Part shown: piece by piece, positions 1-64,000 of the stretch
Layout: each line of letters begins with the position of its first letter
Numbering within the stretch: the stretch's first letter is position 1
Assembly (NCBI GenBank): GCA_947034885.2
Contig: OX344752.2
Coordinates: forward strand, 2,666,001 to 2,730,000
Direction of reading: 5' to 3'
DNA length: 64,000 bases
Source: Thuidium tamariscinum
Taxonomy: Eukaryota; Streptophyta; Bryopsida; Hypnales; Thuidiaceae
Notes under the pieces: model-generated
Told to the model about the DNA's origin: nothing
Databases searched by the model: none
The model's input: the letters and a program-made list of their open reading frames with translations, nothing else
Translations under genes and position numbers: made by a program

Positions 1-105
1 GGAACAGACTTCTTCAGACAATTCTAGAGTTTTGCTCGAGAATATATAAGCTGCTGAAACGTGAACATTAAATAAGTGTCTGTGATTGTTGCTCGAAATT
101 GGCAG

Positions 106-2753
106 GGCTTGAGGTTGTGCTGGCTGACGGTTCGGTTGTGGACATATTGGGGACATTGATAAAAGACAATACTGGCTATGACATGAAGCAGCTCTTTATT
201 GGTAGCCATTACCACATCTTTTGCATTCAAGTTATAACTTCTTTGGCACTAATGCACACCACTTTCTAATAAGGGATAAACTCCAATACCTGATGAGATT
301 ATTTGTGTTCACTTGGCAATGCAGGGAGTGAAGGAACTTTGGGAGTGGTGACCAAAGTGTCGATATTAGTGCCTTCGAAGCTTGGGTCGGTCAACTCAGC
401 ATTCCTCGCGTGTGATGACTTTGTGAGCTGCCAGGTTAAACTCCATCTACCCTTTCGATCTCAAGATTGTGAACGACTTTAAATAGTACGCGGAAATATA
501 GAAGCTGATTTCTCTATTGTTCCTTCTTGATGCAGAAAGTATTGAAGGAAGCAAAGCTACAATTGGGTGAAATTCTATCAGCTTTTGAATTCATTGATCG
601 GCCTGCTCTTGACATTGTGCGTTTCTGGTATATTATATTCAGTGCAGAAAAGAAGTTTCTCGAAATCCGATGTTGTATGTAAATGGCCCTGTCACTGCAA
701 ATTGTTGCATTTCTTTGACGTTCAGTTCATCATTTCGATCCGCAATCATTGAAGCAGATAGAGATAGCACCGAGAAGCTTTTTCTGATGGGCTGTTACTT
801 ACTGACCTCGATTCTATGTGATGTAATTTTTGTTACTGGACAGGCTCTGACTCACTTGTCCGGAACAAGGGATCCTTTGCCGGATTCTTGGAAAAACTTC
901 TACCTATTGATAGAGACAACAGGCAGCAATGAATCTCATGACAAGTAAGACGATTTTCTTGTTATGATGCTTAGCATATGATTTGTAGCTCATGTGCGGT
1001 TTCTTGGAGGCTGATTTTTCAGACACTAAATCTGCGGGAGAAATATTGCTAGACACATGAGGATACATATTGCGAAACATGTGAAAAAACCAGAATAGAA
1101 ATGTATGAGGATATTGAAAACTTCCACTTCTCTGACTTTTTTTCAGAAATGAAATTAAGTGTAGGAGGTGACTGGCAGCATATATAGATTCATTTATTCA
1201 TCGGTTATTTTTTAGAGACTAAGTGGCTACGTGTTATATGTGGACCGCATTAGAGAGAAGCTGGATGCATTTTTAGAGAGCACCTTGGAGAAGGGCCTTG
1301 TTGCGGATGGCGTTGTTGCACAAGACATCAGCCAGGCAGCTTCATTTTGGCAATTAAGAGAGGTCAGTTAATACCTGATCCATTAGGGCGTCATCGTCTT
1401 GCACTTTGGTGCGTCTAGCTGCAGAGTTGAATATGACTGACATGCATTTTTGTTGATCTTCAGAGAAATATCTTTCGTTTGTATAAATATTCTACTTTTC
1501 TCTTGCCACTTGTATAGTGCTCTTTAACATTTTTTCACATACTTTGAGTACTTTCAGGGAATAGCAGAAGCTCTTGGAAAAGCTGGTGCTGTCTACAAAT
1601 ATGACTTCTCGTTAGCCCCAAAACACTTTTATAAAATAGTGGAAGATCTACGAGACCGACTTGGTGAGAGTACTTCCTTAGGTTGTTTGGGCTGCATGGG
1701 ATATGTCCCTCATTTTGCTTCTCTTTTGCTGTTTGGAATATTATTGAGAGGTTTTTTTGCCTTCCAGGAACTGCTGCGGTGGTGGTCGCCTTCGGTCACT
1801 TGGGGGACGGGAACATACACTTGAATATTTCTGCTCGAGAGTATGACGATCAGGTGATCTTGACTTTTCCATCTTCTATTGATGGCTGTATATATGTGAC
1901 ATTAGGTCTACTTTGCTGAGCGAAAATTGCTGAACGTGCATTAGATGGTACTGCTTGAGGAACAATTTGTGCTGTTGACTAAGTGAATTATTTTGCAATT
2001 CAGCTGCTGGAAAAAATTGAGCCGTACGTATTTGAATGGGTTGCTGAGCACAAGGGTAGCGTGAGTGCGGAGCACGGTCTTGGTGTGATGAAGCCCCATG
2101 CACTTCATTACAGCAAGTCGGCCGAAGCTGTAAGATACCAACAACCTGTAGTAGTGTTTTCACAGTCTTGTTTGATTTTAACCAGCACATTTACTATAGT
2201 AGTACGCAAAGTTATAAACTCTTTCCAAAATTTCAATTGAGAGAATAATTTTATACTGCTTTCAAGGCTTTATTCATCTTTTGGAGGTTTGAGAAATTTG
2301 GTCAAATGTGGAATTGGGAAGTTTTAAACATGTCTCGACTTTGTAACGACTTTCTGCCTCTCACACTTTGAATCCTCACAAGAACTGTATGGGTGACGTC
2401 CCTTTCAGTGTTATGACGTCTGTTAGCTGCCCTTATACGAGCAAGTGTACAGCCACTGCCGTCACCTACCAGCTTAAGAGGCTTATAGGAACATTTTAGA
2501 CTACTGATTTTTGATGAAATCCAACTAGTTCATAGCCATTTGATTTATACATTGCGTATGGGTTTTGCACAATGCATCTTGAGAGACTTTTGGTGTTAAA
2601 TGTGGCAATCTGCAGATAACGCTCATGAGAAAGTTCAAGACTCTCCTAGACCCAAAAGGCATACTCAACCCTTATAAAGTGCTTCCTAATTCCCTTCAAG
2701 CGGACTCAAAGTCTGCTTCAGCTAGGGCTGAAGAGGCGGCGGAAGTCTATTGA
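106..2753 (+). CDS. D2HGDH: D-2-hydroxyglutarate dehydrogenase, 3' part (5' end outside window)
   Basis: FAD enzyme, mitochondrial in other plants, that oxidises D-2-hydroxyglutarate to 2-oxoglutarate and passes electrons to ETF. Nine exons close in frame: 106-201, 325-434, 536-616, 844-944, 1254-1362, 1558-1663, 1768-1853, 2004-2129, 2616-2753; the stop is TGA at 2751-2753. All introns are GT-AG. They encode about 317 C-terminal residues. Recognisable blocks are [19 protein letters not shown] at the end of the FAD-binding domain, [51 protein letters not shown] and [14 protein letters not shown]. The His residues of HLGDGNIH and the Glu-His of AEHG correspond to metal-site residues of the human enzyme (established knowledge). 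The first visible exon starts inside a codon, so upstream exons with the start and targeting peptide lie outside. No broken exon is seen. Family assignment is very secure. Confidence 0.95.
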
Positions 2754-3475
2754 CAAAGAATGTAGAATTGGGGGCACCCCTTGTTTCTGGTTTAGGACGT
2801 GCACTCTCATCCTGAGGGTTACAGGTGCGTCTTCACTGCTACATATGCAAGATGCCATACTCTCTGAGTCATGTCAGGGTTTCCTCTCCAAGTTGCTCCA
2901 GGTGTTCATGGCCCTCTCTTGATGAACTTTGTGGAAGCCTAACCGATTTCAGTTTCAGTGTTGGTATGCATTCCATTCATATTCAGCTACAAAAACCTTC
3001 ACACAGATGCCAAGAAAGGATCCACACAAATGACAAGAAAGGATAATCATGTGCCACTGTTTGCCACACTTGAAGTTTCAATTTCAATTTTCAAATAGAG
3101 TACCAGTAACCAGTCATGTTGTGATGCATTGCAGGAGTGTAAATAGGGATGTTTGAGGAGCCATAAAGTTTAGCACAGGTAATCTCCTTTTGAAGAATAA
3201 TTTAAGAAACTTTTTATCTAGGAGATTGAATCTTCTTCTGGTATGGTCACTCACCATTGTACAAAATTCAAGGTGGTTACATATCATGTGCTATAATGCC
3301 ATTTGCGCATGTAGAAGTCCTATTCTCCAGTCGCTTATCATTGGTAGTTCCAGATTCTAGTTCTCACCAATGGATGGCATGGTCTTGAAATATTCATTGT
3401 GATCATTTGTATCTCCAGTTATCTACATAGTTTTGCCCCAGAATTTTGCTCTATTAGCTAGTCATTGGTGTATCC
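2754..3475. other. 3' flank of the dehydrogenase gene
   Basis: Presumed 3' untranslated region followed by AT-rich spacer. Only short open frames without recognisable domains are present. I see no further gene. Confidence 0.4.
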
Positions 3476-4099
3476 TTTACCCCTAAAGGGACAGGGTGTT
3501 GGACCATAACTTGTTTACTTGACAAGCTCTTGCAACAAGCATGAATCCTCATTTGCACGGAATAATTTTGATGATCGCCACTGTTGATATGAAATGAAAG
3601 AAGTTTATATTGCTTTCCTATGGAAAAAAGATCAGCAAAATTGCAAGATTGATGAAAGATGTTCGGTTAGGTGGAGATTTTGAAAATTGTGTTTATGAAA
3701 TTCGATTTTTCAATCAACTAGAGCACCACTAAAAAAAATCATTTAATATATATATTGAAATTAGAATGTTGAAATTAGAAGGTTCAAAAACTATGATCTT
3801 TTTCCCACAAGAACACATCATTATGATATTGATGTGTTCTTTTTTTCAAATCATTTTGAGGTGTGAATAAAAAGATATGAGGATGTCATAGTGAGCTATT
3901 TCTTTATTCCCTAGAATTCACTGAAAATCAAACATTGGATCATTTCTTGATTGGATTGCATTGTTGGATTCAACACAAAAAAACCATCTCAGGTCTCTTT
4001 ATTCATGGACAGTTAATATGAGTATGGTTCATCTTTCAAATTTTCTATTAATGTAGTTGCAGAAGCCACATGATGACCTTATGGTCATGTAGGGGTTAA
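3476..4099. mobile_element. Degenerate TTAA-flanked element with CCCCTA ends
   Basis: The left end reads TTTACCCCTAAAGGGAC at 3476. The right end reads ATGTAGGGGTTAA, ending at 4099. These are imperfect inverted ends of the family seen more clearly at 9133-10059 and 11358-12287. No coding capacity is visible. The left flank is TTTA instead of TTAA, so this is an old copy or a chance pairing of two ends. Confidence 0.4.
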
Positions 4100-5838
4100 T
4101 AGAACCAATTGAAATCTGCTTAGAAGGCCCAATTGTGTCTAAATTGGACAGTTCTTTACAGATGAAAAAATGCAATCATGCATGGAATGGAAGCATCATT
4201 ATTTGAGATTGACTTTACATAGATTTTGAAAACTCTGAAGAATCCGACTTCTGTTGCTTTGAAAGTGCAACTGATAAAATGTGTCTTGAAGTCTTCTTCC
4301 GGAAGGATTACTTTACTTTCAATGAATTTTCAAATTTTGTCTGGGGGTGACTTTTTGGTAAAAATTGACAATGATGACCAGTTTGTTCTTATCCTTTGTA
4401 TTTTGTACTTTATATCACCTTCATTGGTGGAATAAATGGTGGGTTTAGGTTGGGTTTTTTTAAACAAATGAAACCAGATTTCATTGCCATAGAAATAAGA
4501 TACAAGCCTGCCAACCACGTTGGGTTTAGGTTTAGGTTTAGGTTTATGAATAGGTTTATGTGGAATAAATGTCTCTGTGAAGAAGACTTATCTACTGTAG
4601 GAAGTAAGTTTAGGGTAGTCATGGCTTTTTTGTTGAGCTAAATTTTGCAAGAAAATCAAGTTGTGGTAGTGGATGGTTGGCTATTGCATAGCCTTCCACC
4701 AAAGAATATTCTTGTTTTGTGAAGGCTTTGTAGCTTATATTATTCTGCTCCAGAGGTGAATAACAGGTGTGCAGAACCGTTCGTGAGCAAAGTTGTTACT
4801 CCAACTTCGATCTTCTACTCTAAAAGCTACCAATTGTACCAATGAAGTAAAAGTTGATAAATGCTTTTGTAGGATTTCGATTCTACACGCTCATCGCAAT
4901 GGAAAGGCGTGATATAGCTCCTTCATGCTAATCAACTCTCAATCAAGTCTTATTTTCCCTTGTTCTTCTATGAAATCTAATTGCTAAAAGAAGTCTTGAC
5001 TACCTCTAACGTTCGACAATCTTTACAGCAGAATTGATTGTACAACCCAATAGAATTAATCATAAAGTATATGCAATGGGGGACCACAAGCCAAAATTTC
5101 AGAAAAACATGGGATAAAACTCCTTGAAGCATCAAAACTAAGGTCTAAAGGAGTTTGGTGTTGTAATTCTTTTCTGCTTTTCTCAATTGTACCTCCCTTT
5201 GATATCCCTTTTCAAACTCAATTGTCCTTTATAATTTACTCTAATATATCTAAATAATAATAAATTGATGCACTAGTAAAAAAAAGGCCTCTAGGCTCCA
5301 TGCTACAATATGAAAGATCCTCCTTTCCCTTTCACAAGACATTAAATCCTAACCATTGAAAGTGGGCCCAACAATGTAAATTTTGGATTCTCCAGATAAA
5401 AGTGACCTAAAATCCTATTTGGCTATGTCTAGGGTATGTTCTAAACCTCTTTTAACTAATTTGGGGTCTTTGATTGCAAATATGAATTCAAAATTTGCAA
5501 AAAATAAAATTTTCCTTCATTTTTCCTTAAGGTAAATCCATTTGTTGGGCTTACCTTTGATGGTAGGATTTAACACCTTGCTTCACTTTCTACTGCAAGT
5601 AATTGAGTAATAATCAAGGACAATGAAATCATGACACATGTTTGCAAACTTTACCAATTGAACTTTGATCTCTTATAACTTTTGCACACAAATTCAAATG
5701 TCATTCTTAGACTTGATCTAATTTTATTTAATACTAAATTGTGAAATGTCACTAAAAAGATTAGAATTTTGTAACATGTACAGTTGTTAAAGAATTTGTT
5801 TATATTTGAGTGATAATCCTTAAGCACAAAATGTTCTT
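4100..5838. other. AT-rich intergenic spacer with a telomere-like word run
   Basis: No gene or paired element recognised. A run of TTTAGG hexamers lies at 4521-4546. Short open frames here overlap that low-complexity tract and show no family resemblance. Confidence 0.5.
4521..4546 (+). repeat. Interstitial telomere-like TTTAGG repeat
   Basis: About four consecutive TTTAGG units follow a GG. This hexamer is one G short of the plant telomere unit TTTAGGG. A related GGGTTTAGGTTGGG lies at 4441-4454. Too short to indicate a former chromosome end by itself. Confidence 0.6.
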
Positions 5839-5848
5839 GTTAGTGAAA

Positions 5849-6086
5849 GAGGATTGCTATTATGTGAGCATAGAAGTTTCAGCCCGTGTACCTAAAAGAC
5901 TATACACCTATGATATAAGTGTCTATTTTATAGTAACCTTCTACATTAATAGTGCATATAGACTATAAATACATATATTATAAGTGTTTATGTTATAAAC
6001 AACTTCAATAGTTGCATGATACCTACTTTTATACATGCTCAAGGCTCACAAGCTCACTCTTTCATGCTCACATCCTAGCACCATTG
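5849..6086. mobile_element. MULE-like MITE, 238 bp, with 10-bp target duplication
   Basis: Flanked on both sides by GTTAGTGAAA (5839-5848 and 6087-6096), a 10-bp direct repeat that fits a target-site duplication. The ends are imperfect inverted repeats sharing TGCTA and TGTGAGC. The interior has no coding potential. Homologous along its whole length to 12611-12847 and sharing ends with 8020-8792. A 9-10 bp duplication is typical of Mutator-like elements, which is the reason for the class call. Confidence 0.75.
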
Positions 6087-6200
6087 GTTAGTGAAAGAGA
6101 GTGAAAAGAGAATAAAAAGTGGGAGTTTGAGAGCCAATTGGGTTCTATAAAATTCCCAACAATCTTGTCAATTCTACTTTGAGTTTGAAAGTTAGTGCTA

Positions 6201-6463
6201 AGGTAGGTACACCTAAAATAGCACTTGACCTTAAAGCGCCATCTACAATGTACATACATTTCCAAAATTAGTCATGTACACAGACTACAAATAGCACTTT
6301 CAAAAACAGACTTTGACCATTCATGACTTTTGCATACGATATCCAAATCCTTTGTTCTTTAGTGCATTGGAACATGCTTTCACTCACCAACAAGACTGTA
6401 TCAAAATCTGAACAGCATGATAACAGGAACTAGAATAAGTGGCACTTTTGGGTGTACCCACCT
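6201..6463 (+). mobile_element. TA-flanked MITE with AGGTAGGTACACC ends, copy 1
   Basis: 263 bp. The left end AGGTAGGTACACC follows TA; the right end GGGTGTACCCACCT is followed by AA (expected TA). The interior starts with the block GCACTTGACCTTAAAGCGCC and ends with GAATAAGTGGCAC. It matches the copies at 13499-13761, 52019-52275 and, inverted, 51728-52000. TA duplication suggests Tc1/mariner-type mobilisation. No open frame of interest. Confidence 0.85.
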
Positions 6464-8009
6464 AACCACCTTCCATGGACAAAGGCCTCTTCCAAGAGTC
6501 CATCACTCTCACTGAGGGACGTCTCAACCAAACATTCAGTCTTCAAAAAATGTTGGTCTCAATGGAATATGTCCGTTTGTTTCCAAAAAAAAAATGTTGG
6601 TCTGAACTTACATTTCATTTGCTTAAAAAATAAAATTGTTGGTCTGCATCAAAGTGGCAGAAATCTTGACAACGAGTCTATTCATGACAACCACTCTTCT
6701 GTGAAATTGAGAGCAAAAGTACACACAACAATAATGGAGAGTATGCTGTGTGGGCATCAACTGGTGGAAATCAGTGATCTCAAAACAGATTCAGGGTTTT
6801 TAGCCAAATGTTCATTTTTGGAAGATTTTTTAAAATTTATACAAAGGGCATGAAAAATTAAGTAGAAAATGAGCAAAATTTAGCCAGTTTTGGGATCACT
6901 GGTGGAAATGGGATGTGATAGCGGGGTCTAAAGATATCAAGATGAGCATGCCAATTTTCGCTTTGAGCCTCACGTTACACACAGATTGGTGTCATTTTAT
7001 ATATCAATGGTATATTTTGAGCTCATTGTAAGGGGCATGTAAAAAAGTATGATTTTCAAGTTCATTTTCTTTTTTTAATTCTTTGAGTGAAAAAAAGTAC
7101 GCTTGCCACATTGGCCTATACCAAGACTTCAGCAGTGAGCCCCTTTGCAACTGTAAAGAAATGGAAATAATTGAATTGGGAGCCCAACTCATTGGTGGTT
7201 TGGCCAGAGCACCAACTTCAGCCACCTGGTACACTTTGTCTAGATTGATGTGGATACACCATTGACTGGCATCAAGTGTGAGTTGACTTTCGGATGTCCA
7301 GCTCAGATTTCCAAGGTGTAAATTGTGTAAACATTGTGTAAGAGCAGCCCAATAGCAACACACTCAAATAACATGGTGAAGCAAATCAATGGAAGACATT
7401 CCTCTAACTTAGAAGATCAATGGTACATAAACTTTAGAAGGCAACTATGGCATGTTGCTGTGGGGCTATTCTTACCAACAAATGATCCTTCCCAGCACCT
7501 GGGAACGTATTGTGCTTTCCTAGATGTATATAGGATTATCAATTAACCCATTAACTCCTATAGGATATAGAGACCAGTCCTTATTTTAGTTTGTGAGAAA
7601 GTGACAGGATGGGGATCACTTAAAATTTGGTGAAGCACTGTATTTCTACATCCATCCATTTTTTGAACAAAAACACCCTTTTAATCATATTAATGCACTT
7701 TTTCATCCAAAATTGGCAATTTCATCTAGATTTTGAATAGAAGTGAAAATTTTATAGTGAAAAAATGTTATTTTTATCTAGTGAAAAGTAGAAATGTTTT
7801 TTGGAATAGTACAATCTGGCACCATAATGACATAAAAAAAGCATTGGTGGAAACCATACCTTGGCCTAAATTTGTAGTATTTCAAAGTTTTGTGTTGGTT
7901 CACATATATACAGGGCAAAACATGAAAATATGAACATCTTGGCAAATTTGTAGAGCAAATTATGAGATTATAAAATTAAATTAAAAAATAAAGGAAAAAA
8001 AAACTATCC
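6464..8009. other. AT-rich spacer, no gene recognised
   Basis: Open frames around 6452-6853 and 7004-7363 have no domain I recognise and are probably chance. A possible degenerate TTAACTCCTATAGGA end lies near 7551 with no identified partner. Confidence 0.4.
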
Positions 8010-8019
8010 CTAGACAAAG

Positions 8020-8792
8020 CGGGGTTGCTATTTTGTGAGCCTAAAAGCATAAGCTTGTGAGCTTGAGAGCCTATGAGCTTCTAATTTTTGGTGAAATTTT
8101 TAGTGATTTTTAGGATGTAGACCTATTATTGTGCTTTAGGAATTTAGGATTTTTATAGCTAGTAACTCCCTTGTGGAATTTGAAATTTGTGACTTTCAAA
8201 ACTCTTTTATTCAAAAAAAATTTCAATTTTTTTCAATTTTTCAATTTTCTTTTTGCAACTCCATCACCCTCCAAAACCTCTCTCAATATCAAGAAGCCCC
8301 ATAGAGGTAGACGGGCTTGGAGTCTCAAAACTTTTGTTTTTATTTCTTCAAATTTTTTATTTCTTTTTTTGTGACTTTGTCACCCTTGACACCCTTTTCT
8401 CAATATTGAGAGATCAATTAGGAGGTGATGGTTTTGTGAATTTATTTTTTTTAAATTTGCGACTCCATTAGCCTAAAAAACCCCTTGTTGGGTTTTGGAT
8501 TTAGGACCTCAAAAAAATTTAAAAATTTAAAAATTTGTTTTTGGAAAGTATTAAGAGGCCCTTTGGATAGTAAGATTTGAAATTTTAAAATATGTTAACC
8601 ACACTTCCATGGTCCTAGGTCCACAGTCATAGGGCTGAAATTTTACTATAAATAGAATTTTTTTAAATGATTTCGCTTTTTTCTCTTTTGGCTTAAAAAA
8701 TTCAAAGTTTTTTTGTTAATGCTTTGGGTTCACAAGGCTTATGCTCACAGCTCTCAAGCTTATGCTTTTAGGCTCACAAACTAACATCTTTG
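8020..8792. mobile_element. MULE-like non-autonomous element, 773 bp, with 10-bp target duplication
   Basis: Exact direct repeats CTAGACAAAG flank it (8010-8019 and 8793-8802). The left end reads GGGTTGCTATTTTGTGAGCC followed by TAAAAGCATAAGC. The right end is the inverse of a near copy (TGTTAGTTTGTGAGCC, then TAAAAGCATAAGC). The terminal repeats are about 40 bp and imperfect. The interior is A/T-rich and noncoding. The TGTGAGC motif ties it to the smaller elements at 5849 and 12611. Confidence 0.8.
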
Positions 8793-9132
8793 CTAGACAA
8801 AGAACATAGTCTATGTATTTATAGTCAATACAAGGATTTTTTCTCCATACTTTCTGAAAAAGTAAAAGTCTTTAAAAAATTATAGAGCATACTACGTACA
8901 TACTTCAATCCCATTTGAGTTTTTGGCATAGCAAATCAAATTTTCAAATCCTAAATCAAAATTGTAAAGAAAAGTTGTAAGGTATCCACATCATATGTTG
9001 CTCAGAAACATCCTAAAGGAGTTCAAGATTGAAAGAGGCATAAATGCAATAACACATTTTGTGACAATTCAATACTTCGAATTTGGATTTGTACATTGAT
9101 TTGCATATTTTCAACTGATCTTTTGTTTGTTC

Positions 9133-10059
9133 TTAACCCCTAAAGGATCATTGTCCCCTCGGGGGACAAAATGGATTTTGGACAAGTTTTTGTGACTTCA
9201 ATTTTTCGTGAAACTTTTTGAAACTTTCTCATAAGATAGAAAAAATGATTAGCTTCGTGGGAATATAAAATTTTTATTTCAATTAATGACCGGGAGCAAA
9301 AGTTATACCACAAAAAGCCCAAATTTTCATTCAGTGGGCAGAATTTTGTTTTTGCAAAAAGTCAAAATTTAATTTTTTAATTTTTTTCTAAAATAATATA
9401 TTTTTGCCTACATGTGAAGCTTTCATTCATTCTATTTGAACTTGTAATGAGAAAGTTATGGACAATCTTGTTTTTCGGGCAATCTAAACAATTTCTTGAA
9501 AAAATAACTTATAGGATTCATTTCTGAATGCAATTTTCACAATTTTTCAAAAAGAAATTGTTGGACAAGGTTATGTTTACTTGCTACAACAATCTCACCA
9601 TTGAGATTATTGTATTTCAATCCCATCTTAGAGTTATTAACCATTTAGTTTTTCTTTCAATCTTGAACCTACATCTACTTAACAATTTTTTAAAGAATGA
9701 AAATCAAGTGTTTTTTGTGTGAAATTTTTTTCCTATACTCTCAATTCAATTTTTCAACACAAAAAATTATAAATTCAAGGTATACAGTGCAAATTTTTTT
9801 TACAAATGCCAGTCAAAGTAATCTGAAATTGCAGACCACAGTTCAAAAAAACTTGCATTTCCAACTTTGAACACTGATATCTTCCAATCTATACAGTCAA
9901 ACTTCATGAAATTTTTACCACATGATCTCAATCAAGTTAAGTACAAGATCCTACTGTTAGAATTATGAAAACAAAATTGTTTTCTTGGGTGAATGCAACA
10001 AAAATAACAGTTTTGAGAGGTTTTTGACAAAAAAAAGGCCTTGGTCCTTTAGGGGTTAA
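9133..10059. mobile_element. TTAA-flanked element with CCCCTAAAGGA inverted ends, 927 bp
   Basis: The left end is TTAACCCCTAAAGGATCATT. The right end, read inverted, is TTAACCCCTAAAGGACCAAG, so about 15 bp are identical. TTAA target and CCC-starting ends fit piggyBac-type elements (established knowledge of that superfamily; the class here is inference). No transposase frame is visible, so it is non-autonomous. Internal sequence is shared with 10290-11090 and 59790-60540. Confidence 0.75.
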
Positions 10060-10236
10060 ACCTTACTATAAACTACATACCAACACAAAATTTCTTGATC
10101 TTTGTCCTGTTACATTCATTTCCAAATTTCCTACACCAATTCCCTTCAATACAATTTTAAATTCATTCTAAAATTCTAGCTACTAATGAAAAAGTGTCAA
10201 CTTTGACCTAAAAGCGGTCAATGAGACCTTTATGGC

Positions 10237-11100
10237 TTAACCTCTAGAGTTCCAAAGTTCCTTTGGGAACTCTTGGGATTTTAAGTAGGCTTATTTGACT
10301 TTATTTTTATAACTTTATTTTCAAAATTCTTTTTAAGATAGAAAATCACATTAATTTTCTTAGAATATTATTTTTATTTCAATCAACATTTGGAAGCAAA
10401 AGTTTTGCCATCCTAAGTCCAAAAAGCAATTCAAGGGGTAGTACAATAAATTAAAATTAAAAATCATATTTTGGGGGATTTTTTATTTTTTATTATCTTT
10501 CACAAATTATATTTTTCTTTTGCATTTGAATCTTTGATTCATTGTATTTGGGATAGTGATGAGAAAGTTATGAAAAATCTTGTTTTTGAACAATCTATTG
10601 AAAAAATAACTTATAGTATTCATTTTTTTAAGCAATCTCCACCATTTTTTAAAAGACTTGTTAGACAAAGTTAAGTTTTCTTGCTGGGACAATGTCATTG
10701 CTAGGATTAGTGTACATATTTCAAATTCATCCTAGAGCTATTAACTATTTAGTTTTTGAGTCAATCTCATACCTACTTCCATTAATACATTTTCCTCAAA
10801 ATGAAGATCGACACTTTTCTTTTGAATTTTTTTCCCATGACTTAATTTCAACTCAATTTTTTAACACAAGCTATTTGAAAATCAAAATCAATAATGCAAA
10901 AAAATTTAAGTTAAGAAGATTCAAAGTCAAGAATATCTAGTAGAGCAACCGGTAAAATAATTTTTTTCTATTTTAAATGTAATTATCTTGCAATCTATAT
11001 GGCCAAAGTTTTTAAAGTTCTTATATATTTTCTAATAGTAATTTAGTGTAAGATCCCATTGTTAGATATAGAAAAAAAACCTTTTTGAAATTGTTATCCT
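10237..11100. mobile_element. Related TTAA element, left end only
   Basis: Begins TTAACCTCTAGAGTTCC at 10237. From about 10290 to 11090 it follows the interior of the 9133-10059 element in the same order and orientation. No clean right terminus found, so it is probably truncated. Noncoding. Confidence 0.5.
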
Positions 11101-11357
11101 CTTTGTAATTAAAATGAAAATTTTGATTGTTTTTTTGAGGAAAAACAAACAAAAGATTGGAATTGGTTGAAGAGCAATACAAAAAAAATTGTTCATCGTT
11201 AAAGCCCCCTTTTCAAGGATGAAAAAGGGACCCATAACTCATTGGTAAACAATATTACATGAAGTGATGAAATAATTTACTTTCAAAGTCATGGACATTA
11301 TGAAACATCATCTTTATTCATCCAAATGTGGTAATGTTATACTCCTTTAAATTTCTA

Positions 11358-12287
11358 TTAACCCCTAAAGGACTAACATGGTTTTAACAATGGAGGTTTT
11401 CAATCAGTTCTACCACTTTGATACTTTTTTGCACATATATGTAATTAAATTTTTTAATTTTAATCGTACAAAAGTAAAGATTAATATATCTAGTATGCAT
11501 GGAATTAATTGTAGAAAATGTTACCCGTTAGATCTTTAGATTATAACAATTTTTAACGATCAACTTCATAGACAAAAAATGCAATTTTTGGAGAAAAAAA
11601 TTTATAAAAGATGAATAAAGATTTTTTAATCTCCTAGAAAATTTTATTTGGAGTCCAAAGCAAATGTAGTATTTTTATATTAAAAAATTAAAAAAATAGA
11701 AAACTCCCTCAAATTTGTACACATTTCCAAACAGGAAGGCTAGAAAGTCAAATCTAAGCAAATTGGATCCTACAAAATTCTTAAGAGAATTTAGATGGAT
11801 AAATTTTTTTAATTCAACAAATATTTTTATTATCAAATTTTTTGGAACATCTCAAAAAAATTTGGAACCATTTTAATTATTTTGTATTGTTAATTACATT
11901 AGATTGAGCCTTTTATTTTTGAAATTGTTAAAAACAAAAAATTGAATGTTTTTTCCAAATTTTTTTTTTTGTGTGGATTATAGAATAGAAATATATAAGA
12001 AAATGGTTTTCTTTTCCATCTCTACTGCTCTTTTCATGAAAAAACATTATTTTTGCTCCCTTTTCCTACTAGACTACATTCTCGACTACATTTCCTAAAT
12101 GAGTTTTTAACTACCTCTCACATTCAAAATGAGAAAATCAGAAAATGAAAAAAGTATCTAAACTTCTTTTTTTACAAGATCTTAAGCTTACAAAATATTG
12201 AGATTTGTTTCACCCTTTCAAGAAATTGCCATTGAAAACTTTGAAGAAGACACATTGATTGTGTCTTCTTAGTCCTTTAGGGGTTAA
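11358..12287. mobile_element. TTAA-flanked element with CCCCTAAAGGACTAA ends, 930 bp
   Basis: The left end is TTAACCCCTAAAGGACTAAC. The right end, read inverted, is TTAACCCCTAAAGGACTAAG: 19 of 20 positions identical, making this the cleanest pair of this family in the window. The interior is AT-rich and noncoding, and its similarity to the 9133 element is limited to the ends as far as I can see by eye. Confidence 0.8.
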
Positions 12288-12610
12288 GGTGAATCTTGGT
12301 AAGTTCATCCATTCAAATTTGTAAAATATTCTAATTCTTTCTTCCAAAATAATTTATCATAAGAAAATTGTTGCAAATAAAATCCCTAATTAAGGGATTT
12401 ATATCATTATATATAGGGATTTTTCAATGACTGTTGATTTGGGGGACAAAATTGAAATAATTGTACTAAATATTCTCCAATTCGTAATGAATAATATTAT
12501 AAAGATTTATCAAAAGAATTCAATGAAGGTAAGTTGATTTTGTCATGTAAGGGTGAATGTTCCTAAATTAGAATGAATAAATGATGTTTTGTCCAAAATT
12601 TGCAATTTTT

Positions 12611-12847
12611 TAGGGTTGTTGATATGTGAGCATAGAATTGCAAGCCCTCAAGCCTAGAAGACTATAAATCTATATTATATGGGTGTCTATATTATAGAAC
12701 CTCTTCAGTGATTATAGTGTAACTATTTTATAGATACCTATATTGCAAATATTTATGCTATTAATAACTCTAGTGGTTGTAGGATATCTAGTTATTCATA
12801 TGTTCAAGGCTCACATGCTATTTTATGCTCAGACTCTAGCATCATTG
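12611..12847. mobile_element. MULE-like MITE, about 237 bp, second copy of the 5849 family
   Basis: Follows the 5849-6086 element block by block (TGTGAGCATAGAA at the left, GCTCAAGGCTCACA-type sequence near the right, CTAGCA...CATTG at the end). The flanking 10-mers 12601-12610 and 12848-12857 match imperfectly, as expected of an older insertion. Confidence 0.7.
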
Positions 12848-12857
12848 TCATTTTTTG

Positions 12858-13498
12858 ATATAGTGCAATTAGCTTTGTGAATAATCCAATTGATTTTGCA
12901 AATTACAATATTGCCCTTTGCCAAAATCTCACTTATTACCCAAACCCTTAATAATTTATGCCAAATGAGAAATACCAAAGTGAAAAGAATCGTATTAGAA
13001 GATATAGACTACACACATCTACACTCCACTTTAAGTTTACAGATTTTCCAAAGACCTTCAACACAATGGAAAGTCAAGATTACAATGCACATCCTTGCAC
13101 AAACTCTTGAATAGAAAAATTACAATCAATCATTTTCAAGATCGGTTGTTTGATGCTTAAACTAGACTTCAAAAGAACAAGAAATTTTCAAAAATTTAAA
13201 TTGCTAAAATTAGCAACTTTATTAGGTTTTACTTAACTTCAAAGTTTTGCAAACACCATATGTTGATGCCTTGGGCATTTAGGGCAGAGAGAACTGACCC
13301 CCTCGCTCGACCACTTGGATAAAATGCTGTAATTTTTTATTTTTCACACAAATTTTCTTTTGCAAATTTTAAATTCATATTTGCAATCAAAGATCCTAAA
13401 TTAGCTATGGAGGTAAAGAAAGTGGGGGTGATCACGGCCCAAACTAGGGGGCTTTTTGTTTTGATTGCACCTCTGGTAAAACATGGTAAGGTAGGTAC
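12858..13498. other. Spacer, including a degraded TTAA-type element end
   Basis: No gene recognised. The block at about 13270-13320 (GGGCATTTAGGGC, then CCCCCTCGCTCGACC) is an imperfect inverse of 13769-13811, which ends in CATTTAGGGGTTAA. A TTAA-type element may therefore have spanned about 13270-13811 and received the MITE at 13499-13761. Confidence 0.35.
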
Positions 13499-13761
13499 AC
13501 CCAAAATGGCACTTGACCTTAAAGCGCCATCTACAATGTGCATACATTTTTAAAATCAGTCATGTACCCAGACTGTAGATGGGGCTTCCAGAAACTGACT
13601 TTGACCATTAATAACTTTTGCATACGGTATCCAAATCCTCTGTTCTTTGGTGCATTGGAACATGCCTTCACTTGCCAACAAGATTGCATGAAAATCTGAA
13701 CAGCATGATAACAAGAACTAGGCACAATAAGAATAAGTGGCACTTTTAGGTGTACCCACCT
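13499..13761 (+). mobile_element. TA-flanked MITE with AGGTAGGTACACCC ends, copy 2
   Basis: 263 bp flanked by TA on both sides (13497-13498 and 13762-13763). Ends are AGGTAGGTACACCCAAAA and TTTTAGGTGTACCCACCT. Same length, orientation and interior order as copy 1, with scattered substitutions. Noncoding. Confidence 0.87.
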
Positions 13762-13811
13762 TAAGGCTGAGTGAGGGGGCCAATCCACCTAGATCGGCAT
13801 TTAGGGGTTAA

Positions 13812-14810
13812 ATTAGGGTAAAGTCCTCCTGAACATTGTTGGTGATGCCGGATTCCAGAACCGCTGTACAATGGGACAACCAGCTGATTCAGTTCGGGCC
13901 CTATGAAAAACACAAAAAGGCATCCTAGGGACCCCCCACCCTTGGCTTTCTGGGGGTATGGCAAGCCCAAATAAAGTCATGCAATGGGGTCCCCCCATTT
14001 GTTCTAAATAAACAAAATTAATTAAAAAAAGAAAAAGAAAAAGAAACCATGCAATTAAAAAGTTGAACACTACCCTCTCATTGGTTTCCTCGTGCAGCAA
14101 ATTTGGGAGCTCGCATTGGCAAAGGCATGGAGGCACTCCCTCTCTCCGTCACAGAGACCACGTCCTTCATATCAGCAGGAATTTATGGACGGAATTCTCG
14201 ACCATATTTGCATCCACATATAAGTTAGTTTTCAATCTGTCCATGTCCCCGGTTGCCAGGTATTAGGGAAGGATGGGGCCAAAATCCTTTAATTAGTCTG
14301 GGTTTAGGGGAAAGGAAAAAAATAGTTTAGATGGTCCTAATTTTAGAATTGCTATGGCCCGTGGCTAATTAAAGAACTGTCTGGGGGAATGATATTGCAA
14401 ATATTAGATAGAAACTTAAAATACATCAAAAGTTACCAATCCAGACTGCCAATTTTTCTGGTTTTCTTGATGGTAAGGGAGATGAAAATGAGTATGTTTA
14501 TGAGTACATTCATCCAAAACATTTTCTATTATTGGAAACTTTCACTATATTCAACTATTAGTGAATGTAATTGACTTCTTTGAAAGGAATTTTAGAGATG
14601 TCATTACCTTTTTACCCATTTAAAAGACTTTTGAAGTTACCACTAACTAAGTGCCAAAATGAGGTAAGATTATGGCAAACCCATGTTGAAAAAATTTATG
14701 TTCAAAATCAATTAAGTTTTTTGTAAAGTGAATGTCAAAAATTTATGTTCAAAATCTAACTGCAATGGACTCTTTTACCTTCGTCAAACAACAAACCCAT
14801 AGTGGATACC
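13812..14810. other. Spacer, no gene recognised
   Basis: Contains a slightly less AT-rich stretch at 13820-14280 with open frames on both strands but no recognisable family. Otherwise nothing identified. Confidence 0.4.
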
Positions 14811-14813
14811 TAA

Positions 14814-15209
14814 GAGCATCCTCACACCAACGCAAAGTAAGACTCAAATTGGACAAGTGGCCAGGCCTAGCCATTTAAATTGCCCCATAACACGCACAGG
14901 GAAGGAAAAAAAAGGCCAAGCTAGGCCAAATTTGGTGATGACTCGGCCAAATGGCGAGCCATCACCAAATCAAGAGTCAACTCGACATGCCTTTTTTTTC
15001 AGCTTCTAAAATACTTGGGATTAGAAAAAGACTTTTTCTTTGTCGGAATCTACTTAGGTGGCACCTCAAATTCCGAAATAGCTTGCTTCCCTGCCTTGTT
15101 GGCCGTGTTGGGATGGGGCAAATGTTTTTAGCCAAACCCAAACTTCCTTAAAGGCTCGGCAAATAGGCCCTGACCAAGCCATTTGCCCAAGCCAAGTGTG
15201 GGGATGCTC
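14814..15209. mobile_element. Tourist/Harbinger-like MITE, 396 bp, TAA target duplication
   Basis: TAA at 14811-14813 is followed by GAGCATCCTCACAC. The right end GTGTGGGGATGCTC is followed by TAA at 15210-15212. GAGCATC termini with a three-base TAA duplication fit PIF/Harbinger MITEs. The interior has repeated GGCCAAG/CTTGGCC-like words and no coding frame. Confidence 0.8.
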
Positions 15210-15212
15210 TAA

Positions 15213-18200
15213 TGACCCAATGATGGTTTTCTAAGCCACAATCAATGTCTAATTGGAGTGATTAGTGACCTCATTAAGAACACCCTACTTTTTTAGTGTA
15301 AATCATTGTAGGTGGTGACTTTTCATAGCCTTCCACATTAGAAATTATTGTGACTGCTTTAAGTGAATTAAGATGAACATATTTGATACACTTTCTATTA
15401 GTTGTGGGGTAGCCTACTAACTCTTTTGGGCAAATCACCTCATAAATTCATAACAAATTCATACTTTGTCTAAATAATATAATTTCTAACACTCCTACAA
15501 ATTCTCACACTTGTATTTACATGGAAATCTTTTTTTTTAATTCAGAAATGACATAGGAAGAAACTCTAAATTTTGACTCCAATGGATTGATTTACCTTAC
15601 TTCCAAAAAACACAATTCATGTAATATTCTTTCTTGAGCTGTCTTATGCCTTAAAGTTTTGTATCAAGTCTCAAATAGTAGTTTCAATGTGTGTGTGTGT
15701 GTGTGTGTTTTTAATTGTATTACATCAATTTTGGGAAATTCACTATGAACATAACTTTATTTTTTTTCTTCAAAATTTTCACACACCTTGTGATGAAGGA
15801 ATAGCTTTAAGGTGCAACAATTTTCATAACTTCTCACTACATGTTTAAAAAGTTATTGTATGATATGTCATTCTAGGTTGCTTGGCAAGCAACTTGGGCA
15901 ACTCAAAAAAATGACTTTTTCTAAGAAATGAAAATTAAACTTGTTTTTTCGTGTGTGTGTAAAAATCTTTGAATCATACCACTTTTAGTAACAAGACCAA
16001 AGTTATTAAGAATCTATACTCTAAAATGAACTTTAATGTCCTTTATTGAACTCAATTTTCAATATTTTAAAAAAAAAAGGATTTGGGGTAGATTTTGTAT
16101 TAGAACATTAAAACCATTGGATTAGCATTTTCAATTCTATGACTAAAGTCTTAAAATTTTAATATTTTAAATCATACTCTTCTTGTTTCTACTTGGTATT
16201 TTTCTTCAAGCATGAATATGAATTTTTTTTGTTGAAATTCTTTTATGCGTAGTCCCAAATTATTTCTTCAACATATAATGAGATCCGTATATTTTTCTTT
16301 AAATAATTTGAAAGATGAAACCTAGCCATCAAGAAAGATTTGAAAACACTTATTTTTGAAATCAAAGCTTCCTTCCAACACAAACAATATAGGAAAATTT
16401 CTAAGGTTGGATATTATACTTTAAAAATCATTTAAAATCAAATAAACCTACAATACTACTTTATCATTATGATTAAGAATGTTCAAGAAAAAACACAAGT
16501 TTTTCTTTTTCTTAGAAAACTCAATGACTTCAAATTTACTTGAGGAACAAGTAGAAAGTTGTTTAGGTAGTCTTTTAGCACAAGTTAAGCCTTGTAAAAC
16601 TTACAACTCAAACCTTCGTGTAGTGCTTTTAGAATGAGCAATGAAACTTATACATTATTTAATTTATGAAAGGCTATTTTTAATTAATTTTTTTCTAACT
16701 ATCTAAATTTATTTCTAAAAGAAATAATTTCATTCTAATAATGATACCTTAGTCTAGCATTTAGTTTTGGATTTATTTTCAGCCACCCAACCTAAACCTT
16801 GAACTACAATTGGGGCAAAAATATCATCCATTTTTAGATTTCAATTCATCATATACACACTTTCATCTACAACATTATTTACCATTGGTAAATTGCATCC
16901 AAAATTTGGTAAGTGTTGTATTTTTTGAAGATGATTTTTGTAACTTCATTCATATTTCCTCCATTTTTTGTTGTATAATGATAGTCGTTAACAAAAAGTG
17001 AGGAAAGTTTTTGGCATTTTTTGAGATATTGGAATGTTATTGTAGTGTTACACCAAATAATATTCCTTGCATTATTTTGTATATTGTCATCATAGGAAGT
17101 CCACAAAGTGCTTGGACTCTAAAAAGACCTTTTTTTAACTTTTGCTCTCTCACTGCACCAACACTATACAAATAGTATACATTTTAGGAAGTGAACACTT
17201 TTAGTGACCATTGCATTTCAACTTCAAAAATTTATAATTAATTCCATAAAGGTTCAAAAATATGAAACAACTTGGATTAGATGCCAATTCAATTGATCTT
17301 TCAAAAAATAATAATAATAAATATTTCAAGAACCTTATGGTATGGTTATTTGAATTTTAAAAGTTCCGTGTCTATACTTTTTTTGATTTGTCATTGTTCA
17401 TAGGAAGATTTTATCAAGTAATTCAAGGATTGAGATTGGCTAAGGAGTCATGCAAGACAATTTTGTTCATTTTAGGGATTCTGTTTTTTAAAAGATGCAA
17501 AAAGGTCACTTGCTAATAGTTAAATAATGTTAACTTGCAGTTGTCCAACCAACTATATATGGTCAATTTGAAATTTGAGGCCTATTTTTGTATAGGTAGT
17601 TAAATTCCTTTGATTGCTTAAACAAACTTTAGAAGCAATTTTGAAAGTTAATTATTGGAATTTTTTGTTTTTTACTGAAAAGGAAAATATTTCATTTTTG
17701 AGAGATCTTCAAAGGTATATATTAGTGGAAGTACAAAGTGCCCTAATTTTACTTCATTTTTGGACTTTGAAGAAAGGTTTCTAATTTCACTTGAATTGAG
17801 ATCTATAAAATTGTACTTAAGCATTTGCTTTGAAAATGATCAGAATAGAAAGAATAAAGTGTTTTTGTGATTTTCACTATAGAAAATTTGAACATGTAAG
17901 CTATGATTTGGAGTTATTTGTGATTTTTCCTTATTAAAACATTGCATTTGAACAATTGCAAGTGGATTACATAATGTGTTTAATAGCTCTTCATTTTAAT
18001 TTTAATTTTTTGGGAGTGCATTTTAGGGTCCAAACACAATTTTTTAGTTGTTCATGTCACCTCTAGTTATCTCCAAAAATTCAAATTCAAATTTCTCAAA
18101 CATTGTGGGGATGGGACAATAAACTAAAATTAGGATAATCATATGCAATTACAATTACACCACTCCTATGCAATTTCAAACTCAAAAACAATGTGTATAC

Positions 18201-18336
18201 TAATAAGCAAGCTCTTTAAACATCTATATGGTTAAATTTTTCTTAAAACTAAAATTTGCTTCATTGGGGATAACTATAAGCCTACAGTGTGTTTTTGTAC
18301 AAAAAGCACACTTCAAAAGGCTTGGCCACTTAGGAG
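15213..18336. other. Long AT-rich spacer with a TG microsatellite and a dispersed repeat
   Basis: No gene recognised. A (TG)n run lies at 15688-15708. The stretch 17140-17330 resembles 21660-21890 in order (for example GACTTGGATAAGATGCCAAT against ACTTGGATTAGATGCCAATT), so it belongs to a dispersed family. A degenerate TTAA-type end (CTTAGGAGTTAA) ends at 18340. Confidence 0.45.
15688..15708 (+). repeat. TG dinucleotide microsatellite
   Basis: About ten perfect TG units, followed by a T run. Confidence 0.9.
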
Positions 18337-18340
18337 TTAA

Positions 18341-19970
18341 GTAGTCAATGTGTTTTGGTTGTAATCAACCTAGAAAAAAATTGTGCATAAATAGCTACAA
18401 TAAAACGCACTAGCATGTATGTCAACTACATAATGGTGGGGCTACTAAAAAACATACTGAAATACAACTTGTATTAGAAACTCTTTATTCTCGGCTTTGC
18501 CATTTTCCATCCCCAACTTGGTAATTTAGCAATATATAAAAAATTGCAAGGTGGTAGGCTCAGAATAGTAAAAATCATAATTGTTGTATCTTTTCAACCT
18601 TGTAATGTGTGTTAATAAAGTGAAATCTTCTTTTTTACATCAAAATGTCTATATTTATTGTAGAATATATTCTTTTTGTTCTTTCTATAGTAGAGATTGT
18701 CCTACCTTCTTCACTTCAATTTCAATTCTCAAAAAATGTGAATATGGTGGTTTCTTGTTGACTACTCATGGCTTGCAAAGCCCCAATTTTCCAAGAATTG
18801 GGAATGCCCTTTCTTCTCCTTTAAAGGTGAAGAAATGTCTTTGAAGAAAAAAATTTCAAAGAATTCTTTATCTTGCATTCTATGGTTTCACCCTTCCACT
18901 ATCCTTAGTCACTAAAGCACATGCAAATTGTAAGATCTCTTCATCTTTGTGATTAGGTCCTTGTTTTTTACATCTAGCTTTGGATGCAATGCATTTTCTA
19001 GTTTTTACTCACCATACTCCAAACAACAAAAAGAAAAGTCACACTGTCACAAACAATGGTTCCTCGATCCTCTCACCAACTTCTCGATTCTTGAAGAAAT
19101 TTTACTTCTATGAGAAGGTGTGACTACCCCTATATGCAATAAAGGTTTATCTGAGGTTGCTGACTTTCAATTTTTGTTCAAAAGTTGCTGGAATGAAATG
19201 AAGTTAGAGTATCCGACCCATTTCCAACCACTTAAGCAATTACACATATGTAGAGTGTATCTTTTTTTAATACAATTTCTTTTTCATGTACAAAAATAGA
19301 ATTCAAAAGGATGCCATATTTTTCAGAATTTTATTACACAAATTGTAATTACTACGAAGTTTTTAATAGAAGATTCTCTGGGACCGATAACGGCAATATA
19401 GGCTGATTGCAAAACCAACCAAGGACTAGTTGCATTTATAAGAGCCTTGCAACCAATCATAATGTGCCACAATTGCTTTGAGAACTACACCCTAACCTTC
19501 ATGGAAAGAAAACAGTCTATTGATTGGAAATGGGGGCTGATCAGAAATGGGTTGCCATCTTCTAGTCTAGTACCTCCACTTCAAAATCTGGATACTGTGC
19601 CTGTAACAGTGTCCGCATTGGGGATGCTTGCTCTGGCCTCGATCCCCGTGAAGCGCCCCTCACGAGGAGATTGAAGAGCAACTCAAAACAATTGGAAGCT
19701 TATCCAGGACGCATGGCCTGGCTCCTCACGGAAGGGAGGAACAGAAATTCTGGCCGGCAGAACTGACAGAACATCAATGGCAGGAGACGGACTGACGGAC
19801 GGACTGACTGACGGACGTCTGCAAGGAACTGAAGTAACTTACAGCACTATCTTACAGACCTCAGTACTCCACTGCCCCAGCAACGGGACTGACCGACAAA
19901 CTTAACGCTCGAGGTAACGTAGTCTGCTCTTAAAGCGACCTTCTACTTGACCCTTGAAAGACCATTGGGG
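18341..19970. other. Spacer with dispersed-repeat fragments
   Basis: No gene supported. About 19200-19380 is similar to 25370-25560 in the same orientation. A GACGGACTGAC-type tandem lies at 19787-19818. A single copy of the AGTCTGCTCT-AAAGCGACC end motif at 19920-19940 matches the ends of the 137-bp element at 23121. The open frame at 19447-19674 has no recognisable domain. Confidence 0.4.
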
Positions 19971-20947
19971 TAACCCCTCACTGCCCAAGAGGCCCAAAAG
20001 TGTCCTCACACAGTCTAGCAGACAACTTCAGAGTGCTGTAACTTTTGCATCTGATGTCCAAATTCAATAAAACTTGTTGAAAAAGTTGCACATATAAGTC
20101 TAGTTTATATGTCAAAATTTTCAGATCAATACAATTTTTATTGAATTTTTGGCACCCAATCAAAACTAACAGGTTCAATTTGAGTTCACCAAATTGCATT
20201 TTAGGGCTGCAACTTTGGGGGCTTGTATCTTTTTCATTCAATGTTTGATTTCAATCAAATTTGTTGGGTTTTGTTTGCCTTGAAGGCTAGTTACTGTGGT
20301 AAAATTTTCATCTCAATCCAAATTGTTTTGAATGTTTGGGAGCAATTTGAAGTTCAAAATCTTCCTATTTTTGGAGTGCAGTGAACTTTGGTGACTTATA
20401 ACTTCTTTTTACATGTTCCATTTACAACAATTTTGGTTGGAAAAGTTGAGCATACTAGTCTACTTTTTGTGGTTCAAATTTCATATCAATCCAAGAACTA
20501 ATGAGTGACTAAAAAGCATTTTAGTAAAGAGAGGTTCAGCCATAGATGTGATTTTTTGCTACTTTTTTCACTGTTTTTTGACATTTCAAAACAATTTTGC
20601 AAACACAATGAGTCAATTTAATGATGTTTTTTTCACCAAAGTGTTTTTCTTTTCCTTTTGAATCATTTTGTAGTATAAAGTTTTTTCATTTGAGTAGGTT
20701 TAGAAATCAAATTTCACCTCTAAGTGTGTTTTTAAGAAAGTTTTAGCATCTTTTTTTAACACTAAAACATTATAATCTTTCAATCTATATGGTCAAATGA
20801 CTCCAAATTTGATTTACAACATCTTTAACATGCACACTACAAGATTGTATGGTTCAGATTTTCATATGTTACTCACATTTAGACTTATAACACTTGAAAA
20901 GTAGGGTTGTTTTCTGACATGGTTGGTGCTTGGGCGGTGAGGGGTTA
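19971..20947. mobile_element. TTAA-type element with ACCCCTCACTGCCCAAG ends, about 977 bp
   Basis: The left end reads TAACCCCTCACTGCCCAAG after G. The right end reads CTTGGGCGGTGAGGGGTTAA: inverted ends of about 18 bp with one mismatch. The interior is noncoding, with an inner segment (GTAACTTTTGCAT...) shared with 33522-34757. One flank is GTAA rather than TTAA. Confidence 0.7.
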
Positions 20948-22343
20948 ATGGGGTCCCTCTATACGACCCTTATTTAATCTTATAAGAACATCTTTTGCAA
21001 TTTTTCAAGCATTTTTTTTTCATTTTTTATGAAGTGTCAAAGTGGTGATATTTCATTTATTATGGTGCTCCAAATTTCAACATTCATCCATATATTGGAT
21101 AGAAAATATCATATTAGCATTTAATAAATATCTATCATCCTATTTTCATTTATTATCTAGTAATTTCATCCAATAGTTTTTAAAATTTCGAAATTTATTG
21201 GCGATTTCATCCAGAATTTTACTATTTATTTTCTATGGGCATAGTGCCAAACAAAAAAATTTGGTGCAATTTTCCTCCAAATGGCCAAAAAAAACCCCAT
21301 TGTTTCCAAATATTCCTTTTCTTCTAATTTTTGGATGATGAGCAACCAATTCTAGTGTATGTTAGGCTCAACCTTAACTTTCTCCGCCAAAATAAATCAT
21401 ATTTGAAGGGGTCACTAATCCATCTATACGTTTCATACTCTTGGAATTAACAAGCCGTTGTAATAAATGATAGGGTACTTATTGCTTTTGCAATTTCTTT
21501 GATTTGTGATTCCTTGGAAGTATATTTTGGTGAGTTGTATTATTGGCGATACAAGTGACCATTCCCTCTTAATTGGACAAATTTCAATTGAAGGAGTTGA
21601 GATAATTAGAGGGATGCAGGAAAATCTCTAAGGGAAGAGGCTCAAAAACCACCCACCTTTCAAAATGTACAATGCTTGTATGTTTCTTTGTAATATTTAC
21701 AGGAATGTACAAACAATGTACATTTGAAGGATCAATGGTTTTAGAGTCCTATGCCATTTTGACTTCAATAATTCAATATTAATTCCACAAAGCTCAAAAA
21801 AAATACGAAATGACTTGGATAAGATGCCAATTCCACCTACCTTTTGAGGAAAATTTACTGAAAAATAATTCAAGAAGTTTCATCTCCCAAAAATTTAGTT
21901 TCAACTTTCAGATCGGCACTTTATGGACTTTCCCCATTAACTCTTCAATTGTAGTTTACTATATGAATTAAGACACATTGTTATTTACATACTATCATGA
22001 CCATTAAATTATTTTGTATTGAAAAATATTTGGTCAAAGTTACTCTCATCAAATACCACCAAATTCATAATATATAATATAGTCATTAAGGGTTTTTTGG
22101 TCCTTCTAAAATTGAAAGTTGGTTACTTTGGTCGGGCAGTGGGATCTCAAACCCCTTGAAACAATTTTCAATCAATTTTCATAGGAAGAACAATGAAGTT
22201 GACATTGTACACAAATTGTTTCTTGTTTTTTGGAGCTTCATTTGGAGTTATCAATTTTTGAAGTTGAAACCCAGTTGAAGTCCCCACTCCCCAACTAAAA
22301 CAAATCACTTCCTAAAATACACTCCCTGCCTCTGTCCCACTAA
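20948..22343. other. AT-rich spacer, no gene recognised
   Basis: Carries the second copy of the dispersed stretch noted at 17140-17330 (here about 21660-21890). Nothing else identified. Confidence 0.4.
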
Positions 22344-22577
22344 CATAACATTCAGTAGCACTCTGCAGGACTGCCTTCCCAAGGACGGAATCGTGTGGAA
22401 TATCCCACATCATTCCATCCAAAAGGATGAAATAGTGTGGAATATTCCACACCAAATCAATAACTTTTATTCAGTAGCAAGGGAAAGAAGCAACGCGTCA
22501 GAGTTTCAGCTTGGAATTAGTGGATGACTCTGCCTGCTTGGAAAAGGCAGAGTCTCTTCTTGCTATTGAATGTTATG
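22344..22577. mobile_element. Foldback/MITE with CATAACATTCARTAGC ends, 234 bp
   Basis: CATAACATTCAGTAGC at the left is matched by inverted GCTATTGAATGTTATG at the right (one mismatch). The interior holds palindromes such as GTGTGGAATATTCCACAC. A related element lies at about 57837-58243 and a related hairpin at 53268-53420. No target duplication was recognised. Confidence 0.6.
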
Positions 22578-23118
22578 AAAAGCTTCCCAAATTCTTCCTG
22601 CAAAGACTGCAAATCAGCCTAATTAGGAATCTCTTAGTGGGACAGAGGAGGTACATTATTAGTACATTGAAGAAAGCAAAACGTACCTCTATATTAGTGG
22701 TAGCTTAGCTTCTACTCTTCCTAGAGCACCCTCCCTTCCCTTGTCATAACTTCCTTATCACTGACTGCAGCCAAAAAATTAAGCTGGATTGATGGAGGCG
22801 GAACCTTCATGAATCCGATGAGTATCCGACTGACAGACTGCAGCCGAGAAGGCCGAGACGGATCCCAGCTTCTGTTCATTTCCCAGTTCCCACGAAGGAA
22901 GGAGACCTAATAAGCTTATAGCCATGCAGTCCTCCCGGGGAATCATCTTCTGCACGCCAAGGTCTGTAAAATGGGGGCCACAACCGTCCTGCATTTGGAC
23001 CCAAAAGTGACACTAAAACCTAGGTATGGATGACACAAAAGATGCACTAACTTACACAATACGGTTGTGAGAGCTTAGGATAAGGTGGTTAAGCGCCGAG
23101 TTGGGGTACATGTAAAGA
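22578..23118. other. Spacer
   Basis: No gene recognised. The open frame 22779-22994 (minus) has no recognisable domain. Confidence 0.4.
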
Positions 23119-23120
23119 TA

Positions 23121-23257
23121 AGGTAGTCTGCTCTAAAAGCGACCACTTAAGCCCACCTAACTCATCATGAACTGTAGTACATATTTCAAATAACATGGCA
23201 ATCGTTCCTAGATAGAGGTTGCATTTAGAACATGGTCACTTTTAGAGTAGACTACCT
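23121..23257. mobile_element. TA-flanked MITE, 137 bp
   Basis: TA on both sides (23119-23120 and 23258-23259). The left end AGGTAGTCTGCTCTAAAAGC continues GACC. The inverted right end is AGGTAGTCTACTCTAAAAGT, continuing GACC. That is 24 bp with two mismatches. It shares the first bases AGGTA with the other TA-flanked families here. Confidence 0.82.
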
Positions 23258-23319
23258 TAAGGGAGGATCATTTCAAAAGCAAGTGAATTTGTTTAACAAC
23301 CAATGTACTCCATAGTAGG

Positions 23320-23620
23320 ATTTTTTTAATTTTTGGACAAATGGTGATGTGGCCTTCCTTTCAAGAAGGTTTTAAGTTGACTGGCTCTATAACTTAGGGG
23401 GCTTCAATTGAAGGAGACCAATTTTGAGTATACAACTTTGAATATGTAATTTTTATATGCAATTTTGGCTTTACATGATAGATGAAATGAGGTTTTCGAA
23501 GCATATTGGCAATAGTAAAGAGGGCTATTATTTTTATCTAGCATTTTTTGTCTCATTTACCCTCATTTTTTTCTATAGGCTTGAAGTTGCCCCCCCCCCC
23601 CCTTTTTTTTTGAGGAAATC
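23320..23620 (+). repeat. Dispersed repeat, copy lacking the 398-bp insertion
   Basis: Runs parallel to about 58690-59380 (GATGTGGCCTTCCTTTCAAG here, GATGTGGCTTTTCTTTCAAA there; later GATGAAATGAGGTTTT in both). The distal copy carries an extra TA-flanked element at 58757-59154, so this copy approximates an empty site. It ends in a C13/T9 homopolymer run at 23590-23611. Confidence 0.65.
23590..23611 (+). repeat. C13-T9 homopolymer junction
   Basis: Thirteen C followed by nine T. Length is likely to vary between individuals and to be error-prone in assemblies. Confidence 0.85.
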
Positions 23621-25643
23621 GGGCATTTAATTGCCCAAGAAAAAACCTTGCTCCGTAGTGTGTAAGGAGAATTTTTCATTTAAAAAAAATTGTTCAAAGG
23701 CAAAGTTACAACTTGAAGTGGCATGAAATGAATGGGTGATGCTTGCAAATGGACAAACTTGAAGTGGTGGGGTTTTCTAAAATTGTGCCTTCATTCCTAT
23801 ATCCACATTTTAAACATTGTGTGACAACCATATATTTATACTTTGGATTGTTTGGGGCATGGTTTAGGAAACTTGTTTGGTATAATTGGGTGATCTTACT
23901 TTGATACATTTGAAAATGGATGACTTATTCATACAATGTCCATATATTGCATACAAAAGTGTATTGGAATCTTCTTATAGTTATCAATAAGATTTTATAA
24001 GAATCTCGTATACTAAAACTATTCTAAAAAATAATGACTATATTCAATTGTTGTTTTTGACAATTAGTAACAACAAAAACCACAAACATTAGAAGAAATC
24101 TGAGGGCATTATAGGGCCGTTTCGGTTTTGTTTCTAAAATGGCTCCCAATACCGTTGGCCGTTGTCAAGCCGGCTTTAATCACAAAATAAATTAAATAAA
24201 AGAAATTGGATCCTAAAATATGAAAATAAATCCAATTTTTTTTCAAAAAATAAATAAATAATGCGGCAAGGTTGCGACCATATAGGATTCGAGTTCACAG
24301 GGCAAAAACTACGTTTTCGCAGTCCGGGAACCTGCAGTCTCCTAATGCCTTCAAATTTCATCTAATGAGTATGCATATCATATAAAAGGATGTTTGTGAA
24401 ATGTTGGATAAATTAAATAAGATTTTTCAAAATGTTGCAAAAAGATGTACCTAAATTGACCTTGATCTTTCAAAAATAAAGAGTTTTACATTTTAGGCAA
24501 ATGTTTGAAGGGATTGGGATTAGAAACAAGTTGCAAATATGTATGGTTTGATAGTTACCTTAGCTAAGGCCACTTTATATATAGAGGCCAAGCCAATTTC
24601 TTTTCAAGTCTATTGCTCAAAATATTAAACCCTTTTGGACTAAAGGCCAACTTCAATTATTCATTAGAATAAGATTATAACAAGGGCAAAATTTCATATA
24701 TATATTTATATAAAGGCCTTAGGACAAAGATTTTATGCTAATTCAATACAACCTAGAAAAGAGTGAGAGATAAGGACTAAACTCTCAAGGCTACTTTAAA
24801 CCTAGAAGTTGGATCAATTCCCCTTGAGGCCAATTGCACAAAATCTAATGTATGAGATTTGTTAAACATTAGATGGAATTTGCCTACTAAACAAGATTGC
24901 AAGTTTTTGGATAGTTGAGAACTTTTGAATTGCAACAAATTAGCATTTGATGTATTTGGGAAATGACCACATCAAATATTTAATATAATATTTTTTTGAA
25001 ATTTTGATTTTTGAAATTTATTATCATCACTCTATCTAATTGTTCTTTTATTGCATTGGGATTAATAAGGAAAATAGGCTTGAAATGGCCCTCTTTGCTT
25101 CAAATTTTATTTAATGAAAAACAATATTTTATGAAATAAATTTTTTAATTTAACATTGGCCCTTAGGCTAAGAATTGACCTCCCATTTTTAATGCACCCA
25201 ATTCAATGAGCTCATGCTATATTATATCATGTCTTATTTGAATAAAAAATCCATTCCACTAAATTGAACCAACTGCTAAGTGGAAAGGGATTGAAGCTAA
25301 TTTTGACCTTTTTTCCAATCACAAGTGAGTTTTCTTGGCTTCTAAGTATAAAACAATTGTTATGGATGGCATACCCATTTTTAACCACTTTAGCAATTAG
25401 GCATATTGTTGGATGGATGTATTGAAGGAAAAAAGATTTCCTATGTACAAAAATTGAATTCAAAAAAGTCAAATTTTTTTTACATTTTTTTGGTAAAAAA
25501 ATGAGATTATTCTTAATTTTTTTTCATGAAGATTCTATAAAACCTATTTTTATTTCCAATCATAGGTTAGTTACAAATTGATGAAAATAATAATTGTGGC
25601 TTTCAATGTACATGTTGTGATTGTTTCATACTTTCAATGTAAG
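23621..25643. other. AT-rich spacer, no gene recognised
   Basis: Contains the 25370-25560 repeat related to 19200-19380. Nothing else assigned. Confidence 0.4.
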
Positions 25644-26431
25644 GTAGAGGTATCTATAGTTGATCACTTAAGTGATTTTCAGGTAGATTGTGAGCAATGT
25701 GAGGCAAGTGAAATTTTCACCAAGTAAGAAGATAGGAAATATAAGGATTGCAAATTTTCCCAAAATTTTATTCCTTACATTCAAAATACTATGGTTTTTG
25801 GAAGCCAAAAAATTATCTAGACTAATAGCCAATGTCTAGGCTCTTCCAATTCCAATCTTAGGCTAAGTACTTTCCAACTCACTACTTCCTACTTTCTTGC
25901 TCACTACTTTGGGACATGTATCATGATCTTTTAGGGCCCAATTTTGAAATGGAGGAAAAAACACAATCCAACCTTTGGTTGGAAGCATACTCTAGCCTTG
26001 ATTGGAAATAGCTGTACTCTACAGGTTGGATATGGGTCCTTGGTCGAGAATGGGTAGAATAACATTGCCAATCACCGCACAAGGGAAATTCAAATCCATC
26101 TCCACAACACAATAGGAACTTGCAAACTCTCAAACTTGACACAGTTATTCAATGCCATGTTAAGATTCACTTCCAACAATAAATCTGCACAGAGGGTTCC
26201 TCATGTAAATTTTGTTGCAATTTATATGTATCAGGCTGGAAATTTCTTGAAAATAACATTGCTGCCCTTCACCACACAGTGTGTGGTGCCTGCTTCATAG
26301 TTAGATTTCTCATTCCCATTGTTGCATTCACAAAGTTGGAGAACTGTGCGGTGGGTGTCTGGTGTTTAGCAGTTGTACTGTCCGGTGTTTGGAAGTGTCC
26401 GGTCAATGACAGGTTTACTCTACCTCTACCT
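25644..26431. mobile_element. TA-flanked element with AGGTAGAGGTA ends, 788 bp
   Basis: TA at 25642-25643 and 26432-26433 flanks inverted ends AGGTAGAGGTA and TACCTCTACCT. The interior is noncoding, with some higher-GC stretches (25990-26410). Same terminal style as the families at 23121, 57795 and 58757. Confidence 0.65.
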
Positions 26432-26433
26432 TA

Positions 26434-27880
26434 CACTTTTTAGACATTTAGGTTGTTTCAAGTGGTTCAGCTTTATGTGAGTTGTAATGTAAACCGCAAC
26501 TGATTGGAAATAGAGCAGCCTAAACTGTGGAAATGGGGGTGGTCGAGAATGGGTTGCCTTATCTACCTTAGAAGGAGTTCTCACATCATTCTCACATCAT
26601 TCATAGCCAGGGAATGGAAGAAATAAAAGGAGCCAATTTACAAGCTGGGGAAGGGACATGATGGGCTCTCGATTCATTCCTGATTGGGAATCTTTCCCTG
26701 TAAAAACAAAATCCAAAAGTGTAGGTGTACATACAGTAAAATAGGATGTATGATACCCTCGTCAGTATGGAGGGTAGTGCAATCATGTACTGAATAATAC
26801 AAAGACTAAATAATACAAGGAATTTTATTTACAATGATTTATCTCTGTATAAATAGAAAGTGGTACCCTATGCTACAGTCAGATTGGTTAAAAAGTAATT
26901 TAAAGTATAATTAAATATGGCATCCAATGGAATTTCAAAAAAAAAGAAAATATTTTGGCATAATTGAATAGTGTAGATTGAAATATGAAAGAGGATAATC
27001 TTGATCCTAAAAAAACAACTATGAAGTCAAAAGTGTGAGTACTGGTAAAGTGACTACAGATATTGGTAAAGTTGTGAGTACTACTAAAGGCCACAAAATA
27101 TTCCAAACCTTGTACACTGAACTTCCAAAAACTTTGAATCAAGCTAAAGAATAGAAATTCAAGTAAAAAAGAAATGATTTTGTATAGGGCCTAACAAAAC
27201 TACTTCTATTGTGTGCAACTTTAGTTAATGTCACAACTTTTTTTCTTCCATCTTTTAGTTAACTTCCAAGTAATAATGCCCCGAGGAATAACATTTAGAA
27301 CTTCATTGCCCTTTTTCTAATTTCATAGTCACTTGCTCTAATAGAAGTCGAATTAAGGTTCTTGTTTAAGGGATATGATGTACTAGTTAGAATACTGATT
27401 TTTCTATACATTGAAGGAACTACCACACAATGGTTGTTATGTAGCTTCTATCACCTAAAAAGCTCTAATTGATGTCATGCTTCATTGCCTTTACTCTAGT
27501 TTCTTTCTTACACAAGAGATTCTATTTGCTAAAAGAATGTATGAACAATACAACTTGAACAATACAAAAATACAAAAATAGGAAGAAGAATTCAACTCCT
27601 AAAATTCTAGTATTAAATATAATAATATAACTTTGAATTCAAAATAATAATAATTAAAAAATTCATCATCCAAAAATAATTTTAAAAAAACAAAAAAACA
27701 AAACCTCTAAATGATCAACATCATTCTTTTAAATAGATAATTCTTTCTCTTCATCAATTTTTATAGATATATTATTGGGCTTTTCTTAAAGCCTCCTCAA
27801 ATAATATCAATTGTCCAAAATGTACTTTTGAATCATTCATCAGTCATTCCAAATGACCCACTCCATCATTTCCAGATTTA
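26434..27880. other. AT-rich spacer before the gene-rich block
   Basis: No gene or paired element recognised. Confidence 0.45.
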
Positions 27881-28089
27881 AATTAAAGAGATAAGGTAGT
27901 GGAGAGAAATTTATGGAAAGCAGCTACAAGGGAACGGAAGGGAACGGAAGGGAACAGAATGGGAGCAACCCTTTGTACAGTACTGGTACGCAGCGCCCCA
28001 GTACCGACGGGCAGCCCGCAGAAGATGATGAAGGGCAAAAAGTGGAGCCAGAGGAATGAAGGACAGAGAGGGCGACTTTGAATCTTACC

Positions 28090-28460
28090 CTGTAGAGTGT
28101 AGAGTGGAGAGTGTAGACCCATGGCGGGTCCTACCAATAATGGGTCTCCTATCCAAAGGGGGCGTTCCGGCCCGCGCCCTCTCCCGTCCCCTGGCTTCGC
28201 CCAAAAACAAGAAAGAGCCGGCCATCCCTTCATGAAGCCAACACTGTCGTCGCCGTCGTACCTGGCGTCTCTGCGGCCGCTGCTCCGCAACCTCAGGCCC
28301 AAGAGCAGGAACGCTCCAAGCCCCTCCTCCCTAGACTTCCATCTCCTCAATCTCTTCTCATTGCCCTGTTCTCCTCTCTTGCTTCCCTGCGCTTGGCGTT
28401 CATGTTCACTCTCGCGCCGTCGCTCGCTGCCCTGCCTGCCGCCTTCACGCCTCGCTAGGT
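28090..28460 (+). other. GC- and CT-rich leader-like segment upstream of the 30013 gene
   Basis: The base composition changes sharply here to GC-rich, CT-rich sequence typical of a plant promoter and 5' leader. A GTACTAC donor-like site follows CGCTAG at about 28458, and a strong acceptor (GGTGTCGCAG) lies three bases before the ATG at 30013. I therefore infer a leader exon and a 1.5-kb leader intron. A 153-codon frame at 28121-28582 begins ATGGCGGGTCCTACC. It shows no known domain and could be an upstream frame or chance. Confidence 0.4.
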
Positions 28461-30012
28461 ACTACTTATTTCATGCTCATGCTCACACTTGCACTCGCAC
28501 ACTCAAACTCACACTCGCCTTGCATTGGAGTTTCTCTTCGTGGATGCGGCGGCGTGAGTTTGATCCAGATCACGCTCCGTAGGTTTTAGAATCTTCTGTC
28601 TGGGTTAGAAGGTGTCGGGGGAACTTGGATGCGCTCTGACTTGCGCATGAGTCCTGTGCCTGATGAAGGATCCGAGTGGCGAGGTTGAAGAGATTGGAGA
28701 TTTCCTGTGGTGAGACTGGAGTTTTGGTTCTATTTCGGTATTGGATGTGATGTGGATCTCTTGCTGCTTTTACTTGAATGTGAAGTTTTGAGTGGAGTTT
28801 AGTAGGAGTGTTCCTTTCGTGAGAACCGCACTTGTTTTGGTAGCCTCTCTGAAAGTCCGATTTTCTTGCCGTCGTTTTATGATCTCGTAGCATCTGTGTT
28901 TTCACAAGCCTGCGGTTAGTGTGCAACAGGTTGTTCCATTGACATTGGTGTTGATAACTATCAAAACGTAGAAGATTTTAGATTTTAGAGAATGCTTAGT
29001 TGCGGGAGTGAGTGAGGGATAAAGTCCCGTGGATGGACTTTTAGTTGTCCTTTTTGCCCATCGGCTACGCTGTGGATGTCTAATTGTGCGCTCTCTTGTA
29101 AGGAGCCTCGCGAGGCAATGCATCGTTCCCGTTGTGATAGCGGACTTGTTCCAGTCGCTCTCGGTTCCGATTATTGTGCCGTCATTGTATGATCTCATAG
29201 TGTTTATCCCCTTTTTTGAGCCTGGCGTTATTGTTTGAGCATGAGCAAGTGTCGACATTGATTCTGCCAACTATCTAATCGTTTACCTCTCTAGGACGTT
29301 AGATTTCATCATTCGCTTTGGTCGCGACAGTGAGTAGTCTATAGACTGTCGAAGATTGACTTATGGTGCTTTTCTTAGCTCTCATCGGTTTCCTCACATT
29401 TGTGCACCTAGTGCTTGTCAAAAGCCTCGTGAGGCGGCGTCTCGATTCCTTTCTGAACACGAATAGCATTCCTCTCTTCCTTTCCTTGAATCGTGGAATC
29501 AATGTTAGTTTGTTAGCGAGTTTTTTTTGTTAGCTCTGAACAGTCAGTTTCGTTTCGAATTTGCTAAAAGTGCTGGTGATGTGGCATAATACAAGATTGT
29601 AATGTACTGGATTCTGCCAGCTGATAAAAGGGCTTAGTATTGTTGCCGACTGATTCTGGAGTAGCTTTAGGGATTAGAGGTAGAGACAAAAGTGCAGTTA
29701 GGTTGGAAATCCTTTTTTTTTGTTTTTGTGTGTGTGTATGTATCACGTCGTTTTCCCCATCAATCCTACCGTCTCCCCAGAAAACATTTGTAGATGGTTT
29801 TTTGAAACATTTCAGTTTTTCTCTTTGCTAGATAGTATTCAGTGCTCTTGAAGTAGTATTAAACGTATATCGAAAAGATCTTGTATATTGACGCTGGTGC
29901 GGAAATTCTAGCGAGTAAATAACACTGAATTTTTACATATGCGGAATCGTGTGCTTGGAGCAACTTGTTGCGTGTTTTGACCTGTACGTTGGTCCTAGTC
30001 GGTGTCGCAGAT

Positions 30013-32399
30013 ATGGAGAAAGAGACGGAGCTACATGTGTCGCGAAAAACGAGAGAGAATGACGGAGTGCAGCTGAAGCCTCTGCAACCTCTTCCACAGA
30101 GTAAGGTAGTGTTTGAGCTTCCTAGACCGGAAGTTGCTGATGACGATGACGATGCCTACGACTGCATTTCCCTCAAAGAATGGCAGCCGTCAGAGACGAA
30201 GACCTCCTCCATGGACTCCACTGGGGCATCTTACAATGCGTGGAAACCAGTGAAGGAGAAAGACGGTTCTTCGAAGGGCAGTGTGCGTTCGCGTCCCATT
30301 TCCGGCTACAAACCTCTTGTCGAGAGTAACGGGGACGTCTGCTTGCCGCCCTCCATCCACGGAGATGCCCACCCTCAGCTACCCTCGGACGAAATTGACG
30401 AAGCAGACGACCAGGAAGAGGACGATCTCGACAATGGGACATTCGAGGACGGACTCGAAGATGATCTCGAAGACGAACCGGAAGTTGAATCCAACGATGT
30501 CGCGACGGAGTCAGAAAATGCCGACAATCGTCCGAAAGTATCCCACCACCATCACAGCATCAGTCTCGTGAATGGAATCGCCCCTCCGCCTACCCAGCGC
30601 ACGGGCGGAATTGCATTCGACATCACCCTCGACGACCATGAAGGCAGCCAGTCGCGACGTTCCACGGGGTCAAGCCGAGGCAGCTCTCTCCGGGTCTCCT
30701 TCATCAACGATGTGATGCTCGATTCTCCCAGCCCTCCCCGGAACACCAGCAAATCACCATTTCGCTCACGTCCAAATCAAATCAAAAGCCCCGCCAAATC
30801 TAAACCTAGTTGGGAGAGCTCAACGAAGATTGGCACGCCAGCACCACCTATGCCCAAGAAGTTCGTCCGACCCACTTTGCATGGCATTAAAGTGAAGAAG
30901 GGTGAAGGTGGTGTGGCGAAGACCGCTATGAGGGCGTTCGCTTCGTCCATTGAAACTGAGAAAGGCTTCAAAGCAAGAGAAGGTCTGCCGAGGGAGGCAC
31001 TTGGTCGGTCCTGGGATCCACAGTTCTGCGGGGGAGGCGAGTACGACTCCGTCTCGCAGCTTATTTCCAGATCGCTCATCTCAACCGAGGACAACAAGAA
31101 GGAACACTCGAACGGAATCAGTTCTAAACCCACGCGTCCTTCCGTGCCCCGAAACAATGGCGTTCGTAAGCATGACGACCATGACTTGCAGAACGGAGGC
31201 GAGGTATTGAACGTGTTTTTGGCCGTAATTCTCTGTTTGTGTAACTTCAGATTTCTTCCCCACTTCATCTTGGGATTGCCTTCAACCTGCTATGGTATTA
31301 CATGAACTTCGAACTCTCTATCACTCAAGTTTTTAATGCTCCATTGTTGCGGAGGTTTTTGATCTATTATTGCCCTAATTCAAGTGGATGTACAGAAATT
31401 GCATCCTCTGCTTTGTTCTCCGTGTTCTGTCTTGTTATTCTTAAGTAATTCGCCTGTCTGAATGATCGAATTGATGATTCATCCGGCGTGTAGGTTGTAG
31501 CTCTCGAATTTCGTGACCGTTTTTATTTCTATTTATGTCAAGCTAGGATATATGGTTTCTTGCGTTAGATTTTATGATGGATACTGCTGATCGGGCTATA
31601 AATTTCGCTGACATCAAGGTGGACATCGTCGTAGTGAAGATTTATAGTTTCACTTCCCGGGAAGGCGTTACCCTATCATTGAAACAAATCTTCTTGAATC
31701 ACCAAGTCATTTATGTTGCTCTTCTCAGGTCTTGAAGCCGGCATTGCCAGGCAGTGGTGGCATCACAGAAACCAACAAACTGACAGGAGACTTCGGAAAA
31801 CTGTTCAGCAAGTTGCGACGAGCATCTGCTCCTCTGTCGAAGCCTCCATCGAAGCAAAAACCTGCAGAGCATCCCAAGCCGACATCAGCCCCTATGGTCA
31901 CCAAAATTTCAAGAGCGAACTCAACACCAGTTGAGAATTCGAAATCCACACTCAAGAAGTCTCTCGCTCCTCTTCATTCCCTGGACTCAAGTAGTACAAA
32001 TCAGAAGTTCGCCATTGGCAGTTACGCAAGCCTGAAGCTCCTGCAAGAGTGCGCGCAAACTGAGAAATCCACAATAGTAACCCCTGCTTACAATGTGCAC
32101 AAACCCCGGAAGATCAGAGACCACGAACCTCATCGTCATTACTACAAGACTATCTCTAAAACCCTTGATTCAAAGCTCAAGTAAGTTGTCTAACTATTGG
32201 TACATAAGCATATTTTCCCTCAACTGGTCAGTCCTAGTCCATCTTGAACTGTACTTGGGTCGCTCGACATGTGCATCAAGGTGTTACTTTCTGCCCTTAA
32301 GGGTGATGATCACTCCTGGGGATGTTATCCCACTCCTTTGGGTCTCTCTGTTCTGCTCAATTTTAACTCTGTTTTTTCTATTTCTTCTGCAGAGCCTAG
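30013..32399 (+). CDS. Low-complexity, probably disordered plant protein of unknown function
   Basis: Exon 30013-31203 starts MEKETELHVSRKTRE right after an acceptor-like CAG, which is why this ATG is preferred to the upstream one at 29965. The GT donor at 31204 joins the acceptor before 31729 in frame (GGE then VLKPALPG). The second exon reads to TAA at 32182-32184 (548 residues). Alternatively, a strong GTAAGT donor at 32181 and a CT-rich tract with CTGCAG before 32393 remove that stop, and TAG at 32397-32399 follows two codons later (549 residues). The protein has an Asp/Glu-rich stretch (about residues 120-165), Ser/Pro-rich segments, LHGIKVKKGEGG, RSWDPQFCGGGEYDSVSQL and a basic LFSKLRRASAPLSKP tail. 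No signal peptide, membrane segment or enzyme motif. I do not recognise the family. Confidence 0.75.
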
Positions 32400-33400
32400 A
32401 GCTGGCGGGTCATGTTGCTCATGACGCTGCTGTGGATTTCTCTACAGCTGAGCTTAGCTTCTGGTTCAGATTAGAACATTAAAGTTATCTATCCACAGCA
32501 ACAGCAAAAGAAAAGTACAAAAAATATCTGGATCGAGAGATTGGTCTCTGTACATATCAATCCCCTGCCGTTTTTCTAGCGGTTGATACTGCATCGAGTT
32601 CTGTCATGCGGAGCTTGACCTGGAGACTATAAGCGGACATCATATTTTTGAACCCACCTGCCAGTTTACGAGCGTTGCTCCTCAGGATTTGGAGTTCTTG
32701 ATGGCCAACACCAGTGACAAGCTTCAAGGTCCTCGGATTCCAAGTATGTGGTCCTGAACCCCTTCTCATTGAATCTCTGCCCATTCCTAATTTGGTTCGA
32801 ACTTCTGGTGGCTTGTGTGTGCTGATTGTGAACGCTTTACGCAGGACTACCTTGAATGTAACGCGGGGGCAACATGGAAACTCCGATGGCGTTTTGGAGT
32901 TGTCACTAATCTAGCTGGAGTTTTGCTTTTAAGCGATGTATTTCTTCAGGATAACAGTCAGATGTAGAGACGTGGTGGTGCCAATGATGCACTCTTACTC
33001 TGCTATCTTCTCTTGTAAACTAGCCAGATTTCAGAAAACCAGTTGCAGAGGTTTTCCGAGGGAGTATTTATTTTGTTCCATAATTTGAGGATGCCAAAGC
33101 TGATTATGATCTGGTTTCCGCTTGAAGTGGAGGTGGTTCTTGAAGAGGCCGTGTCATCTTTCAGCTGTTGGGACCATACAGTTTAATTGTAACATCAGCA
33201 TTTATTCTTTAATTATAAATTTCTATCATTTTTATCATAGTCGAACAAGACAGTTATATGCGACATTTATCGAGGTTTCTGGGAGTGTTCTCTGTAAACA
33301 TAATGTTTACATTGACCTGTGTTGTATTTGTGTACTTTTGTTGGGGATGATAACAGTTTGTTCCATCTTTGGAATTTGTGAGCATGTTCTTGCAATTTAC
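32400..33400 (+). other. Probable 3' untranslated region of the 30013 gene and spacer
   Basis: Follows the inferred terminal exon start at 32393. Moderately GC-rich up to about 33100 with no domain-bearing frame, then AT-rich. The polyadenylation site is not determined. Confidence 0.4.
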
Positions 33401-33402
33401 TA

Positions 33403-33483
33403 CTCCCTCTGTTTCTGAATAATACGAGTTTTTCTTCCGAAAATCATGAAGGAAACACTGGTATTATTCACAAATGGAGGGTG
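33403..33483. mobile_element. Stowaway MITE, 81 bp
   Basis: TA target duplication (33401-33402 and 33484-33485). The left end CTCCCTCTGTTTCTGAATAA matches the inverse of the right end (TTATTCACAAATGGAGGGTG) over about 26 bp with few mismatches. CTCCCTC termini and TA target are diagnostic of plant Stowaway (mariner-related) MITEs. Confidence 0.92.
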
Positions 33484-33521
33484 TATTTGATGAGAGTATT
33501 TCCCCTTCAATTTTATTTTTC

Positions 33522-34757
33522 TTAACCTCTCATTGCCCAAGGGGACAAAAAGTGTCCTCACAGAGTTTGGTAGTCCAATTCAAAATGTTGTAACTTTTGC
33601 ATTCAATGTTTGAATTTAATAAAATTTTAATGGAAAAATTGTGCATTCTAATCTAGTTTGTGTGGTAAAATTTTTAGATCAATTGAAGATGTATTGATCA
33701 TTTGAAAGCCATTCGAAGTTCATAGGTTCAATTTGAGTTCATCAAATTGCATTTTGATGGCATCTACTTTGAGAGCTTGTATCTTTTTTGTCCAACGCTT
33801 GTTTTTAGTAAAATTTATTGGATTATATTCCTCTTAAAGTCTAGTTTTTGTTGTAAAATTTTCATGTCAATTTAAGTTCTTTTAATTGTTTGGGAGCAAT
33901 TCAAAGTTCAAAATCTAGACATTTTTGGATCTTAGTGAATTTTGATGGCTTGTTTCTTCTTCATTTACTATCTATTTCCAATAATTTATTTAGAGAAGGC
34001 ATACTAGGCAACATTGTGGTTAACATTTCAATCTCTTTCATATGCCTTTTATTTGGGGCAAGCAATGTTGCCTTCTAAATTATTATAACACATCTTTGTT
34101 TCATTTTCAGCCCCCCAATGCTCACAAATTTCAAGTCTGGGTGCACTTGAGGTAACATGAGCCATGGACGACGTGCTTTGGGTCCTTTTTTGAGGCCTTT
34201 TTGGAATATTTTGTAGAATATTTCATTCAAAAATGTCTCCAATTGCATTGAAAATAATTCAAAATATATTCAATTGAAATATTGATGGCAAATTCTATTC
34301 AAAAGTTCAAAAATTTCAATGAAAAGGTTTGTTATTCATCAAATAAAGCACACCACTAAAGAATACAAAGGACTGGTTACAGTACCTTTGTAAGTCCTTT
34401 TGATGTCCTGTTTTTAGTTAGAATGCATTCATATTTTGACACATAATATGTCTATATATATAAAACATTGACATATAATTTTTTTTCATTCTTTTGAATA
34501 TTTTTAGTTGTTATAATGAAGATTCCATGGAAAAAAGCATTGGTTACGAGAATAGTGGCTCATGTTACCTCAAGTACACCCGTCTAAGACCACATGGTTG
34601 GTCAAATTGGATTGATTTCTATTCTAGTGGATTGAGCATAGAATTGTTCTCATCCATCTTGAACAAACCACAACACAATTCATAACCAGTCTTCCCCTAC
34701 CAATAGAAATGTGGCATAATCAACCCAAAAGTGGTCGACCGGTCCTTAATGGGTTAA
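33522..34757. mobile_element. TTAA-flanked element related to 19971-20947, about 1236 bp
   Basis: Begins TTAACCTCTCATTGCCCAAG. From 33530 to about 33950 it follows the 19971 element block by block (AAGTGTCCTCACA, GTAACTTTTGCAT, GGTTCAATTTGAGTTCA). The right end GGTCCTTAATGGGTTAA is more degenerate. A segment at 34127-34152 (CACTTGAGGTAACATGAG) is repeated inverted at 34556-34585, suggesting internal foldback structure. Noncoding. Confidence 0.6.
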
Positions 34758-36000
34758 TAGTTCTTGGAGTTGAGAAGCAAAGAAATAAATGTGAAAGTAG
34801 AGAAGATATTGAAGAAATGTCCATACAATGGGGATAATCTAAATGGCTTAGATCTTGGTGTGAATGTAAACTTTAGGTACATGGGATCCCTTATCAAGTG
34901 TTCACGTGAGTCTTAAAATATTTGATAAGTCTATTGATGTGATCTATCTTCAATGCATAAATGTGTTTGTTTTAAATTCTCCTACATTACATGATTGGGA
35001 CTTTTTTCACCTTGGAGAAAACACTAGAATTTATTGTCTACTTTTGATGATAAATTTTGAAAATAGCTAAAAAAATTAATGAAATTAGGTTGCCTTGTCT
35101 AGCAAAGTTACCTCATGATTCATGACTTGTCTACATGGAGGCACGTGTAATTCTTTGAATTGGGGCTGGAACTAGTGCACCAATATACACCACTATACAT
35201 GTAGTTTTGGGTTGATGAAAATTACAACATCTTTAAACAATAGCAATAAATATTTATAGTGTATAATGTCAAAAAAATTTGTGAAGGGAAATCTAATTTC
35301 ACTATTCAATGCAATTGAGGTTGTTGAGAGGATGTTTAATATAGTGTATTTTGGTCATTTCTTGGCTATTTACTCTTGATGTGAATTTTTTTAGCCATCA
35401 AAAAGATGTTTTTTGAATTTGAGTCCAACTAATGACATGAAAGATATCAAGTGTAGTTTCTAATCCAATTATAATCTTGAAAAATCCATAAATTACAATA
35501 TTTTATAGCAATATGCACTTTGGACTTGTAACCATCATTTGTTGATTTTTAAATCTCAAAATCATATTGTAATTATGTTTTATACCATGATATCATGCAC
35601 TATAATATACATCTATAGATAAAATTTCAGATTTTGAGTGTATTATGCATTCGATATGACTATTGTCTTCATTTTTTTCTTACAAAATTCATGATAAATC
35701 TCCACCACCACCACCCAAATTTGAAGTTTTTAATGACTTGTATGGTAGACATATAATTTTATCTCTGAAAAATAAATATAAATTTTTTCATTGCAAAATG
35801 GAAGCAAATAGAGTGAGGTGATGGACAATGAGGCTTGAAATCAGTTGAAAGAGTGAGTTCTCTTCAGAGATTCCCTAGGATTGAGATCCATGCATCATCG
35901 TCCACCCCGGTTCTTGGCCATTTTCACAATGAAGAAGACTCTAGAACTAGACATCGTAGATCTACGTACAGTGAAGATATCAAGTGGCGCATTCATAGAT
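34758..36000. other. AT-rich spacer, no gene recognised
   Basis: Only chance open frames. Composition changes abruptly to GC-rich near 36040. Confidence 0.45.
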
Positions 36001-36059
36001 GACAGACATGGGGGGAATGATAACGATAGTCCGTGGCGGGAGTAACGATAGTTAGTGGC

Positions 36060-37100
36060 GAGGAGTGACGATAGTGAGTGGATCAGTTGTAACTGACCGA
36101 GGCGGGGGAGGGAAGCGACGAAAAAGATTGGGCTACGTTCAACTGTCGTCAACCGCCTTGCCGCTCCTCGCCGCCTTGAAAGCCCGCCCTCTTCGTCTCC
36201 GTCTTCGTCTTCACCCTCAGTTCCCCGCCCTCCGTTGCCCTTCGCCTTTCGTCTCTCTCGCTGCTTTCGTTGTCCTCGTTGCCCCGTCGCCGCTCGTCGA
36301 TCTGCATTGGGCCGTCCACTCTCTCGCGTCAGTGTCGGCGCTCATGCAGCCGCAGTTCCGTCGTCTTTATAATTTGGCTCTGTTTCATCTTGCTGTGTTT
36401 CATCCCTCCCCGCCCGGCCACCCGTGCGTTTTCCTAGCTTCGGAGCTCTAGCTTCTTGCTTCTTCGCGTGTTATTTTGTGCCTTGTTTTGTGCCCTGTGA
36501 GAGTTTGAATTTTTGCCTGCCACAGTTGCGAGAGCTCGCGTTCCTTCTCTCGTGGCTCTCTTCCAGTGGGAGAGCGTGATTGGCATTGCCTCAAACGAGT
36601 CGATGTGAAATTGACATTGCCGTCGTCAGTGTCGATCGTTTGCTGTTTAATCGATCGTCAATCTTTGTGCTGAGTGTTTGTTGTCAGTGATTTTCACTAT
36701 CGTAAAAGTTGTTCGAAATTTTTGATGATGAAAGTGAGTTGTGAGTTTGAAATATTTTGAAGAGTGAGTAATCGATCATCTTGTATGAACCTCGTGTTGT
36801 TTTGTGAACTATGCACAGAGAGGCATTGCAGGATTTCTTCAAGGTTTTCTGTTGGTGAGCTGGTGTGTTGATGTGCTTCAGATCTTCCTTCTAGCTCCGG
36901 TCCTTAGTTTCTGTTCGTAGGCTGGACTTTCCTCATGAAATCGCGATGCCTTGTTCGTCTGCATGATTCGGAGTTTGAGGTCGTTGTTCAACTTCATTGC
37001 CAGAGGAGGTGAACGAAAACATTTGTGTCATATTTTTGCGACTCGTGACTCGTGTCGTGAACCTTGCTGACGAAAGCCACGAAGGCAGCTTGCTTCGGTA
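36060..37100 (+). other. GC-rich, CT-rich leader-like segment upstream of the expansin gene
   Basis: Strong shift to GC/CT-rich sequence (36060-36480) like the segments preceding the other genes here, then intron-like sequence. It is the only such segment before the expansin ATG at 38237, so it may be a distal leader exon of that gene or a separate noncoding transcript. The 128-codon frame at 36065-36451 has no recognised domain. The link to expansin is inference. Confidence 0.3.
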
Positions 37101-38236
37101 AATTCTCTCGTTCTTTGAAAGTTTGCCATCTTCTTACTATTTTCTTGTTAAACTTTGACAGTAGCGTGATTCAAAACGTTAAGTATCGTGTTCAGTTTGC
37201 ATGCCAATAGAAATCAAAACAAGAAATGAAGAGCATGCGACTGAAGCCGATACTCTCTGAAAAACACTGCAATTACAATATGATGCGTGCTGACAGCTTG
37301 TATCCTTACTTGAAGCAAGCTTCACTGCGGAAAATTGTGAACACTGCATTCTGAGAGTAGACGATAGCTTAATTCAATTACTACAACGAAGCTCATGTGT
37401 ACGGCTACAATTTTTGCGTCAAGAGAGCTTCTAGTCCCTCTCAAATCCTTGCACCGTTGCACTAAACTACGTGTATTTTTTAGCTCCAATTGTCAAGTCT
37501 TTACAACTCTCCGACCTCGAAGTCTACACATCATCATAAACTCCTGCTGCGATTCGTTGCAATGGAAAATGAAAGGGGTTCCTAAATTTGACATCAGTTT
37601 CTGCTAATCAGTTCCTAATTTCCTCTGATTACCTATAGTGACGTATGTAGCTTCTATTCGCCGGTGGAAAGCCCCTTGGAACTCAAATATGTAATCATTT
37701 CTTAATGAACTCAGACAGCCTGTCTGGGAAACTCTACTATGACAGTGAACATCTCTTGGCTCCCTTTGCTACGATGAGAGAAACTTTCATTCCTCCTGCC
37801 GAGTGGAAATACGTCGTGTCTCCCCTCCTTCCATACCTCCTTCCAATACGTTCCATCCCGAAATGTTGCCTCTTCTCCTCGCCACCTCGTCTGTCATATC
37901 ATTGTACTCGTTCGAATTCCGCTACCATTATCATAGACTTGAAATCCTTCAAGGCACCATAGCAAACTCTGTGGTCTCAATCACGGTAACAAATAGCAGA
38001 GTCTCTTCCATACGAGGAGCCAAGTAATGGACATTGCAAAGTGCAATGAGCTGTCGTGAGGCTAGGTGAAGCCGCGACTGCACAAATAAGTAAAATCCAT
38101 ACTACTCGTGATATGAATTTGAAGGTTCTTGGACACACTTCAAAACTCAATGGTAGACCATTTGAGATGGTGCATTCTTATCTGGACTCTAACGGGAAAA
38201 ACGTGATATGATCCTCGCTGCAGTAAATTAAGAGCG
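37101..38236. other. Region upstream of the expansin start
   Basis: No coding exon recognised. Probably promoter or leader-intron sequence. Confidence 0.35.
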
Positions 38237-39590
38237 ATGGAGGGGTACGATCAACACTTAACGAAGTCCGTGACTACACTCGTTCTTACTTTGTTGCTGC
38301 TCGCCAAGAACGTCGATGGAAGATTTCACATAAGAAATGGCCAAAACTGGCGCAAAGCTCACGCAACTTTCTATGGGGGTGCTGATGCGTCAGGAACTAT
38401 GGGTACCACATCTTGTCCCTTGAACAGTTCACAGACAACTATCTAACCTGCTAATTGGAATTTTAAGTGTTCATTTCTCGAAACTGATTTTTTCTTCTAT
38501 TAATTAGAGTCGATGACCACGTAATCGCAACTTGCAAGTAAAATGTTTGTTTACTTCGAAGAGAGAGACATCTGGAGATGATCTATAATCATAATAACGA
38601 AGTAAGAATCCCCGACCACCTGCTCACCTGTGGCACTTCAACAAGAGCCACTAGCTATATCGAATGCGGATGTGGTTTGACATGCAGGTCGGTGGATTCT
38701 AATCAAGTCCTTTAAATAAATATTGTGCAGGCGGTGCTTGCGGTTACGGAAACCTCCACAGCACGGGCTATGGAGTTGATTCGACTGCCTTGAGCACAGC
38801 ACTCTTTAACAAAGGGGCAAAATGCGGAGCTTGCTTTGCACTCCAATGCTACCGTTCGAAATGGTGTCTTCCAGGTACACCTGTAATTACCGTCACAGCC
38901 ACGAACTTCTGCCCTCCCAACCGTGAGGGTGACGGCACCCCAGGGTGGTGCAATCCACCGTTGCGACATTTCGATCTTGCACAGCCTAGCTTCACCAAAC
39001 TTGCCAAGTACAGAGCAGGCATCGTCCCCGTTCTCTTCAGAAGGTGAGCTTTATGGTGATATTAAGACAGATTTATGGATTGTGTTTTCCGGCCTAGGCG
39101 AATGTATATCAATTCTAACGAAGTTTCATCAATAGGTGGCTCTCTGCAGACGGTAACGTTGCAGAAACAATCTTTGTCAAGAAATTTATCACGAGAATTG
39201 CACACATTGATCAAGTTAGTAGCTTGCATACAGTACTTCAAGCTTCTCACCGACAATCGTTGTACTGTGTCCTTCAGAGTACCATGCCAGAAGAAAGGTG
39301 GCATCAGATTCACCATCAATGGGAATAAGTACTTCAATCTCATCCTGGTTCACAACGTTGGCGGTAAAGGCGATGTTCTCGCAGTTGACATAATGGGATC
39401 CAACACCAAATGGCAGCCCATGCATCGAAATTGGGGACAGAACTGGCAGACAAACTCATTATTGGTTGGCCAGGCACTCTCCTTCCGAGTGACGACCAGC
39501 GATGGTGTCACTGTGACCTCTTTGAATGCCGCTCCGGCTGAGTGGCACTTTGGCCAGACCTTCGAGGGAGCTCAGTTTAACAGCAACTAA
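38237..39590 (+). CDS. Alpha-expansin
   Basis: Secreted wall-loosening protein that disrupts cellulose-hemicellulose contacts without hydrolysis. Three exons, 38237-38402, 38731-39043 and 39278-39590, join in frame through GT-AG introns to give 263 residues; alpha-expansins are usually about 250-260. An N-terminal hydrophobic segment (residues 11-28) is a signal peptide. The double-psi beta-barrel domain shows [36 protein letters not shown] and the HFDLAQP motif with the conserved Asp. The [12 protein letters not shown] hinge leads to the C-terminal CBM63-type domain ([33 protein letters not shown]). The GACGYGNL insertion and spacing are alpha-type rather than beta-type. The start is the first ATG of the signal-peptide exon. 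All key residues look intact. Confidence 0.95.
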
Positions 39591-40947
39591 CTTCTGCTCC
39601 GACTTAAATCGACCAAATTCAGACACTTGACGCCAAGAGATTTTCAGCATTGGAGAGCACAACTTAACCAAAAGCTTATTTTAAAGAACTTGACTGTTGG
39701 ACCCAAGTCCTCAGGACTCCAGACAAACAGAAGTGCGCACTACCAAGCACTACTCAGGTTCTTGGACATCTTAACTGAACCAAATTCTCAGACCGGTGAT
39801 TACTCGGGTTAGAAAGCAGAAAATAGCCGCGCTCTCCTGCTCAATTTTTACAGCACCGCTTGATTTTACAGGAATGATATACTAATGAGAAGCCGAGTTA
39901 TAAGTAGGTAGCTCGGTCATAGTGTAGTCTTGATGTAGCAGTATCTCTATTTGAACGTCTTAAGCGTGGTCCCTGAGTGGTCCCAGCAGAAAATCTGATG
40001 CAAACACCCACTACTAACAGCACAATAACTGAAGGGCGGGCGCACCTTGTCGTAGTCAATCGAGGCTATGGTGGATCATCTTACTGTCCCATGCGTTCCT
40101 TCTTGGGGTTGTCAGCAGTGGTGTGCTCATTATGGCAATAATCTGTCACCCGCATTAGCCTCAGCGTCTCTGATACTTCCGCTTGTACCATAATATTCAA
40201 TGAAATGATTGATTCCCTCAATTCCCTGCCAAGTGATGTCCTGAGGTTCTGAGTTGTTGGATGTTTCATGTCCTCCAGAAAAGAAGAAATAACCGGTAAT
40301 TGATAGCTCAGAGCAAGCCCATCCAACTTCCAGTGTAGCGATATCAAATAATCTGAACAGCAACGGGTAATTGCAGTCCAGGTAACAAATGAACACATCA
40401 ACTCAAATCAGAAGAGTAGAAAGTGGAAGCCTGAGAATACGGCTAATAAATTAAGGTATTAATACAATCACTGTCGAGATGTAGAATGCTGATATTCAAC
40501 GTTCTCTCTTCCAAAAACGATTGGGAGGTTCTCGAACAGCACTTGAGTGATCAGCATCACCAACTGGGCACATGCCTGATCACATTTAACCTACTAAGCT
40601 TGAATCAATCATCTATGCATGCAATGATTTTGCAGCATCCTACACTAGCCAAAGTCATATTCAGTATTCGAAAACTGCTTTCTAATGCAGTTCTAAGTTC
40701 CCAATCAGGTATTAGACACAGGCTCACAAATAGGTTGCACTGCCAAATTCGTGAACCAGCTTATTCCCACAAGGTTCAGGAACGTTGTACATAAATCTAA
40801 GTTAGTCATAGATCATGGTTCCCAAGTTCAAAGAGTCGCTCTTAGGTGCTCCTACTTTGTAAGCATCAACAAGAAGAGGACTCCTTGAGTGCCAGTTCTT
40901 GGTCTTCTATTGTTGGCAACAAACTTAAGTAAGAAGGAGAAGATTGG
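39591..40947. other. Convergent intergenic region between expansin (+) and GT43 (-)
   Basis: Presumed 3' ends of both genes. The minus frames at 40081-40401 have no recognised domain. No repeat recognised. Confidence 0.4.
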
Positions 40948-43900
40948 TTAGTTGTCTTTGCGAACAGGTATATTAGCTTGCAAAGGGGTCGAGAGAGTCC
41001 AACCAGAAGGATACGCAAATCCCTTGGGCGCCTCCAGGTGCAGGTGCCACACCATCACCTTTAGGCACCCCGGCGGTCGTCCTTCCATGTGGCTCTCATC
41101 TGGAACCAGCTGCTCTATGAACGTGGTCTCCTGCACAAGCCACGGGAGCTTCAGAATTTACTGATTCTGCCAGAGTAGCTAAAACGAAGACCATGTGAAT
41201 TCTGCTGCGCAAATGCAGAAACTCGTCTCCAAGTGACTACAAAAGAAATATGGAGACTTAAAAGAGTTGAATTATTGCATGATCGATATATCAAGTACCC
41301 ATCTCACTCTCGTAGCTCTGAAAAAATTACCAAACAGTAGCCACCAAGCTTCAGGACCATGTTTCGCAATTGTGCACTTATAAACTATGAAACATGTTGG
41401 CCAAAGTGGCTGCTTCTATAGGAATCGAAATAAATCATCAAGAAAGGAAACAAAATATCCCAATAGAAAGCTTATCTTCATTTTTGAATGATATTCTTTG
41501 AAAGTTACTAGAAGGGCGAGACTCGCATGCCGCAATAGGAAGTGATTTTAAGAGAAATATTTCTATTGGGACAAAACTCTCAACATGCGTGCTAGTATCT
41601 CTGACGAGAATTTGGAGCTCAGAATTGTACAAGGTTCAAAAAGGGAAGAAGGAAGAGACCTTTGCAAACTCTGACCCCATATTTAGTTGACATTCTATTG
41701 TAGAGTTGCCTTAGGAGTTGAAAGGGAGAATGTATAAGGACCGTCTCAACGATGAACTGGACTGACCTGGAAACCTTCCTTGACGGTGTCCAGCTGACGG
41801 ATGGGCTCCAAGGTGGGGCGTTTCCACCTGCGAGGGTCCCATAAGATGGTGGAGTTGAAGGCAAAGCCAGACATGTCCACATGAAACCGTCGCAGACGCT
41901 TGCTCTTCGCATTGGTGTGCCACCCGATCACTTTCTCGTCTGTGCACACTGGACCTTCCAGGACGGCCCTCGACTTGCCTGGTGCCAGCATTCCCACCAA
42001 CCAAGTGCCAAAGCGCCTGCCCAAACACACAGGATCAGTACATCGTTTATTCTATTCAAGGTATGTTCGCACTTGGTGTTAAAAATAGTCATCAAAATGA
42101 ATTCACGTGCACATGTGGACTAGATTAACTTTTTTATCACACAGCGCCTAACCAAGCGCGAGCATACCATCGGATGACATGTAAGTGTGGTACCATCTGA
42201 ATTCTTTTATTTCACATTATGATCAATCAAATGGGTCACGACAATGAATCCTAGATTAACCAAAGTCTTTTCAAAGCAGTTCGAAGTAGCAGTGAATACC
42301 AGCAAGCGAAAGGAGGGAGAAGAGATGGAACCGAACTTGACGTGGCGTATCTGCTGAAAGAGCTCCAGTGTATACACGTTGTCATCGTCGGCGAAGTAGA
42401 CGATGCCATCCAACTGATGCTGTTCAATGTGGGCCAAGGCGGTGTTGCGCTGGTAAGTCCCCCGGTCCTTCACATTGGTGAGGTTCCGGTCGCACACCAA
42501 GTGGCGGTACATGAGCCCCGTTTCCCGCAACAGGGCCGCCGTTTCCAGCGACTGCGACTGCATCTCCACCACCAGCCACAGCAGCGGAGGAGGCACCAGC
42601 TTCAGCGTGTGCGCCAAGCGCGTCAGGTAGTACGCCTTGAAGGGCCGCGTGTAGGTGGGCGTCACCACGATGAGCAGCTTCTGAGGCTCCAAAGGCATCT
42701 CCACATCCTCACCACCTGCTAGAATCATATTTCCCACAGCGTTACCTATCCACTCCCGTCATCCTTTAAAACCACGACGTCGGGTCTAAAAAGCTGCGCT
42801 TTCACTGACTTTCCAACAAGGCATCACTCGAAATTTTTGCTTAAGAAACGGACATAAAATCTCAATTCGCAATTATGAGTGCGACTATTGAGTACTCATA
42901 ATTTCAAATTGAGATTCAATACTTAACCAAAAGTTTTGAGCGACAACTTGTAGGAAAGCCACTAAAACCGCAATTCTATTGGGTTATAATACACCTCCTG
43001 ACTCAAAGTATTGAGATCACAGCAAGCAATTGAAGTAGCAGGCGAATATGATAGCAGTCTACACATAAAGCCAGCAAGCAGTTCTGGGTTAAACCGTGCA
43101 AGTGTTAGATTGCAGGAAAGCTAAAAACAATGCGAGTCTAGATAGCAAGACAATACTTGCAGCTTTTATGCCTGAACTTCCAGTTTAAGCTATGGCATTG
43201 AGTTGGCATTAACTGCTAGTGGACTTCACTTGGATTGAGCATAGCAAAACAGAATCCACAAAAAGAGGTAGAGCTAGCCACATGCGCTTTCAGTGAAAGG
43301 TCTACGTCCATGTGCACGAATATGAAGTTTTATATATATGCAAATGCAACTCTTGCTAAGAAAATCTGTAGCACGTGAAAAACAAGTTGTCCGATGCACT
43401 GGAAATTCGAGGGCCAAGGTTTCGACGGACAGCGTAAGTGGGTCACCAGAGCTCGCGGTTTTCATACCTCGAGTTCCACTTAAAGCGATGGCATGAAGTT
43501 CAAACTTGTTCCTTCCTATGGACTTGTCTTGGATTGAGCATAGCTAAACCGAATCCACAACTAGGTGGAGCTAGTCAGGTGCATTTCCAGTGAAAGAGCT
43601 ATGTACATCAGTATGAAGATGCGACTCTTGCAAGGAATTCTATAGCATTTGCACGAGAAGTTAGAAGCACTGGAAATTTCGAGGCTCAAAGTTCCGACGG
43701 ACAGCATAGGCTAGAAATCTAAGCTCGCGACTATGAGCCTGGAGTTTCGGTTTAAGCATTGGCATGAAGTTCAGACATACTTCCCGAGGACTTCTCTAGG
43801 ACTGAGCCTAGCTAAACGGAATCCACAACTACGTAGAGCTGGCCGGGTGCATTTTCAGTGAAAGGGCTACGTACATCAGTACAAGTGAACGAAGATGCAA

Positions 43901-44423
43901 TCTCTTGCAAGGAATTCTAGAACCCTTACATCCAGTAGATGTGCATGAAGACAACTCTTTGCACGAGAAGGTGTTACACGCACTGACAATTCGAGGCTCA
44001 AGGTTTCATAGCTGGTTCACCTGCGAAAGCGTTGCCGATCTCGGCAGAAATCTTCGTCTCAGTGAACGCATCCCCAACCATGGACCTTCCGAACAACGCA
44101 TCCCCCTCTTTCCCCTCGCCAGCGACCGACTCCGGCGCATACAACTGCCACTGCTGCGGCGTGAACCACCCCACCACCACCCCAATAGCGAAGCACACCC
44201 CGAACTGCGTCAACAGCTTCTTCCAACTCCTCATCTTAGGGGCGCCTTTCCCGAACCCATGGCCAGTTTCCATGGCCATTGCCAGCACCACCGCCCTCAA
44301 AAACGGCGATGAAGAAGAAGTCGCTCCTGGAGCCGAGAAATCAAGTTTGCAACTGACAGTTGCTGCTGTTGTTGCTCGAGGTTCACGGATTTGCGATGAT
44401 AAGGATCTTCTCATGGAGGCCAT
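40948..44423 (-). CDS. GT43 family glycosyltransferase (IRX9/IRX14-like, xylan backbone)
   Basis: Type II Golgi membrane protein of the family that elongates the xylan backbone (family knowledge). Exons on the minus strand are 44423-44021, 42715-42337, 42016-41767 and 41130-40948, all GT-AG. They give 404 residues ending TAA at 40948-40950. Start [11 protein letters not shown] is preferred over an in-frame ATG 66 bases upstream because IRX9-type proteins begin MAS(I/M)RR. A single membrane segment lies at about residues 70-88. The catalytic region has [32 protein letters not shown], the DDDN metal-binding motif (residues 244-247), [54 protein letters not shown] and the WHLHLEA C-terminal block. 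Intron 1 (about 1.3 kb) and the leader carry tandem repeats. Whether it is IRX9- or IRX14-type needs a tree. Confidence 0.93.
43166..44010 (-). repeat. Three tandem copies of a 270-296 bp unit in GT43 intron 1
   Basis: Units start near 43166, 43462 and 43731. Each contains, in order, TTAAGC..TGGCAT, GGA(C/T)TTC or similar, GA..GAGC(A/C)TAGC, GAATCCACAA, TTTCAGTGAAAG, CTACGTCCAT-like and CACTG.AAATTCGAGG words. The third copy runs into the exon 1 donor at 44020. Confidence 0.8.
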
Positions 44424-44450
44424 GTCGATCACGACATCACTAACCTCTTC

Positions 44451-44657
44451 ATTGCTAGCTTCAAACCCAAAGAATCCAGTCCCTATCAAGGTAGATCTAG
44501 ACGAGCTTGGCTACTTCGCCATTGCCAGCTTCAAACCCAAAGAATCCAGTCCCTAGCAAGATAGATCTAGACGAGCTTAGCTACTTCGCCATTGCCAGCT
44601 TCAAACCCAAAGAGTCCAGTCCCTGTCAAGGTAAATCTAGACGAGCTTGGCTAGTTC
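44451..44657 (-). repeat. Three tandem copies of a 70-bp unit just upstream of the GT43 start
   Basis: Copies at 44451, 44521 and 44591 (exact period 70), each beginning ATTGC(T/C)AGCTTCAAACCC and containing TAGATCTAGACGAGCTTGG-like sequence. Very few mismatches, so the duplication is young. Lies within 30 bp of the ATG on the 5' side, in the presumed leader or core promoter. Confidence 0.92.
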
Positions 44658-45835
44658 GATTTGCTTCTCTATAAGCTTTCTACAGAAGCGCCCATGGATT
44701 TTTTTCATGTGGGTCACCAGTGAGCCCTAAACCCTAAGTGTCAGATGCCCACGAGCTCTCGCGCTGGTTCATCTGAAGAAGAGGTACCTGTTGCTGCAAA
44801 GATACCCTACTTCGGCAGCACTGACACATGGTGTGAGTGAACGCTACTTTCGCTCTCTCACTCTCTCGTTCTCACTTGCGCCCATTGTTACGGTTTCTGC
44901 TGACTCTCAAATCTGTTGCAGAGGAACGGGGACACTCCATGTTCAAATGTGAGAGCTCTCCATCTTTCTCGGTCTCTCTCAGGCTTGCACCGTCGTGCTC
45001 AGGGTGTTGTAAGGGAGTCCCACCTTCGCAATCGCCCAGAACGCAAGCGCGTCGACATCATTCCTCACAAATTGTAGTGGATGGAGGCAGAACTGTACTG
45101 GTACTGAAATTACTTAAAGACACGCTACACTAGAGAGTTCCGAAACCCTCAAACCGATAGAGTGAGGGACAGGGGCTTGAACGTACACAGCCAAATTCCA
45201 CACTAAGAAATTCGGGCAACAACAACAATAGCACGCTAGGTTTCTATTACGCTACGACTCGCTATCGCCGTTGTTAGCAGTTCCAGTTTCTACCTACAAG
45301 AGCTCGATCATTCGTCGTCTCCGCAACAAAACCCTGACCGACACTGTTCCAAACGTGACTGCCAAACACGCAATTGCTAAAAACCTGCGGCCCACTCACA
45401 CAATCTGCCAACTGAAAAACTAGAAAGTTCCACGAATCTGAAACACAAGGCCCTCGGGGTGCCTTGTCAACTTCGTACTCCGTACTATTTTGGGGTCAAC
45501 CGGAACCTACAAACTACTGTAGAGTGAACTGCGAATGCCACAAATCCGACAGACATCCTAAACCCCTAATGAATAGTGTTGTCGTGCAGAATAACATAGA
45601 TTACGTAGAATTGATGCCATCAATTCCTTCACCGAATCCAGATTCCCGTAATATTATCTTTGCAGAATGAAAATCTAAAAAAAAGACTAGCCAATCTATC
45701 CCTGCCAAGTTGACCTAACAAGTGGATAAGGTGGACTGCGCCACTGCAGTGAGTCCTTTGTTCTCGAGGCTCGAGTCTCGACGTCACAGAGAGCAGAACT
45801 GCATTTGCATTCTGTCGTTTTCTTTCTCCGTCGCA
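44658..45835. promoter_or_regulatory. Shared upstream region of divergent GT43 (-) and 45836 (+) genes
   Basis: About 1.2 kb between the two start regions holds no recognised coding exon. CT-rich leader-like stretches occur at 44840-44990 and 45750-45835. No individual promoter element is claimed. Confidence 0.4.
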
Positions 45836-47128
45836 ATGGTGATGGCCGTGGCTATGGCACATTCAGCAGCTGCTACTCTTGGTTCCTCGTTCATCGCCGC
45901 TCGCACTTCCTCCGCTCCGGAATTGCAACTTCGGATATCCGGAATCCCCAGATGTCTTCCTGTCTACGCCGCGCAATTGCAAGGTGAGTGCTGTTACACC
46001 CAAACATCTTTGTAATGACCTTCTCTGAAATGACATTCGTGAAGATTATGCACACTTGCCACTCTAGCATTGAGTGTAGCAGACTTGCCACGCATTCAAA
46101 CTATGGAATAGTGAAAAAGGGTTGAGTGCATTGTGGTTTTTGTTAGTTTCTTTGGAATTCTTATTTGTGAACCAAGCTCCTCGCCACTAGGGTTGTACAT
46201 ACTTAATATTTCTGTGAATGCGGTGCGTGATCGTGCGTAACCAATGCTGCTGTTCGTTTTGGCTATGTGAGATTCTGGAAATCGCTTGCATTTGGTTCTG
46301 CGGCTAATGTTTCTCTTCTTCTGCCTCTCTCTCCGGTTGTCTACCAATTCGTCCATCTTCTCTCACTGTCCTTTTAGTGCTTCTGCCTCTCTCTCAATGT
46401 TGTGATCTCGTGACACTTTTTTTGCATCTTCTTCTGTCTCCTCTTTCTTGTTGTCTATGGCCTTCCATGACTCCACATTCCCTTACTGCGCTCTCAACTC
46501 TTCACTGTGAAGCGAGTGAGTTCACGCCAAGAGTGTTGCGATCTCGTAAATCTTTTAAAATTTTTACCTTCTTTTTTGGTGGGAAATATGGACATGAGGA
46601 TTTCAATTGTTGTTTCAAAATTTGTCTCCGTTAAATTGACAAAGGTATATCAGTTGGTCGTGGAGTTGGATTGTTGTTTCAAAAGAAGTCGCCATGAAAT
46701 GTGACTAAGGTGTATCAGTGGTTGTGGACTTGGATTATTGTTTCGCAAGATCTCTCCATTAGATTGACAAAGATGCCTCAGTGGTTGCAGCGAAGACTCC
46801 GATTACGCTCCACATCGGGGAAACTTCACTCACCATCCCCTTTTCTCTAGACTCGGCTAAAGGGCTGAGCTCCGCCATCACGGGGCTGTTGACGACGTTC
46901 AAGGAGAAGGAGAAAGCCGCTCGGCCTAAGCGGTGGGACAACATGGAGTATCGCCAGACGGAAGAGGGTGTCTTCTTCGAGGTCTTCTGCAACCCGAACG
47001 CGCATGCGACGGCGTTTCAGGCCAAGTATTTGGTCACCATCGACGACGCCAAGCTGCGCATTGCGTCGGAAGGGCAGCTCAGTGCTCTCAAATCCGACAT
47101 CGACCAATACATCGAGTCGCAAATCTGA
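45836..47128 (+). CDS. Plastid-targeted protein of unknown function
   Basis: Exon 1, 45836-45983 (MVMAVAMAHSAAATLGSSFI...), is rich in Ser/Ala/Arg and poor in acids, as in a chloroplast transit peptide. It ends at GTGAGT. Exon 2, 46782-47128, continues in frame (VVAAKTPITLHIGETSLTIP) to a TGA stop, giving 164 residues. The mature part, about 115 residues, contains IPFSLDSAKGLSSAI, a basic KEKEKAARPKRWDN stretch, EGVFFEVFCNPN and a C-terminal helix-like SALKSDIDQYIESQI. No membrane segment or enzyme motif seen. An in-frame ATG lies 114 bases upstream at 45722, but the later ATG gives a typical transit peptide. The acceptor before 46782 (CCTCAG) has a poor pyrimidine tract, so that junction is the least certain point. 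I do not recognise the family. Confidence 0.72.
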
Positions 47129-48175
47129 GTTTAGGTGGTCTCGTGCAGGTTGTCCAGGTTTAGGGTTAGGGTTCCGTGCTCGAATTCGTCTCTTATGTCA
47201 GAAACTCTTTGAAATTGAATAATGGTTAGCCACCAGACTCCTGTTTTGAATGCAGTTGTTGTGCTCTTTGTGCTGACATTCGCCCAGAGCATTCTTGAGG
47301 GACTTTCTCGACGCAAGGATTCGGCTTCTTTTTGTGCATAATCTGGGGTCATTTCAGGTGGGAGGTCACTCTTGAAGTGGAAGGCAGTATCACTGTAACA
47401 AGAATGTGCTCATGATACAGTGGCCCACAATACATGCGGAAAGCTTGCATTCAAGATGTGATTCAAGCTGTGATGTTCTACAGTGAAAGGAGCTCATATT
47501 CATGGGAAGTAAAGGGTCATTTGCCTTCAAGTTCCAGAATGTTGTGGTACTAAAAAGAGGATATGGGTGTTGGTTGCTCAGTGACTGACGAACTTTTGAG
47601 TCTTTTTGATGGGCATGAATGTTATTATCTTCCATTGGTTCTTTCTCTGTTACTACTTGAAAATGACAAACTTTAGTTATGCATTTGAGAGAATGAGAAT
47701 AGATGGAGTATTGATATTGAGTGTCCATAGAATGTTATGAACGTTGCGAGGGTGGTACATCTTGAGTTCGTTAAGTACGTAACGCAGTTTTCGTCTCCGT
47801 CTTAAGGAAGCTTTGGAAGCTCCTGGGTGGTAGTTGCGAAGGATACCAAAACATATCCGTTCTAATCCAGGTGTACAGTCTCCAGCCCCTGCGCTTTTGC
47901 TAAAACATTTGATATATGATTTGACATACAGGGAGAATTTATTCCAGCAAGCCAGGGATGAAAAGGATGCATTGTACTGTACACGACAGAAGAATCTGCA
48001 AATTTGACTATGCATACATCGTATGATGAAGAAAATCGGTATCTTTGTGTTCTATATTCATTGGTCACCACCTTACTGCTCATGACAGGTTAACTTGGGT
48101 GTAACGAAATGGGAAAATAAGAGAGTGAGTCTCTCTTGTTGCAGAGTAGAGCTCGTTCTGAAACTGATTAAAAAC
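47129..48175. other. Convergent intergenic region
   Basis: Presumed 3' ends of the plastid-protein gene (+) and methyltransferase gene (-), with a small repeat at 47391-47485. No other gene recognised. Confidence 0.4.
47391..47485. repeat. Small CACTG-ended repeat, copy 1
   Basis: Starts CACTGTAACAAGAAT and ends TTCTACAGTG, short inverted ends. The words AACAAGAAT, TACAGTGG and CACAATACATG recur in the same order at 55676-55740. The ends are CACTA-like, but no convincing three-base target duplication is visible. Confidence 0.45.
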
Positions 48176-51100
48176 CTACAGTAGGTCAGACTCCTTTGAA
48201 ATTTCATAGACCCATCCTTCATGCGCGCCTCCTGCTAGCGACTTTCTGGTTCCCGGAACCTCTGCAATATGCATCTTCAGTCTAAGAACTTCAGCATTCA
48301 CTGCGAAGTCATTACTGCACAGGGCGAAAGGGTTCAGTGTTAGAATTGACTTTCGGGACTAGATACATGCATGCAGGTAGTGGTAACATTAAGTGCCCAA
48401 CTGGCCCAAAGGGACGGCTTCTTATCTCTAGCAGTTGAATTTAACAATGGAGGAAGCTTCAAGGTAAAAAAAGGTACCAATAGAAAGTAGAATTCGTATT
48501 TTGAATGACAGAATTTGATTTGAAAGTAAGTATTATCAACTATTAGCTTCCAAACTAGAAGCTTGGGTATTTGGGGGATAAATAAATTGCGACTCAAGAA
48601 GAGCAAATTCTGGTTAAATCATGTCATCAATATGAACTGTCCAGGGGCTTCTACTTGAACAGATGAATAACAAACCCCAGATATGGTTGGTATTAGACCT
48701 CTTGAACCTTGAAACATAGCCTAGAATGAACTTGCAGGCTCCTGCAGGGTGAAGCTCTATGAGGGCCTTCACGGTAGCAAACAGGGGTTTCACAGCACTT
48801 TGATGGTAACGTGGATCCAGTTGGTCAAGGAGAAATACTAGAAGCGGGTCCACTGCTACCAAAATCCACTTTTATTCTACGAACATTCAGCGAAGCTCAA
48901 ACAATGAAAAGCAGAATGCTTGCAAAAGTCAAATAACAGTAGCAAAGAAAGAATAAGAATACCTAAGGAAAACATTATTATTCATTTCGTGTAGCCTATA
49001 AACACATGTATACGCAAGAAGTGATTTTGCTTTCCATTTGAACCCAAAGTTCGGCTCAAACAGAATCTGAAAAGGTGAAGAATTTGATGGGAGGATATAT
49101 ATGTCAGCACCCAAGATGAGGTCAAAACCGTCAGGGTAGCTGTCCTTGATGTGTCGCAAATGATCATCATTGCCCCAGTCAAGCTCCTCGCAATCCAACT
49201 CTACAAAAACAGATAACAGATGAGGGGATACTGGCCGCTAAGCATGTTCAAATAAAAAGAGGTCATAACATTAAGAGCTCCGTCAAGTATCATGCTCACA
49301 TGGGGTACGGAGTAAAAATGTTGCATTTAGCTGAAGGATTCTAATAAAAATAAAAATAAAATGCCAATTGTTTTCAAAAATCTAGGCATGATCCATAAGA
49401 TCGTACTTGACTGTAAAGTCTCGTCCTGCAACTCCACATTTCTCTTCATGACCTGCATAGAAGCACCGTTGTTTCTTCAGATACCAGTTCTGGAGCTTGA
49501 ATCAAGTTTTAAAACTCTGATTTGATTTTACCGGTATTCAAGTAGCTACAGACGAGGGACACGTGATGACCTAAGTCATTAATCACCACTTTGATAAACA
49601 ACTGTTAACCAGTGAAGATTCTTAACATGATATGAGTACGGCGAGTTGAAAACAAGACAACACTTATATTGAGGGTGAAGGTTTAGAGCATGCGTAGAGT
49701 GGCATGCCTTTAATACGGTAGTGTTGTGATCAGTCATGACCACATGACGACAATACTGGGCACATAGCAAACCGTTGAGACCTACAACCACCTCCCACAA
49801 TGTTGATTCCTAATCCGTATCTTCCACACATACTTTAACTTCGTAAAACGATTGGAAGAGGATTCTTCAAATTTTTTAACAACAAATCGAACTATCCCAG
49901 GGGTAAACTATGACAACTGGAGCAGTCTTATTCATTCACAGTGGACACTCTCATCCTAATTGGGGAGCACTATAAAGATAGAGACCTAGATGCTTCGCAA
50001 TCTCTCTAGAAACTCGTTAGGGAAGATTTCTTACCAACGCCTGATCCAAGTTCAATCACAGAGCGACCATCAAGAAGATGCGAGTGATTCACTAGATAGT
50101 CATTCAGAATTCCAGCTCCTGGCCAAACTAATTGCCCTGTGAGATCATAATCAGCTGCAACCAAGGCCCAAACCCACACAGTGTCAAGACAGTTAGACCA
50201 CAAGACATCCCACAGTACTTGAAGAAATATTGATATCTAGAAACATGCAGAAGTTGTAATCAGCACCATCGTAACCAGACCTTGTTTCTTCTGTAACACA
50301 TTGCATGTGCAGTGAGAGAAACAATAAAGTTCAACAATAGGAATTCCCCAAATGCCTATTAAGAAAACACACGAGGCTCAATTTGGGCTTGGTACTGTAG
50401 AGATTAACCCATATAAAAAGGTGCACCTAACCATACTTAGTAGCTTCGTTAAGCTGTACTGAAAAAGACTCTAGATGGAGAAGTACACTTACTAGAAGAA
50501 CACTGAAGGCACAACACTTTGATCGTATGAGGGCCAACAATGAATTCCTTTTCAAGATATCTGCAATAACCATCAACAAAACAATTACTCAGCACATAGC
50601 ATATACTTTACAATACATGAAAGTCTAAGAGGAGAAAGAGTATTAAATGCATAGAACAAAAGAAAGAGGTACCTCATTGCAACACATACCCAAATGAAAC
50701 ACTCTAAATTCTTGTATGTTGAATTCATACTGATAATGTACACCAGTTTACATCAGAATCCAATTTGGTTTTAGGAAATCTACCAATGAAACTTAAACCC
50801 TTCTAACTTTTGTATCCAATATCCAAATTTAGCATACTTTGGTGCATAAAAACCCTCATACAATTGCTAACAACATCCAATAACAAATTTGTCAGTCAAA
50901 TTCTAGTCACTACAGCGTCGCTCTCACGTGTAATTACCTGAAAAAAAAAACTCTTTCTTTCACGACATCACGGCAACCAAACAAGGCATGAAAATAAATG
51001 CCCTCTTAGGGTTTAAGCTTCTGGGAGTAAAAAAAAAAATCTAATCAGACTTCTAATTTGCAAATCGCAACAAGATTAACAAAGCTTAACCAACAAGAAT

Positions 51101-51519
51101 AATCAATCAATCTCATCAGAAATTGAAACCCCCTCAAAATCCCAATAATCCATACGAGCTCACTACTGTACCGAATTCATAACCTCACAAGCCACCACCG
51201 AAACCCACGAATCAATCCCATCACCAAAGCCCAACTCAGGAGAAGTGTGACAAATTTTAAATACAAAAAAAAACTGAATGCCGGAGTAATTGAAACTAAA
51301 TAGTATTTCAATCTGGATACACGAAGCGGAACTTCAATTTACAGAATGGGCGACGATCCACAGGATCCCAAAGCTACGAGAAGTCGATGAATGTGGAAAT
51401 TTAATGAATGGACAATGTGAAATGGAGAATTACGCTTCGTCAACAAAAAATGAGGCACCGAAGAAGGTGTCGTCGTCGCTGTCTTCGGGCTTCGAGGGTG
51501 CGGCTTCCTTCGACGCCAT
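48176..51519 (-). CDS. METTL21-type S-adenosylmethionine-dependent protein methyltransferase
   Basis: Seven-beta-strand methyltransferase resembling plant METTL21-like proteins; the likely substrate is a lysine on a protein (inference from family). Eight exons on the minus strand: 51519-51434, 50560-50493, 50154-50035, 49781-49708, 49452-49407, 49200-49099, 48810-48699, 48314-48176. They total 747 nt, 248 residues, with every phase matching. Start MASKEAAPSKPEDSDDD. Motifs: GQLVWPGAGILNDYL, SAM-binding ELGSGVG (86-92), VVMTDHN (105-111), post-motif DLILGADI (158-165), CYHQSAVKPLF, CKFILGYVSR, and C-terminal VPGTRK...GGAHEGWVYEI. Intron 4 (49707-49453) needs a GC donor and intron 6 (49098-48811) an AT-AC pair; both placements restore family-conserved residues. 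No signal or membrane segment, so cytosolic or nuclear. Confidence 0.88.
48811..49098 (-). other. Predicted U12-type AT-AC intron (288 bp)
   Basis: Read on the minus strand, the donor is ATATCCTCC, the acceptor ends GATCCAC, and a U12-like branch site TCCTTGAC lies with its A about 14 bases before the acceptor. No GT-AG pair in this interval joins DLILGADI to the downstream SAVKPLF block in frame. The AT-AC pair gives GADI-CYHQSAV, which aligns with the plant family as I remember it. Confidence 0.75.
49453..49707 (-). other. Predicted GC-AG intron (255 bp)
   Basis: The exon ends ...ACCGTATTAAAG and the intron starts GCATGC; the acceptor is TATGCAG. Using GC keeps the conserved Val-Leu-Lys before VMKRN. 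The nearest GT (GTATTA, nine bases earlier) would delete those three residues while staying in frame. Confidence 0.6.
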
Positions 51520-51727
51520 CGCTGCAATTCTTGGTGTCCCGCTTCCTGTCAATTCTTGGGTTTAGGGTCATTAGGGCAGAGGATGCGGTTGAGGACTAGG
51601 CATGGATGGTCTCGCCGGTCCTCAGTCTGGGTACCAAAGAGCAGATACTGGGTATCAATTGTGGTAGGAGGTCATTTTACTACTGACAGAGTGAATCACT
51701 CAATTAACTTAATGTGAGACTCCTCTA

Positions 51728-52000
51728 AGGTAGGTACACCCAAAAGCGCCAGTTTCTCTACTGTGCCTAGTTCCTGTTATTATGTTGTTCAAATTTTTTT
51801 ACAGTCTTGTTGGTGAGTGAAAGCATGTTCCAATGCACCAAAGAACAGTGGATTTGGATACCGTATGCAAAAGTTATTAACAGTCAAAGTGTGTTTCTGA
51901 AAGCGCCATCTACAGTCTGGGTACATGACTGATTTTGAAAAATCTATGCACGTTGTACAGAGCGCTTTAAGGTCAGGAGCCATTTTGGGTGTACCTACCT
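51728..52000 (-). mobile_element. TA-flanked MITE with AGGTAGGTACACCC ends, copy 3 (inverted)
   Basis: 273 bp with TA on both sides (51726-51727 and 52001-52002). Ends are AGGTAGGTACACCCAAAAG and TTTTGGGTGTACCTACCT, essentially perfect inverted repeats of 18 bp. The interior is in reverse order relative to copies 1, 2 and 4. Lies about 210 bp upstream of the methyltransferase start codon. Confidence 0.9.
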
Positions 52001-52018
52001 TATATATAAGTTATGGTA

Positions 52019-52275
52019 AGGGAGGTACACCCAAAAGCGCACCTGACCTTACAGCACTATCTACAATGTGTGTACATTTTCAAAATCAATCATGTACACA
52101 GACAGACTCAGATGGTGCTTTCATTTGACTCTTAATAATTTTTGCATATTGTATCTAAATGCTACATTCTTTGGTGTGTTTTCACTTCCCATCAAGACTA
52201 TATGAAAGTTTGAACAATGTAATAACATTAACTAGGTATAGTACCAATAAGTGGCGCTTTTTGATGTACCCACCT
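52019..52275 (+). mobile_element. TA-flanked MITE with AGGTAGGTACACCC ends, copy 4
   Basis: 257 bp with TA at 52017-52018 and 52276-52277. Ends are AGGGAGGTACACCCAAAAG and TTTGATGTACCCACCT. Same interior order as copies 1 and 2 but more diverged. Only 18 bp separate it from inverted copy 3. Confidence 0.88.
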
Positions 52276-54047
52276 TAAAAATTTTTTGCAAGGGAAGAAT
52301 ATTTTTACCCATTCTATGTGTACAAGTGCTATTAAACATGGAGAAGAATCATCACAAAGATCATTGGGAAAAATGTAGCTCCATTGTAATAATTTGCAAC
52401 AAGATGTAAATTCATTTTGTAACTTACAAGATTTGGATGAATGAATGTGGTGGAATGATTCATGGATGAATGTGGTGGAATGATGCATGGATGAATGTCA
52501 TTTTAACAATTGAAAAATATGGATGAAATTTGGATTAAAATCACACTATTTCGAACAAATATAATATAGGCCATATACCTATTTTTTTAATATAAAATAT
52601 CCTAAACTACCATATTAGTACAACTTAAAAATTTGTATTATTTCTAAATTAATGTGAATTATTGTTAAAACTATAGAATGCACACTAATTGATAGTTTGC
52701 TTGGATGAAAAGTGCTTTTAGTAACAAATTATTAATGGATGTCCAAAATAGATGTTAGATATATATTCTTGAACTATCCTATGGAGTTTGGTAGGAGATC
52801 TTGAAGAAACTAACTCTCCATTCATATCAAACATTGTAAAGTGAACCAAAGATCTTCTTAATGCATATTTTCAAAGGATTTTCAAATTCTTGGATGGTAG
52901 AGTAGTTTTTCAATATGCCTATTTTGAAAAGAGAAGAAAAACTTTCTAAAAGATTCAATCTTCAAGTTGTATAGGAAAAGCTAAAAGGTCAAGGAAAAAG
53001 ATACTCAAAGCCTTACATTTTTTCTTTTCTGAAGTATTGACTCTCCATTAAAGTAATTAGAATTTACAATTTAAACCAAAGTTCAAATAAAAATCCAAAA
53101 CCTTCATTTCATGCCAAATGTTCAACTAATATTCATGATCAATGATTATGACTCTACAATTGTAATAAATTTGATGGTACTAGCATTCACTAGCCCTTGT
53201 TGTATGTTGTATCAACTAGAATGACACATCACATTCATTAGCATATTATGACACTAACTTCTCTCTACAATGGAAGGTGTAGCATATTCCACATCCAACC
53301 TCTCCACCCTCCACCTATTCAATAGTTATTGATGAAGCACTATTGGATGTAGAATTTTCTACACCCTCCATCGTCAAGAGAAGACAATGCCAACCATTGC
53401 TATTGAATGTTATGAAATGAACTCCAAGGAAATAACACTTATTGTAAACTACCGTAAACTTGTTATATGACATTGAACTTAAGAAGATATGGATGGATGA
53501 AAATCATTCAAAATAATAGGATGAAATATTCAGGATGAAAATGTGACCATATTTGTGACAACCAATCGTGACAGATCACATAACAATGTGTCTTTAACTT
53601 AATACAATAGATTAGTGGGTTAACAAATTCTGCAGAACCCCCTCCAATTTGCACCTCTCAAAAGTCTTAAGAACATTCTTACTAGTGAGTTTTGGCAAGC
53701 AAACAGCTATATCCTCGGTTTTACTTCCTTGCAACGACGTAGTTTGTCAGCTGCAAAACCCCAAGTGCTAAATTGTTGAAGGAAGACGAAGTGAGTGAGG
53801 ATCATGAAATGAGAAATTACGACATTGCACCCAACTTAGAGTCTATCCAGAACTGCCGAAGCCCTCAAAATTCAACAGAAAGTCCAAAGGAACTCCAATA
53901 GCTCCTGGTCCATATATCAATCAAAGTGAGATTCTACAAGGTCAAAATACAATCAATTAGGGTTCCAAGTGTGTGGTGTTTTGATTCCATCCCTACACTA
54001 CATTGATGTCCGGAAAGCATGAATATATTTGAATACCACCTGACATT
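52276..54047. other. AT-rich spacer with short tandem and hairpin repeats
   Basis: A 25-bp tandem (GGATGAATGTGGTGGAATGA) lies at 52432-52499. An imperfect hairpin lies at 53268-53420, where GGAAGGTGTAGCATATTCCA is mirrored by GGTGTAGAAAATTCTACATC read inverted; it ends in GCTATTGAATGTTATG like the 22344 element. No gene recognised. Confidence 0.5.
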
Positions 54048-56669
54048 TTACACCATCGCATTCTGAGAGAGCAGTGCTAAACATGAGGCCGCAACAACAG
54101 CCAGAGTGATCTGAAAGCTGTTCACAACTGAAGCCTCAAATGATCCTGCACAGGAGCACATCCAATTGGCAAGCAGACTTTCTGTGAGGAAAAGGCGTGG
54201 TGGAGAACTTCAATTAAGATTCAGTGCTTGAGAAATTTTAGTGTCTTGAAGGAAAAGAGCTAGGATGGTTTCAAGATAAGGTGGACGTACAATGGCAGTA
54301 CAATGAATTGAGACTTCGAAACTTCATTGTGCATTACAAAAGACTTCAAATGATGATTGCTTCTCTAGAGAGTTCAATTGAGGTATTGGTAATTATCAAT
54401 AACCTTAAAGTGAAAAGCAACTTAAAAACTTAGTAAATCTTAGCTAGCGCAGAGGGAAAAGCAAGCACTGCTTCCAATTATTAACCAAAGCAATGCTTGA
54501 TTAGATGAGAAGAAGCAAGTAATGAATGCAGGCAGTCACAGAGAGTATAGAAGAGAGCTAGATATTCAACGTGTACCTGCGCTTTTGGACGGTAGAGTAA
54601 CACCAATAGCACGACAATTTGCTCCTATTTCGCCTGAAAACCAGCAACAATATCTCCAATATTTAGTAAGAGGTCTTTCTACTCAAACTGCATAAAACTT
54701 AATCAAATTCATACACAAATCACCCTACTAACAGAAGAGCAAGTCCATGGAATTTAGTTGATCTTACAATCCTTCAGACAGTAGCCTGCTGTCAGGTTGC
54801 CGACATTGGCATATCCCGGCAGGCAGTTGCACTTATACATCGGAGGGTACTTCGTCAAATCCGTAACTTCACATTCGCCTTGTCCACAAATTCCAGGCAA
54901 GGAGCATGCTGCACCGGATCATAAGACATACGATAGAATTAGAAATCGAAGTCCAAAATTGAGTACCTTGATCAGCTAAGACTTTGAACATCTCAATGTG
55001 ACGATCAAACTGGAACCCAAATTCAGGCAGTTTTAATTTAATTTCTGTAGCCTCTCCTACAATGAAGAGATCAAATAATTCCTCCTCATGCAAGACTATT
55101 TGATTTGCTCTCGTTCAATGTCCATTATCCGTTAGATTCTGTACCCATAAATTGCAACAGTGCCTTCAGTAGACTTACGGCTAGAAACGTGCTCCAACGT
55201 AGGTGGAGATTGGAGAGCAGGAGCAGGAGAGCTGCTGCAGCCAAGGTTCAGGGTACCTGCATCGCAAGGCATCAATTTAGTCCCATATTACTTTGAACAA
55301 CGATCTATTCATAGAATATTATGAACGTGACATTAGAATAACATCGACCTAAGTAACATTGACTTAAGGTTTGATCACATTGTCAAATTATCAAACAGGC
55401 CAGATAACATTAATCTAGTGCGGAGTAATCAATTTGCGAGGCTCTTAAGCCAAGGGCTACATCTTATGGAGTTATCGAGTTGACTGTAGACGGGGAGACG
55501 GGGAGGAAGATCAATTAGGTTCGAAAAGGAATGGCAATTATATTTTGGAAGGGAATGATATTTATAGAAGTAGTTTATCTGACTTAAAAAAACGACTGAC
55601 AAAACACTATTAATGCAATTGTAGACACACACATGACATTCTTGAATGCGAAAGCAGGGGGGCCTTCTACAGTGTCACTATAACAAGAATACATTTCCGT
55701 TACAGTGGATCACAATACATGGGCACGATTTTCTACAGTGGCCTTGATTGAAACAAAACAAAGAGTCCCCTGCTTTGAAGTTTAAGAATGTTTTGCAAGA
55801 AAGAAAGCCAGTCTCATCTCTCGGTTAAGGAAGTGGGAATTACAATTGGGAACAGTGCAAGGCAAAGTAAGCACGGGAGGCAAAGTGGTCAGAAGCCCTT
55901 CCACCGTTTGCCATCCTGGTTTACACGCGCATAGATACGGTGACAAGATGTTGGTGGGGTAAGAGGTGTTGCTGAGAGGGACACAAGTCCCCTGTTGGCA
56001 GTCGATTCCCGAGCACACTTCACCTGCAGCACAGAGATACATTAAATCAATACAACCAACTTTCAAGACACTGCAATAAGTAACCCCTTGTGTGCGTTTA
56101 TTAACACTTTTCTTGTATCTTCTAGACTTACAAGAGATTTGTTGTAAGAATAAATAGAAATATGTAGATTGAAACGAAGAATACCATGTTTTTACAGCTT
56201 CGAAATATGGAAGTACTCATCTTGTTGATCAACAGCCATGTACAACTCAAATAATATGTAGATTGAAATGAAGAGTGTCATGGTATCATACCTTATACTA
56301 TGTTAGTCCTCATAGTGCCACTCAACGACCATGTACGGTACAACTCAATATATAAACACAGTACCCCAGATGTAAAGCCGTTCTTTATGAGTTAACGAGT
56401 TCACACAATAACATTAAGCGTCCATAGCTTCAAAGGATATCGGATTCAGAGTCTCGGTATGAGTCACCTTAAAGTTCGAAAGTGTAAAAACTTTTCGTTA
56501 CAAACTAAAGGTTTCAGGAACATGTATTATGTATATTTTGAAGTTTATTTAGTTTCTGATCAATGTAAGTACAGAAATTCGAAGGAACCTCACTTGTTTC
56601 TGCTTGAGTCTGGGGGAAGACGACCACGAGAACTGCGGCGATAACAGCAAGAAATGATGATCGATTCAT
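54048..56669 (-). CDS. Secreted, GPI-anchored EGF-like cysteine-rich protein
   Basis: Six exons on the minus strand: 56669-56594, 56023-55844, 55256-55179, 54908-54768, 54633-54577, 54145-54048. They join in frame to 630 nt, 209 residues. Signal peptide MNRSSFLAVIAAVLVVV (cleavage near residue 23). Two EGF-like modules follow: CSGIDCQQGTCVP...YLCACKPGW...CTVPNC (29-86) and CSLPGICGQGECEV...YKCNCLPGY (113-143), then C-EIGANC. A Pro/Ser-rich linker separates the modules. The C-terminus (about 178-209) is a hydrophobic stretch (ITLAVVAASCLALL) after small residues, as expected for a GPI-anchor signal. Plant proteins of this layout are annotated notch- or delta-like from the EGF modules; their function is unknown to me. 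All introns are GT-AG. Expected location is the outer face of the plasma membrane. Confidence 0.88.
55676..55740. repeat. Small CACTA-ended repeat, copy 2 (inside EGF-gene intron)
   Basis: CACTATAACAAGAATACAT at the left and TTTTCTACAGTG at the right. Shares ordered words with 47391-47485. Lies in the intron between exons 2 and 3 of the EGF-like gene. Confidence 0.45.
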
Positions 56670-57792
56670 CTTCACTTCCTGTAAAAGACAAACGAAAGGC
56701 TTACACAAATAAATATCAATTTGCATTTACTTCGAGCACATCACAGTTGGAAATACGTAACTTAGAGCGAAATCGTTTGTTAGTTGCGTTACAATTACCT
56801 TAGACTTCGTTTTCTCGATTTCATTTCTAAAGAGCATGTTAATTCTTTAAGCTGTAAATAAACAAGCAAAGATTAGAAACATAAAAGAGATCACATTATC
56901 ACTCAAATAGAAATCAAAGAACGGAATCAAAAGACTTCATTCAGTCCTCGGAAACCCCTCCGCAGAAACCAAGAACCGCTAGCTACAATGCTGAGGCACG
57001 TCCAGCCATGAACCAACTAAGCAATTAGGCCTCGCGTTCCAATTAAGTTCGTATTACAAGAAACCTTCCTTCCTAAAACAGGCACCCGAGTGCGCCACTT
57101 GACAAGTTCTCAGTTCCTGTGCACCCCTTACTACATCTGTATCTATTTGTCGTGAAGCGATTTTAAAACGTCTAACATTGACCTTTCGTTGCTTTCCCAA
57201 ACAATAAACTCAATATTTGCTGCTCATTCTTGCACCAATTGATGAGAACACCAATGAAGAACTGCCCACCCACCATACCCAACAGCTCAAATGGCGACTC
57301 TGGGTCTCTCTACCTTTCGTACTATCCTCACAAGAACAGTAGGAAAGAAAACAGCTATCGTCACCACCATCCTCCGCACCAATTTAACACAGCAAACTCC
57401 AAGCTCAAAAACAAGAGTATCACAGTTCAACTAACCTCGATTTCACGGTAGGAAAGTAAGGAAACCTTCAAGAGTTGTCTGCGTGACTGCAATTGCAAGC
57501 TCGGAGCACTAAACAGCACACGGTCCACTGCAAATGTTCTCGCAACTGCGGGCGTGGAGAAGCTGAATCACTCAATCAACAACGTACAAAGCGAGTGTCC
57601 GTGTGAGCATTAACTGAAGTAACTATCCGTTGGACGTGTAGCTGCAGCAGAGGATTGCGCCAGAGTGCTGTTGTAAGTTCTACGGCAGATGCTGCAGGCT
57701 GTGCGGCCCGCACAGACGGCATTGAATCACTTGACTCCTGGGTACAGAGCAGCCACTGACAGTCTTCAGGTAGTGACAGTCGTAGAATAAGT
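56670..57792. promoter_or_regulatory. Upstream region of the EGF-like gene
   Basis: No further coding exon recognised. Presumed leader and promoter on the minus strand; open frames such as 57230-57451 have no recognised domain. Confidence 0.35.
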
Positions 57793-57794
57793 TA

Positions 57795-58469
57795 AGGTAG
57801 AAGTACCTATAACGGATAACTTAAGCATTTCAGCATCTTAACATTCAGTAGCAGTAAGCAAACCTGCCTTCCTGTGGATGGAATGGTGCGGAATATTCTG
57901 CATCATTTCATCCAAAGGATGGTATGGTGTGGAATATTTCGCACCATATCAGTAAATACTGATTTCAGAGTTCGAGGTTGGACAGTCCCTTGCTTGTTCA
58001 GTTGCCTATAATTGACTTAGCATTTAACAAAGTAAATCAAGTTGATCCAGTGCCCTATTGCCATGGTACAATAACTTGTGCTGACAGATTGTGCTCCCAA
58101 AGCAAGCTGGCATGCACCATTTCAAGTAAGTTACTATAAACTAATTCCTACCTTCTTTCCTTTCTGACTGTAAGGATGAACTCTGTTTAGTTGGGGCTTT
58201 GGAGAGGAAAGGCAGCCCTTACTCGAACTACTGAATGTTATGATGTAAGATACTAAGATGTGGGAAATTCACTGTGAAATTGAGCTCAGTGTGTGCAAAT
58301 ATAAGGATGAGGAACAATGCAACAAAAAAAACAATTTACCCTCAAAAAAGAACATTTTATTCAATATAAATGCAAATTTTTCAATAAATAATGTATCCAA
58401 GTGTTGTTTACCATAGGTGAGCATGTGAAGTCATTAAAGGGTTTTTGACTAAAAAAGGTACTTCTACCT
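57795..58469. mobile_element. TA-flanked element with AGGTAGAAGTACC ends, 675 bp, carrying a nested foldback
   Basis: TA at 57793-57794 and 58470-58471. Inverted ends AGGTAGAAGTACCT and AGGTACTTCTACCT. Inside, CTTAACATTCAGTAGC at 57837 and its inverse CTACTGAATGTTATG near 58228-58242 enclose a copy of the 22344-type foldback, with the GTGTGGAATATT-type palindrome. Noncoding. Confidence 0.72.
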
Positions 58470-58479
58470 TACTCAAGGA

Positions 58480-58666
58480 CTAGTAGAAAACGCAGGAATT
58501 TTGACAAAATTTTGTTGATTTGGATGTGTTGTCTTGGTCACCATTTTGTTGATTTCAATAGAAATCTATTAATTTTAACAGATTTCTCTTGAAATCAACA
58601 AAACAGTGACCGAGACAACACATCCAAATCAACAAAATTTTGTCAAAATTCTTGCATTTTCTATAG
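58480..58666. repeat. Near-perfect long inverted repeat (arms about 90 bp)
   Basis: The left arm from CTAGTAGAAAACGCAGGAAT to AGAAATCT is mirrored by the right arm ending ATTCTTGCATTTTCTATAG, with about half a dozen mismatches and a very short loop centred near 58573. The ends resemble CACTA termini (ACTAGTAGAAAA), but the initial C is missing. The motif GAAATCAACAAA also occurs near the CACTA end at 61770. Confidence 0.8.
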
Positions 58667-58756
58667 CTTGGAATTCAATTGACATAGAAGCAATGGGATT
58701 TTTTTTGTTTTTTGGACCAATGGTAAAGTGATGTGGCTTTTCTTTCAAAAAGGTTA

Positions 58757-59154
58757 AGGTAAAGGCATCCAATATTGACTACCACCCCATTAGCAATTAA
58801 TTAATAAGGGGACATATTTTCCAACAAAGGTTGGATAGATTTCCATTTTTTTCCTTAGAATGTGTGTTATTGTACTTTTTCAAGGTTTGAACCAATATTA
58901 ATGACACATAAGTAAGCAAGAAAGTAATTTTTGAATGATCAGAATTGGAAGAGTCTAGACATTGGCTATGGGTCCAATTCACTTTTTGCCTTTTGAAATT
59001 CATAGTAATTTTAATTCAAGCAATGAAACTACCAAAAAATTTGCAATCTCCATCATTTATGTCAATGCACCTCTACAAAACATTTTGCTTTGCCTTGCAC
59101 TATCCAAATCATGCTTAGAATTGCTTATTTAATTGATTACTAGTACCTTTACCT
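58757..59154. mobile_element. TA-flanked element with AGGTAAAGG ends, 398 bp
   Basis: TA at 58755-58756 and 59155-59156, inverted ends AGGTAAAGG and CCTTTACCT. It splits a dispersed repeat whose uninterrupted relative lies at 23320-23620, which supports a real insertion. Noncoding. Confidence 0.75.
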
Positions 59155-59631
59155 TACGACTTTTCTTGCTCTTTCATTTTTGGGGCTCAAATTGAAGGCT
59201 GCGAATTATGAATATGCAATCTTTGTATGTCTTGGCTTTGTACAATAGATGAAATGAGGTTTTAAGAACATTTGTGGCAACGGTGTGCAAGGCCATTATA
59301 ATAGTTTAGCAATTTTTAACACATTTATCCTATTTTTCTCTATATGCTTCAAGTTGACCATTATTTTGAAGAAATTTGGCATGTAAATACATAAAAAAAC
59401 ACTATTTGGAAGGTTAGCTTAAAACAAGCTTTGTTACCAAGTTGGGCATAGATAAGGAAGCGAGTATTAAATCTTTGTTAGAAGTTGAAGTTTTTGATAA
59501 GGTAAGTTCTGTACAAGGTGAACTAGCCTATGATTGATAAAATACATTTAGGAAATGATCCATTAAAATTTTGCATCAATCAAGAATAGACTTTTTCAGT
59601 ATATGAAATTTGGACTACATTGGATTAAATA

Positions 59632-60640
59632 AAGGTAGGCTCCCAAAACCATCACTTTTGCTACTATTAGACTAGTCAAATTTTCATATTTTCTTGTTGG
59701 AAAATAAAATTAGGTTTCAATGCACAAAAGAACACATCATTTAGATATTGTATGCAAAAGTTATGAAAGTATAGTCAGGCAGGTTCTGTAGACCACAATT
59801 TTTAATGAATTTTCTTGAAACTTTCTCATAATATAGTAAAATTGATTAGCTTTGTGGGAATATAGTTTTTATTTCAATTGGTGCCCGAGAGCAAAAGTTA
59901 TACCACAAAAAGCGGGGATTTTAATTTGGTGAGCAGAAAAATAAATCCACAAAAACTTGAAATTAAAATTTTTAATTCCATTTGGATTAGTTATGTGAAT
60001 GTTATGAACAATCTTGTTTTGGGGCAATTTTTGAAAAAATAACTTATAGGATTCATTTCTGAATGCAATTTTGACAATTTTTCAAAAAAAATTACTTGAT
60101 AAGGTTATATTTTCTTGCTAAAACAATCTCAACATTGGAATTATTGTGTTTCAATTCCATCTTAGAGCTATTAACAATTTAATTTTTCTTTCAATCTTGG
60201 ACCTACCTCTACTTAATAATTTTTTAAGGAATGAAAATCAAGCATTTTTTTTTGAAATTTTTTTCCTAGACTTTCAAATCAATTCTTAAACACAAATTTT
60301 TTTTAATTCAAAGTCCTCAGTGTAAAAAAATTCAACAAATGGCAATCAAAGTCATATGAAATTGCAGGACAGTTTTTAAAAAAACTATGTTTTTGAACTT
60401 TGAATGCTCATATCTTCCAATCTACACGGTCAAACTTCATGAAATTTTTACGACATGATCTCACACAAACAAAGTAGAAGATCCTATAGTTAGATTCTAT
60501 TAAAAAACACTTTTTGAACGCCCTTTCTTGCAATGACCCAACAATTTCCTCCACATATTAAGCACATAATTGATTTTAGTGATGTACACAGTATGAAGAT
60601 GGTGGTTTAAGATCAATGGCACATTTGGAGGGGCCTACTT
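59632..60640 (-). mobile_element. TA-flanked AGGTAGG MITE, copy 5, interrupted by about 750 bp of another repeat
   Basis: Left end AGGTAGGCTCCCAAAACC after TA (59630-59631) with one extra A; right end TTTGGAGGGGCCTACTT before TA (60641-60642). From 59632 to about 59785 and from about 60548 to 60640 the order follows inverted copy 3 (CAATGCAC.AAAGAACA, TATGCAAAAGTTAT, then ATTGATTTTAG, GTACACAGT). Between them, about 59790-60540 matches the interior of the TTAA element at 9133-10059. Confidence 0.7.
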
Positions 60641-60642
60641 TA

Positions 60643-61719
60643 GTAGCTATAATTAATGGTGTAGATAATGGTGACGGAGTGATTAGTAATTGCATTAGGA
60701 ATTTTGACCTTATCAATGTAAATTTATCATAGAAAGTGATTTTGTTTAGGGCATTATATTGTGGGCCTCATTCTCATGTTAGAAATTATTTTGGTCGCTT
60801 TAGTAAGATGACCATTATGGATACACTTCTTTTTTATATGGAAATAGTCTAAACACTCTATGGACCCAATTGGGTACAATAGTTCAAAAATTTGTAACAA
60901 ATTCATTCTTCATAAAAAGAATTCAATTCAATTGCTTCCTCTATTTCATACATTTGTCTTTATTTGTATTTTTTAATTTTAATTTTCAACAATGCAACTA
61001 GGGCAAATCAATCTTTTTGCTTGTCATAGGTTGGCTTACCTTACTTATTGTCACCTTTAAGTCACTTTACATACCTCTAGAATGTTCTAATTCAAGTACA
61101 ATCAGGTATAGTAAGCTTACAAACTTCTGTATTTCACTAGTAAGTTCATCAACTTTAGGAAGCTCTAGAATGCTCAAAAATGAACTGATTTTGAAACCGT
61201 AAATTCTATTGGAATTGCATAGAAGAGTACTTCATCATTATTTTTGCAAGAATCTCAAAAAAAAATTTACAATTTTTTCTATACAGATTTCAATGTTGAG
61301 GTAACAATGTCCAAATGTTGTAAAATAGATATCTTTTCATTATGATTAGATTTTTATATTTTTCCTTCTTGTGGTACCTAATTTCATACATTTGAGTATG
61401 ATGGTATAATTACTTCAATAAAATCTAGTTAAAATATAGAGATATCTATTTTGCAAAGTTTGGTCATATGACGCCTCATTGAGCCCTTACTAAGAGCTTA
61501 TATTTTTGTTACTTAATGGGGTGTTTTTTAATTTGAAAGATATGCATATGGATGTTCCCTACATATCTATACAATCAAATTAAAAAATTCATCACCAATT
61601 GTTTGCAATAAAATACTATGTAAAACCATGAAAATTGACTTAAAAAATTCACTAAAAATGAAATTTTGGTTTTTTGAAATTGAAATTTGGTATGCTTCAT
61701 TGGATTGGGTAAGAATTGA
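60643..61719. other. AT-rich spacer, no gene recognised
   Basis: Chance open frames only. The last three bases, TGA at 61717-61719, are the presumed target duplication of the adjacent CACTA element. Confidence 0.45.
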
Positions 61720-64000
61720 CACTACAAGGAAACTGTGTCCTTTGTGACAAGTATTTGATAGAACTCTGTCGAAATCAACAAAGGAGCATTTCAAATTGGG
61801 GGTTCCTGTAGGTTCGGTTACTGTGACCTGTTTCTGTCAATTTCTAGTCAATGCAGTGAAAGTGATTGGAACTAGAAGCCAACGTGGCTACCGAATGAAA
61901 CTGGAGAGCTCATATATCTCTTTTCATTCATCCAGCACTCCATACCATCCTGCCCGTGACCCACTGGCACTATTATTTGAACAATTTCACCAAAGTTTCC
62001 TTATGCATCAAGGATAATTGTAAATTACTCATTCCTACATGCACATCGTCCACAATGCATATCTGGACGCACGAAGCTCACGGCTATTGCACCGAAACTT
62101 AAATTCAATTTAAATAAATAAGACAAGGCATGCCAAACAGTAGGATTTTTTTCATCACACTCTCTCAGCTAATTCAAATCCCTCCAAAGGCTGATTAAGC
62201 TCCTCTTAATGCATGTTCCTGAATCTGCTTAGCATTTACTACACAATGGCGTAAAACTTGCACAAAGTGCACACAAGTAAGCCATTTGCCAAAATTACAG
62301 ATGACCATGCTTCATCGTTATCCTGATCATTAAAACTGATGTATCCTTCCTAGTGCACAGCATGAACCCATTACACATGATAATGAATTCTACAATATCT
62401 ACCTCCATTGTATTACTGAAAAGACAGCCTACGAATTCCTTTTTGCAGAAACGCTTTACCCGTGAATGGGTTCCTCCCTTTATTCTAATCACAACAGCTG
62501 TCACTAGCTACATCCTTCAATTTTGGTCCGCCCACCTCACTACTAAATTACAGACATGGTAAAACACTATTCTACTTGATCGAATTCATGCAACAGGACT
62601 CCATGATGCCCACAGAACCCCCTGGTCTCCCCCAATGAACCCGACTTCTTCAAATGAAAACTGCTGCAAGCATGCATCTCACGTTGGAACTCAATATCTT
62701 CGACCCTGCACAGATACACGTACAACTTCACTGGGTGCTGCTCTAATATTGTCCTCCATCTAGATTCAATGAAACAAACCCATGCTATACAGAAGCACTT
62801 GTGGCCACCTACAAAATATTTTGACACCCTTCGACCATCCTCTTACTTTCAATCAGATGCCCACTTATAGATAAGTGCACAGTCGCTGCCATGCTATGAG
62901 AATGGAAAAAACCCTGGACACGGCATAAGTCAAAACGACGACCAAAAAAACGCCAATAGAACTGACAGTCAATCTACTTTTACGGTACACAATCCTCTGG
63001 TACTAATTACAAAAGAAATTCATACCTGCAAACAATGCGTCGTTGCTCCCAACAGTTCACCACGTTCTCCAACTCTAAAACTTCACTGATTTTATCCATA
63101 TAAAGACGATTCAAAGGTAAATCTACTGATCCATTTCATTGAAACAAGCACTTCTGACTTACCTAAACACTACTGCTGCTCATAGAATCTGAAGACGACG
63201 TTGACCTCCTGAAGTTGCTGCTACCGTTTCCTTCATCCTCACTAACGCTTAGATTTGGCACTCCATTCACACGGCGGCGATTCATTTCTCTGGCTCCATC
63301 CTCATCAGCTTCTCGATTTCGTCTTCGACGTCCACCTCCGACATCTAAATTTTGTTCGTACATTGCCTCCACTTCCTCCCTATCATCTTCATGAGGACTT
63401 CCACTTCCCCCTCTAGAATCATCCGCATTCCCTGGTACTGGGATTGTATCCCGTGGGTCCCTTCCACGGCGACCACGTCCCCGACGATGCATCCTCCGAC
63501 CATTTCCACCGTCGATACACCTACCTATACCACGGGTTCGACCTTGTCCTCTGCCACCCATTCCTTGTTGCCTTCTTTGTACTAGAACCTCCTGAAATAC
63601 CACTTGCTGACCTGTTTCAACTGCTGGAGTTGCCTCCTCTCCTACTTCTCTCTCAGGACGTAGTCCTTCAAAAATCTCATCATCACCCATGTCGAACATT
63701 TCGGGCTCGCTTTCTTCCTCATTGTCTGGTAAGACACGTCTACCCCTAACCTCCTTCCTAAGAACAACTTTCCAGCCTGGAGACTCCCGTGCGTCACAAT
63801 AAAAAACCTGCTCACATTGCTTCGGGAATACAAAGCTGTCACGACAAACAGTCCCGGGCCTCCTCTCATAATTTGCCAATGTGAATCCCCATTTGTCTTT
63901 TTTAATTGTAGCATTCTCCCCTACATAATTGGCCTTCACGAAGTCACAAACCATTACTACAACACAATGACGTCTGTAGTTCAGTTCTAGGATTTCTTCT
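61720..64000 (-). mobile_element. CACTA (En/Spm) transposon, 3' portion, continuing past the window
   Basis: Begins CACTACAAGGAAACTGTGTC at 61720, a canonical CACTA terminal sequence, with short motifs such as TCCTTTGTGACAAG and GAAATCAACAAAGGAGC repeated or inverted just inside (subterminal region). The minus-strand transposase tail at 63163 onward lies inside. The other terminus is outside the window, so length and intactness are unknown. The 1.4 kb between the terminus and transposase stop has small minus frames (for example 62567-62827) that could be pieces of a second element gene. Confidence 0.8.
63163..63999 (-). CDS. CACTA transposase C-terminal part with DUF4216 domain (5' end outside window)
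   Basis: The frame stays open to the window edge and reads ELNYRRHCVVVMVCDFVKAN, then KKDKWGFTLANYERR, SFVFPKQCEQVFYCDARE and GWKVVLRKEVRG. This is the DUF4216 block found at the C-terminus of plant Tnp2-type CACTA transposases (family knowledge). It is followed by an acidic stretch (NEEESEPEMFDMGDDE), a Gly/Arg-rich region (GGRGQGRTRG, RRGRGRRGRD) and a Ser-rich end, with TAG/TAA-type stop at 63163. About 279 residues are visible. An ATG at 63954 is internal, because homologous sequence continues upstream of it. No frameshift in the visible part; the catalytic domain cannot be judged from here. Confidence 0.82.
   Translation of the reverse strand, partial: EEILELNYRRHCVVVMVCDFVKANYVGENATIKKDKWGFTLANYERRPGTVCRDSFVFPKQCEQVFYCDARESPGWKVVLRKEVRGRRVLPDNEEESEPEMFDMGDDEIFEGLRPEREVGEEATPAVETGQQVVFQEVLVQRRQQGMGGRGQGRTRGIGRCIDGGNGRRMHRRGRGRRGRDPRDTIPVPGNADDSRGGSGSPHEDDREEVEAMYEQNLDVGGGRRRRNREADEDGAREMNRRRVNGVPNLSVSEDEGNGSSNFRRSTSSSDSMSSSSV

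Follow-up and report, generated by a model that had tools for sequence, protein, structure and literature searches.

U12-type introns account for less than 0.5% of all introns (PMC3584512). Their 5' splice site follows the consensus RTATCCTTT (PMC2846911) and their branch site the consensus TCCTTAAC (PMC2831892), of which the plant form is given as TTCCTTRAY in PMC5932401. Table 2 of PMC7367187 puts the AT-AC share of U12-type introns at 26% for Arabidopsis, 23% for soybean, 22% for rice, and 13% for maize, and an Arabidopsis set based on transcriptomes, which PMC5932401 quotes, puts it at 4.8%. A sequence-only reading of the DNA studied here had called AT-AC introns rare even among U12 introns; with 13-26% in these four plants (PMC7367187), this wording is too strong for annotated plant sets. 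In the CBP20 gene, each of the ten plant species compared in PMC5932401 is reported to have a U12 AT-AC intron separating exons 4 and 5. A literature search for U12 introns in connection with methyltransferases or METTL21 returned no paper that joins them; a prior listing in U12DB or in supplementary tables is possible.

The window analyzed here is a stretch of 64,000 nucleotides from Thuidium tamariscinum (contig OX344752.2, positions 2,666,001 to 2,730,000). On its minus strand, a METTL21-like gene is modeled with eight exons (51519-48176) and a product of 248 residues. All junctions of the model are predicted, and they were placed by reading frame and homology. Exon 1 (51434-51519) begins at 51519, where the reading frame suggests the start codon, exon 2 (50493-50560) is flanked by GT-AG introns on either side, and exon 3 (50035-50154) contains VIELGSGV of the SAM-binding motif. 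Exon 4 (49708-49781) and exon 5 (49407-49452) are separated by a predicted GC-AG intron (intron 4, 49453-49707, AAG/GCATGC...TGCAG/GTC). Exon 6 (49099-49200) ends in GGT GCT GAC ATA T, which encodes GADI and supplies the first base of Cys166. It is followed by intron 6 (49098-48811), a predicted U12-type AT-AC intron of 288 nt, and exon 7 (48699-48810) continues with GT TAC CAT CAA AGT GCT (Cys166-Tyr167-His-Gln-Ser-Ala). Since the Cys166 codon is split as T/GT, intron 6 is in phase 1. Exon 8 (48176-48314) includes the stop codon. Five of the introns have GT-AG ends, intron 4 has GC-AG ends, and intron 6 has AT-AC ends; therefore two of the seven introns of the model are non-GT-AG.

The 248-residue product matches Pfam PF10294 (Methyltransf_16) with a whole-protein score of 83 bits, where the gathering score is 21. 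Its nearest solved structure is METTL21A (E-value 1.1e-15, 61.1 bits), followed by 7oas, an S-adenosylmethionine-dependent methyltransferase superfamily protein, and METTL21D. By these similarities the product appears to be a METTL21-like, lysine-methyltransferase-like protein. Ten matches to the gene were found in the Thuidium genome, seven of which are pieces of the gene itself and three of which are distant paralogs; no relatives were found in the viral contigs searched. As for the neighborhood, an open frame of 121 codons without a Pfam match (46763-47125, plus strand) is convergent with the methyltransferase gene. Elsewhere in the window are an expansin gene on the plus strand (DPBB_1 in 38703-39044 and Expansin_C in 39066-39587), a glycosyltransferase family 43 exon on the minus strand (42210-42758), and a minus-strand frame (63166-63999) that extends to the window end and encodes DUF4216, a domain of plant DNA transposons. 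Searches of the window for Rfam families and tRNAs gave no hits.

Intron 6 runs ATATCCTCC...TCCTTGACCAACTGGATCCAC on the minus strand. The donor, the branch-like site, and the terminal AC noticed by the sequence-only reading are all present. The donor ATATCCTCC (49098-49090) agrees with the consensus RTATCCTTT (PMC2846911) at seven of nine positions, with ATATCCT intact and C at both +8 and +9, where it differs. It contains only three of the nine U2 donor consensus bases. The branch site TCCTTGAC (48831-48824) agrees with TCCTTRAC at all eight positions and with the plant form TTCCTTRAY (PMC5932401) at eight of nine, differing at the first T. From its A at 48825 it is 14 nt to the last base of the intron, the C at 48811 (terminal AC, 48812-48811). 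A polypyrimidine tract before the 3' end is not expected in a U12-type intron. Pyrimidines occupy 5 of the 11 positions preceding the 3' end of intron 6, and 3 to 9 in the gene's six other introns.

The position of the intron is set by homology. Removal of the AT-AC interval restores a continuous protein of 248 residues, as had been claimed, in which GADI of exon 6 and CYHQSAVKPLF of exon 7 align without a gap to METTL21A (GADIIYLEETF). The same stretch is gapless to four other solved chains among the alignments listed. The three paralogs in the same genome (29-33% identity) have no intron at this place and also align without a gap across the junction. Asp164 and Tyr167, one on each side of the junction, are invariant in four of four aligned proteins. 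Retention of intron 6 would lead to a stop 55 codons after GADIY. Among the 27 shifts for removing exactly 288 nt, the AT-AC choice is the only one with recognized ends. Removals of 291 nt add three more recognized end pairs (GT-AC, AT-AC, and AT-AG), those of 282, 285, and 294 nt add none, and there is no GT or GC start between 49107 and 49062.

Note that the motifs by themselves would not identify this intron. When donors with at most two mismatches were paired with a perfect TCCTTRAC within 2 kb, one strand had 2 pairs and the other 9, and 200 dinucleotide shuffles had 3.4 per strand on average; in the window, donor and branch motifs are thus not significant on their own. Nor did the energy of the duplex with U12 set the intron 6 branch site apart: TCCTTGAC gives -6.8, 26.6% of shuffles are as good, and the 3' end of intron 5 gives -6.9. 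It is the coincidence with the homology-defined junction that carries the case. With the intron 6 site counted in, the density of ATATCCT is 7e-5 and that of TCCTTRAC is 3.1e-5, or about 4e-4 over 13 distances. The joint chance at the homology-defined junction over 27 shifts is about 1e-6, taken as a product under assumed independence. The U12 motifs at the place that homology allows are not there by chance.

Could the interval hold instead a U2-type intron with GT-AG or GC-AG ends at another place within 49200-48699, so that the protein would be shorter or longer and the AT-AC signals fortuitous? Suitable ends are available. Enumeration of single introns of at least 50 nt in this interval that keep the frame open gave 42 GT-AG, 40 GC-AG, and 72 AT-AC removals. 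Eleven open choices (seven GT-AG and four GC-AG, with products of 278-321 residues) retain both DLILGADI and SAVKPLF, and further GT-AG or GC-AG choices retain one of them. The earlier assertion that no GT-AG choice links these two motifs in frame was thus too strong. The GT donor at 49005 has six of nine U2 consensus bases, as many as four donors of the gene itself, and the donor at 48962 has five; both are inside the range of four to seven found among the gene's own six GT/GC donors (of which the intron 7 donor is weak, with four). Since donor 49005 does as well by consensus count, the argument against it comes from homology and not from the strength of the donor. The GT-AG and GC-AG choices listed insert at least eight residues, lose GADI, or cut away part of exon 7, and the acceptor CATCAAAG falls within the codons of QSAVK. 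Ten spliced products, out of all open choices, were scored on PF10294. The proposed AT-AC product scored 83.0 bits and two other AT-AC products 76.9 and 74.4 bits, while the six GT-AG and one GC-AG products scored 64.6-66.7 bits, a loss of 16-18 bits. In the PDB comparison the single GT-AG choice tested (49110-48838) scored 43.9 bits for METTL21A against 61.1 bits for the AT-AC product, 17 bits less. With seven of the open GT-AG and GC-AG choices scored, a U2-type intron with other ends is very unlikely.

Even less probable is that the AT-AC ends are right and the major spliceosome removes the intron. According to PMC3584512, introns of other than the U12 type can have AT-AC ends too; however, the ATATCCT donor and the branch site TCCTTGAC, perfect to TCCTTRAC, are both marks of the U12 type, and so low an agreement of the donor with the U2 consensus (three of nine) argues in the same direction. 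Hardly credible is a decaying gene whose interval is no longer correctly spliced, or a faulty assembly, for which the lack of a second gene copy among the genome matches, the non-consensus +8 and +9, the GC-AG intron 4, and the weak intron 7 donor (4/9) might speak, but eight open exons without a frameshift over 248 codons and a high family score speak against it.

The minor-class machinery and a positive control were looked for in the same genome (363 Mb in 19 contigs). CBP20 was found at G000:C5:3775739-3778894 (locus L015). Its exon 4 has 34 nt and its exon 3, counted from the acceptor TTAG/ATTC, has 139 nt, the same lengths as those quoted for Arabidopsis and rice in PMC5932401. Intron 4 of CBP20 (positions 1360-1211 of the locus) is 150 nt long and runs ATATCCTCTCC...TTTCCCTTAATTTGAAATGATTGCAC, with the donor ATATCCTCT, the branch site TTTCCCTTAAT, which has an extra C, and the end GCAC; the junction product is RDEYRTDYDPGRGGYGKL. 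The CBP20 donor also has C at +8, and fails the strict form RTATCCTT (PMC2846911) there, so this departure of the methyltransferase intron is common to an intron of an established class in the same genome. Genes for U11, U12, and U6atac were all found above the cut-offs. The branch-pairing GUAAGGA is intact in both genes for U12 (92.9 and 92.4 bits). The single U11 gene (57.9 bits) has AAAAGGG near its 5' end; the intron 6 donor can form three base pairs and a wobble with U11, against six and a wobble for the consensus donor.

U6atac is unusual. Two identical full-length genes (78.6 bits; L019, 1501-1629, at G000:C1:10670793, and L020, 1501-1629, at G000:C4:28929365) and a 5'-truncated one (50.3 bits; L021, 1501-1600, at G000:C4:26741083) were found. 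The truncated copy begins at GAGAG. It apparently arose by a deletion from promoter to GAGAG at a shared AGCC, and the AGCC before its GAGAG may belong to its promoter. In both full-length loci, AGCCGAGAGA stands in place of the AAAGGAGAGA of the Rfam consensus, so that their donor-pairing box is GCCGA as compared to AAGGA in the family (A12G, A13C, G14C). Both are preceded by a TATA-like element and followed by a T run, which are features of polymerase III snRNA genes. Among 22 genome matches with at most two mismatches to the canonical GAAAGGAGAGANGGTTAGCA, there was no exact copy, and the single match with one mismatch (L036) lacks the rest of U6atac. With a second U6atac pattern these three loci came up again, together with one place that is unrelated. 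A canonical copy may be absent from the assembly, lie outside the stretches searched, or have escaped the first step of the search.

U6atac in the Thuidium lineage might have lost the canonical donor-pairing box, giving a rewired helix between U6atac and the donor of which the C at +8 would be a trace. In the pairing register G15 to C5 and G14 to C6, a U6atac with GCCGA would still face U4 and C5 and would clash with C6 and U7. With donors of the form ATATCCTC, found in both AT-AC introns examined, it would gain the pair G12-C8. The genome's U6atac pairs at +4, +5, +8, and +10 of the intron 6 donor and not at +3, +6, +7, and +9. This makes four pairs where the consensus U6atac would have five, and for the CBP20 donor the numbers are five and six; each donor thus has one pair fewer with the genome's U6atac, which counts against such a helix. 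A consensus donor would form three pairs and two wobbles with the genome's U6atac, against six and one with the consensus U6atac. Moreover, the sample of two introns is very small. When the whole genome was searched with a pattern for short AT-AC introns, the pattern matched 16 times (at 12 distinct sites) and its reversed control 5 times. The +8 letter at the 12 sites (T at 8, C at 2, G at 2) does not support a general C at +8. Several of these sites resemble one repeat family and none was judged to be an intron; hence no count of U12 introns is drawn from them. We regard the rewired helix as doubtful, though conceivable. If functional, the GCCGA form of U6atac would test how much U6atac-donor pairing minor introns need.

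Taken together, homology, intron ends, PF10294 score, snRNAs, and the CBP20 intron support the U12-type AT-AC reading as the best explanation. Intron 6 is very probably a minor-class AT-AC intron of the METTL21-like gene, judged from sequence; as a prediction it is sound, and it would be an ordinary example of a known intron class. In splicing, U11 would bind the ATATCCT donor and U12 the branch site TCCTTGAC, and U6atac would then take U11's place at the donor. Removal of the intron at its AT-AC ends would join ACATAT to GTTACC, and across the split Cys codon (phase 1) the Asp-Ile-Cys-Tyr stretch would be made. The intron fails the strict RTATCCTT rule of one published screen (PMC2846911) at +8 (C instead of T); note that this is a rule for effective splicing and not a definition of the class. 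At the upstream purine of its branch site is a G, and in plants an A at this position has been tied to better splicing (PMC5932401). Because of the C at +8 and +9 and this G, splicing is probably slower than at a consensus site. Intron 6 adds one well-supported predicted minor-class intron to a plant enzyme gene, whose expression may depend on minor-spliceosome activity. Mis-splicing here would destroy the conserved Asp-x-x-Tyr stretch, and an automatic annotation is therefore likely to get this gene wrong.

Compared with the METTL21 family (PF10294), including METTL21A (4lec), the moss protein shares the core domain and G-A-D-I-x-Y across the junction, although it is divergent in sequence. 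Compared with the CBP20 intron of the same genome, intron 6 shares an ATATCC donor, a U12-type branch site near the terminal AC, and C at +8, and each is an AT-AC intron among ordinary introns. They differ in host gene, in length (288 nt in intron 6 and 150 nt in CBP20), in branch site (TCCTTGAC and TTTCCCTTAAT), and in the distance from the branch A to the intron end, which is 14 nt in intron 6 and 16 or 17 nt in Thuidium CBP20. The extra branch-site C of the latter matches that reported for Physcomitrella CBP20 in PMC5932401. The CBP20 AT-AC intron is of established class, and intron 6 is a predicted member.
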